This document shows, one piece after another, positions 1-37,926 of a DNA stretch of 37,926 nt (position 1 is its first letter; each line of letters opens with the position of its first letter). Source of the stretch: an uncultured Opitutia bacterium. Its GTDB lineage: Bacteria > Verrucomicrobiota > Verrucomicrobiia > Opitutales > Opitutaceae. The notes beneath the pieces were generated by a model, which made no database searches, was not told the DNA's origin, and worked only from the letters and a program-made list of their open reading frames with translations. The stretch covers positions 1 through 37,926 of the forward strand of contig CAIJFT010000019.1 in the NCBI GenBank assembly GCA_903820035.1. Reading direction: 5' to 3'. The position numbers and the translations under genes are program-made.

Positions 1-444
1 CAACTTGTCTGTTACCCACAATCCCGGGGTGCTCTTGTTGAAGCCGAATTTTTGCTCGAGGCGGAACTGCTCCCACCACTCGAACGGCAGCGACGGGAGG
101 GAGAGGAGAAGGCCGGCCAACAAGACAAACAGCACCCGCGTCCACAGCGATTCAGCGCCGCCCCATCCCACCACCAGATTGAAGAGCACGGGCAGGACGC
201 CCCCGAACAGCACCAAGGCGAGCACGAGGGTATCGAAGATCTCCGTCACCACCCCAAAGCGCGATTTTTCCAGTGTGTAATTGACCGACTTCGCAAAGGT
301 CGCGTCGTCCATGATCGCTGCGGCCGCGGCCGGCGGCGACCCGGCGTGACGGCGCACTTCCGCGCGGTTGAGGGCCGAGAGAAGCAGATCCGCCAGAAGG
401 CGTAAGCCGAGCAGGACCGCGGCGATGGAAAGCACAATGGGCAT
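1..444 (-). CDS. M48 family (Ste24-type) membrane metalloprotease, N-terminal part only
   Basis: The 148 visible codons encode a hydrophobic N-terminal helix (residues about 2-25), a soluble loop, and two further membrane segments. The spaced motifs KSRFG, then PFEWWEQFRLEQKFGFNKST, match the Peptidase_M48_N region of CAAX protease 1/Ste24 homologs (family knowledge). The HExxH zinc site would lie beyond the window edge, so catalysis cannot be confirmed. Ste24-type proteins are integral membrane zinc proteases. I placed the start at the ATG at 444 because the hydrophobic helix begins there; an in-frame ATG at 516 would add 24 residues and come within 11 bases of the divergent xseB start. No clear ribosome binding site is seen for either. 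The family call rests on the helix pattern and the RFG/KFGFNK motifs. Confidence 0.72.
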   Translation of the reverse strand, partial: MPIVLSIAAVLLGLRLLADLLLSALNRAEVRRHAGSPPAAAAAIMDDATFAKSVNYTLEKSRFGVVTEIFDTLVLALVLFGGVLPVLFNLVVGWGGAESLWTRVLFVLLAGLLLSLPSLPFEWWEQFRLEQKFGFNKSTPGLWVTDKL

Positions 445-527
445 CCGGCCAATCCATGCGATTGGCCGGGGTCCGCCAGCCCAAAGATGATTTGAAATGA
501 GCCGCGCGCGACCCATGTTGGGCCACC

Positions 528-773
528 GTGGAAGCGCCCATCGCCAAACTCTCCTTCGAAGCCGCCCTCGGAAAACTGGAATCCATCGTAGAATCGATGG
601 AGTCCGGCGAAGTCCCGCTCGCCGAACTCTTGGCCAAGTTCGAGGAAGGCACCAAGCTTCTGAAGGTGTGCGAAGGCCGGCTAAAGGACGCCGAGCTCAA
701 GATCGAGCAACTGAAGAAGCAAAAAGATGGCGGCATCGGCTTCGAAAAGTTTGAAACCGGCCAGGAAGGCTGA
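528..773 (+). CDS. xseB: Exodeoxyribonuclease VII small subunit
   Basis: This 81-residue acidic helical protein fits XseB, the small subunit that binds XseA to form the single-strand-specific exonuclease VII in the cytoplasm. Visible signs are the opening SFEAALGKLESIVESMESGE, followed by PLAELLAKFEEGTKLLKVCEGRL and a second amphipathic helix with a KIEQLKK run, which is the standard XseB helical hairpin of about 80 residues. The start is a GTG at 528 with no evident Shine-Dalgarno. It lies 31 bases before the likely dxs start on the same strand, an arrangement (xseB next to isoprenoid genes) common in bacteria. The large subunit xseA is not in the window. Confidence 0.93.
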   Translation: MEAPIAKLSFEAALGKLESIVESMESGEVPLAELLAKFEEGTKLLKVCEGRLKDAELKIEQLKKQKDGGIGFEKFETGQEG

Positions 774-804
774 GATTGCTGACCATTCGACTCTTCCTGT
801 GCTG

Positions 805-2745
805 ATGAAATCACCCGCCGCCACGCCTCCACCGCCACGCCTCCTGGACTCGATTCGAGGCCCGGCTGACGTAAAAGCTTTGCCCGTGGAGCAGTTACCG
901 GTCTTGGCCCAGGAAATCCGCGACGAGCTCATCGCCGTCACGGCGCGCAACGGCGGTCACATCGGTCCCAATCTGGGCGTGGTCGAGTTAACCATCGCGC
1001 TGCACCGCACTTTCAGCTCCCCCGAGGACCAGTTCGTGTTCGACGTCGCCCACCAGGGTTACGTGCACAAGCTGCTCACCGGCCGCGGTGGAGAGTTTTT
1101 TCGCAAGCTCCGACAGACCGGCGGCGCCAGCGGCTTCCTTTATCGCAACGAAAGCCCGCATGATGCGTTCGGCGCCGGCCACGCAGGGACCGCCCTGTCC
1201 GCGGCCCTGGGCATGGCCACAGCCCGCGACCTGCGCGGCACCGGTGAACACGTCGTCGCGATTTGCGGCGACGCGGCCTTCACCTGCGGCATCACGCTGG
1301 AGGCGCTCAATAACGTCGTCAGCTCCACTAAGCGGCTCATCGTCATCCTCAATGACAACGAGTGGTCCATCGCCAAGAACGTCGGCGCCATCTCGAGTTA
1401 CCTGAACCGCATCAGCACGAGCGCAACCTACAACCGGATGCACCACAACGTGGAGGAGTTCTTCAAGAGCTTCCCCGCCGGGGTGGAGATGAACCGAGTG
1501 TACACAAAGTGGAAACGCGAAACAAAGGACTTCTTCGTCGAGTCCTCACTCTTCGAAAAATTCGGGCTGCGCTACCTCGGTCCGGTTGACGGACATGATT
1601 TCGACACGCTGCAGAAGAACCTCGAGTTCGCCCGCCACTGTGATGTGCCGGTGCTCGTGCATGTCCTCACCAAGAAGGGTAAGGGCCTCGAGGCCGCCAT
1701 GTTGCATCCGGAGAAATTCCACGGCGCCGGGCCCTACGACCCCATCTCTGGGGAAAACCGGAAACCCGCCGCTGGTTCTCCGCCAAACTTTCAGGATGTA
1801 TTCGGTCTCGCGTTGACCCGTTTCGCCAAGGCCGACGCCCGGATCGTCGGCATCACCGGTGCAATGCCCAGCGGCACCGGGCTCTCCCACCTGGCCGCCG
1901 GCGTGCCGCGGCAGTTCTTCGATGTCGGCATCGCCGAGGAACACGCGGTGTTGTTCGCCGCGGGCATGGCAACCAAGGGCCTCCGCCCGGTGTGTGCGAT
2001 TTACTCCACATTTCTCCAGCGCGCGTACGATCAGGTGATTCACGATGTGGCGCTGCAGAATCTGCCCGTCACGTTCTGCCTGGATCGCGCAGGACTTTCA
2101 CCTAACGACGGGCCGACCCACCACGGGCTTTTTGACCTCTCTTACCTGCGTTGCGTGCCCAACGCGACGATCATGCAACCCAAGGACGAGGACGAACTCG
2201 TCGACATGTTGCACACCAGTCTCGCCCTGCCCGGCCCCGGCTTCATCCGCTACCCGCGCGGCGCCGGCCTGGGGGTGCAGCTGAAGGAAAAGCCCGCCCT
2301 ACTGGCCGTCGGCCATGCCGAGATGGTAAGGGAAGGCTCTAATATCATGATCTGGGCCCTCGGTAGCATGGTGCAGGACGCCCTCGCGTTGGCGGAGAAG
2401 CTAACGACCGAGGAAAAGATCTCCGTCGGCGTGGTCAACGCGCGCTTCGTCAAGCCGCTCGATCGAGCGCTCTTGCTCAGCCACGCCGCCTGCATTCCCT
2501 TGCTCGTGACCATGGAAGACCACGTCCTCAGCGGCGGCTTCGGCAGCGCGGTGCTGGAAGCACTGCAGGAAGCGGACTGCCGGACGGCGGTCGAACGCAT
2601 CGGCTGGCCCGATAAATTTGTGGAGCACGGCAGCAGCACCGAACTGCTGCGCGCCACCTACGGCTTAGCACCGGAAGAAATCCACCGCCGAGTCCTCGCA
2701 CGTTGGCGGAACCTTAGCGCCGAACACGTCGCCGCCGACGTGTGA
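805..2745 (+). CDS. dxs: 1-deoxy-D-xylulose-5-phosphate synthase family enzyme
   Basis: The 646-residue product is a thiamine-diphosphate enzyme expected to condense pyruvate and glyceraldehyde-3-phosphate into DXP, the first step of the MEP isoprenoid pathway. Order of regions: TPP-binding N-terminal domain with GGHIGPNLGVVEL (H52) and DVAHQGYVHKLLTGR (H83), the NDNE turn near residue 183, then the pyrimidine domain with DVGIAEEHAV (the catalytic Glu), STFLQRAYDQ, DRAGLSPNDGPTHHG and RYPRG, then the transketolase C-terminal domain. Odd points: the usual GDG of the TPP site reads GDA (residues 155-157), and the usual GHSSTSISA reads GHAGTALSA, so it could be a divergent paralog. I chose the ATG at 805; the ATG at 727 lies inside xseB, and an ATT at 775 has a good AGGAAGG upstream but such starts are very rare. 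Confidence 0.88.
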   Translation: MKSPAATPPPPRLLDSIRGPADVKALPVEQLPVLAQEIRDELIAVTARNGGHIGPNLGVVELTIALHRTFSSPEDQFVFDVAHQGYVHKLLTGRGGEFFRKLRQTGGASGFLYRNESPHDAFGAGHAGTALSAALGMATARDLRGTGEHVVAICGDAAFTCGITLEALNNVVSSTKRLIVILNDNEWSIAKNVGAISSYLNRISTSATYNRMHHNVEEFFKSFPAGVEMNRVYTKWKRETKDFFVESSLFEKFGLRYLGPVDGHDFDTLQKNLEFARHCDVPVLVHVLTKKGKGLEAAMLHPEKFHGAGPYDPISGENRKPAAGSPPNFQDVFGLALTRFAKADARIVGITGAMPSGTGLSHLAAGVPRQFFDVGIAEEHAVLFAAGMATKGLRPVCAIYSTFLQRAYDQVIHDVALQNLPVTFCLDRAGLSPNDGPTHHGLFDLSYLRCVPNATIMQPKDEDELVDMLHTSLALPGPGFIRYPRGAGLGVQLKEKPALLAVGHAEMVREGSNIMIWALGSMVQDALALAEKLTTEEKISVGVVNARFVKPLDRALLLSHAACIPLLVTMEDHVLSGGFGSAVLEALQEADCRTAVERIGWPDKFVEHGSSTELLRATYGLAPEEIHRRVLARWRNLSAEHVAADV

Positions 2746-2901
2746 GTGGCGCTTCCGGACTCGTGTAGGCCCCGCCGTTGGCCGGGCATTTCATACCAAT
2801 TCGCATCCTGCGGACCCGATCACCGCGGTGGTCTTGCACCCGGTACCAGAGCGATCGTGCTGGGCCGTCGCGCGGTTTTCGGATGCGCCGGAGCGCACCA
2901 C

Positions 2902-2932
2902 AAAAAAGCCGCACCCCGGGAGAGGCGCGGCT
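2902..2932 (-). terminator. Rho-independent terminator of the Cys-rich peptide gene
   Basis: On the minus strand a 6-bp stem (AGCCGC pairing with GCGGCT, 2907-2912 with 2927-2932) and a 14-base loop is followed directly by six T residues (A2902-A2907 on the plus strand). It lies 22 bases beyond the stop of the small secreted protein at 2955, so it probably ends transcription running leftward from the recR-tRNA region. Confidence 0.75.
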
Positions 2933-2954
2933 CGAAAATAACAATAGTGCCGAC

Positions 2955-3188
2955 TTACTTCTTCGCTTCGGCCTTCTTCTCGATCTTGCCGGCGCCTTTG
3001 CACTTGGTGCAGTTGTTGCCTTCCTTGGCGGCGGCAACGCAGCACTCGTGTGCACACTTCTTGCCGTCAGCAGCGGCCTTGGCGCAGCAGCCGGCAATCT
3101 TGCTTTCAGCCGCAGCGGCGAAAACAAAACCCGCGGAAGCGAGCGAAAGAGCGATCAGGGCGATGATGGATTTTGAGGACTTGGTCAT
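2955..3188 (-). CDS. Small secreted cysteine-rich protein
   Basis: This 77-residue protein has a classical signal peptide: KSSKS at the start, a hydrophobic core IIALIALSLASAGFVF and a likely cleavage site in the following AAAA-E. The mature part of about 50 residues carries seven cysteines in a pseudo-tandem pattern, CCAKAAADGKKC then CCVAAAKEGNNC then TKC, and ends in a Lys-rich tail. The repeat reads CC-x2-AA-x-D/E-G-x2-C. That layout suggests metal binding or disulfide bonding outside the cytoplasm, but I do not recognise a named family and assign no function. The ATG at 3188 begins 24 bases after the 3' end of tRNA-Gly on the same strand, so the mRNA may come from a common transcript. 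A good terminator follows it. An upstream in-frame start at 3260 would lie within the tRNA and is rejected. Confidence 0.75.
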   Translation of the reverse strand: MTKSSKSIIALIALSLASAGFVFAAAAESKIAGCCAKAAADGKKCAHECCVAAAKEGNNCTKCKGAGKIEKKAEAKK

Positions 3189-3212
3189 GTTTGGGTTGTG
3201 GGGGGGTTGAGT

Positions 3213-3287
3213 TGGTGCGGGCGGAGGGAGTCGAACCCTCCTCTCATGCTTGGGAAGCACACATAATAGCCGATATACTACGCCCGC
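3213..3287 (-). tRNA. tRNA-Gly (anticodon CCC), CCA encoded
   Basis: On the minus strand a full cloverleaf can be drawn: a 7-bp acceptor stem GCGGGCG/CGCCCGC, a D arm, an anticodon arm with loop TTCCCAA (anticodon CCC), a T arm GAGGG-TTCGACT-CCCTC, discriminator A and a genome-encoded CCA at 3215-3213. The anticodon reads GGG glycine codons. It lies 90 bases downstream of recR and just ahead of the Cys-rich peptide gene. Confidence 0.96.
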
Positions 3288-3377
3288 GGACTAAACTGAC
3301 AGGACGATGCTTGTTGTCCGCCGTGCTCCGCGGCAAGTGCAAAGAGGACACACTTACAACGGAAGGCTCTGAACCTT

Positions 3378-3974
3378 CTAGGCGTAGCCACGTCGGCCCT
3401 CGAGCGCACTCTTGAGGGTAACGCTGTCCGCGTAAAGCACGCCACCTCCGCTCGGCAGCCCGAAACCGATGCGAGTGATTTTCAAGACCTGCTCCACCGG
3501 AAGATGGCCGGTCAGATAATGGCACGTTGCCTCGCCCTCGACATCATTCGGCAGGGCCAAAATCAACTCCTTCACCTCTCCCGCAACGACCCGCTCACGC
3601 AACGAGGCCAGATTCAGATCCTCCGGACCAACCCCATGGATTGGCGAAAGTTTACCGTGCAAAACGTGGTACGTACCGCGAAAGGCGCCGCTACGCTCAA
3701 TCGCCACCAAATCCGGGACATGCTCGACGACACAAACGAGCGTCCGGTCGCGGCGTTCGTCCGCACAGATCGCACAGTGCTCGCCCTCCGCGAGGTTGCC
3801 ACAACAGGTACAGCGCCGAACCGCCGCCGCTGCCTCCTCAAGGGCCGTCACCAGGGCGGGTAACCGCGCCGGTTTTTCCACCAGGAGGTGCAAGGCAATC
3901 CGTTCCGCCGAGCGAAAGCCCAGACCGGGCAGTTGCTTCAGATGCTTCTGCAGTCGTTCAAACGCCGGCGTCAT
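3378..3974 (-). CDS. recR: Recombination mediator protein RecR
   Basis: This 198-residue protein has the full RecR layout. An N-terminal helix-hairpin-helix includes LPGLGFRSAERIALHLL, a four-Cys zinc finger uses C55/C58 and C67/C70, and a Toprim domain runs from about residue 78 with VVEHVPDLVAIE, and a C-terminal part contains TRIGFGLPSGG. RecR acts with RecF and RecO to load RecA onto gapped DNA covered by single-strand binding protein. Length is normal for the family. It follows ybaB by 36 bases on the same strand, the usual partner; the common third member dnaX is not adjacent. A small GAAGG/CCTTC hairpin begins at the stop codon but lacks a T run, so it is a weak terminator at best. Confidence 0.97.
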   Translation of the reverse strand: MTPAFERLQKHLKQLPGLGFRSAERIALHLLVEKPARLPALVTALEEAAAAVRRCTCCGNLAEGEHCAICADERRDRTLVCVVEHVPDLVAIERSGAFRGTYHVLHGKLSPIHGVGPEDLNLASLRERVVAGEVKELILALPNDVEGEATCHYLTGHLPVEQVLKITRIGFGLPSGGGVLYADSVTLKSALEGRRGYA

Positions 3975-4010
3975 AGGCGCACTGCGGAGACCTCAGCCCG
4001 GACAGCCGCC

Positions 4011-4319
4011 TCAGAACAACCCGGGCATCTGGAATGCCCCCGTCACCTTCTGCATCTCGGCTTCGTTGTATTCCTTCGCCTGCTTCGCGGCATCCTGCAC
4101 CGCCGCAAGTACACTGTCGGCCACCAGCTTGGGATCCTCCTTGAGGAATTCCGCGTCCAGCGTCAGCGCGAGAAACTTGCCACTGCCGTTAATCCTGATC
4201 TTCACGGCGCCGCCGCCGCTAGTGACCTCAAGTTCCTTGGCATCGAGTTGCGCCTGCAGCGCTTCGATGCCGCGTTTCATCTTCTCCGCCTGTTTCACGA
4301 GTTTGCCGAGACCTGCCAT
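4011..4319 (-). CDS. ybaB: YbaB/EbfC family nucleoid-associated protein
   Basis: The 102-residue product matches YbaB/EbfC: a long first helix (LGKLVKQAEKMKRGIEALQAQL), the central beta part with GGGAVKIRINGSGKFLALTLD, and a second helix with DSVLAAVQDAAKQAKEY. Family members are small dimeric DNA-binding proteins found with recR. The start MAGLGKLV at 4319 fits the family; ten extra upstream codons are open but unlikely to be used. It sits between an SDR gene (63 bases upstream) and recR (36 bases downstream), probably cotranscribed. Confidence 0.94.
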   Translation of the reverse strand: MAGLGKLVKQAEKMKRGIEALQAQLDAKELEVTSGGGAVKIRINGSGKFLALTLDAEFLKEDPKLVADSVLAAVQDAAKQAKEYNEAEMQKVTGAFQMPGLF

Positions 4320-4382
4320 GGTAAGAGTAGTTGACGTTGCGCCGCACACACGGCGTTGCGGACAGCAGAGCCGGCCCGCGTC

Positions 4383-5267
4383 TCAATGCGACAACAAACT
4401 ACCGTAGCCCTCACGAAACGTCGGATAACGCGGCCCCCAGCCAACCGCCGCCTTGAGCGCCCCGTTGAGGATAATCCGGTCCGGAGTGACGGCGTTTCGC
4501 CCGGGATGGGGCTCGCCCGTAAACTGCGGCGACGGGGCGCCCAAACGCTCCGCCAGCCAGGCCACCACCTCCGCCTTGGGCGTCGGCTGATCGTCCACCA
4601 CGTTGAACACTCCGCCGGTCACCGCCGGCGGCGCCAGCAGGCAGCCCATGATCGCGCCAACAATGTCGTCCCGGTGGATCAGGTTAAGGTGGTGGTGACC
4701 GACTCCCGCGATTTCCCCGCGCCGCACCTGCTCCACCAAATAGGTGCGACCCGGGCCATAGATTCCGGCCAAGCGCAACGTAAACACCCGCGCCCACGCT
4801 GACCGCGCCGCGGCCAAGGTCGCCTCGGTCTCAGCCAAAATACGGGCCCGTTCCGTCGCCGGCTCCGCTGGCATCAACTCGTCCACCCGCCTTGCCCCGC
4901 CAAAGGCGTAAACCGATGTACTGCTCGTGTAGACGATCGTACCGGCGGCCGGTGCTCGGCGCCGCCAGCGCACGATCGACTCCATCCCGCGGAGATAGCT
5001 GCGCGTGTAGGCTTCCACCCCTCCCCCGCCCGAACTCACGCAATTCAACACGAACTCCGGCGCGGCGGGAACCTGTTCGTGCCATTCATCCGAGGCGAGG
5101 TCAGCCACCACCGACCGGATGCCACGCGCCCCAAACGTCGCCGCCGCGACGGGATTCCGAGTTAGCGCCGTCACCGTCCATCCCGCCGCCAGGGCGCGGT
5201 CCGCCACGGCCGCACCAACGTAGCCGCAGCCCAAAATAAGAAACTGTTTCGTTCGAACGGAAGCCAT
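4383..5267 (-). CDS. NAD(P)-dependent epimerase/dehydratase (atypical SDR)
   Basis: This 294-residue protein starts with the Rossmann motif LGCGYVGAAVADRALAAGW, of the type seen in YeeZ-like atypical short-chain dehydrogenases. Other landmarks are the acidic VADLAS motif, YTSSTSVYAF near residue 115 (the Ser-Thr active-site region), LRLAGIYGPGR and LNLIHRDDIVGAI, all typical of NAD-dependent sugar epimerase/dehydratases. The canonical Tyr-x3-Lys catalytic pair is not evident, which fits the atypical branch, so the reaction cannot be named. It is transcribed toward ybaB and recR and divergently from the DJ-1 gene (79-base gap). Confidence 0.82.
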   Translation of the reverse strand: MASVRTKQFLILGCGYVGAAVADRALAAGWTVTALTRNPVAAATFGARGIRSVVADLASDEWHEQVPAAPEFVLNCVSSGGGGVEAYTRSYLRGMESIVRWRRRAPAAGTIVYTSSTSVYAFGGARRVDELMPAEPATERARILAETEATLAAARSAWARVFTLRLAGIYGPGRTYLVEQVRRGEIAGVGHHHLNLIHRDDIVGAIMGCLLAPPAVTGGVFNVVDDQPTPKAEVVAWLAERLGAPSPQFTGEPHPGRNAVTPDRIILNGALKAAVGWGPRYPTFREGYGSLLSH

Positions 5268-5346
5268 GATCCGACGGCACCGTCACCCAAATCAACGGTT
5301 GCCGCAAGCGCGGCGGCCGCTTGATCTCCGGAGCAGCGCAAGACCC

Positions 5347-5886
5347 ATGCCGACCGTTCTCGTCCTCCTCGCCGAAGGCTTTGAAGAAATCGAAGCCGTC
5401 ACCCCCATCGACCTCCTCCGCCGGGCCGGGGCCGAGGTGACGATTGCTTCGCTCTCCGCAACCAGGGAAACCACCGGCCGCAGCAGGCTGACCCTTCGCG
5501 CCGACACTACCCTGGAGGAAATCGGAACGACGCTGTTCGACGCCGTCTTCCTGCCGGGCGGTCCAGGGGTGAAGCACTTGCGGTCCGATCCCCGCGTGCG
5601 CGACCTCCTCGTCCGCCACGCCGCCGCCGACCGCTGGGTCACCGCGATCTGCGCGGCACCCGCCGTACTCCACGATGCGGGTCTGCTGGCCGGCCGCCGG
5701 TACACCGCGCACGACTCCGTCGCCACCGAACTGCCCGCCGCCATTGCCGACGAAAAGGTCGTGCGCGACGGCCGCATCCTGACATCCCGCGGTGCCGGCA
5801 CCGCCCTGGACTTCGGCCTGTCCCTGGTCGCCCTGTTATTCTCCCAAGCCAAGGCCGACGAACTGGCCCGCGCCATCTGTCGCTAG
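5347..5886 (+). CDS. DJ-1/PfpI family protein (DJ-1/YajL subgroup)
   Basis: The 179-residue protein has the DJ-1 fold signature: GFEEIEAVTPIDLLRRAGAEV at residues 11-31, including E16 (equivalent to E18 of human DJ-1), then FLPGGPG, and the nucleophile elbow AICAAPAVL with C102. These features are known in DJ-1, YajL and ThiJ-type proteins, proposed as glyoxalases, deglycases or redox sensors; which of these holds here cannot be read from sequence. The start ATG at 5347 places the family's first strand (VLVLLAEG) at the N-terminus; an in-frame ATG at 5266 would overlap the divergent SDR start. The next gene follows after 8 bases. Confidence 0.9.
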   Translation: MPTVLVLLAEGFEEIEAVTPIDLLRRAGAEVTIASLSATRETTGRSRLTLRADTTLEEIGTTLFDAVFLPGGPGVKHLRSDPRVRDLLVRHAAADRWVTAICAAPAVLHDAGLLAGRRYTAHDSVATELPAAIADEKVVRDGRILTSRGAGTALDFGLSLVALLFSQAKADELARAICR

Positions 5887-5894
5887 CTCCCACC

Positions 5895-7286
5895 GTGAAA
5901 ACCCGTTCCTTCGACTTTGTGGCAATTGGCGGCGGCAGCGCCGGATTCAACGCCGCGCGCGTCGCCACCGACCTCGGTCTCAAGACTGCGATCATCGACG
6001 GCGGGCCGGAACTCGGCGGACTCTGCATCCTCCGCGGCTGCATGCCGTCCAAGACGCTCTTGTACATGGCCGACGTGCTGCATCTCGCCCGGAAGGCGCG
6101 GACCTTCGGGCTGCGGATTCCGCACGCCCGCGCCGACATGAAGGCGATCCACGCCCGCAAGCGGAAGATCATCGCCGAATTCGCCGACTACCGCCTGCGC
6201 GCCCTCGAGCAGACCAAGTTTCACCTGATCCGCGCCCACGCCCGGTTCGTCGACGCCCACACCCTTGAACTCGACCACGGCGAGCGGATTCGCGCCAAGC
6301 ACATCCTGATCGGCACCGGTTCGAAAATCAGCGTGCCACCGGTACCCGGACTCGCGGACGTGCCGTTCTGGACGAGCGATGACGTGCTCGATTTGGACTT
6401 TATCCCGAAGAGCGTGATCGTGCTGGGCGGCGGAATTGTCGCGTGCGAACTGGCCCAGTTCCTCAACCGCATCGGCACGCGCGTCACCTTGGTGCAGCGC
6501 AGCTCCCATATCCTGCGCGACCACTCGCCGGAAGCGTCGACCGTCGTCCAACGGGCGTTCGTCGACGAGGGCATCGAGCTCTTCGCGGGCACCCAGTTGC
6601 AGCACGTCCGGCACGACCGCCGCGGTTTCGAGGTGGAGTTCGTACACGATGGCAAGGTCATGCGCCGGCGCGCCGCCCACCTCTTCAATGCCCTCGGGCG
6701 CGAGCCGAACACCGCGCCCCTGAACCTTGCGAGTGCCGGTGTGGCCACGCGCGCCAACGGGCAGATTATTACCAACCGCCTGCAGCAGACCCGCGTGCCG
6801 CACATCTACGCCGCCGGGGATTGCTCCGGACCGGCGGAAATTGTCCACATCGCGATCCAGCAGGCTGAACTCGCCGCGCGCCACGCGGCCGGCGTCAAGC
6901 GGCTGAAGCCGGTCGACTACTCGCTGTTACTCAACGTGGTCTTCACCGATCCGCAGCTCGCCACCATCGGCGTGCTCGAGCGAGAACTCGACGAAAAGGG
7001 CACGGCCTATCTTACCGCCAGCTATCCGTTCAACGACCACGGTAAATCGATCTTGATGGATGCGAACTACGGCTACGTGAAGGTGATCGCCGAACCGCGC
7101 CGCGGCCGAATCCTCGGGGCCGAAATCGTGGGCAAGGACGCAGGCGAACTGATCCACGCCTTCAGCGGTCCGCTCGCCATGAAGGCGACCGTCTTCGATT
7201 TGCTCCGCGCCCCGTGGTATCACCCGACGCTGGCCGAAATCGTGACCTATCCGCTCGAGGAGATAGCCGAGAAGATCACGGGCTGA
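5895..7286 (+). CDS. FAD/NAD(P) disulfide oxidoreductase, dihydrolipoamide-dehydrogenase-like
   Basis: This 463-residue class I flavoprotein disulfide reductase has an N-terminal FAD motif GGGSAGFNAARVATDLG, a redox-active disulfide GGLCILRGCMPSK (C44 and C49), a second dinucleotide-binding motif VLGGGIVACELAQFL, the FAD motif with YAAGDC, and a C-terminal dimerisation domain. The conserved His-x4-Glu of the partner active site is visible in WYHPTLAEIV. The family transfers electrons between NAD(P)H and a disulfide substrate: lipoamide, glutathione, or mercuric ion. No 2-oxoacid dehydrogenase subunits are nearby and no N-terminal mercury-binding domain is present, so the substrate is unknown. 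It uses a GTG start 8 bases after the DJ-1 gene, which suggests an operon linked to redox or electrophile stress (inference). Confidence 0.88.
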   Translation: MKTRSFDFVAIGGGSAGFNAARVATDLGLKTAIIDGGPELGGLCILRGCMPSKTLLYMADVLHLARKARTFGLRIPHARADMKAIHARKRKIIAEFADYRLRALEQTKFHLIRAHARFVDAHTLELDHGERIRAKHILIGTGSKISVPPVPGLADVPFWTSDDVLDLDFIPKSVIVLGGGIVACELAQFLNRIGTRVTLVQRSSHILRDHSPEASTVVQRAFVDEGIELFAGTQLQHVRHDRRGFEVEFVHDGKVMRRRAAHLFNALGREPNTAPLNLASAGVATRANGQIITNRLQQTRVPHIYAAGDCSGPAEIVHIAIQQAELAARHAAGVKRLKPVDYSLLLNVVFTDPQLATIGVLERELDEKGTAYLTASYPFNDHGKSILMDANYGYVKVIAEPRRGRILGAEIVGKDAGELIHAFSGPLAMKATVFDLLRAPWYHPTLAEIVTYPLEEIAEKITG

Positions 7287-7300
7287 ACCAAGCCCGCGGA

Positions 7301-7384
7301 GTTGAAAGTTGAAAGAAACGGGAGCACCACGTCGCCCGCGCGTCCGGTGCGGTACTTTCAACCTTCAACGTTCACCTTTCAACC
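7301..7384. repeat. Inverted repeat of GTTGAAAG units in a convergent gap
   Basis: A left arm gttgaaagttgaaag (7301-7315) faces a right arm ctttcaaccttcaac (7355-7369) with a single mismatch. A further ctttcaacc lies at 7376-7384. The element fills the gap between the convergent oxidoreductase and hisA genes, so it could act as a two-way terminator or a REP-like element. The 9-mer ctttcaacc recurs at 9325 and, inverted, at 29143. Confidence 0.7.
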
Positions 7385-7397
7385 GCCTGCCTCCGAC

Positions 7398-8126
7398 TCA
7401 GCCCCGGGCCAACGCCAGCAGGTCCGGCAGTTCGACGCGCTTTTCGTAGAGGGCCTTGCCGACGATGACACCGTCGAGATTGGCGTAGCGCTTGCCCAGC
7501 TCCGCCAACTGCACGACATCCTCGCGCCGGCTAACACCGCCGCTCGCGATGATGCGAATTTTTCCAACCTGCAGCATGGCCTCCTGGGCGGCGAAATTCG
7601 GGCCCGTCAGCATCCCGTCGGTGCCGATGTCGGTGTAGATGAGCGTCTGCACACCCAGGACATCCATCCGCTTCGCCATCATGCTCGCACGGGTGCCGGT
7701 GGTGTCGACCCAGCCCTTCACGGCGACAAATCCGTTCTTGGCGTCGATCCCGACCGCCACCCGCGCGCCAAAGGCCTGCACCAATTCGCCCACAAAGGCT
7801 TCGCTCTCCGCCGCGCGTGTTCCGAGGACAACCCGGCTCACGCCAAAGCCCAGCGCCCGCTCGACGGCGGCGCGGGTGCGCAACCCGCCCCCCAACTGCA
7901 CCTTCATCCCGCAGGCGATGATGGCCTGCACCGCCGCAAGATTCTGCGGCTCCCCGGCGAAGGCACCGTCGAGGTCCACAACATGCACCCACTCGCTGCC
8001 CGCCGCGCGGAACTCGGCCGCCACCTCGGCGGGGTTCTCGGCGTACACCGTCTGCTGATCGGCGCGCCCCTGCGTCAGCCGCACACAGCGGCCACCCTTG
8101 ATATCGATGGCGGGATAAATCGTCAT
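7398..8126 (-). CDS. hisA: Phosphoribosylformimino-5-aminoimidazole carboxamide ribotide isomerase
   Basis: HisA catalyses the Amadori rearrangement of ProFAR to PRFAR in histidine synthesis. The 242-residue TIM barrel shows both catalytic aspartates in context: IYPAIDIKGGRCVRL (D8) and YTDIGTDGMLTGPN. It also has the phosphate-binding loops LGGGLRTRA and IIASGGVS. Length and start (MTIYPAID at 8126) are standard. No other his gene is in the window. It is convergent with the flavoprotein gene and divergent from the aminopeptidase gene, with 49 bases between starts. Confidence 0.96.
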   Translation of the reverse strand: MTIYPAIDIKGGRCVRLTQGRADQQTVYAENPAEVAAEFRAAGSEWVHVVDLDGAFAGEPQNLAAVQAIIACGMKVQLGGGLRTRAAVERALGFGVSRVVLGTRAAESEAFVGELVQAFGARVAVGIDAKNGFVAVKGWVDTTGTRASMMAKRMDVLGVQTLIYTDIGTDGMLTGPNFAAQEAMLQVGKIRIIASGGVSRREDVVQLAELGKRYANLDGVIVGKALYEKRVELPDLLALARG

Positions 8127-8175
8127 TCGCCAAAAACGTTTTGCGCCGGCACGGGGCAGCGCGAGACTAAAACCC

Positions 8176-9243
8176 ATGTCGACCTACAAAGTCCCCGTCT
8201 TTCTTGCGGAACTGCTCCACGCCCGCTCACCCTCGGGCTACGAAACCGAGGCCCAGGCGGTGTTCGACCGCCACGTAAAGCCCGCTGCCGCCACGTATGA
8301 ACGCGACGCGTTGGGCAACCGGATCGCGACGCTGAATCCCAAGGGCGATCCCGTGCTCATGCTAGCCGGACATATGGACGAACTGGGACTCATCGTAACC
8401 TACGTCAACAAGGACGGGTATCTGTATTTCGACACCATCGGAGGCCACGACCTCAGCATCATCTCCGGCCGGCGCGTGATTCTACAGACGGCGAACGGCC
8501 CCGTGAAGGGCGTGACCGGCAAGCGGGCGATCCATCTCATGGATGACGAAGACCGCAAGAAGGTCCCGAAGAAGCATGAGATCTGGATCGACATCGGCGC
8601 CCGCTCCAAGGCCGAGGCCCTGGAGCGCGTCGGCATCGGCGACGTCGCCACCTACGACCACGAGTTGGAGTTGATCCACGGCAGCGTCGGCGCCGCCCGT
8701 GCTTTCGACAACAAGGTCGGCGCCTACATCGTCGGCGAAACATTGATCAGACTCGCCCGCGGGAAGAAAGGACTTGCCGCCAAAGTGGTCAGCGTCGCCA
8801 CCGCGCAGGAGGAGATCGGCGTCCGCGGGGCCACGACGTCGGCGTATCTGGTTAATCCGCACATCGCGATCGCCGTCGACGTCGGCCACGCCACGGATCA
8901 CCCTGACTGCGACAACCGGCGTTTCGGAGAAACCAAACTCGGGGGCGGCCCGATTCTGTGCCGTGGAGCCAATATCAATCCCAAGGTCTACGACCGCCTG
9001 CTCCGCGCCGCGAAAAAACTCGGCATCCCGTTTCAACTGGAAGCCGATCCGCGCCCCACGGGCACGGACGCCCGTGCAATCCAAATGGGGCGCGGCGGGA
9101 TCGCCACCGGGCTCGTCAGCATTCCGCTCCGCTACATGCATACCCCAAGCGAGATGGTTGACCTGGAGGACGTGGAGCGCTGCGTACAGCTCCTGGTCGA
9201 ATTCGCCAACGGACTCGAAAAGGGCGACTACGCCCACTGGTAA
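8176..9243 (+). CDS. M42 family metallopeptidase (glutamyl aminopeptidase/TET type)
   Basis: This 355-residue protein carries the complete di-metal site of the M42 family: H66 in LAGHMDELG, D178 in AFDNKVGAY, the catalytic pair E212/E213 in ATAQEEIGVRG, D235 in AVDVGHATDHP, and H322 in LRYMHTPSEMV. M42 enzymes are large tetrahedral cytosolic aminopeptidases (TET) that trim peptides; some are annotated as endoglucanase M or cellulase, which is usually a historical mislabel. Substrate preference cannot be read. It is a single gene between the divergent hisA and the convergent clpX. Confidence 0.93.
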   Translation: MSTYKVPVFLAELLHARSPSGYETEAQAVFDRHVKPAAATYERDALGNRIATLNPKGDPVLMLAGHMDELGLIVTYVNKDGYLYFDTIGGHDLSIISGRRVILQTANGPVKGVTGKRAIHLMDDEDRKKVPKKHEIWIDIGARSKAEALERVGIGDVATYDHELELIHGSVGAARAFDNKVGAYIVGETLIRLARGKKGLAAKVVSVATAQEEIGVRGATTSAYLVNPHIAIAVDVGHATDHPDCDNRRFGETKLGGGPILCRGANINPKVYDRLLRAAKKLGIPFQLEADPRPTGTDARAIQMGRGGIATGLVSIPLRYMHTPSEMVDLEDVERCVQLLVEFANGLEKGDYAHW

Positions 9244-9270
9244 AGCCCCGGAGGCGCTGCGCCGGTTGCT

Positions 9271-9340
9271 AGTGGCAGGTTGAAGATTAAGGAAGGCGGA
9301 AGTACAAACGCTACCGGTCGCCGTCTTTCAACCGCCAGCT
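9271..9340. repeat. Imperfect inverted repeat between aminopeptidase and clpX genes
   Basis: Arm agtggcaggttgaag (9271-9285) faces ctttcaaccgccagct (9325-9340), complementary apart from two bulged bases and one mismatch. It shares the ctttcaacc core with the element at 7301-7384 and likewise fills a convergent gap, so it may end both the M42 gene and the tig-clpP-clpX operon. Confidence 0.55.
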
Positions 9341-9367
9341 TTCACCGCACAATCGGCCGACGGGCCC

Positions 9368-10660
9368 CTACGCCGCGTCCTGCTTGGACTCGGCCTTGGC
9401 AATGCGCCGCAGGGTCGGTTTGCGCCGTCCGGCCACCACTGCGGCGTCGATGACGACCTCAGCAATATCGTCGCGCTGCGGGAGTTCATACATCACTTCC
9501 AGCATCAAATTCTCCATGATCGCACGCAGCGCCCGCGCGCCGGTCTTGAGTTCGATGGCCTTGGCGGCGATCGCCTTGATCGCATCCGGAGTCAACCGAA
9601 GGCGGGCCCCGTCCATGGCGAAGAGCTTGGCGTACTGCTTCACCATTGAATTCTTGGTGCGCAGCAGAATTTTCTCGAGGTCGGCGATGGCCAACTGATC
9701 GAGCACCGATACGACCGGGAGACGACCGATGAACTCGGGGATCATCCCGAAGCGGATGAGATCCTCCGGGGCGAGCGACTTCATCATCAGCTCGGGCTTA
9801 ACGGCCGCCTCGTGCTGGGAGGAAATCGCGGAGAACCCGAGGCTGCGGCTGCCAAGGCGGCGCTGCACAATCGCGTCGAGACCGACGAAGGCCCCGCCGC
9901 ACACAAACAGGATGTTCGACGTGTTGATCTGGATGTATTCTTGGTTTGGATGCTTGCGGCCGCCCTGCGGCGGAACGTTGCACGTCGTCCCTTCCAGGAT
10001 TTTCAAGAGCGCCTGCTGCACCCCTTCGCCCGAAACGTCGCGGGTGATCGAAACATTCTCGGTCTTGCGCCCGATCTTGTCGATTTCGTCGATGTAAATG
10101 ATGCCGCACTCGGCTTTCTTGACGTCGTAGTTCGCCGCCTGGAGTAAACGCAGGACCACGTTCTCCACATCCTCGCCGACGTAACCGGCCTCGGTCAGGG
10201 TTGTCGCGTCGGAGATCGCGAAAGGCACATCCAAAATCTTGGCCAGTGTCCGCGCCAGCAGGGTCTTGCCCGAGCCGGTCGGACCAAGGAGCAGAATATT
10301 GCTCTTCTCCACCTCGACCTCGTTGAACTCCGGTGAAATCGCGGCGCCGTCCTTGCTCTGACCGGAGTCGAACATCAAGCGCTTGTAATGATTGTACACC
10401 GCGACCGAGAGCACCTTCTTGGCGTGGTCCTGGCCGATAACAAAATCGTCGAGTGACTTCTTGATTTCCGACGGCTTGACCAAACGGAACGCGGGCTTTG
10501 CCTCCACCGCCGGCACCTTGACCTCCCGGTCGATGATCGTCTTGCAGACGTTGACGCAGGAGTCGCAAATGTAGACGCCGGGACCCGCGATGATTTTCTT
10601 AACCTCGGCCTGCGACTTACCGCAGAAGGAGCAGAGGGTCATGCGGGCGGATTTGGCCAT
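9368..10660 (-). CDS. clpX: ATP-dependent Clp protease ATP-binding subunit ClpX
   Basis: ClpX is the hexameric AAA+ unfoldase that feeds tagged proteins into ClpP. The 430-residue product has the N-terminal zinc-binding domain (C10/C13 and C32/C35), Walker [12 protein letters not shown], the [10 protein letters not shown] pore loop, Walker B with [10 protein letters not shown], an LGF tripeptide near residue 270 that would dock to ClpP, the FIGRLPV box, and a sensor 2 motif with KTGARALR. Length is normal. It follows clpP on the minus strand after 105 bases. A GGAG lies only two bases before the ATG, closer than usual. Confidence 0.98.
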
Positions 10661-10765
10661 GACTCCAACTTGATGCTGGCGACCACTCTGTCGAGCCGCG
10701 ATTGGCTCGAGATAGTACGCAAAAACTCTGTTTTACCGCCCGAATAAATGCGCGGGCCAGCCCTC

Positions 10766-11383
10766 TCAGGCGGCGGTTTGCACCACGGCCTGCGCTTCCC
10801 GAGTGGAGGCCACGACGTGGTCGACGATCCCGTACTCTTTCGCCTCCGGCGCACTCAAGTAGTAGTCACGGTCGGAGTCTTTCTCAATCTGGGCCGGGGT
10901 CTTGCCGGTGTGGCGCGAAATGGCCTCGTTCAAGGTCTTGCGCCACCGCAGGATTTCCCGTGCGGCAATGGCTATGTCCGAAGTCTGACCGCCGGCGCCA
11001 CCGCTGGGCTGGTGGATCATGACGCGACTGTTGGGCAGAGCGAAGCGCTTGCCCTTCGTCCCGGCAGCGAGGAGCACGGTGCTCATGCTTGCCGCCATAC
11101 CGATGCAGTAGGTGACGATGTCACACTGCAGGAAATGCATCGTATCATAGATGGCCATCCCGCCCGTCACCACCCCACCCGGTGAATTGATGTAGAGGTG
11201 GATGTCCTTCTTGGAGTCCTCCATCTGCAAATAGAGCATCTGTGCGATCACGAGATTCGCGACGACATCATCAATCGGCGTGCCGATGAAGATAATGCGA
11301 TCCTTGAGGAGCCGCGAATAGATGTCCATCGACCGCTCGCCGCGGCCGGTGTTTTCGAGAACGATGGGAACGTAGTAGCTCAC
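10766..11383 (-). CDS. clpP: ATP-dependent Clp protease proteolytic subunit ClpP
   Basis: This 205-residue serine protease forms the double heptameric chamber that partners ClpX. The catalytic triad is visible: S99 in [16 protein letters not shown]124 in [10 protein letters not shown], and D173 in [11 protein letters not shown]. The serine motif is slightly unusual (GMAASMS, where GQAASMG is common). YINSPGG is the oxyanion-strand signature. It starts with GTG at 11383, 25 bases after the trigger-factor stop, with no clear Shine-Dalgarno, so translation may be coupled to tig. Confidence 0.97.
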
Positions 11384-11408
11384 AGGATGCAGGTGATATG
11401 GGTGCCGC

Positions 11409-12773
11409 TCAGGCCGACGGGGCCACTGTCTTCACCTTAGCCTTGGACACGAGATAATCAACCGCCTTGTCGAAAATGATCGTCTGCTGCACGGAGCGCA
11501 GCTGCTCACGGTCGGCGCCAAGGGCCTTCGCCAGCTTATCCGGCTTCTGCCCGGAACGCATCGCCTCACGGTAAATAAAGTTATTCAGGTCGTCGTTGGA
11601 GATCTCGACCTTTTCCTTCTCTGCGATCTTGGCGAGGATAAGCTGAACCTTGACGCGACTGGTCGCCGCCTTACGCGCCCCTTCGAAGAGCTCTTTCTTG
11701 TCCTTCTCAAACTGCTCCTGCGGTACGCCGCGGCGCATTTGCTCCTCAATGAACTGCCGCAGAACCCCCTGCGTCTCGGCTTCCACGAGTGAATCCGGCA
11801 CCGCGAAATCAACCTTAGCGGAAAGTTGCTCCGTGATCTGCCGGCGCTGCGCGGAGCGGTTTTCGTAATCCTTCTGCATCTTCAGATTGTTCCGGACCTG
11901 GGCCTGGAGGCCGGCCAGATCATCCACCTGCTGCGCCTTGAAAAACTCGGTATTAAGCTCAGGCAAAACGCGCTCACGCACCTCGTGAATCTCCACGGCA
12001 TATACGGCCGCCTTGCCGGCCAGCGCTGGCACCGCGGCGAACTCGGCGGGGAAGGAGATCGAAACGTCTTTCTTATCCCCGGTCTTGAGACCGGACAACT
12101 GTAGGCCGAGACCGGGAATCACGCCCTCATTGGCGCCTTCAACTTCTTCCCAGGTCTGCGGAACCTTGCCGTAGAGCTGCTTATCCGGCGCCAGATCGGT
12201 GATCGCCTTGCCGTCAATCGTGCCTTCGTAGGCCAACTTCACATAGTCACCCTTCTGGGCCGGACGGTCCGCGGCCTTGAAATCGGCGCGCTCCGAGCGC
12301 AGTCCTTGGATGATGTTCTCAATCTCTGCGTCGGTCGGGTCGGTCGGGGCCACCTCGGTCTCGAGGTTGCCGTAATCGGGCAACTCAAACTCGGGGCGGA
12401 CATCGAGCGTGATGGTAACGATGGCGACCGAGCCGGTCGCGATCGGGCCGTCCTCGACATTCACCACGTTCAGAACATCCAGCTTCTCTTTTTCCATGGC
12501 GCTGCGATACGCCTTGGCGACGACCTTCTGCTTGAATTCCTCGGCAATCTCCTTGCTGAAGCGCTTGGCCACCATGGCCAAAGGCGCTTTGCCGGCGCGA
12601 AAGCCAGGGATACGCGCCATCTTGCCGATCTCGCCAACGACGGCTTTATGCTCGGCGTCGACTTCGCTCGGATCGAGCGTCACGACGAGGCTTTTGCGGG
12701 TGGCGGAGACGTGATTGATTTGGACGTTCACAGCGGAAAATTCAGAGCGGTTCGTTGTTAAAGAATCGGTCAC
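11409..12773 (-). CDS. tig: Trigger factor chaperone (peptidyl-prolyl isomerase)
   Basis: Trigger factor binds the ribosome exit tunnel and shields nascent chains. The 454-residue product has the N-terminal ribosome-docking domain with the signature [16 protein letters not shown], a central FKBP-like PPIase domain ([17 protein letters not shown]), and a long helical C-terminal domain ending with a KAKVK-rich tail. It uses a GTG start at 12773 with GGAG six bases upstream. It heads the tig-clpP-clpX operon, a classical order. It is divergent from the TsaB-like gene, so promoters for both should lie in 12774-12854. Confidence 0.96.
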
Positions 12774-12854
12774 GCTACGCTCCGAGGTGTGCCGGTCAAT
12801 GACGGATTCTGCACGCTTGCTAGCGGCGACCCGGCCCCGTTCGCTGGCAGGCCG

Positions 12855-13481
12855 ATGCCCAGCTTTCGCGAAGTCAGCGACTCCTCCAACGTCCTCATAA
12901 TCGACGCGGCCTCAGCCCTGATCCAAGTTGGGTTTCTGACGACGGGAGGCGAGGCGCGCTGGTCCTCCAGTGCGGAGGAGTCAGGCGTCGGTATATTCCA
13001 GTGCTTGGAGTCGCTGCGCATCGCACCACTCGACGCCGGTACACTTATTTTCTGCGAAGGCCCGGGATCCGTTCTCGGCATCCGCACCGCCGCGATGGCC
13101 ATCCGAACGTGGGGTGTCATGCGCCCAGCTCGAGTGCTCTCCTACCTCAGTCTCGCCTTGGTGGCTCATGCAGCAAAAGACCCCGCGTTAACGGTAATCG
13201 CAGACGCGCGCCGTGAATGTTGGCATCAGTATACGATGGCTGGAGGTTTGGTCCGCGTCGAAGCGTCTGCCCTAAACGGGAAACTGCGGATGCCCGAAAA
13301 TTTCCGGCACTGGTCGGCGCTGCCCCCCGGGGTTGAAATCGTTCCCTACCGATTGTCTGAACTGATTCCTGCTGTCGGCGAACTCGACCTCTTACGCGAA
13401 TGCCCCGAACCGGATGCCTTCCTCCACGAAGAACCCAGCTACGTGACGTGGGTGCCCAAGATCCACCGTGCCCCACTCTAA
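12855..13481 (+). CDS. TsaB-like protein of tRNA t6A modification (divergent)
   Basis: The 208-residue protein resembles TsaB, the ASKHA-fold dimerisation partner of TsaD in making N6-threonylcarbamoyladenosine on tRNAs. Support comes from the N-terminal strand NVLIIDAASALIQVGF and the motif FCEGPGSVLGIRTAAMAIRTW, equivalent to GPGSFTGLRIG of TsaB. The Phe-Thr of that motif is replaced by Val-Leu, and the C-terminal half is hard to match, so it is a divergent member. I placed the start at the ATG at 12855 (MPSFREV), since 22 extra in-frame residues from 12789 lack family likeness. TsaC, TsaD and TsaE are not nearby. Confidence 0.68.
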   Translation: MPSFREVSDSSNVLIIDAASALIQVGFLTTGGEARWSSSAEESGVGIFQCLESLRIAPLDAGTLIFCEGPGSVLGIRTAAMAIRTWGVMRPARVLSYLSLALVAHAAKDPALTVIADARRECWHQYTMAGGLVRVEASALNGKLRMPENFRHWSALPPGVEIVPYRLSELIPAVGELDLLRECPEPDAFLHEEPSYVTWVPKIHRAPL

Positions 13482-13883
13482 CCCACCTCGATTCAGGCCC
13501 GCTGATTCGAAGATTTAGATCGGACCAGCGCGCCAAGATTACCCGTCGGTCATCGGCAAGCGCCTACGTATTTGGCAGCAGCGAGATAGGGGGTCGTCCC
13601 GCGTTGCGCCCCGAATGCGGCGCCAACACGGTTCGGCCGCAGATGCAGCCGATGCCAACGAGATTCGATCGCGACCTCCGACCGTCGAAGACAGCCCGAT
13701 TCATTCGGGGCGTTTGCAACTACGCGGCAACTGCATTCCCTTCCTGTCTGCGGCTGATGCAAACAGGCAAGCTCGGCCGCCCCCTATTTCCCGCCGGGCA
13801 TTGACGGGACATTACGCCAACGAAATGTCGGCCGCCCCTCGTTTGTGACAGGGGCGGCCTCTTCGTCTACCAAGCGGCGCGAA
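13482..13883. other. 402-base non-coding gap between convergent tsaB-like and ugd genes
   Basis: No credible protein gene is seen: the open frames here are short, Arg- and Pro-rich, and lack family motifs. The right end holds a strong hairpin (13830-13859). A second copy of its left arm with one extra C, ggccgccccct, lies at 13775-13785, so two alternative stems with the same right arm are possible. Nothing else in 13482-13770 stands out. Confidence 0.6.
13830..13859 (-). terminator. Perfect 10-bp hairpin, probable terminator of ugd
   Basis: GGCCGCCCCT (13830-13839) pairs perfectly with AGGGGCGGCC (13850-13859) around a 10-base loop. It lies 24 bases beyond the ugd stop codon. The minus-strand sequence that follows (GACATTTCG) is only weakly T-rich, so it may work in both directions or with help from Rho. 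Confidence 0.65.
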
Positions 13884-15245
13884 CTAACGGCCGATACCGG
13901 ACGCACGGAATCCGATTTCGCGCAATTTCGGCAGGTCGAGTATGTTGCGGCCGTCGAATATAAACGCGGGCTGCTGCATATCTTCGAAGATTTTCCGAAA
14001 ATCCAGCGTCTTAAACTCATCCCACTCGGTCGCTACAATCAGGGCATGGGCACCGCGTGCCGCTTCATAGGCGGACGAGGCCACGGCCAAGCGCGGATCG
14101 GAGGCTGCACCCTTACCGAGGACATCGATCTGGATTTCCGCGGCCGGAACCTTGGGATCGTAAACCACCACTTTCGCCTGCTCGGAAATCAGATCACGAC
14201 ACACTGAGATCGCCGCCGACTCGCGGGTGTCGTTGGTATCTTTTTTGAAGGCAAACCCGAGCACCGCGATCCTCTTGTCGGCAACGGTATTGAACATCGA
14301 ACGAACCACTCGATTGGCAAAGCGCCGTTTCTGCCAGTCGTTGATCCCGACGACGCTTTCCCAATACCGGGCGACTTCGGGCAGGCCGAAATGCTCGCAG
14401 AGATAGACAAGGTTCAGGATGTCCTTCTGGAAGCAGGACCCGCCGAAGCCAACCGAAGCTTTCAGGAACTTGGGGCCGATTCGGGAATCCTTGCCGATGG
14501 CGTTGGCCACCTCATCGACATCCGCGCCGGTGACCTCACACAGGGCGGAGATCGAATTGATCGAGGAGATGCGCTGCGCGAGAAAAGCATTGGCCACCAA
14601 CTTGGAAAGCTCCGAAGACCACAGGTTGGTTGTGATGATCCGCTCGCGCGGAACCCACTCCGCGTAGACGGAAACCAGCTTCTGAATCGCCGCCTCGCCG
14701 CCGGGCGTACGCTCGCCGCCGATCAGCACGCGATCCGGCGCCTGCAGATCGACAATCGCCGTCCCTTCGGCCAGAAACTCGGGATTCGAGAGCACCTCGA
14801 ATTTATGCCCTCCCGCGTTCGCGGCGAGGATCTCCTTAATCGTCTCGGCTGTCTTCACGGGGATCGTCGACTTCTCGACGATGATCTTCGGGCCATTTGC
14901 ATGCTCGGCGATCGTGCGGGCGACCGATTCGATGAATCGCAGGTCGGCGGCGCGCCCCGCTCCCACGCCATAAGTCTTGGTGGGCGTGTTGACGGCGACA
15001 AAAATGATATCTGCCGCCTTGATTCCCCCGGCGACGTCCGTCGAAAAGTGAAGATTCCGGCCGCGGGTTTGCTTCACCACATCATCTAGTCCAGGCTCAT
15101 AAATCGGCAGCGTGTCGGAGTTCCAAGCGGCAATCCTCGTCGCGTTCATGTCGACCACACGAACCTCAATATGGGGCGCCTTTAGGGCGATCATCGCCAT
15201 CGTTGGGCCGCCCACGTAACCCGCACCAATACAACAGATTTTCAT
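13884..15245 (-). CDS. ugd: UDP-glucose 6-dehydrogenase, animal-like type
   Basis: This enzyme oxidises UDP-glucose twice with NAD+ to UDP-glucuronate, a precursor for capsule, exopolysaccharide or LPS sugars. The 453-residue product has the N-terminal Rossmann motif [17 protein letters not shown], the sequence [17 protein letters not shown], the Glu-bearing [11 protein letters not shown], and the catalytic cysteine C271 in [18 protein letters not shown], followed by the C-terminal UDP-binding domain with [15 protein letters not shown]. Many stretches agree with human UGDH as I recall it (for example [20 protein letters not shown] and EVARYW), and C271 would match human C276. Such eukaryote-like forms are known in bacteria. 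It stands alone between two terminators. Confidence 0.96.
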
Positions 15246-15302
15246 ACGATAACTTTTAGCTGAGCAGACCGCCGATGGCTTCCAAGCCGGAATGATACCA
15301 AC

Positions 15303-15329
15303 AAAAAGAGCGGTCAGTACGACCGCTCT
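15303..15329 (-). terminator. Rho-independent terminator of ftsH
   Basis: On the minus strand AGAGCGGTC (15329-15321) pairs perfectly with GACCGCTCT (15315-15307) around a 5-base loop and is followed by TTTTTG. It lies 31 bases beyond the ftsH stop and before the ugd start, separating the two transcription units. Confidence 0.92.
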
Positions 15330-15359
15330 CGATTAATACAAAGGGACACCTGCCACCGC

Positions 15360-17375
15360 TCAGGCCGGGTTGGGGGCCGTGGCCGGTCCGATCGGCGGCT
15401 CAGCGGTTACCGCCTTGTCCGGGGATTTTTTCCCAGCGCCGGAATCGGAATCCGCAATCTTGGGCGGCACCGCCGCCAGTATCGGAGAGCGAATTTCGCC
15501 GAACTGCAGGACTTCGAGGACATGCTTGCCGTCGATCGTCTCGTGCTCGAGCAGCGCCTCAGCGATCTTGTCGAGCGCGGGGCGGTGTTCCGAGATGATC
15601 TTCCGGGCGCGCTCATGCTCGCCCTCGATGATGCGATGAATCTCGTCGTCGATCCGGCGCGCCGTCTCCTCGGAAACGTTTTCGTTCCGAGTAATTTCAC
15701 GGCCGAGGAACACGGTATCATGGTGATCCCCGAAAGCGATGGGACCAAGCGGGCTCATACCCCAGTCGCAGACCATGTGCCGGGCAATCTTGGTGATCTG
15801 TTTGATGTCACCGGCCGCTCCGCTGGAGATGTCGCCCAAAACCAACTCCTCCGCGATCCGGCCGCCCAGGCCCATGGCGATCTGATTCAGCATGCGCTTC
15901 TTCGCATGGGTCAGGATATCCTTTTTCGGAATAAACATCGTGCTACCCAGGCTGCGCCCGCGAGGAATAATGGTAACCTTGTGCACCGGCATGTGGCCGT
16001 CGTCCAATACGCCTTGGATCAACGCATGCCCGGCCTCGTGGTAAGCGGTCAGCTTCTTTTCCTCGTCGTCCATCAACCGGCGCCGCTCCCGACCGAACTG
16101 AACCTTCTCTCGGGCGTCATCGACGTCGATCATTTCGACCTTCTTCTTGCCACGACGGGCCGCCAATAGCGCCGCCTCGTTAAGGAGGTTAGCCAACTCC
16201 GCACCCGAAAGGCCGGGGGTGCCGCGCGCGATGACCTGAAGGTCAACGTTTTCGCCAAGGCTCACCTTCTTGGCGTGCACGCGCAGAATCTGCTCGCGGC
16301 CGTTCAAGTCCGGCAGGTCGACAAAGATCTGGCGGTCGAAGCGACCGGGACGCAGCAGCGCGCTATCGAGCACATCGGGGCGATTCGTCGCCGCGATAAT
16401 GATCACCCCTTCAGTGGTGTCGAAACCGTCCATCTCGACGAGCAACGAGTTCAATGTCTGCTCCCGCTCATCATTGCCGCCGCCCAAGCCGGCGCCGCGT
16501 TGGCGTCCGACGGCGTCGATTTCGTCGATGAAAATCAGGCAAGGCGCGCTTTTGCGGCCCTGCTCGAACATGTCGCGGACCCGGCTCGCGCCGACACCGA
16601 CGAACATCTCAACAAAGTCAGAACCCGAGATGCTGAAAAACGGGACGTCGGCCTCGCCGGCGACTGCCTTGGCGAGCAGCGTTTTGCCCGTGCCGGGGGG
16701 GCCGACCATCAAAATACCCTTCGGAATCCGGCCACCCATCTTGGTGAATTTTTTCGGGTCCTTGAGAAACTCGACGACCTCCGAGACTTCTTCCTTCGCC
16801 TCGTCACAGCCGGCGACATCCGCAAAGGTGAGACGATCCCGATCACGCGTGAGCAACTTGGCCCGGCTCTTGCCAAAACTCAGCGCGCCCCGACCCGCCT
16901 GCCGCAGTTGGCGGACGAAGAGAAAATAAAGCAGCCCGATGATGATGACGAACGGAATGACCTGCGCGGCAATCGAAGTAAGCAGCGTCTGGGTCGGCTG
17001 TTCAACGAACGCCTTGGACTGCTGCAAACGCATCATGTTCGCGTCGGTCACGCGGCCCGCGGCCCGGAAGGGGCGATACGCGCTCGACTCGTCCTTGCGA
17101 CTGTTGCCGGTGACCGACTGCCAGTCGCGCCCACCACTCAAGTCGGGGCGTATGATTGCCGGCGGATTGGTCTGGATATTCTTCGCCTCCGCCCGCTCCA
17201 CCACATCCTGAATCGTAAGCGTGTCCGGCTGGGTGCTCATCCCCGGCGTGTAGTAGAGTAAAGCCAGAACCGCGGCGACGAGCGCCAGCCAGAAGATCAG
17301 CATCTTCGGTTGAAAACGATCCGGAGGCTGGTTCTTCAGGGGACGGCGGGATTTCTTGTTTTCGGGTTCGGGCAT
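15360..17375 (-). CDS. ftsH: ATP-dependent zinc metalloprotease FtsH
   Basis: FtsH is the membrane-anchored AAA+ protease that degrades membrane and regulatory proteins. The 671-residue product has two membrane helices (residues about 25-42 and 130-155) flanking a periplasmic domain, then the AAA module with Walker A GPPGTGKT (225-232), Walker [11 protein letters not shown], the FVG pore motif in [16 protein letters not shown], the second region of homology ([19 protein letters not shown]), and the zinc protease motif HEAGH (446-450). The C-terminal tail is Pro/Ala-rich. It follows tilS on the same strand after 68 bases, the widely conserved tilS-ftsH pairing, and has its own terminator. Confidence 0.98.
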
Positions 17376-17443
17376 TTAGAGTTGGGACTTGATTCGCACA
17401 GTGGATGTTCCCGACCAGAAGTCAATTGGCTCGCCCTCCTGAA

Positions 17444-18448
17444 TTATGTGTTCCGGCGTCGCGCGGCCACCGTCTCAAAACGGAGCGCTTGCCCCTCCAC
17501 AACCGCAAAGCCAGCCACGCCCAAACTTTGGCACGTCCGACGCCCGAGCATCAAGCGCCCGAGCAACTCCTCGAACGCCACCCGGGACAAATCGCCCGCC
17601 CTCGGTTCGGCCAACAACCAACGGTGCAACGCCCGCCGCCATAACGCCCGGGGTTTGCCCTGCAGCGGGGCAAGGTCGAGGCCACCTCGCCGCGTTTGCG
17701 CCGGTAGAATCTCCCGCAGCCACTCGTCCAAGGCCGCATCATCCTCTTCCAGCAACTGGCGCGAAAGTGCGGCCCCCGCCAACGCATCCCGTCCCGCCGC
17801 GCGGGACCAGGCGGGAAGCACCCGGGTGCGAATGCGATTACGGAAAAAATCCGGGGCCGCGTTGGTTCGATCCTCGCGCCACGTGACGCCGAGCCGGCGC
17901 AGCGCCGCCGTCAGTTCAGATTTCTTCAGGGACAACAGGGGGCGTAAATGAACCCGTTTAGCCGACACCGACTGAACCGGACGCGGCGCCGCGAGGCCTC
18001 CCGGGCCGCTGCCGCGCGACAGCCGCATGAACATCGTCTCGGCAATGTCATCCTGCTGGTGGCCGAACCACACCACCCGCGATTCCCGCGCAAAAAACCT
18101 CATCCGCGCCCCGCGCGCTTCGGCCTCGCTCGCCCCGCGATGAGCACCGGCCCACTCGTCTTCGCAATACGTGACCCCCAAAGCCGCACACACCCGCCGG
18201 CAAAATCGGGCGTCGGCACGGGACTCCGCGCCCCGGAGCCGGTGGTTAAAATGCAGCACCCGCAACCGCCCCCGTCGCTCCGGCCAATGCGCCCACAGCA
18301 ACAGAAGAAGCGCCAGCGAGTCGGCTCCGCCGGAAAAGGCCACGCCCCAAAGTCCGCGGGGCGGTGCGACCTCCGCCCACGCCATCACCGCCGCGTCCAG
18401 TCGCTCGCGCGGGAAAATAGCTGCGAGCTTCGCCGCCGCCTCACGCAA
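17444..18448 (-). CDS. tilS: tRNA(Ile)-lysidine synthase
   Basis: TilS attaches lysine to C34 of tRNA-Ile(CAU) so that it reads AUA rather than AUG. The PP-loop ATP-pyrophosphatase motif SGGADS is at residues 39-44, followed by HFNHRLRGAESRADARFC and the FGHQQDDIAETMFMRLSRGSG region, both characteristic. At 334 residues it is the short form, similar in length to the Aquifex type and lacking the far C-terminal domain of the E. coli enzyme. It starts with TTG at 18448, overlapping the serS stop by 8 bases, which suggests translational coupling. An internal in-frame ATG at codon 22 is a possible alternative. The order serS-tilS-ftsH fits one operon. Confidence 0.93.
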   Translation of the reverse strand: MREAAAKLAAIFPRERLDAAVMAWAEVAPPRGLWGVAFSGGADSLALLLLLWAHWPERRGRLRVLHFNHRLRGAESRADARFCRRVCAALGVTYCEDEWAGAHRGASEAEARGARMRFFARESRVVWFGHQQDDIAETMFMRLSRGSGPGGLAAPRPVQSVSAKRVHLRPLLSLKKSELTAALRRLGVTWREDRTNAAPDFFRNRIRTRVLPAWSRAAGRDALAGAALSRQLLEEDDAALDEWLREILPAQTRRGGLDLAPLQGKPRALWRRALHRWLLAEPRAGDLSRVAFEELLGRLMLGRRTCQSLGVAGFAVVEGQALRFETVAARRRNT

Positions 18449-19712
18449 AGGTCAGATACTCCTTGCCGAAATACGGCACCAACGCCGCCGGCAATTTCAC
18501 GCGACCGTCGGGCTGCAGGTTATTCTCCAACAGGGCCGCTAGCACGCGCGGCACCGCCAGGCCGGAACCGTTGATCGTGTGCACGAGCTCCGTCTTGCCG
18601 CTTTCCTTAGACCGGTAACGGATCTGCGCCCGCCGCGATTGGAAGGTCTCGAAGTTGGAACAGCTCGACACCTCGAGCCAGCGCTTCTGCCCGGCCGACC
18701 ACACTTCAAGGTCGTACTTCTTGGACTGGGCAAAACCCAGATCACCGCCGCACATCAGCAACACCCGGTAGGGTAATTCCAACTTCTGCAGCAGGCGCTC
18801 GGCGTCGAGCCGCAGCTTATCCAACTCATCGTAGCTGGTCGCCGGATGCACCCACTTCAAGAGCTCGACCTTGTCGAACTGGTGCAGCCGGTTGAGCCCG
18901 CGAACGTCCTTGCCGTAGCTGCCGGCCTCGCGGCGGAAACACGGCGTGTAGGCACAGCGGTAGACCGGCAGTGCAGACTCCTCGATGATCTCGTCGCGGA
19001 AGAAGTTCGTCAGCGGCACCTCGGCCGTCGGCACGGCATAAAGATGGTCCGGCGTCGTCTCGTACATCTGCCCCTCTTTGTCCGGCAATTGACCGGTCGC
19101 GATCGCACTCGCCGCGTTGACGAAGATCGGCGGATTCACCTCCGTGTATCCGGCCTTCCCATCCTCCTCGAGGAAGAAATGCAGCAACGCCCGCACGATG
19201 CGCGCACCGTCGCCGACGTAGAAGGGGAAGCCCGCGCCCGTCACCTTCGCGCCGCGCGAGAAATCGAACAGCTTTTCGAAGCCCGGAATCTCCCAGTGCG
19301 GCTTCGCGTCGGGGCGCGCCTGGTCGACGGCACCGTGGGTGAGGTGCACCACATTCTCCTCGGGCGTGCGGCCCTCGGGGACGCTCGCATGGGGCAGGTT
19401 CGGCAGCGACAACATCGCCTGCTTGAACTTCTCCTCGATCTCCTTGAGTTGCGCGTCGCGTTCCTTCACCTGGGCCGAGACCGCCTTCATCTCGGCCACC
19501 TTGGCCACGAATTCAGGCGAGCCCTTGGGCAACGCCGCCATCTCGGTGTTGGCCGCTTTCTGCTTGGAACGCAGCGATTCCACCTCCTGCAACTGCGCCC
19601 GCCAAGCGGTATCGATCGCCAGTACGGCATCGACATCCACCTCGAGGTGTTTCTTGGCAATGGCCGCCCGGACCAGGTCGGGCGACTCGCGGAGGAGCTT
19701 CGGATCAAGCAT
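18441..19712 (-). CDS. serS: Seryl-tRNA synthetase
   Basis: SerS charges tRNA-Ser with serine. The 423-residue class II synthetase begins MLDPKLLRESPDLVRAAI, then a long antiparallel coiled coil (about residues 30-100) that binds the tRNA variable arm. The catalytic domain shows the TxE loop in VPTAEVPLTN, motif 2 (CFRREAGSYGKDVRGLNRLH) and motif 3 with NGSGLAVPRVLAALLEN. Length is normal. It is first in the serS-tilS-ftsH run and follows the WaaC-like gene by 47 bases, so it may also belong to a longer transcript. Confidence 0.97.
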   Translation of the reverse strand: MLDPKLLRESPDLVRAAIAKKHLEVDVDAVLAIDTAWRAQLQEVESLRSKQKAANTEMAALPKGSPEFVAKVAEMKAVSAQVKERDAQLKEIEEKFKQAMLSLPNLPHASVPEGRTPEENVVHLTHGAVDQARPDAKPHWEIPGFEKLFDFSRGAKVTGAGFPFYVGDGARIVRALLHFFLEEDGKAGYTEVNPPIFVNAASAIATGQLPDKEGQMYETTPDHLYAVPTAEVPLTNFFRDEIIEESALPVYRCAYTPCFRREAGSYGKDVRGLNRLHQFDKVELLKWVHPATSYDELDKLRLDAERLLQKLELPYRVLLMCGGDLGFAQSKKYDLEVWSAGQKRWLEVSSCSNFETFQSRRAQIRYRSKESGKTELVHTINGSGLAVPRVLAALLENNLQPDGRVKLPAALVPYFGKEYLTFA

Positions 19713-19759
19713 GGGAAAAGAGATTAAATCGGACGACGGCTACAGCGGCGGAGTTCAGT

Positions 19760-20716
19760 TCACTTAAAGCGGGCGCGCGCCTTCTGAAAGCGGGCGAACA
19801 CATCCTTCACCGCCAGCAGCTTCAGGTCGCCGACCGGAGCCTGCACGACCACGTTGCCCGGCGCGTTCAAGGGATAGGGACCGAAAAGCCGCGGGTCGGT
19901 CGGGCCGAAAATCCCGAGTACGCGCACGCCGAGCGCGGCCGCGAGGTGCATCGGACCGCTGTCGTTGGCGATCACCCAGTCCGCGCGCTTCACGAGCGCC
20001 GGGAGCGACACCAGACTCGTGTTACCGGTCAGGTTGAGGAACTGCGCCGGCGGAAAACCGCCGCGGTCATGCACGTAACCGCTGCCGGCCCACACCACCT
20101 TGCGCTGCTTGTCCTCACGGAGGATCAGCTCCGTCAGCTGCTTGAATCCACCCCAGCACTTTTCCGCGCGGCGGCTGTCGACGAACATCACGATCGGCTT
20201 CCCGCCGGACTTTGTATCCGCAAAACTGAGATTCAGCTTGTCCACTTCGCGGAACTTCAGCGCCCCCTGCAATTCCGGCTGGGCGCCCAGCACCGGGCAA
20301 AACTGGAGCAAAATATCGAGGGCGTGGCTGCCGGCGCCGGCGGGCGGGAGCGGCACACGCTGATGGTAAAACACCCCCGACCACTCGCGCGCATCGGAAC
20401 GGCCGACCTTCGTCGTCGCCTTGACCCGCGAGGTCATCAAGCCCGTGCGCAACAGACCCTGCATGTCGAACACGTAGTCAAACTCGGTCTTCCGCAGCTC
20501 ATTGGTCAGTTTGAGAAAACCCTTCGCCCCCGCGTTGCGCTCAAACACGTACACCCGATCCACCGCTTCGCACGCGCGCACGATCGGCGCGAAAATCTCC
20601 CGCACCACCCACGAGATGCGCAGGTGGGACACCTGAGCCTTGAGCGAGGTCGCAACCTGCAGGCCGTGCACGATGTCACCGAGTGACGAGGGCTTGATGA
20701 TGAGGATTTCGGTCAT
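19760..20716 (-). CDS. Glycosyltransferase family 9 protein, WaaC-like LPS heptosyltransferase I
   Basis: The 318-residue protein has the GT9/GT-B layout: an N-terminal motif ILIIKPSSLGDIVHGLQVATSL, as in WaaC, and a C-terminal donor domain with VIANDSGPMHLAAALGVRVLGIFGPTDPRLFGPY, the ADP-heptose binding signature. WaaC adds the first heptose to Kdo2-lipid A at the inner membrane face. The Asp-Ser-Gly-Pro-Met-His box and the FGPTDP box are intact. It lies divergent from a second GT9 domain in the fused gene at 20885, which supports a role in LPS inner-core assembly; the sugar donor is inferred, not seen. Confidence 0.85.
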   Translation of the reverse strand: MTEILIIKPSSLGDIVHGLQVATSLKAQVSHLRISWVVREIFAPIVRACEAVDRVYVFERNAGAKGFLKLTNELRKTEFDYVFDMQGLLRTGLMTSRVKATTKVGRSDAREWSGVFYHQRVPLPPAGAGSHALDILLQFCPVLGAQPELQGALKFREVDKLNLSFADTKSGGKPIVMFVDSRRAEKCWGGFKQLTELILREDKQRKVVWAGSGYVHDRGGFPPAQFLNLTGNTSLVSLPALVKRADWVIANDSGPMHLAAALGVRVLGIFGPTDPRLFGPYPLNAPGNVVVQAPVGDLKLLAVKDVFARFQKARARFK

Positions 20717-20872
20717 GGTTCCACGCTTTGCCGGACCATCGACCCCGCGCGGAAGGAGAAGGTTTCATGGGTTTTACGTCGGGAAATCAAACGCCAAATC
20801 GCAGCCTAATCCGATGCGGTCCACGCGGTATGGCACAAGAGTGATTGCATCGGTCCGCTCCGCCCCGCCATC

Positions 20873-20879
20873 AAGGAGG
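20873..20879 (+). promoter_or_regulatory. Strong Shine-Dalgarno AAGGAGG fixing a GTG start
   Basis: AAGGAGG lies 5 bases before the GTG at 20885. It is one of the few textbook ribosome binding sites in the window and decides the start of the acyltransferase-heptosyltransferase fusion. Confidence 0.85.
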
Positions 20880-20884
20880 CGCGC

Positions 20885-22798
20885 GTGCTGCTGTTTCTGA
20901 TCAAATTCACCGGCTGGCTGACCGCCCGCTCCCCGGAATTCGTCCTGCGTGCCCTGGCTTCCGGGCTCGGAGCACTGATCTATTTCGGCCTGCCGCGGCG
21001 CCGGCAGCTGATCCTGTCGAATCTGCACCACGCCTTCCCCGGGCGCTCCACCGCGTGGCGCCGCGACATCGCCCGCGAGAGTTGCCGCCGGCTGGTCGAA
21101 ACCGCCCTACTCTCCCTCGCCACCCCCTTTCTGAGCGCAGCGCGTTTTCGCACGATCGTCACCGCCTCACCCGGGGCGCTTGCCGCCTTTCAGCGCCACG
21201 CGCAGGATCCGGCGCCAACCCTGATCTGCTCGCCGCACCTCGCCTACTGGGAAGCGCAGACCGCCATCGGGGTCACCATTCCAGGTGCCCTGCCCGAATT
21301 CGGGACGATTTTCCGGCCGCTCGACCACCCGGCCGTCGATGCGTTCGTCAAGTCGACCCGCGAACGCTTCGGCCTGCGGCTGCTGTCGCGCAAGGAGGGC
21401 TTCGCGGAGGCGCTCAAGATTCTCCGCCGCCGGGGTTTCGTCGGCATCCTCTTCGATCAGAACGCCGGCCTGGGCGGCGCGCTCACCACGCTTTTCGGCC
21501 GCGTCTGCTCAACCACCGAGCTGCCCGGCCTGATGGCTGAAAAATTCGGTGCACGGGTTTACGGCCTTTATCCCCGCCGGTTGGGATTCTGGCGCGTGGA
21601 AATCGGCGCCGATCTTCTCCCGCACGACGGCACCGGCCCCGCCGTCACCCTCGGCCTGAATCGCTGGCTCGAGGCACGGCTGGCCGCCGACGACAATCTC
21701 TGCGCCTCCTGGCTCTGGGCCCACAGCCGGTGGCGTAACCAGGATGTCCCTACCCGCCGGCTCCGGCTCGAGGCGAAACGCGACCTGCTCGCGGCCGATC
21801 TGGCCGCCCGCAATCTGACCGAGCCTCCGCGGAAAACGCGGATTTGGATTCGCCTGCCCAACTGGCTCGGCGACGTCGTGATGGCCCTACCGCTCCTCCG
21901 CGCGGTTCGCGCCTCACGGCCGGACGCGGAAATCACCCTGTTCGCCAAGGCTCCGTTCCTGCCGCTCCTCGCCACGTGGGGGGTGGCAGATCAGCTTCAC
22001 CCCCTGCCGCGACGCGGGCTCGGATACTTCCGTCATTTTTGGCGACTCCGCGGCGAATACCCGGACGTCTGGCTCCTCTTCACCCATTCGCTGCGCGGCG
22101 ACCTCGAGGCTCGTCTGACCGGTTGCCGACAACGCTTCGGACTTATTCGCCACGGCAAGCGCCGACCGCTGCTCAGCCACGCCTACCGCGTGCCCCCGGA
22201 CTTCGTCGAACGTGACCACCATCAACTTGAGCTCTGGGAGAATTTCCTGCGGCACTTCGGTCTCGCCGGCAAAATCGAATGTCACCCGGTTGTCGCCCGC
22301 CCTCCCGCCGACACCTCCCGGCGCGCCCCGATCGGCCTGATCGCCGGCTCCGAGAACACCCCGACCAAGCGCTGGCCGGTCGCGCACTGGCGCGCGTTGA
22401 TCGACGCACTGCCGGCGGAGACGTTTATTTTATTCGGCACCGCCAACGACACGCCGATCACGAGCGCGATCGCCGCGGGCTTCCCGGAGGGGCGCGTCCG
22501 CAATGCGGCGGGCAAGACCGACCTTCCGACCTTCGCCCGCGAACTCGCCGCCTGCCGCGCGCTCGTCACGAACGACACCGGTGGCATGCACCTCGCCAAC
22601 GCGCTCGGCGTGCCGATCATCGGCCTCTTCGGCCCGACCAATCCCGTACGCACCGGTCCGATTTTTGCTGCTCCAGTGACCTTGCTGCAACCGCCCGGTT
22701 GCGCGCCGGGCGGGGGCGGCAAACTCGTGGAGCTAGCCCCTGAAACCGTCGTCGCCGCCGTGCGCGGGCTCGCCCCGGCCCGACTTGGCACAGGTTGA
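20885..22798 (+). CDS. Fused LpxL/HtrB-type lipid A acyltransferase and GT9 heptosyltransferase
   Basis: This 637-residue protein joins two complete LPS enzymes. Residues 1 to about 290 form an LpxL/LpxM-type acyltransferase: a membrane-proximal N-terminal helix, the catalytic H-x4-E in SPHLAYWE (H118, E123), FRPLDHPAVDAFV, a GILFDQNAG motif, and the family-ending WLWAHSRW. Residues about 318-637 form a WaaF-type GT9 transferase: IWIRLPNWLGDVVMALPLLRAV, then GSENTPTKRWPVAHWRALI, TNDTGGMHLANALGVPIIGLFGPTNP. Acyltransferases of this class add secondary acyl chains to lipid A; WaaF adds the second heptose. The joint is continuous in frame with no stop, and each half is near full length. The GTG start is set by a strong Shine-Dalgarno. 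It is divergent from the WaaC-like gene. Confidence 0.9.
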   Translation: MLLFLIKFTGWLTARSPEFVLRALASGLGALIYFGLPRRRQLILSNLHHAFPGRSTAWRRDIARESCRRLVETALLSLATPFLSAARFRTIVTASPGALAAFQRHAQDPAPTLICSPHLAYWEAQTAIGVTIPGALPEFGTIFRPLDHPAVDAFVKSTRERFGLRLLSRKEGFAEALKILRRRGFVGILFDQNAGLGGALTTLFGRVCSTTELPGLMAEKFGARVYGLYPRRLGFWRVEIGADLLPHDGTGPAVTLGLNRWLEARLAADDNLCASWLWAHSRWRNQDVPTRRLRLEAKRDLLAADLAARNLTEPPRKTRIWIRLPNWLGDVVMALPLLRAVRASRPDAEITLFAKAPFLPLLATWGVADQLHPLPRRGLGYFRHFWRLRGEYPDVWLLFTHSLRGDLEARLTGCRQRFGLIRHGKRRPLLSHAYRVPPDFVERDHHQLELWENFLRHFGLAGKIECHPVVARPPADTSRRAPIGLIAGSENTPTKRWPVAHWRALIDALPAETFILFGTANDTPITSAIAAGFPEGRVRNAAGKTDLPTFARELAACRALVTNDTGGMHLANALGVPIIGLFGPTNPVRTGPIFAAPVTLLQPPGCAPGGGGKLVELAPETVVAAVRGLAPARLGTG

Positions 22799-22834
22799 CT
22801 CTTCGCGCCCCGCTGTCCACTCGTCTCAACCGCC

Positions 22835-23809
22835 GTGCCCCTCCTGAACGTCACCGACCTTCGCACCAGCTTTCATACGCGCAGCGGCGTTTATCGGGCG
22901 GTCGACGGCGTGAGCTTCGCGGTCGAACGCGGCGAAACCCTCGGTATCGTCGGCGAGTCGGGCTCCGGCAAATCCGTGACCTGCTACTCGATCATGGGCC
23001 TGATCCCGCAACCGCCGGGCCGGATCGAAAGCGGCACCGCGATCTTTGACGGCGTGGACCTGCTGCATTGCAAGCCCGCCGAGTCGCGCGCCATCCGCGG
23101 CAAGCGTGTCGCGATGATTTTTCAGGACCCGATGACCTCGCTCAACCCCTACCTGCGGGTGTCCGAGCAACTCATTGAGCCGCTCCTGATCCACGAGAAA
23201 ATCTCCAAGGCGGCCGCCCGCCGCCGCGGCCTGGAGGCGCTGGAGGCGGTCGGGATCAATGACGCCGCCCGGCGGATCGATCTTTACCCGCATGAGTTTT
23301 CCGGCGGCATGCGTCAGCGGGTGATGATCGCGATGGCCTTGATCACGAAGCCGGAACTGCTGATCGCCGACGAGCCGACCACCGCCCTCGACGTCACCGT
23401 GCAGGCGCAGATTCTTGAACTGATCAAGAAGATGCAGCGTGAACTGGGCATGGCCGTGATCTTCATCACGCATGACCTCGGGGTGGTGTCCGGCCTGTGC
23501 GACCGCGTCCAGGTGATGTATGCCGGCCGCATCGTCGAGACCGCCGACACCCGCACCCTCTTTCATCACCCGAAGCACCCCTACACGCGGGCACTGCAAC
23601 GCTCGATCCCGGCGCTGCAGGCCAAGGGCACCGAGCTCTACACGATCAAGGGCCTCCCGCCCGATCTCTCCAAGCCGATGCCGGGCTGCGCCTTCGCCGC
23701 CCGCTGCGAATTCGCCGCGCCGGGGTGCATCACGACCCCCGCCGAACTGGGCACGATTGCCCCGGGCCACGCCCACGCCTGCATCCGCGCCCGGCTGGGC
23801 GAACTCTAA
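22835..23809 (+). CDS. Peptide/nickel-type ABC transporter ATP-binding protein (DppD/OppD-like)
   Basis: The 324-residue ATPase has Walker A GESGSGKS (residues 40-47), the Q loop [11 protein letters not shown], the signature [12 protein letters not shown], Walker [13 protein letters not shown] and a switch His in ITHDLG. The C-terminal oligopeptide-binding extension ([11 protein letters not shown] onward) ends with four clustered cysteines ([16 protein letters not shown], then HAHAC), the pattern that binds a 4Fe-4S cluster in DppD-like proteins (family knowledge). Such proteins pair with a DppF partner, found directly downstream with a 13-base gap. It starts with GTG at 22835. No permease or binding protein gene is adjacent, so the substrate (peptide, opine or other) is unknown. 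Confidence 0.93.
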
Positions 23810-23822
23810 TCCGCGTCGCGCC

Positions 23823-24806
23823 ATGCCTGAACCGATTCTCCAGCTCACCGACGTCAAGACGCACTTCCCGATCACGCGAGGCTTCTTCTTCAGGCGCGAG
23901 GTCGGCACGGTGAAGGCGGTCGACGGCGTGACGCTCTCCGTCGGCCGGGGCGAGGTCCTCGGCCTCGTCGGTGAATCCGGCTGTGGTAAATCGACGCTGG
24001 CACGAACGATCATGCAACTGGTGCCAACGACCGCCGGCACCGTCGTGCTCGAGGGCAAGAATCTCACCGGCGGGTCGGTCGCCGAGGTGCGGCAGGTGCG
24101 CCGCAACCTGCAGATGGTTTTTCAGGATCCGTACGCCTCGCTGAATCCGCGGCTCACGGTATTCGACACCCTGGCCGAGCCGCTGTTGGTCCACAAGGTG
24201 TGTCCGGTCGCCGCGGTGCCGCAGCGCGTGGCGGACCTGATGCGTCTTGTCGGCCTCGCCCCGCGCTTCCTCCACAAGTACCCGCACGAGTTTTCCGGCG
24301 GCCAGCGCCAGCGCATCGCGATCGCACGCGCCCTCGCGCTCGAGCCGAAGATCATCATCGCCGACGAGCCGGTCTCGGCCCTCGACGTCTCGATCCAGGC
24401 CCAGATCCTCAACCTGTTGTCCGAGCTCTGCCGGAAGATGAATCTTTCCCTCATCTTCATCGCGCACGACCTATCGGTCGTAAAACACATCTCCGACCGT
24501 GTGGCGGTGATGTACCTCGGCAAGATCGTCGAGCTCGGGCCGGCCGTCGAGGTGATCGAACGTCCCCAGCATCCTTATACACGCGCTCTCGTCAGCGCCA
24601 TTCCGACTCCGGACCCCGACGTCGAGCGCACCCGCCAGCGCATCGTGTTGCCCGGTGACCCGCCCTCACCCATCAACCCGCCGGCGGGCTGCTCGTTCCA
24701 CCCCCGCTGTCCGTACGCCGTGGCGCAATGCCAACTGGCCGTGCCGTCGCTCCAGCCCAGCGGCCGCGGTCGCGAAGTCGCCTGTATCCGGTCCGGCGAG
24801 ATCTGA
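23823..24806 (+). CDS. Peptide/nickel-type ABC transporter ATP-binding protein (DppF/OppF-like)
   Basis: This 327-residue ATPase is the second nucleotide-binding subunit of a Dpp/Opp-type importer. It shows the N-terminal [20 protein letters not shown] typical of OppF, Walker [10 protein letters not shown] loop [11 protein letters not shown], signature [17 protein letters not shown], Walker [13 protein letters not shown] and switch [13 protein letters not shown]. The C-terminal extension has [11 protein letters not shown] and a Cys cluster ([14 protein letters not shown]). I placed the start at the ATG at 23823, since upstream codons overlap the DppD-like gene in another frame. It ends 48 bases from the convergent UroD-family gene. 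Confidence 0.94.
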
Positions 24807-24854
24807 GCTCCGGCGGGCCAGGGTTACCCGTCGACGCCACACGCGGTCGCCGCC

Positions 24855-25982
24855 TCAGAACGCTTCGCCGCGCAGGAGCTGCCGCTTGCGTTGCAGGTAG
24901 TGCTCGAAGTTCGACCACGAAACGTCCGGCGGCACGAGGTGATCCACCGTCGGGATAAACCCGCCGGCCGCTACCAGCGGCTGCAGCGTCCGGAGATGGG
25001 CGTCGATCGCGACCGGCCCCTTGGCCAACTCCCGCTTATCCACCCCGCCCCATAACCGCAGCGCGCGGCCGAACTTCTTCCGGATCGCCACCGGATCCAT
25101 CTCCGACGCGCGCTCCAGCGGCCAGATGGCGTCGACGCCGGCCTCGAGCAAAAGCGGGATGAGCAGCTCGCAGTTGCCGTCCGTATCGACGACAATCCAC
25201 GGCACGCCGGCCGAGCGGAAATACGCCACGAGCCGCTTCATGTGCGGGAGGATGAACGTGCGGTACATATCCGGGCTGAGCAATGGACCGTTCTTCATGC
25301 TCATGTCCTCGTTGATGAAAATATAATCCGGCTTCACCCCGCGCTCGAGCACCGGCCGCGCCGTCTCAATCGTGAAGTCCGCCACAAACTCCATCATCTC
25401 ATGCATCAGCTCCGGTTGGTCGTACCACGCGTAACTCAGGTTTTCCGTCCCCATCCAGTCGCGCGCCCGCCAATAAAAGCCGAGCGTGCTGCAGTTCTTC
25501 CCGAGCACGAGCACGTGTTCGCGCTGCTCCCAGGCGGACCATTGAAACTGGTCCCAGTACGCCGGGTAACGGCTCGGCGACGACGGCCGGAATCGGTGCT
25601 TGAGCGCCGCGAAATCCGCGGGTGTCTCCACCGGAAACCGCAGGTACTCGTCCATACTCGCCCGCATTCCGCCGACCGCCCCGGTGACGAGCGCGCGGCT
25701 CACGACGCCGTTCGCCCGCTGAATCACCTCGGTCTCCCCGTCGCGCGAGAGCACCTTCTCCTCATAGGCAGGGACCATGTCGAAACGCACATCGATGTAC
25801 TCGCGGGGGTCCATGCCCCACTGCGCCTCCCCCGTGAACCAGTCCCAGTGAAACTCATCCACCGCCAAACCTTCCGCGCGCCAGCGCTCCTTCGTCTGCA
25901 CCCAGGTGCCCACCTCGTGGTTCGGCACCTGGTCAACCGGCTGGTAATTCATACAGGCATGGAAGCGTTCGCGGGACGTCAT
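24855..25982 (-). CDS. UroD-family (COG0407) corrinoid methyltransferase-like protein
   Basis: The 375-residue TIM-barrel protein belongs to the uroporphyrinogen decarboxylase superfamily that includes MtaA, MtbA, CmuA and MtvA methyltransferases. Support: the opening SRERFHACMNYQPVDQVPN, the INEDMSMKNGPLLSPDMYRTFI segment (about 223-244), VVDTDGNCELLIPLLLEAGVDAIWPLE (264-290), and the closing GGFIPTVDHLVPPDVSWSNF. A role in heme synthesis is unlikely because the UroD porphyrin-site motifs are not evident and its neighbours are a corrinoid protein and its activator. The His-x-Cys zinc ligands of thiol methyltransferases are replaced by D266-x-D268, with H348 later. It would therefore more likely take a methyl group from a non-thiol donor; the donor is unknown. 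The start is ATG 25982, 16 bases after the RACo-like gene. Confidence 0.8.
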   Translation of the reverse strand: MTSRERFHACMNYQPVDQVPNHEVGTWVQTKERWRAEGLAVDEFHWDWFTGEAQWGMDPREYIDVRFDMVPAYEEKVLSRDGETEVIQRANGVVSRALVTGAVGGMRASMDEYLRFPVETPADFAALKHRFRPSSPSRYPAYWDQFQWSAWEQREHVLVLGKNCSTLGFYWRARDWMGTENLSYAWYDQPELMHEMMEFVADFTIETARPVLERGVKPDYIFINEDMSMKNGPLLSPDMYRTFILPHMKRLVAYFRSAGVPWIVVDTDGNCELLIPLLLEAGVDAIWPLERASEMDPVAIRKKFGRALRLWGGVDKRELAKGPVAIDAHLRTLQPLVAAGGFIPTVDHLVPPDVSWSNFEHYLQRKRQLLRGEAF

Positions 25983-25998
25983 GGGGAAAAGGCGGTGA

Positions 25999-27597
25999 TC
26001 AGAGTGAAAGGTGGTCGATGTACGCGTCCTCGAAGCCGGGTTGCAGATTGAGTTCAATCGACTCCATCCGACCGCAAGCGGTCTGCATCTCCGCGAGTAG
26101 GCTGCGATCATTCAACGCCAGAAACGCGCCGCCGAGCGACGTGTTCCCCACGACGGCAACCTGCGCCTCGGTAAAGCCGGGCAACAGCCCGCAGCCAATC
26201 GCGTGCGCCAGCGACAAATGCAGCCCAAAGCCTCCGGCCAGGTGCACGCGTTGCACTTGGGCCGGGGTAGTTTCGAGCAATCCAAGCAGCGTGGTGATGC
26301 CCGCCGCGATCGCCGCCTTCGCCTGCAAGAGGCGCGCGATGTCGACCTCGGAAATCCAAATCGGACCCGCCGCTCCGTGCGCGTGCAACCGCAACTTCCA
26401 GCCGTACGCGTCGGCCACGAGCGTGTCACCCGCCGCGGCGCGCAACGCGGCCGTGAACCGGCCGCTCGTGCCGATGAAACCGGCCCGCCGCGCTTCCCCC
26501 AAGAAATCGACATACGCCGAGCCGCACAACCCGAGCGGGCGCGGACCGCCGCCAATCACGTCGCACTCAACCGAAAACGGCGCGGCCCGCAGCCGCACCC
26601 GCTCGATCGCCCCGACCACGCCGCGCACGCCGCTGGTCAGCCCCGCGCCCTCGAACGCCGGACCCGCCGCCGTGGCGCAGCCGATCAACCGCTCGCCGAC
26701 CTTGGCCACGATCTCCCCGTTGGTCCCGACATCGACGAGCAGCGTCGGTCCGTCGTCGTACAGCATGCCGGTCGCCACGATCCCCGCCGCGAGGTCCGCG
26801 CCGACATACGCCGCCGGCCCGGGGAGCAAATGGACCGCCGCATCCGCCGCGCCGAAGTCCAAACCGAGCGCCGCCGGAGCGTAGGTGCGGTAATCCAAAA
26901 ACACGGCGCGGAACGGATGCGTTCCCAGCGGGGTCGGATCAACGCCCGCCAGCAGGTGTTGCATCGTGGTGTTCGCCGCCACGGTCATCACGGCGACCTC
27001 CCGCAACGGCACGCCCGCGTCCACCGCCGCCTTGATGAGCAGTGGCTGCAACGTCTCCACCGCAATCGCCCGCTGCAGTTCGGCCACCGCCGCCGGACCG
27101 GTCGCACAAAACTGGATGCGCGTCAGCACGTCCTCGCCGTAACGGATCTGCGCGTTAAAGCCCGAAGCCGCCGCCATCACCCGGCCGTCGCTCAAATCAC
27201 AGAGCGCCAGCGCCACCGTCGTCGTGCCGACGTCCACCGCCGCGCCGTACCGCGCATTCGCCGCGAGCGGATCATGCGCCCACGGGATCCCCACTCGAAA
27301 TTCCGACACCACCGCCGGCTCGTGCCGCAACCACGACCGCGCCGGCACCGTGACCTCCGCGCCCGCGACCTCCCGCACCAGCAGCTGACAGGCTTTCACC
27401 CGCCGCACTGCACCACTCGGCCCGCCACCGATCGACACCTCGCACCCCGCGCACCGCCCGCGCCCGCCACAACGGGTGTTCAACGGCATGCCGCGGCGGG
27501 CCAGCAGGGCCGCCAACGTCAGCCCGTCCTCCTCCGCCGCCGCGACCAATCCGCGCATCCCGTCCGGCGTCGCGAGGCGCACGGCGACGGTCTTCAC
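25999..27597 (-). CDS. RACo-type corrinoid activation protein (2Fe-2S ferredoxin plus ASKHA ATPase)
   Basis: The 532-residue protein matches reductive activators of corrinoid proteins (RACo, RamA-like DUF4445 group). The N-terminal ferredoxin domain has a 2Fe-2S cysteine set C43, C49, C52 and C70 (RCGGRGRCAGC pattern). The rest is an actin-like ATPase with phosphate-binding motifs GAAVDVGTTTVALAL and TLLVDVGTNGEIVAKV, a central GCATAAGPAFEGAG, LGLCGSAYVD, and LAGGFGLHLSLA. Family members use ATP to reduce inactive cob(II)alamin to cob(I)alamin after accidental oxidation. The start is a GTG at 27597, overlapping the DUF1638 stop as GTGA, so translation is coupled. An upstream in-frame extension exists but runs antiparallel to no domain and inside DUF1638. 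Confidence 0.9.
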   Translation of the reverse strand: MKTVAVRLATPDGMRGLVAAAEEDGLTLAALLARRGMPLNTRCGGRGRCAGCEVSIGGGPSGAVRRVKACQLLVREVAGAEVTVPARSWLRHEPAVVSEFRVGIPWAHDPLAANARYGAAVDVGTTTVALALCDLSDGRVMAAASGFNAQIRYGEDVLTRIQFCATGPAAVAELQRAIAVETLQPLLIKAAVDAGVPLREVAVMTVAANTTMQHLLAGVDPTPLGTHPFRAVFLDYRTYAPAALGLDFGAADAAVHLLPGPAAYVGADLAAGIVATGMLYDDGPTLLVDVGTNGEIVAKVGERLIGCATAAGPAFEGAGLTSGVRGVVGAIERVRLRAAPFSVECDVIGGGPRPLGLCGSAYVDFLGEARRAGFIGTSGRFTAALRAAAGDTLVADAYGWKLRLHAHGAAGPIWISEVDIARLLQAKAAIAAGITTLLGLLETTPAQVQRVHLAGGFGLHLSLAHAIGCGLLPGFTEAQVAVVGNTSLGGAFLALNDRSLLAEMQTACGRMESIELNLQPGFEDAYIDHLSL

Positions 27598-28394
27598 GGG
27601 CCCGGCGGCATTGGCACCGCCTTGATGATCGTTGCGTCGGCGGTCAACCGGATCGCGTGGTGCGGCGGGACCACGAGAAAACGCCGTTCGTCCCAATTCC
27701 CCGCTAGTAAATCCACCAACAACTGCGGATCGCCCTTCACGTGTTCGAAGGACCACCCGAGGCACCCGGCACAGTGCTGCGTGTAGCGCACATCTTTTTC
27801 CGTCTCCCCCACGCCGAGTCCGACATACGCCGCCCGGTCGTACTTCGCAATCCACTGCGCCTCGACCTCCATCAGATAATCCACCTCATCCCGGCCGAAT
27901 TTTTCCGTGTACTCTCGCCGCAGCTTGGCGTCGCGCTCCGGCCCCGGCGGGGCCTGGCTCCCGATCCAGCCCGGACTGTACCAATACGTGCCCGGATGCT
28001 CGCGGAGGTAATCGGCGTAGCGCTCCTTGTCCCCGAGAAACAGCGTCACACAATCGTGCGCCCGCGCGATCACGAGCGGGCACCGTCCGTGCCGCAGGTT
28101 TTCCACCCCGCGGCTGCACAGACCGTACACCAACGCGATCACCTCCGTCCCCTCATCCGCCTCCGCGCGATCGACGGCGGCCTGCAATTGGCGTTGCAGC
28201 CGCACCGGCTCGTTGTGCAGCCCCTGCGGCATGAACACCAGATCGCGCACCTGATCGAGCCCCTGCGCAAAGTGTCGTATTTCCTTTTCCAGGACATTGC
28301 AGGCGATGACGGTCAGGGCGGGTTTCGCGCGCGGAAAACCCGAAGCCTTCGCCCCGCCGGCCGACGCCCGTGAACTGTTGATTTCCACATCCAT
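27594..28394 (-). CDS. DUF1638 domain-containing protein
   Basis: This 266-residue protein is a DUF1638 family member, recognisable by ALTVIACNVLEKEI near residue 24, YGLCSRGVENLR, the ARAHDCVTLFLGDKERY segment, GTYWYSPGWIG, and CAGCLGWSFEHVKGD near the end. Several conserved cysteines and a His suggest a metal site, but no reaction is known to me. DUF1638 genes are often found beside corrinoid methyltransferase systems, and here the protein is coupled by GTGA overlap to the RACo-like gene. I used ATG 28394, with GGAAG five bases upstream. A stronger AAGGAG at 28434-28439 precedes a GTG (28428) in a different frame, so the true translation start deserves checking. Confidence 0.85.
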   Translation of the reverse strand: MDVEINSSRASAGGAKASGFPRAKPALTVIACNVLEKEIRHFAQGLDQVRDLVFMPQGLHNEPVRLQRQLQAAVDRAEADEGTEVIALVYGLCSRGVENLRHGRCPLVIARAHDCVTLFLGDKERYADYLREHPGTYWYSPGWIGSQAPPGPERDAKLRREYTEKFGRDEVDYLMEVEAQWIAKYDRAAYVGLGVGETEKDVRYTQHCAGCLGWSFEHVKGDPQLLVDLLAGNWDERRFLVVPPHHAIRLTADATIIKAVPMPPGP

Positions 28395-28407
28395 CACCGC
28401 TTCCGAC

Positions 28408-28430
28408 CCGTGCCGGAACTTCGGCCACGG
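28408..28430. promoter_or_regulatory. 23-bp near-perfect palindrome, candidate operator of the corrinoid locus
   Basis: CCGTG-C-C-G-GAA-C-TTC-G-G-C-CACGG is a dyad of 23 bases centred on C28419, with only two symmetric mismatched pairs. It lies in the 85-base gap between the divergent DUF1638 and corrinoid-protein genes, 14 bases before the DUF1638 ATG, where a repressor could control both directions. No regulator gene is adjacent. Confidence 0.6.
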
Positions 28431-28479
28431 TAGCTCCTTAGGGTTTGTCTTGTCCACGCCCGTTTCCACACTCGGCGCC

Positions 28480-29118
28480 ATGCCGTCCGTCACCGCTCTC
28501 ACCGAGGCCGTCGCCGCCGGCAAACGCAACGATGCCTTGCGCCTTACCCAGGAGCTCCTCGCCGCCGGAATCCCGCCCCAAGTCATCGTCGAAACCGGTC
28601 TCGTCCCCGGGATGTCGATCGTCGGTGAGCGCTTCCGCAAAAACGAAATCTTCGTCCCCGAAATGCTCATCGCCGCCCGCGCGATGAAGGAGTCGCTCAA
28701 GCTGCTCGAACCCCTCCTCGTCGCCGCCGGCATCCGCCCGAAATACACTGCGATCATCGGCACCGCCCAGGGCGACCTGCACGACATTGGCAAGAACCTG
28801 GTGGCGATGATGTGGCGCGGCGCCAATTTTAACGTGATTGATCTCGGCACCAACGTGAGCGCCGAACGCTACGTCGCCGCCGCCCGCGAGCATCAGGCGC
28901 ACCTCGTCGGCATCTCGGCCCTCCTCACCACCACGATGCCGGCGATGAAAGAAGCCGTCCTCGCCCTCAAGGCCGCCGGCCTCACGGGCACCAAGGTCGT
29001 CATCGGCGGCGCGCCCGTCACCCAGGACTTCGCCGATGAGATCGGGGCCGACGGCTTCGCGGCCGACGCCGGCACCGCCGTCTCCCTCGCCCGCCGGCTG
29101 GTCGGCGAAGCGGCTTAG
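28480..29118 (+). CDS. Methyltransferase cognate corrinoid protein (MtaC/MttC/MtvC type)
   Basis: The 212-residue protein is a stand-alone cobalamin carrier. Residues 1-85 form the helical cap domain (B12-binding-2), with ETGLVPGMSIVGERFRKNEI and FVPEMLIAARAMKESLKLLEP. Residues 88-212 form the Rossmann-like B12 domain with the base-off ligand motif DLHDIG (D99, H101, G104), GISALLTTTMPAMKEAV, and VVIGGAPVTQDFADEIGADG. Such proteins shuttle a methyl group between two methyltransferases. It is divergent from the DUF1638-RACo-UroD genes and followed by a homocysteine methyltransferase. The ATG at 28480 gives the family's N-terminus; no Shine-Dalgarno is evident. Confidence 0.94.
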   Translation: MPSVTALTEAVAAGKRNDALRLTQELLAAGIPPQVIVETGLVPGMSIVGERFRKNEIFVPEMLIAARAMKESLKLLEPLLVAAGIRPKYTAIIGTAQGDLHDIGKNLVAMMWRGANFNVIDLGTNVSAERYVAAAREHQAHLVGISALLTTTMPAMKEAVLALKAAGLTGTKVVIGGAPVTQDFADEIGADGFAADAGTAVSLARRLVGEAA

Positions 29119-29131
29119 GGCGCGCGCCGGT

Positions 29132-29178
29132 TTCACGGTGAAGGTTGAAAGCCCACCCGCCGGCACAAGCCGCTCAAC
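29132..29178. repeat. GGTTGAAAG-type inverted repeat after the corrinoid gene
   Basis: TTCACGGTGAA is a small palindrome that runs into GGTTGAAAG (29143-29151); GGTTGA then pairs with TCAACC at about 29174-29179. It shares the 9-mer of the elements at 7355, 7376 and 9325, and lies shortly after the corrinoid-protein stop at 29118. Confidence 0.45.
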
Positions 29179-29204
29179 CGGATATTGTCCTTTGCGGGAC
29201 CAGT

Positions 29205-29279
29205 CCGGGTGAAAACGACCGGCTTCATGGTGGCGCGCTCGATTTTCGGAGCACGGCAGACGCTCCGTCGTTCACCGGG
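29205..29279 (+). other. Possible structured leader RNA before the homocysteine methyltransferase
   Basis: In the 260-base gap before the gene at 29379, GGTGAAaaCGAC (29208-29219) can pair with GTCGTTCACC-like sequence ending at 29279, enclosing a CGGAGC/GCTCCG stem (29247-29252 with 29262-29267). I cannot match it to a cobalamin, SAM or SAH riboswitch consensus: no GCCACTG B12-box-like core is seen. It is reported as a fold by eye only. Confidence 0.3.
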
Positions 29280-29378
29280 CGACAGACCACCTTCATTATC
29301 AAAATCCCGTCGCGCTCCGCGTTCTTACCCCGTTTGTCACGTGCCGGACCACCCTCCCCCCCCGCTCCCTTTTCACGC

Positions 29379-30278
29379 ATGAACCGCACCGACTCCCTCC
29401 GTCAAACCCTCGCCCGCCGCGCCCTCCTCGGTGACGGCGCGACCGGCACGCAATTACAGTCGATGGGCCTGAAGCCCGGCGCGTGCGGCGAATTCTGGAA
29501 CACCGCCCATCCCGACCGCGTGCGGGAGCTCCACCGCCGCTACGTCACCGCCGGCGCGGATCTGCTCACGACGAATACCTTCGGTGCGAATGCCTTCGTC
29601 CTCGGCCACCACGGCGCGGCAGACCGCGGGCGCGAACTCAACGTGGCCGGGGCCCAGCTCGCGCGGGAACTCGCCGGCGACGCCGCCTGGGTCCTCGGCG
29701 ATGTCGGCCCCTTCGGCGGCATGCTCGAGCCCCTCGGCGAGACCTTACCCGAGGATGCCGCGAAGGCGTTTCGGGATCAGGCCGCCGCGTTGCTCGAGGG
29801 CGGGGCCGACGCCATTTTGGTCGAGACGATGTCCGACCCCGTCGAGATGGCCCTCGCCATTGGCGCCGCGCAGGCCGCCGGGGCCACGTTGGTCATCGCC
29901 ACCTATGCGTTTCAAAAATCAGCAGTCGGGCTGCGCACCATGATGGGCACCACGGTCGCTGCGGCGGTGGCCGCCGCGCTCGCCGCGGGCGCAGATGTGG
30001 TGGGAGCCAATTGCGGCACGGACCTGTCGCTCGGCGATTACGAAAAGCTCGCCGCCGAACTGGTCGCCGCCGCCAAAGGCAACCCGGTCATCGTGCAGCC
30101 CAACGCCGGTTCGCCGATTCTCCGCGAGGGCAGAATCTCGTACGCCGAGTCGGCGGCGTTGTTCGCCGCCGCCGCGCCGCGACTGCTGGGCGCCGGAGCC
30201 CGGCTCATCGGCGGTTGCTGCGGCAGTACGCCGGAGCACATTGCCGCGATGCGCCCCGTCGTGAAGCCGACCGGCTAA
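29379..30278 (+). CDS. Homocysteine S-methyltransferase domain protein (MetH N-terminal-domain/BHMT-like)
   Basis: The 299-residue TIM barrel has the three zinc-binding cysteines of the family: C212 in VVGANCGTDLS and C280/C281 in LIGGCCGSTPEHI. It also has the opening LLGDGATGTQLQSMGLKPG and the TTNTFGANAFVLGHHG homocysteine site. Members move a methyl group onto homocysteine to make methionine, from betaine, S-methylmethionine, or methylcobalamin when part of MetH. Size equals a single MetH Hcy domain with no folate, B12 or reactivation domain attached. Next to a free corrinoid protein and its activator, it plausibly serves as the acceptor-side methyltransferase. Start ATG 29379 is preceded by no Shine-Dalgarno; the frame is open further upstream to 29145, but without family likeness. 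Confidence 0.9.
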   Translation: MNRTDSLRQTLARRALLGDGATGTQLQSMGLKPGACGEFWNTAHPDRVRELHRRYVTAGADLLTTNTFGANAFVLGHHGAADRGRELNVAGAQLARELAGDAAWVLGDVGPFGGMLEPLGETLPEDAAKAFRDQAAALLEGGADAILVETMSDPVEMALAIGAAQAAGATLVIATYAFQKSAVGLRTMMGTTVAAAVAAALAAGADVVGANCGTDLSLGDYEKLAAELVAAAKGNPVIVQPNAGSPILREGRISYAESAALFAAAAPRLLGAGARLIGGCCGSTPEHIAAMRPVVKPTG

Positions 30279-30302
30279 GCCGCGTTCATCCAATTTAAAA
30301 CG

Positions 30303-30400
30303 GTGGGTTGAGCGACCAATCCCAGGCAGAGACTCCGGCGAAGCGGACCTGCAAACGCGAAGCCACCCGATGGTTTTCGTCTCAACGCTCCGCAACCCAC
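30303..30400. repeat. Inverted repeat in the gap between convergent homocysteine methyltransferase and DUF1501 genes
   Basis: GTGGGTTG-AGCG (30303-30314) faces CGCT-ccg-CAACCCAC (30386-30400), complementary over 12 bases with a 3-base bulge. The rest of the 198-base gap shows nothing else. It may be a bidirectional terminator. Confidence 0.5.
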
Positions 30401-30476
30401 GCTCACCGGCATAAGTCCGGCCGATAGCATTTCCAGAAATAGGGTGGCCGCGTTGTCGCCTCCGGCTCGGACGCGG

Positions 30477-31961
30477 CTACGCCAGAATCCCCTTCACGAT
30501 CTGCGACGGCAGCACGCCGGTAAGGCGAGCGTCGAGGCCCTGGACCCTCACGGAGAGGCGCTCGTGGTCGATGCCCATCAGGTGCAGGATGGTGGCGTGC
30601 AGATCGCGCACGTGCACGGGATCGCGCACCACGTTGTAGGACATCTCGTCCGTCTCGCCGTAGACCATGCCGCCCTTGATGCCGCCGCCGGCCATCCAGA
30701 GCGAAAAGCACCGCGGGTGGTGGTCGCGCCCGTAGTTCTTCTCGGTGAGCGTGCCCTGACAATAAACCGTGCGACCGAACTCACCACCCCAGATCACGAG
30801 CGTGTCGTCGAGCATACCGCGCTGCTTCAAATCCTGCACGAGTCCGTAGCAGGCCTGGTCGACATCCTTGCATTGCGAGGCGATGTCGCGGGGCAGCGAG
30901 CCGTGCTGGTCCCAGCCACGGTGGAAAATCTGCACAAAACGCACGCCGCGCTCGACGAGCCGCCGCGCCATCAGGGCCGAACTGGCAAAACTGCCGCGCG
31001 TGCGCGCCTCCTCCCCATAGAGTGCATAGGTCGAGTCGGGCTCCTGCGAGAGATCGGCCAACTCCGGGATGCTCGCCTGCATGCGGAACGCCATCTCGAA
31101 CTGCTGCGTGCGCGTCTGGATCTCCGGGTCACCGATACTTGCGTAGCTGCGGAGGTTTAATTCCTCGAGACCGTCGAGCATCTTGCGGCGCAACTCGCGC
31201 GGGATGCCGGGCGCGTCGTTCAGGTACAGCACCGGATCGCCCTGGGAGCGGAATGAAACGCCGGCGTGCTTGCCCGGCAGGTAACCCGAGCCCCAGAGCC
31301 GCGCCGAGATCGCCTGCACGTTCGACAACGGACTCGAGTGCTTGGCGTGCAGGACCACGAACGCCGGCAAATCCTGATTCACCGTACCGAGGCCGTAGGC
31401 GAGCCACGAACCGAGCGAGGCTTTGCCGTTTTGCATCGAGCCGGTGTACATGAGCTGGTTGGCGGGCTCATGGTTGATCGCATCGGTCTTCATCGAGCGG
31501 ATAACACAGATGTCGTCCGCCATCTTCGCGGTCCACGGCAGAAGCTCGCTGATCCACGTTCCGCTCTGCCCGTGCTGCGCGAAATTAAACATGCTCGGCG
31601 CGAGCGGAAACGCCTCCTGCTTCGCGGTCATGCCGGTCAGGCGCTCGCCCTGCCCCGCCAGCCAGTCCTTGAGGTCCTCCTTAAACCGCTTCCGCAGGTC
31701 GGGCTTGTAGTCGAACAACTCCAGCTGCGACGGCGCGCCGATGAGCGAAACGTAGATCGCCCGCTTGGCTTTCGGCGCAATCTTCCACGGCTCCCGCATC
31801 GCCGTCGCGAGCGTGTCGGCACCGGCGCCGAGCACACTCTGCCCGAGCAACGAGCCGAGCGCGGCCACGCCGAGCCCCGTGCCCGACTGCCGGAAAAACT
31901 GCCGGCGCGTCAGCGCTTCATTGTAAGTGGCGATCGAATTCTGCCAGTCGGGGGGAAGCAT
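30477..31961 (-). CDS. Tat-exported DUF1501 protein
   Basis: The 494-residue protein starts with a twin-arginine signal, TRRQFFRQSGTGLGVAALGSLLG (RR at residues 19-20), so it is likely exported folded. The body is DUF1501, an alkaline-phosphatase/sulfatase-like fold family: YVSLIGAPSQLELFDYKP, FNFAQHGQSGTWISELLP, GWDQHG, DTLVIWGGEFGRT and the metal-site-like GRDHHPRCFSLWMAGGG. Its reaction is not established. DUF1501 genes usually sit next to DUF1549/DUF1553 genes in Planctomycetes and Verrucomicrobia, as here (144-base gap). It is the last gene of the minus-strand module. Confidence 0.93.
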   Translation of the reverse strand: MLPPDWQNSIATYNEALTRRQFFRQSGTGLGVAALGSLLGQSVLGAGADTLATAMREPWKIAPKAKRAIYVSLIGAPSQLELFDYKPDLRKRFKEDLKDWLAGQGERLTGMTAKQEAFPLAPSMFNFAQHGQSGTWISELLPWTAKMADDICVIRSMKTDAINHEPANQLMYTGSMQNGKASLGSWLAYGLGTVNQDLPAFVVLHAKHSSPLSNVQAISARLWGSGYLPGKHAGVSFRSQGDPVLYLNDAPGIPRELRRKMLDGLEELNLRSYASIGDPEIQTRTQQFEMAFRMQASIPELADLSQEPDSTYALYGEEARTRGSFASSALMARRLVERGVRFVQIFHRGWDQHGSLPRDIASQCKDVDQACYGLVQDLKQRGMLDDTLVIWGGEFGRTVYCQGTLTEKNYGRDHHPRCFSLWMAGGGIKGGMVYGETDEMSYNVVRDPVHVRDLHATILHLMGIDHERLSVRVQGLDARLTGVLPSQIVKGILA

Positions 31962-32105
31962 GGGGGAAGGAAGTGCCGGGGAACAAGGGGCAAGGATCAG
32001 GAGGGCCGAATCAGCAGCGTGCGCCAGGACCCTGGTTCCGGTTTGGGCGTTTGAGATTTGGCGTTCGGAGTTTTGCGCTGGTCCCTCGAATATGCGCCTC
32101 GGTCC

Positions 32106-35100
32106 TTATTTGGACAGCGCTTCATCCAGATTCATCACCTGGCTGGCGACCATCGTCCAGGCGGCGAGTTCGGGGACCGGGAGCTTTGCGTCCAGCGGCG
32201 ACTCACCGACGCCCAGCAGCTGTTTCGCCAACGCCGGCTCGCGCTGGTAGATCGAGAGGGCGGCGTCGAAGGTCCGGCGCACCACGGCGCGTTCGGGCTT
32301 GGCAAAGGTCCGGCCGAGCAGGCGCAGTGAAACCGCGTCGAGGCGGCCGTCAAAGGAACGGGACTCGCGCAGCGCGCGCGCCGCGAGCTGCCGCGACGCC
32401 TCGACGAAGAGCGGCTCATTTAACGTCACCAACGCCTGCAACGGCGTGTTGGTCCGGTCGCGTCGCACGCACGACGCCTCGCGGCTCGGCGCATTGAGGA
32501 TGTCCATCGCCGGCGGCGGCGCGGTGCGCTTCCAGAGTGTGTAGAGTGAGCGGCGATAAAGATTCTCCGTCACATCGAGGCGGTAATACCGCGTGGTCGA
32601 CTCCTTCATCGCCACCGCCTCCCAAGTCCCCTCGGGCTGATAGGGCCGCGTGGGCCGCCCCCCGAGTTTGGCGACGAGCAAACCCGAAGCGGAAAGCGCC
32701 TGATCGCGGAGTTGCTCCGCATCGAGCCGATACCGGGGCCCGCGGGCCAACAGGCGGTTGGCCGGATCGCGTTCCAACAAAGACGGGCTCACCGCCGCGG
32801 ACTGGCGGTACGTCGCACTCGTCACCATGAGCCGTACGAGGCGGCGGTAGTCCCACCCATTTTCCCGAAAGTCCACCGCGAGCCAGTCGAGCAACTGCGG
32901 GTGCGAGGGCCGGCTGCCGGTGACACCGAAGTCGCCCGCGGATTCCACGAGGCCGGTGCCGAAGAATTGTTGCCAGGTACGATTGACGGTCACGCGGGCG
33001 GGCAGCGGATTTTCCGGCGCCACGAGCCAGCGGGCCAACGCGAGGCGATTGGCCGGAGTATCGCTGGGCAAGGGCGGCAGCGCGCCCGGCGTGCCGGCGG
33101 CAACCTTGTCGCCAGGCTGGTTATACTCCCCGCGCTTCAGCACGTGGGCGAAGGGCTCCGCATCCTTCTTCTCTTCCATCACCAGCGTGATGCCGCCGCG
33201 CTGGCGCAGGCCGTCATCCTCACCGAGCAACCGCTCGAGGTCCCCCGCCATTTTGACCGCCGCCGGATCAATGGCGGAGAAGTAGTGCGCGCGCAGGAGC
33301 TTTTGGTGCGCAGCGGTCCGCTTTTCCGGCGCCACCTTCAGCGCGGCATAAACGTCCTGGATGTCGGACAGAGCCTTCGCGTCGCCGGCGAGGAAGCCGC
33401 GTTGATAACGGCGAAACTCCTGCACCCATACCTCGCCGCCGGTGAGGCCGGCCGCCGCGCGACCATCGGCCCCGTGCCGGGATCCGAGCCGCAACGGCGC
33501 CGCGGGTTTCACATCGCCGGGTAAATGGGCGGACACCGCTGAGTTCGCGACCGAGCGCCCGTCGAGGAACACCTCGATGGTGCGGCTGCGCAACGACGCC
33601 GCGTCGAAATTCAGCAGTACATGGTGCCACTTGCCCGGCGCGATCGCCGCGCCGGCCACGCCGCGCGCGTCGATCGTGCCTTTGCCGTCGGAAACGGAGA
33701 GGCCGATCTTGCCGTCCTCGAAGAAGAGTTCCCAGCCGCCGCGCTTGCCGTCGGCCTCGAGGCACGAGAGCAGCGTGCCGTTGGGTTTGCCCTCGACGCG
33801 CACCATGAGGCTGAACGCTTCAACCCCTTCGCGGAGCAGCGGCACCGCGGGACCGAGCACGAGATCCTGGCCGTTGAGCTTCGGCGCGGGGCCGTACACG
33901 CCTTCGACGAGGAAATCAGCCGGGAAACCCTTGGCCGCGGTTCCGGCCAGCTGCGCGAGACCCGCGCCGCCCGGCTCATTGAGCGGCACGTGCTGGCGAA
34001 CCTTGCGGTCCAGCGGCGCCGGCGTGAGCACCTTGGCCGTCTGCAACCACGCGACGAAGCCCGCGTCCTCCGCCTTGGTGCGGGCGTCGAGCGCCGACTT
34101 GGCGCCGCCGATCTCCGCCTGCAAAGCGTCCCAGCGGGCGCGGTCGGCCAGCGCCGGCACGAAGAGACTCGGCGGGGTGTCGGACACGTTGCCGTCCATC
34201 GCCGGCATGGTGTTATTACGAAAAAAAGCGGACAGCGCGTAGAAGTCGCGCTGCGAGACGGCGTCAAACTTGTGATCGTGACAGGCCGCGCAGCCCATCG
34301 TCAGGCCGAGCCAGACACTCGACATCGTCTCGACGCGATCCTTGGCGTAGATGACCTCGTACTCCGCGGCGATCGCTCCGCCTTCGCTCGTGGTGGACAG
34401 GCAGCGGTTGTAGCCGGAAGCGATTTTCTGCTCCAGCGTCGGGTTCGGCAAAAGGTCGCCGGCCATTTGCTCCACGGTGAATTGGTCGAACGGCAGATTC
34501 CGTTTGTAGGCCCCGACCACCCAGTCGCGGTACGGCCAGATCGAGCGGTAATTGTCGATATGGATGCCATGGGTATCGGCGTACCGCACCGCATCGAGCC
34601 AGTGCCGCGCGAACTGTTCCGCGCAGGCGTCGCTCGCGAGCAGCCGGTCCACGGCCTTTTCGTAGGCATCGGCCGAGCGATCCTTCCCGAACGCCGCGAG
34701 TTCCTCGGGCGTCGGCGGCAGGCCGCTGAGGTCGAGCGTCACCCGGCGCAGGAGGCGCGCGCGGTTTTCCTCGGCCGACGGCACGAGGCCATTCGCGGCG
34801 AGTTGTGCGCCGACGAACTGGTCGATGGCATTGCGCGCCCATTTCTTCGCCAGCGGCACGGCGGGCACCGCCGGACGCACCGGCGCGAGCAAAGACCAAT
34901 GCAGCTGGTACTCGGCGCCCTCGGCGACCCAGCGCTCCAGCAGTGCGATTTCCGCGGGCTTGAGCGTCTTGTGCGAGTCGCTCGGCGGCATGACCTCCTC
35001 CGCATCAGTGCTCCGGATACGCTCGACGAGCGGGCTCTCGGCCGGCTTGCCCGGCACGATGGCCGGCGCGAGATCGCCGCTGCCGCGCGGCGACGTGGCA

Positions 35101-35309
35101 TCCTTCGCGCGGTCGAGTCGCAGCTTGCCCTTGCGCGTGCCCGAATCCGGCCCGTGGCAGAGAAAGCAGTTCTCCGCCAGGATCGGCTGGATGTGTTCGT
35201 TGTAGCTAAGCTTGGCGGGGCCCGCGGGGGCGGCCCCGGCCAAGCCGGTGAGCGCCCCCGCCGCCACCACTCCACCGCTCAGCCAACGCAGCAGGTCACG
35301 GGACGGCAT
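32106..35309 (-). CDS. Planctomycete-type cytochrome: PSCyt1-DUF1549-LamG-DUF1553 protein
   Basis: This 1067-residue exported protein starts with a signal sequence (residues about 1-28). An N-terminal cytochrome C domain has the heme motif CFLCH (C48, C51, H52) and [11 protein letters not shown]. DUF1549 follows (residues about 155-360) with [32 protein letters not shown] and a second CxxCH at C340-C343-H344 ([10 protein letters not shown]). A LamG/concanavalin-like domain sits at about 540-690 ([25 protein letters not shown]). The C-terminal DUF1553 shows [29 protein letters not shown] and [12 protein letters not shown]. Role unknown; heme and lectin-like parts point to extracytoplasmic redox or polymer contact (inference). 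The start ATG 35309 lies 17 bases after the NHL gene. Confidence 0.93.
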   Translation of the reverse strand: [1067 protein letters not shown]

Positions 35310-35326
35310 CGGGGTACGCGGTTGAA

Positions 35327-36406
35327 TTACTTCTTGGCGGAACGCTGCAGTTTCGTGAACCGGCCAGCGAAGTTCCAGTCCTGCACGAAGAGGTTCCCGT
35401 CTTTGTCCCAGGACAGGCCATGGGGCGCGATGAAGATGCCGTCCTTCCAGTGCTCGGGCTCGAGCTTGAAGGCGGCCCACTGCTTCTGGTCGGGATTGTC
35501 GCCGAGCGTGGCGGCGATCTGGCCCGCCTGGTCGATGATCACGACGCGGCCTTCGAGTTCGGCCACGGCGACGTTGTCGCCCTGGATCGAGACGGCGCAC
35601 GGCCGACGCAGGCCGGTCGTCACGACGCCGAGCCACTTGCCCTCGAGGTCGAGGTGCACGAGGCGGCGGTTTTCACGGTCGGCCACGAGCAGACGCGGCG
35701 CGCCAAAGCGCGTATCAAGCGCGATGCCGTGGCAGGTCTTGAACTGGTTCTCGCCCTCGCCCTTGGTGCCGATCGTCTTCAGGTACTTCTGTTGATCCGC
35801 GCTGAAAACATGGATGACGCTCGCGCCGTATCCGTCGGCGACGTAAATGCGGCCGTCCGGTCCCACCGCGACCGCGGTCGGACGAAACGCCTGCGCACTC
35901 CGCTTCTTCTTCGGGTCGGCCGGCTGATCCTTGGGCTCGTCGTAGAAGCCGCTCTCCTTCGGCACCGTGATTTTCCAAAGAACCTTGCCGGTGAGATCGA
36001 TCTTCACCGCGGCCGGGCCCTTCACGTGGGCGGCGTAGATGAACTCCTGCCCCTTCTCCTCCCGGATGATGAAGCCGTGGATGCCGCTCAACTCCGGCGC
36101 GAGGCCGCGCAGGTAGTTACCGCTCTTGTCGAAGACCAGAATGCCCTCGGGACCGTCGGACGAGACGTAGATGTTGCCGGCCTTGTCGACGCCGACGCCG
36201 CCGTGCGTGGGCCCGAGCGAAACCTTGGCGGGCAACTTGGCCCAGCCGGCCTGGACATCGAAGCGGAAATTGCCGCTGCCCAGCGGGGCGGCCGGCAACG
36301 GCGTGGCGGACACCTGGCCGATCGGCAAGGGGAAGTCCGTGTGGGCGGAGAGGACGGCGGGCAAAGCCAACGCAGCCGCGAGGGTGAGGGTAAGACGGGG
36401 ATTCAC
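35327..36406 (-). CDS. Secreted NHL-repeat beta-propeller protein
   Basis: The 359-residue protein has a signal peptide (LTLTLAAALALPAVLSAH) from the GTG at 36406 and a set of propeller blades with the NHL pattern, for example GVGVDKAGNIYVSSDGPEGILVFDKSGN, AVAVGPDGRIYVADGYGASVIHVFS, RLLVADRENRRLVHLDLEG and PHGLSWDKDGNLFVQDWN. Probably six blades. NHL propellers in bacteria bind ligands or act as lyases and lactonases; none can be assigned. It directly precedes the PSCyt1 gene (17-base gap), so the two are almost certainly cotranscribed. Start choice favours the signal peptide; 38 upstream open codons are Arg-rich and unlikely. Confidence 0.85.
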   Translation of the reverse strand: MNPRLTLTLAAALALPAVLSAHTDFPLPIGQVSATPLPAAPLGSGNFRFDVQAGWAKLPAKVSLGPTHGGVGVDKAGNIYVSSDGPEGILVFDKSGNYLRGLAPELSGIHGFIIREEKGQEFIYAAHVKGPAAVKIDLTGKVLWKITVPKESGFYDEPKDQPADPKKKRSAQAFRPTAVAVGPDGRIYVADGYGASVIHVFSADQQKYLKTIGTKGEGENQFKTCHGIALDTRFGAPRLLVADRENRRLVHLDLEGKWLGVVTTGLRRPCAVSIQGDNVAVAELEGRVVIIDQAGQIAATLGDNPDQKQWAAFKLEPEHWKDGIFIAPHGLSWDKDGNLFVQDWNFAGRFTKLQRSAKK

Positions 36407-36500
36407 GGCGCGACGTTTGCGAGCGCCCGTGTCGCCGTCAAGCGGCGGCCCGAGACAACGACCGAAACTGGGCGGCCGCTTCCGGCCCCTCCTGCCTCCG

Positions 36501-37499
36501 CTATTTTTTCCCCGGAGCAACGATCGGCGTCAGGGAAACCTCAACCTGCATTCCGCGCAGCTGCCGGTCGAAGAAGGCGCGGACGCGGCGGTCCTCCTCG
36601 GGGCTCTGAAAGCCGTGGCCGAAACCTTGCATCGGCAACAGCGCGTGCGCGACCCCCGCCCGCCGGGCCGCCGCCGCCAGCTCCTCCGCCTGCACATACG
36701 GCACCAATTGGTCCGCCGTGCCGTGCACCGTCAGAATCGGCGGATCGTCGGGCGTCAGGTGATTCACGGCCGAAGCTCGGCGGGCGAGGTCCGTCTTGTC
36801 CTCCAGCGTTCCGCCGAACAGCAGTCGCAGCCGCCCCGCCAGGGCCACCGCCTGAGCCGGGGCCGCGCGCGCCGCTGCGGGCTCGGCGAGAAAATTGATC
36901 CGGCCGAACCGGTTCACCACACAGGCCACACGGGTACTCTCACCCCGATGCGGACCAACCTCCCCGTCCAACTCGCTCAACCCTGCCGTCGTGCCGAGCA
37001 GCGTCGCCAAGGTGCCGCCGGCCGAAGGACCGATGACGCCGATTTTTGCGGGATCTAAACCGTGTTCGACCGCATGGGCCCGGATCCAACGGATCGCCGC
37101 CTTCACGTCGTGGAGCTGCGCCGGCCAGGCCGCGTCTCCCGCCAACCGGTACCCGACCGAGACGGCCGCGTAGGCTCCACTTTCCACATAGGGCAGTAAC
37201 ACCGTGCGGCCGGCACTCGCGCTGCCCCCGACCCATCCGCCGCCGTGGATAAACACGATCACCGGCAATAGCCCCGGCGCGGTCCGTACCATCGGCAAGT
37301 ACAGGTCGAGCGCCTGCCGCGGATGCCCGGCCCCGGCGTAGGAGATTCCGGTCTGCACGTTCACCCCCGAGGACGCCGCCGGCAGCGGGAGCGCCGCCAC
37401 CACCAGCAGCGGAACCGCCCGCCACAGCCAGCAGGCGCAGCCGAGCCAGGCAGAAATCGCCAACACGGGGTGGATAACGCGTCGGAGCGTGCGGGGCAT
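36501..37499 (-). CDS. Secreted or membrane-anchored alpha/beta hydrolase (esterase)
   Basis: The 332-residue protein has an N-terminal hydrophobic stretch (residues about 10-42), which may be a signal peptide or anchor. The alpha/beta hydrolase core resembles carboxylesterases of the HSL/BD-FAE group: oxyanion motif HGGGW at 85-89, nucleophile elbow GPSAGG with S159, D263 in VHGTADQLVP and H295 in GFGHGF. All catalytic residues are present. It probably cleaves a small ester, such as an acetyl or feruloyl group, outside the cytoplasm (inference). It is 94 bases upstream of the NHL gene on the same strand and divergent from the secreted protein at 37645. Confidence 0.88.
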   Translation of the reverse strand: MPRTLRRVIHPVLAISAWLGCACWLWRAVPLLVVAALPLPAASSGVNVQTGISYAGAGHPRQALDLYLPMVRTAPGLLPVIVFIHGGGWVGGSASAGRTVLLPYVESGAYAAVSVGYRLAGDAAWPAQLHDVKAAIRWIRAHAVEHGLDPAKIGVIGPSAGGTLATLLGTTAGLSELDGEVGPHRGESTRVACVVNRFGRINFLAEPAAARAAPAQAVALAGRLRLLFGGTLEDKTDLARRASAVNHLTPDDPPILTVHGTADQLVPYVQAEELAAAARRAGVAHALLPMQGFGHGFQSPEEDRRVRAFFDRQLRGMQVEVSLTPIVAPGKK

Positions 37500-37644
37500 C
37501 CGCTCGTGATGCGTCGCATGCCAACGAAGTCAAGCAGCGCGCCGACCGCTCACTCGCCCGTTGACCCCACCCTCGAAGTCCGCGAAACCCAACCACCCCT
37601 CTGGCGCCCGACCTTCCGTCAACCCTGCGTCCGCTTGGCCTCCT

Positions 37645-37926
37645 ATGCTTCACCCGCTCCGCCTCCTCGCTTTGGTCTGGTGTTTCACCGCGGCCAACCA
37701 CCTGCCGGCCGCCCAACCCACCGCCACCCTCTCCGGCCGGGTATCGTTTGCCGCCACCGGCGAGTACCTCGAACGCGCGCGCGTTGTCCTCGAGGGCACC
37801 GGCCGCGAGGTCTACACCGACTCCCTCGGCAGCTTCATATTCGCCGACGTCGCCACCGGCCCAAGCCGGCTCCAGGTTTTCTACACCGGCCTCGGCACGG
37901 CGACCGCGACGATCAACCTCACCCCC
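37645..37926 (+). CDS. Secreted protein with carboxypeptidase-regulatory-like domain, N-terminal part; possible TonB-dependent receptor
   Basis: The 94 visible codons run off the window. A signal peptide (MLHPLRLLALVWCFTAANHLPAA) is followed by a CarboxypepD_reg-like beta sandwich: TLSGRVSFAATGEYLERARVVLEG, then YTDSLGSFIFADVATGPSRLQVFYTG. This domain often precedes the plug of TonB-dependent receptors in this group of bacteria. No plug or barrel is visible, so that identity is a guess. It reads away from the hydrolase gene (145 bases between starts). Confidence 0.65.
   Translation, partial: MLHPLRLLALVWCFTAANHLPAAQPTATLSGRVSFAATGEYLERARVVLEGTGREVYTDSLGSFIFADVATGPSRLQVFYTGLGTATATINLTP

What the first reader, a model, noticed from the sequence alone, without database searches (positions are those of the whole stretch)
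24855..30278. Compact corrinoid methyl-transfer locus that could work as a dispersed methionine synthase
Seen: a UroD-family methyltransferase, a RACo-type activator (2Fe-2S plus ATPase), DUF1638, a free MtaC-type corrinoid protein with DLHDIG, and a stand-alone homocysteine methyltransferase with three zinc cysteines, arranged as two divergent arms. Established: corrinoid proteins shuttle methyl groups between a donor-side and an acceptor-side enzyme and need RACo/RamA for repair. Inference: the acceptor here is homocysteine rather than tetrahydrofolate or a thiol coenzyme, since no pterin methyltransferase is present. The system would turn a methylated compound directly into methionine.
Basis: partly seen in the sequence, partly recalled or inferred. 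Interest (0 to 1): 0.78.

Follow-up and report, generated by a model that had tools for sequence, protein, structure and literature searches.

The report
Demethylase locus feeding homocysteine
A five-gene set in a bacterial draft genome probably strips methyl groups from an unknown compound, parks them on a vitamin-B12 protein and hands them straight to homocysteine to make methionine; the parts are known, but this pairing of donor and acceptor seems undescribed and is untested.

Summary
The five genes are real and correctly placed. One arm is DUF1638–RACo–UroD-family enzyme (tightly packed), the other a free corrinoid protein and, after 260 bp, a homocysteine methyltransferase (HMT) closest to MetH among solved structures, with three zinc cysteines. 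The genome also has an ordinary MetH (two adjacent ORFs), so this is a second route. A profile that readily finds stand-alone pterin methyltransferases in relatives finds none here. Across 252 family genomes the UroD and HMT orthologues co-occur (33 and 31 genomes, 18 shared). Of the 33 UroD genomes, 30 also have a stand-alone pterin enzyme; the three without it all have the HMT. The window UroD has Asp-x-Asp where thiol-methylating relatives have His-x-Cys, which suits a donor-side enzyme. Best reading: a demethylase coupled to homocysteine, a folate-bypassing variant of the known split methionine synthase and MtgBCDE systems. Substrate, direction and partner contacts are inferred. Against an exclusive homocysteine route: a second, His-x-Cys type UroD enzyme lies elsewhere in the genome, and most relatives with this locus also have the folate-side enzyme. 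New variant of a known kind.

The parts
24855..25982 (-). UroD-superfamily methyltransferase (375 aa), presumed donor-side enzyme; D266-x-D268 in place of the His-x-Cys zinc motif
   Evidence: Pfam URO-D; alignment A3; weak profile alignment to 4ay7 (E 0.032) and alignment with paralogues; AlphaFold2 model pLDDT 91.6, PDB fold matches
25999..27597 (-). RACo/RamA-type corrinoid activase (532 aa): 2Fe-2S cysteine motif and ASKHA ATPase
   Evidence: Pfam RACo_C_ter and Raco_middle; NCBIfam AcsV-like, below cut-off; cysteine motif in 20 of 20 sequences checked
27594..28394 (-). DUF1638 protein (266 aa), presumed helper of corrinoid reactivation; stop overlaps the RACo start
   Evidence: Pfam DUF1638; start; alignment A4; AlphaFold2 pLDDT 90.2
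28395..28479 (.). 85-bp divergent intergenic region, presumed to carry the promoters of both arms
   Evidence: lies between the two chosen starts; no sigma-70-like match found
28480..29118 (+). Free MtaC/MtgC-type corrinoid protein (212 aa, DLHDIG)
   Evidence: Pfam B12-binding and B12-binding_2; only B12-binding_2 match outside MetH found in the genome
29379..30278 (+). Stand-alone homocysteine methyltransferase (299 aa), nearest to MetH among solved structures, with zinc cysteines C212, C280, C281
   Evidence: Pfam S-methyl_trans; alignment A2; PDB sequence searches; tree

Best explanation
A corrinoid-dependent demethylase module whose terminal acceptor in this genome is homocysteine. The UroD-family enzyme takes a methyl group from an unknown, probably oxygen-linked, methyl compound and puts it on Co(I) of the free corrinoid protein. 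The HMT moves it to zinc-bound homocysteine, giving methionine without folate. RACo, helped by DUF1638, re-reduces the cobalt when it slips to Co(II). It runs beside the ordinary MetH. Shown: gene content, order, co-occurrence, motifs, no detectable stand-alone pterin methyltransferase. Inferred: direction of flow, substrate class, protein contacts.
For: Gene set and tightly packed arm. The only free corrinoid protein of this family and the only HMT outside MetH found in the genome are these two. No stand-alone pterin methyltransferase by a profile that finds true ones at E 1e-66 or better (window genome best 1.2e-8). The window HMT alone matches T. maritima MetH at 2.7e-40, BHMT at 3.5e-17 and an S-methylmethionine-type enzyme (5dml; that label is recalled, the record says homocysteine S-methyltransferase) at 5.8e-15. 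UroD and HMT orthologues: 33 and 31 of 252 genomes, 18 shared, Fisher p 6.6e-11; by genus 13, 11, 7 of 49, p 0.004. All 33 UroD genomes have at least one of the two acceptor types; the three without the pterin enzyme (G000, G438, G468) have the HMT, and the 15 without the HMT have the pterin enzyme. HMT and carrier are neighbours, often with UroD genes between them, in many relatives' loci fetched. A homologous carrier, HMT, RamA-like and DUF1638 set was shown by mutants to be needed for growth without methionine in Phaeobacter (PMC5764234, passages). Asp-x-Asp at the thiol-zinc site; O-methyltransferases of the superfamily have carboxylates or non-ligands in place of one or both Cys (PMC10418091).
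Against: No biochemistry. Three UroD genomes lacking the pterin enzyme is a small number (with 18 of 33 carrying the HMT, 3 of 3 by chance is about 0.15), and G468 is a 980-contig assembly without any PF00809 match and with the locus cut by contig ends. A His-x-Cys...Cys UroD enzyme sits unlinked at G000 C414 and could be another donor or a thiol-side acceptor. G455 has carrier, HMT, DUF1638 and RACo but no UroD orthologue. G438, the best second case, shows no DUF1638 in the 20 kb fetched and has further UroD genes between carrier and HMT. The exact five genes without a pterin enzyme were seen only in the window. NCBIfam ranks the HMT nearer to HMT/MTHFR and betaine-type models (252 and 235 bits, both below cut-off) than to metH (141 bits). 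In the HMT tree it is not next to the roseobacter HMTs, so the genetic precedent is a homologue, not a close orthologue. Carrier-HMT gap of 260 bp. Here the zinc His is also replaced by Asp, which the cited rule does not cover. The assembly is a 469-contig draft, so absences are provisional.
Confidence: 0.57

Rival explanations
1. The locus is a demethylase whose methyl group normally goes to tetrahydrofolate, as relatives could do, with the pterin enzyme missing from this draft assembly; the HMT is a side branch.
For: 30 of 33 family genomes with the UroD orthologue have a stand-alone pterin methyltransferase, several inside the cluster. The Pfam-based search missed one that tblastn found in G509.
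Against: The more sensitive profile search found none in the window genome, 98% complete, nor in G438, 95% complete.
Confidence: 0.2
2. A folate-free back-up methionine synthase charged mainly by the unlinked His-x-Cys UroD enzyme (methylthio donor), with the window UroD serving a minor or different role.
For: The C414 enzyme has the H-x-C...C site of thiol methyltransferases and matches the MtaA/CmuA family at 1.7e-44, below its cut-off; a related gene (UroD3) lies in the clusters of many relatives. Kountz and Balskus propose corrinoid methionine salvage from methylthio compounds (PMC10418091).
Against: The window UroD, not the C414 gene, shares the RACo-DUF1638 arm; its orthologue is in the same fetched stretch as RACo or DUF1638 in 19 of the 24 loci that hold it, directly beside one of them in 7.
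Confidence: 0.14
3. The HMT works alone as a betaine or S-methylmethionine:homocysteine methyltransferase and its place beside the carrier is incidental.
For: NCBIfam matches a betaine-homocysteine model (PRK07534, 235 bits, below its 338 cut-off) more strongly than metH (141 bits).
Against: Solved MetH chains are matched better than BHMT or 5dml by the single sequence (2.7e-40 against 3.5e-17 and 5.8e-15) and by the profile. Mausz et al. argue that the related Bmt/MtgE proteins lack the betaine-binding residues (PMC12478193, Discussion). I did not compare those residues.
Confidence: 0.09

Closest known systems
Split methionine synthase of Phaeobacter inhibens with RamA-like and DUF1638 proteins (Price 2018, PMC5764234, passages seen)
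   Same: Separate HMT and corrinoid protein, RamA-like activase and DUF1638, used for methionine synthesis
   Different: That system has a separate pterin protein and no ordinary MetH; the window has a UroD enzyme, no stand-alone pterin protein found, and a MetH
MtgBCDE glycine betaine demethylase/methionine synthase of Ruegeria pomeroyi (Mausz 2025, PMC12478193, abstract, passages and Discussion seen)
   Same: One carrier links demethylation of a methyl compound with methionine synthesis; RamA and DUF1638 present
   Different: Donor enzyme is MttB-family (PF06253) and the pterin enzyme MtgD is essential; here the donor is UroD-family and no MtgD was found
Type 1 mlp gene clusters (Kountz and Balskus 2023, PMC10418091, parts 1-4 of 6 and passages seen)
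   Same: UroD-family enzymes plus corrinoid protein plus Ram/RACE activase without a tetrahydrofolate methylase
   Different: Those have at least two SCMT-like enzymes, nearly always with His-Cys-Cys zinc sites, one transcription direction, obligate anaerobes, and no HMT as acceptor in the text I saw
UroD-family O-demethylases and the chloromethane enzyme CdmB (MtvB, OdmB, VdmB, MtoB; PMC13222342, passages seen)
   Same: Fold and donor-side role on a free corrinoid protein
   Different: In the Cdm system the methyl goes to tetrahydrofolate; the window enzyme's substrate is unknown and its sequence was not compared with these directly

Membership tests
Split/multimeric methionine synthase (Phaeobacter type, MtgCDE) | separate HMT (PF02574) protein | tested here: met
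Split/multimeric methionine synthase (Phaeobacter type, MtgCDE) | separate corrinoid protein (PF02310/PF02607) | tested here: met
Split/multimeric methionine synthase (Phaeobacter type, MtgCDE) | separate pterin-binding protein (PF00809) | tested here: not met
   none found but the MetH domain in the held draft genome
Split/multimeric methionine synthase (Phaeobacter type, MtgCDE) | RamA-like activase and DUF1638 | tested here: met
Split/multimeric methionine synthase (Phaeobacter type, MtgCDE) | needed for growth without methionine | not testable with these tools
   needs mutants
Type 1 mlp gene cluster | at least two SCMT-like UroD enzymes in one cluster | tested here: not met
   one UroD gene in the locus; three PF01208 matches genome-wide, one being HemE and one unlinked
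Type 1 mlp gene cluster | all core genes in one direction | tested here: not met
   divergent arms
Type 1 mlp gene cluster | no tetrahydrofolate methylase within 20 kb | tested here: met
   only PF00809 match of the genome is on contig C96; the window contig ends about 7.6 kb beyond the HMT, so that side is seen only so far
Soluble CoM methyltransferase (SCMT) | His-x-Cys...Cys zinc site | tested here: not met
   Asp-x-Asp...Asp-His in 18 of 18 aligned rows, window included; placed against H-x-C (weak)
UroD-family O-demethylase (MT-I) | UroD fold | tested here: met
UroD-family O-demethylase (MT-I) | methyl transfer from a methoxy compound to the corrinoid protein | not testable with these tools
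   needs assay
Core methionine synthases MesA-D (PMC7857596, passages seen) | MetE-type catalytic domain | tested here: not met
   HMT matches only PF02574 in Pfam
Betaine-homocysteine methyltransferase (BHMT) | betaine-binding residues | not tested
   PDB searches favour MetH, NCBIfam favours a betaine-type model over metH, below cut-off; residues not compared

The most novel reading that the evidence does not exclude
A folate-free route in which a carboxylate-site UroD enzyme demethylates an oxygen-linked methyl compound and the methyl passes through one free corrinoid protein directly to homocysteine. Within one bacterial family the acceptor of this carrier has switched between tetrahydrofolate (stand-alone pterin enzyme), both, and homocysteine alone.
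Probability: 0.45. Interest if true: 0.66.

Novelty: new variant of a known kind. Interest (0 to 1): 0.52.

Why it matters
If true, some bacteria turn environmental methyl groups straight into methionine, bypassing folate, beside their normal methionine synthase. It would give a role to part of the large UroD-family expansion in this phylum (127 of 387 genomes sampled hold a relative of the window enzyme), and the family offers natural gain and loss of acceptor enzymes around one carrier lineage for testing how corrinoid proteins choose partners. It also adds contexts for DUF1638, for which Price et al. had no specific proposal.
Full report
Observation. The window holds the five genes at the stated coordinates. 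On the minus strand, DUF1638 (28394-27594), RACo (27597-25999) and the UroD-family enzyme (25982-24855) are packed with a 4-base overlap and a 16-bp gap. On the plus strand, the corrinoid protein (28480-29118) is followed after 260 bp by the HMT (29379-30278). RACo carries the C-x5-C-x2-C...C motif, as do 20 of 20 RACo sequences checked, window included. The HMT has C212, C280 and C281, invariant in 18 of 18 aligned rows and in 14 of 14 when only the closer ones are aligned. Against G435, dN and dS are 0.08/1.22 (UroD), 0.19/0.94 (RACo), 0.13/0.90 (DUF1638), 0.08/0.57 (corrinoid), 0.16/0.85 (HMT).

The genome. The window is contig C19 of a 6.05-Mb, 469-contig assembly, 98% complete, 4.43% contaminated. 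It has two PF02574 matches (window and C96), two PF02607 matches (same places), one PF00809 match (C96) and three PF01208 matches (window, HemE on C308, and C414). C96 holds a MetH in two adjacent ORFs, 386 aa HMT and 906 aa pterin-B12-activation. So ordinary MetH is present, and the window corrinoid protein is the only free one of its family found. Taxonomy is not given by the tools for the window genome; the nearest named HMTs in the tree are from Akkermansiaceae and Terrimicrobiaceae (genomes very near the window may be left out there), so Verrucomicrobiota is my inference.

Absence of a pterin methyltransferase. The PF00809 search over 41 relatives gave only a MetH frame for G509, although tblastn shows a stand-alone pterin methyltransferase about 3.6 kb from its HMT. 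I therefore built a profile from eight stand-alone pterin methyltransferases (A1) and searched 252 family genomes. Best matches per genome fall in two groups: about 1e-67 to 1e-166, and 1e-5 to 1e-22; the printed places of the second group lie mostly in long MetH-like frames. The window genome's best is 1.2e-8; its place was beyond the printed list, and I take it for the C96 MetH domain. The same holds for G438 (3.3e-9).

Recurrence. In the 252 genomes the UroD orthologue (70% identity or more; next match 39%) is in 33 and the HMT orthologue (55% or more; next match 48%; two genomes by fragments) in 31, with 18 shared, Fisher p 6.6e-11, or 7 shared genera of 13 and 11 among 49, p 0.004. Relatedness is not corrected beyond that. 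Of the 31 HMT genomes, 12 lack a stand-alone pterin enzyme (G000, G080, G437, G438, G439, G455, G457, G459, G468, G474, G487, G573) and 19 have one; four of the 12 are under 90% complete. Of the 33 UroD genomes, three lack it (G000, G438, G468) and all three have the HMT; 15 lack the HMT and all 15 have the pterin enzyme, in G520 as a fragment. Three of three would come by chance about 0.15 of the time.

Neighbourhoods. I fetched stretches around selected hits, not all. All five orthologues lie in one locus in G513, G521, G527 and G528, each with further UroD genes, and each of these genomes also has a stand-alone pterin enzyme. G509 and G510 have the set with a more distant DUF1638. G438 has HMT, carrier, RACo and UroD with extra UroD genes and no DUF1638 seen. 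G468's locus is cut by contig ends. G455 has RACo, DUF1638, carrier and HMT (about 40 bp between alignment ends) without a UroD orthologue. G372 has UroD, RACo, DUF1638, carrier and a pterin enzyme but no HMT outside MetH. The exact five-gene set without a pterin enzyme was seen only in the window. Outside the family, carrier and HMT are neighbours in several of the 80 named loci kept (a capped list), for example L220, L221, L223, L226, L230, L253, and L221 (Terrimicrobiaceae) also has UroD genes, RACo and DUF1638.

The HMT. Alone it matches T. maritima MetH at 2.7e-40, other MetH chains at 2e-36 to 6e-19, BHMT at 3.5e-17 to 1.9e-15 and 5dml at 5.8e-15. The family profile, which includes one MetH row, gives 1.8e-70 to 7e-67 for MetH, 1e-32 for 5dml and about 1e-27 to 1e-29 for BHMT. 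NCBIfam ranks it otherwise: HMT/MTHFR model 252 bits, betaine model 235, metH 141, all below cut-off. In the HMT tree (54 rows, 36 of the 80 named loci among them) the window groups with relatives' cluster HMTs, separate from the roseobacter sequences L264 and L281, from HMT-MTHFR fusions and from MetH. In the carrier tree the window, G435, G438 and G455 form one clade, inside a 12-row clade that also has carriers of genomes with the pterin enzyme but no window-type HMT (G372, G390, G490, G595): one carrier lineage, two possible acceptors.

Mechanism. Donor-CH3 plus Co(I)-carrier, via UroD; CH3-Co(III)-carrier plus homocysteine, via HMT, to methionine; Co(II) rescue by RACo with DUF1638. The acceptor half rests on elimination, HMT class and co-occurrence, and on genetics of a homologous set: in Phaeobacter inhibens mutants of the HMT, carrier, pterin, RamA-like and DUF1638 genes are rescued by methionine (PMC5764234, passages). 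The donor half is inference.

Results against. A second UroD enzyme with H-x-C...C lies unlinked on C414; it could supply or remove methyl groups. The HMT in some high-completeness genomes (G573, G080, G474, G457) is not near the carrier in the stretches fetched. The RACo ferredoxin domain was not detected by Pfam.

Known and new. A dispersed methionine synthase is known (PMC5764234, PMC12478193). UroD plus carrier plus activase without a folate methylase is known (PMC10418091). I found no paper joining a UroD donor, a free carrier and an HMT acceptor, within an open-licence library. Hence a new variant of a known kind.

Noticed in passing
L055:9807-10817 (G000 C414:45944-46927): A second UroD-family methyltransferase in the window genome with the thiol-type H-x-C...C zinc site (MtaA/CmuA family E 1.7e-44, below cut-off), away from the locus.
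   Followed up: partly
L054:8797-12757 (G000 C96): The genome's ordinary MetH is split into two adjacent ORFs: HMT (386 aa) and pterin-B12-activation (906 aa).
   Followed up: partly
G060 C4:85323, G283 C6:179175, G521 C22:57047, G590 C26:59031: Clusters of these relatives also carry a second HMT in a frame of about 650 aa with a methylenetetrahydrofolate reductase domain (Pfam-checked in G060).
   Followed up: no
UroD paralogues in L039, L172, L176: UroD enzymes clustered around one carrier show different metal-site motifs (H-x-D, H-x-C, and D-x-D in the window type), suggesting a set of donor enzymes sharing one corrinoid protein.
   Followed up: partly
window:27594-28394: DUF1638 has invariant C32, H60, C93, H113, D114, C115 in 28 of 28 aligned rows and a confident model without a clear PDB match; a metal or cofactor site is possible.
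   Followed up: partly
G000 and relatives: The PF00809 search gave no dihydropteroate synthase (FolP)-like match in the window genome and several relatives, while others of the family have one; that search is known to miss some genes.
   Followed up: no
window:30477-37499: Next to the locus lie DUF1501 and DUF1549/1553/PSCyt proteins, an NHL-repeat protein and a BD-FAE (feruloyl esterase-like) hydrolase.
   Followed up: no
L108:8398-10328: In G274 another carrier type has a C-terminal 'virulence factor' (PF13769) domain and sits beside its own HMT.
   Followed up: no
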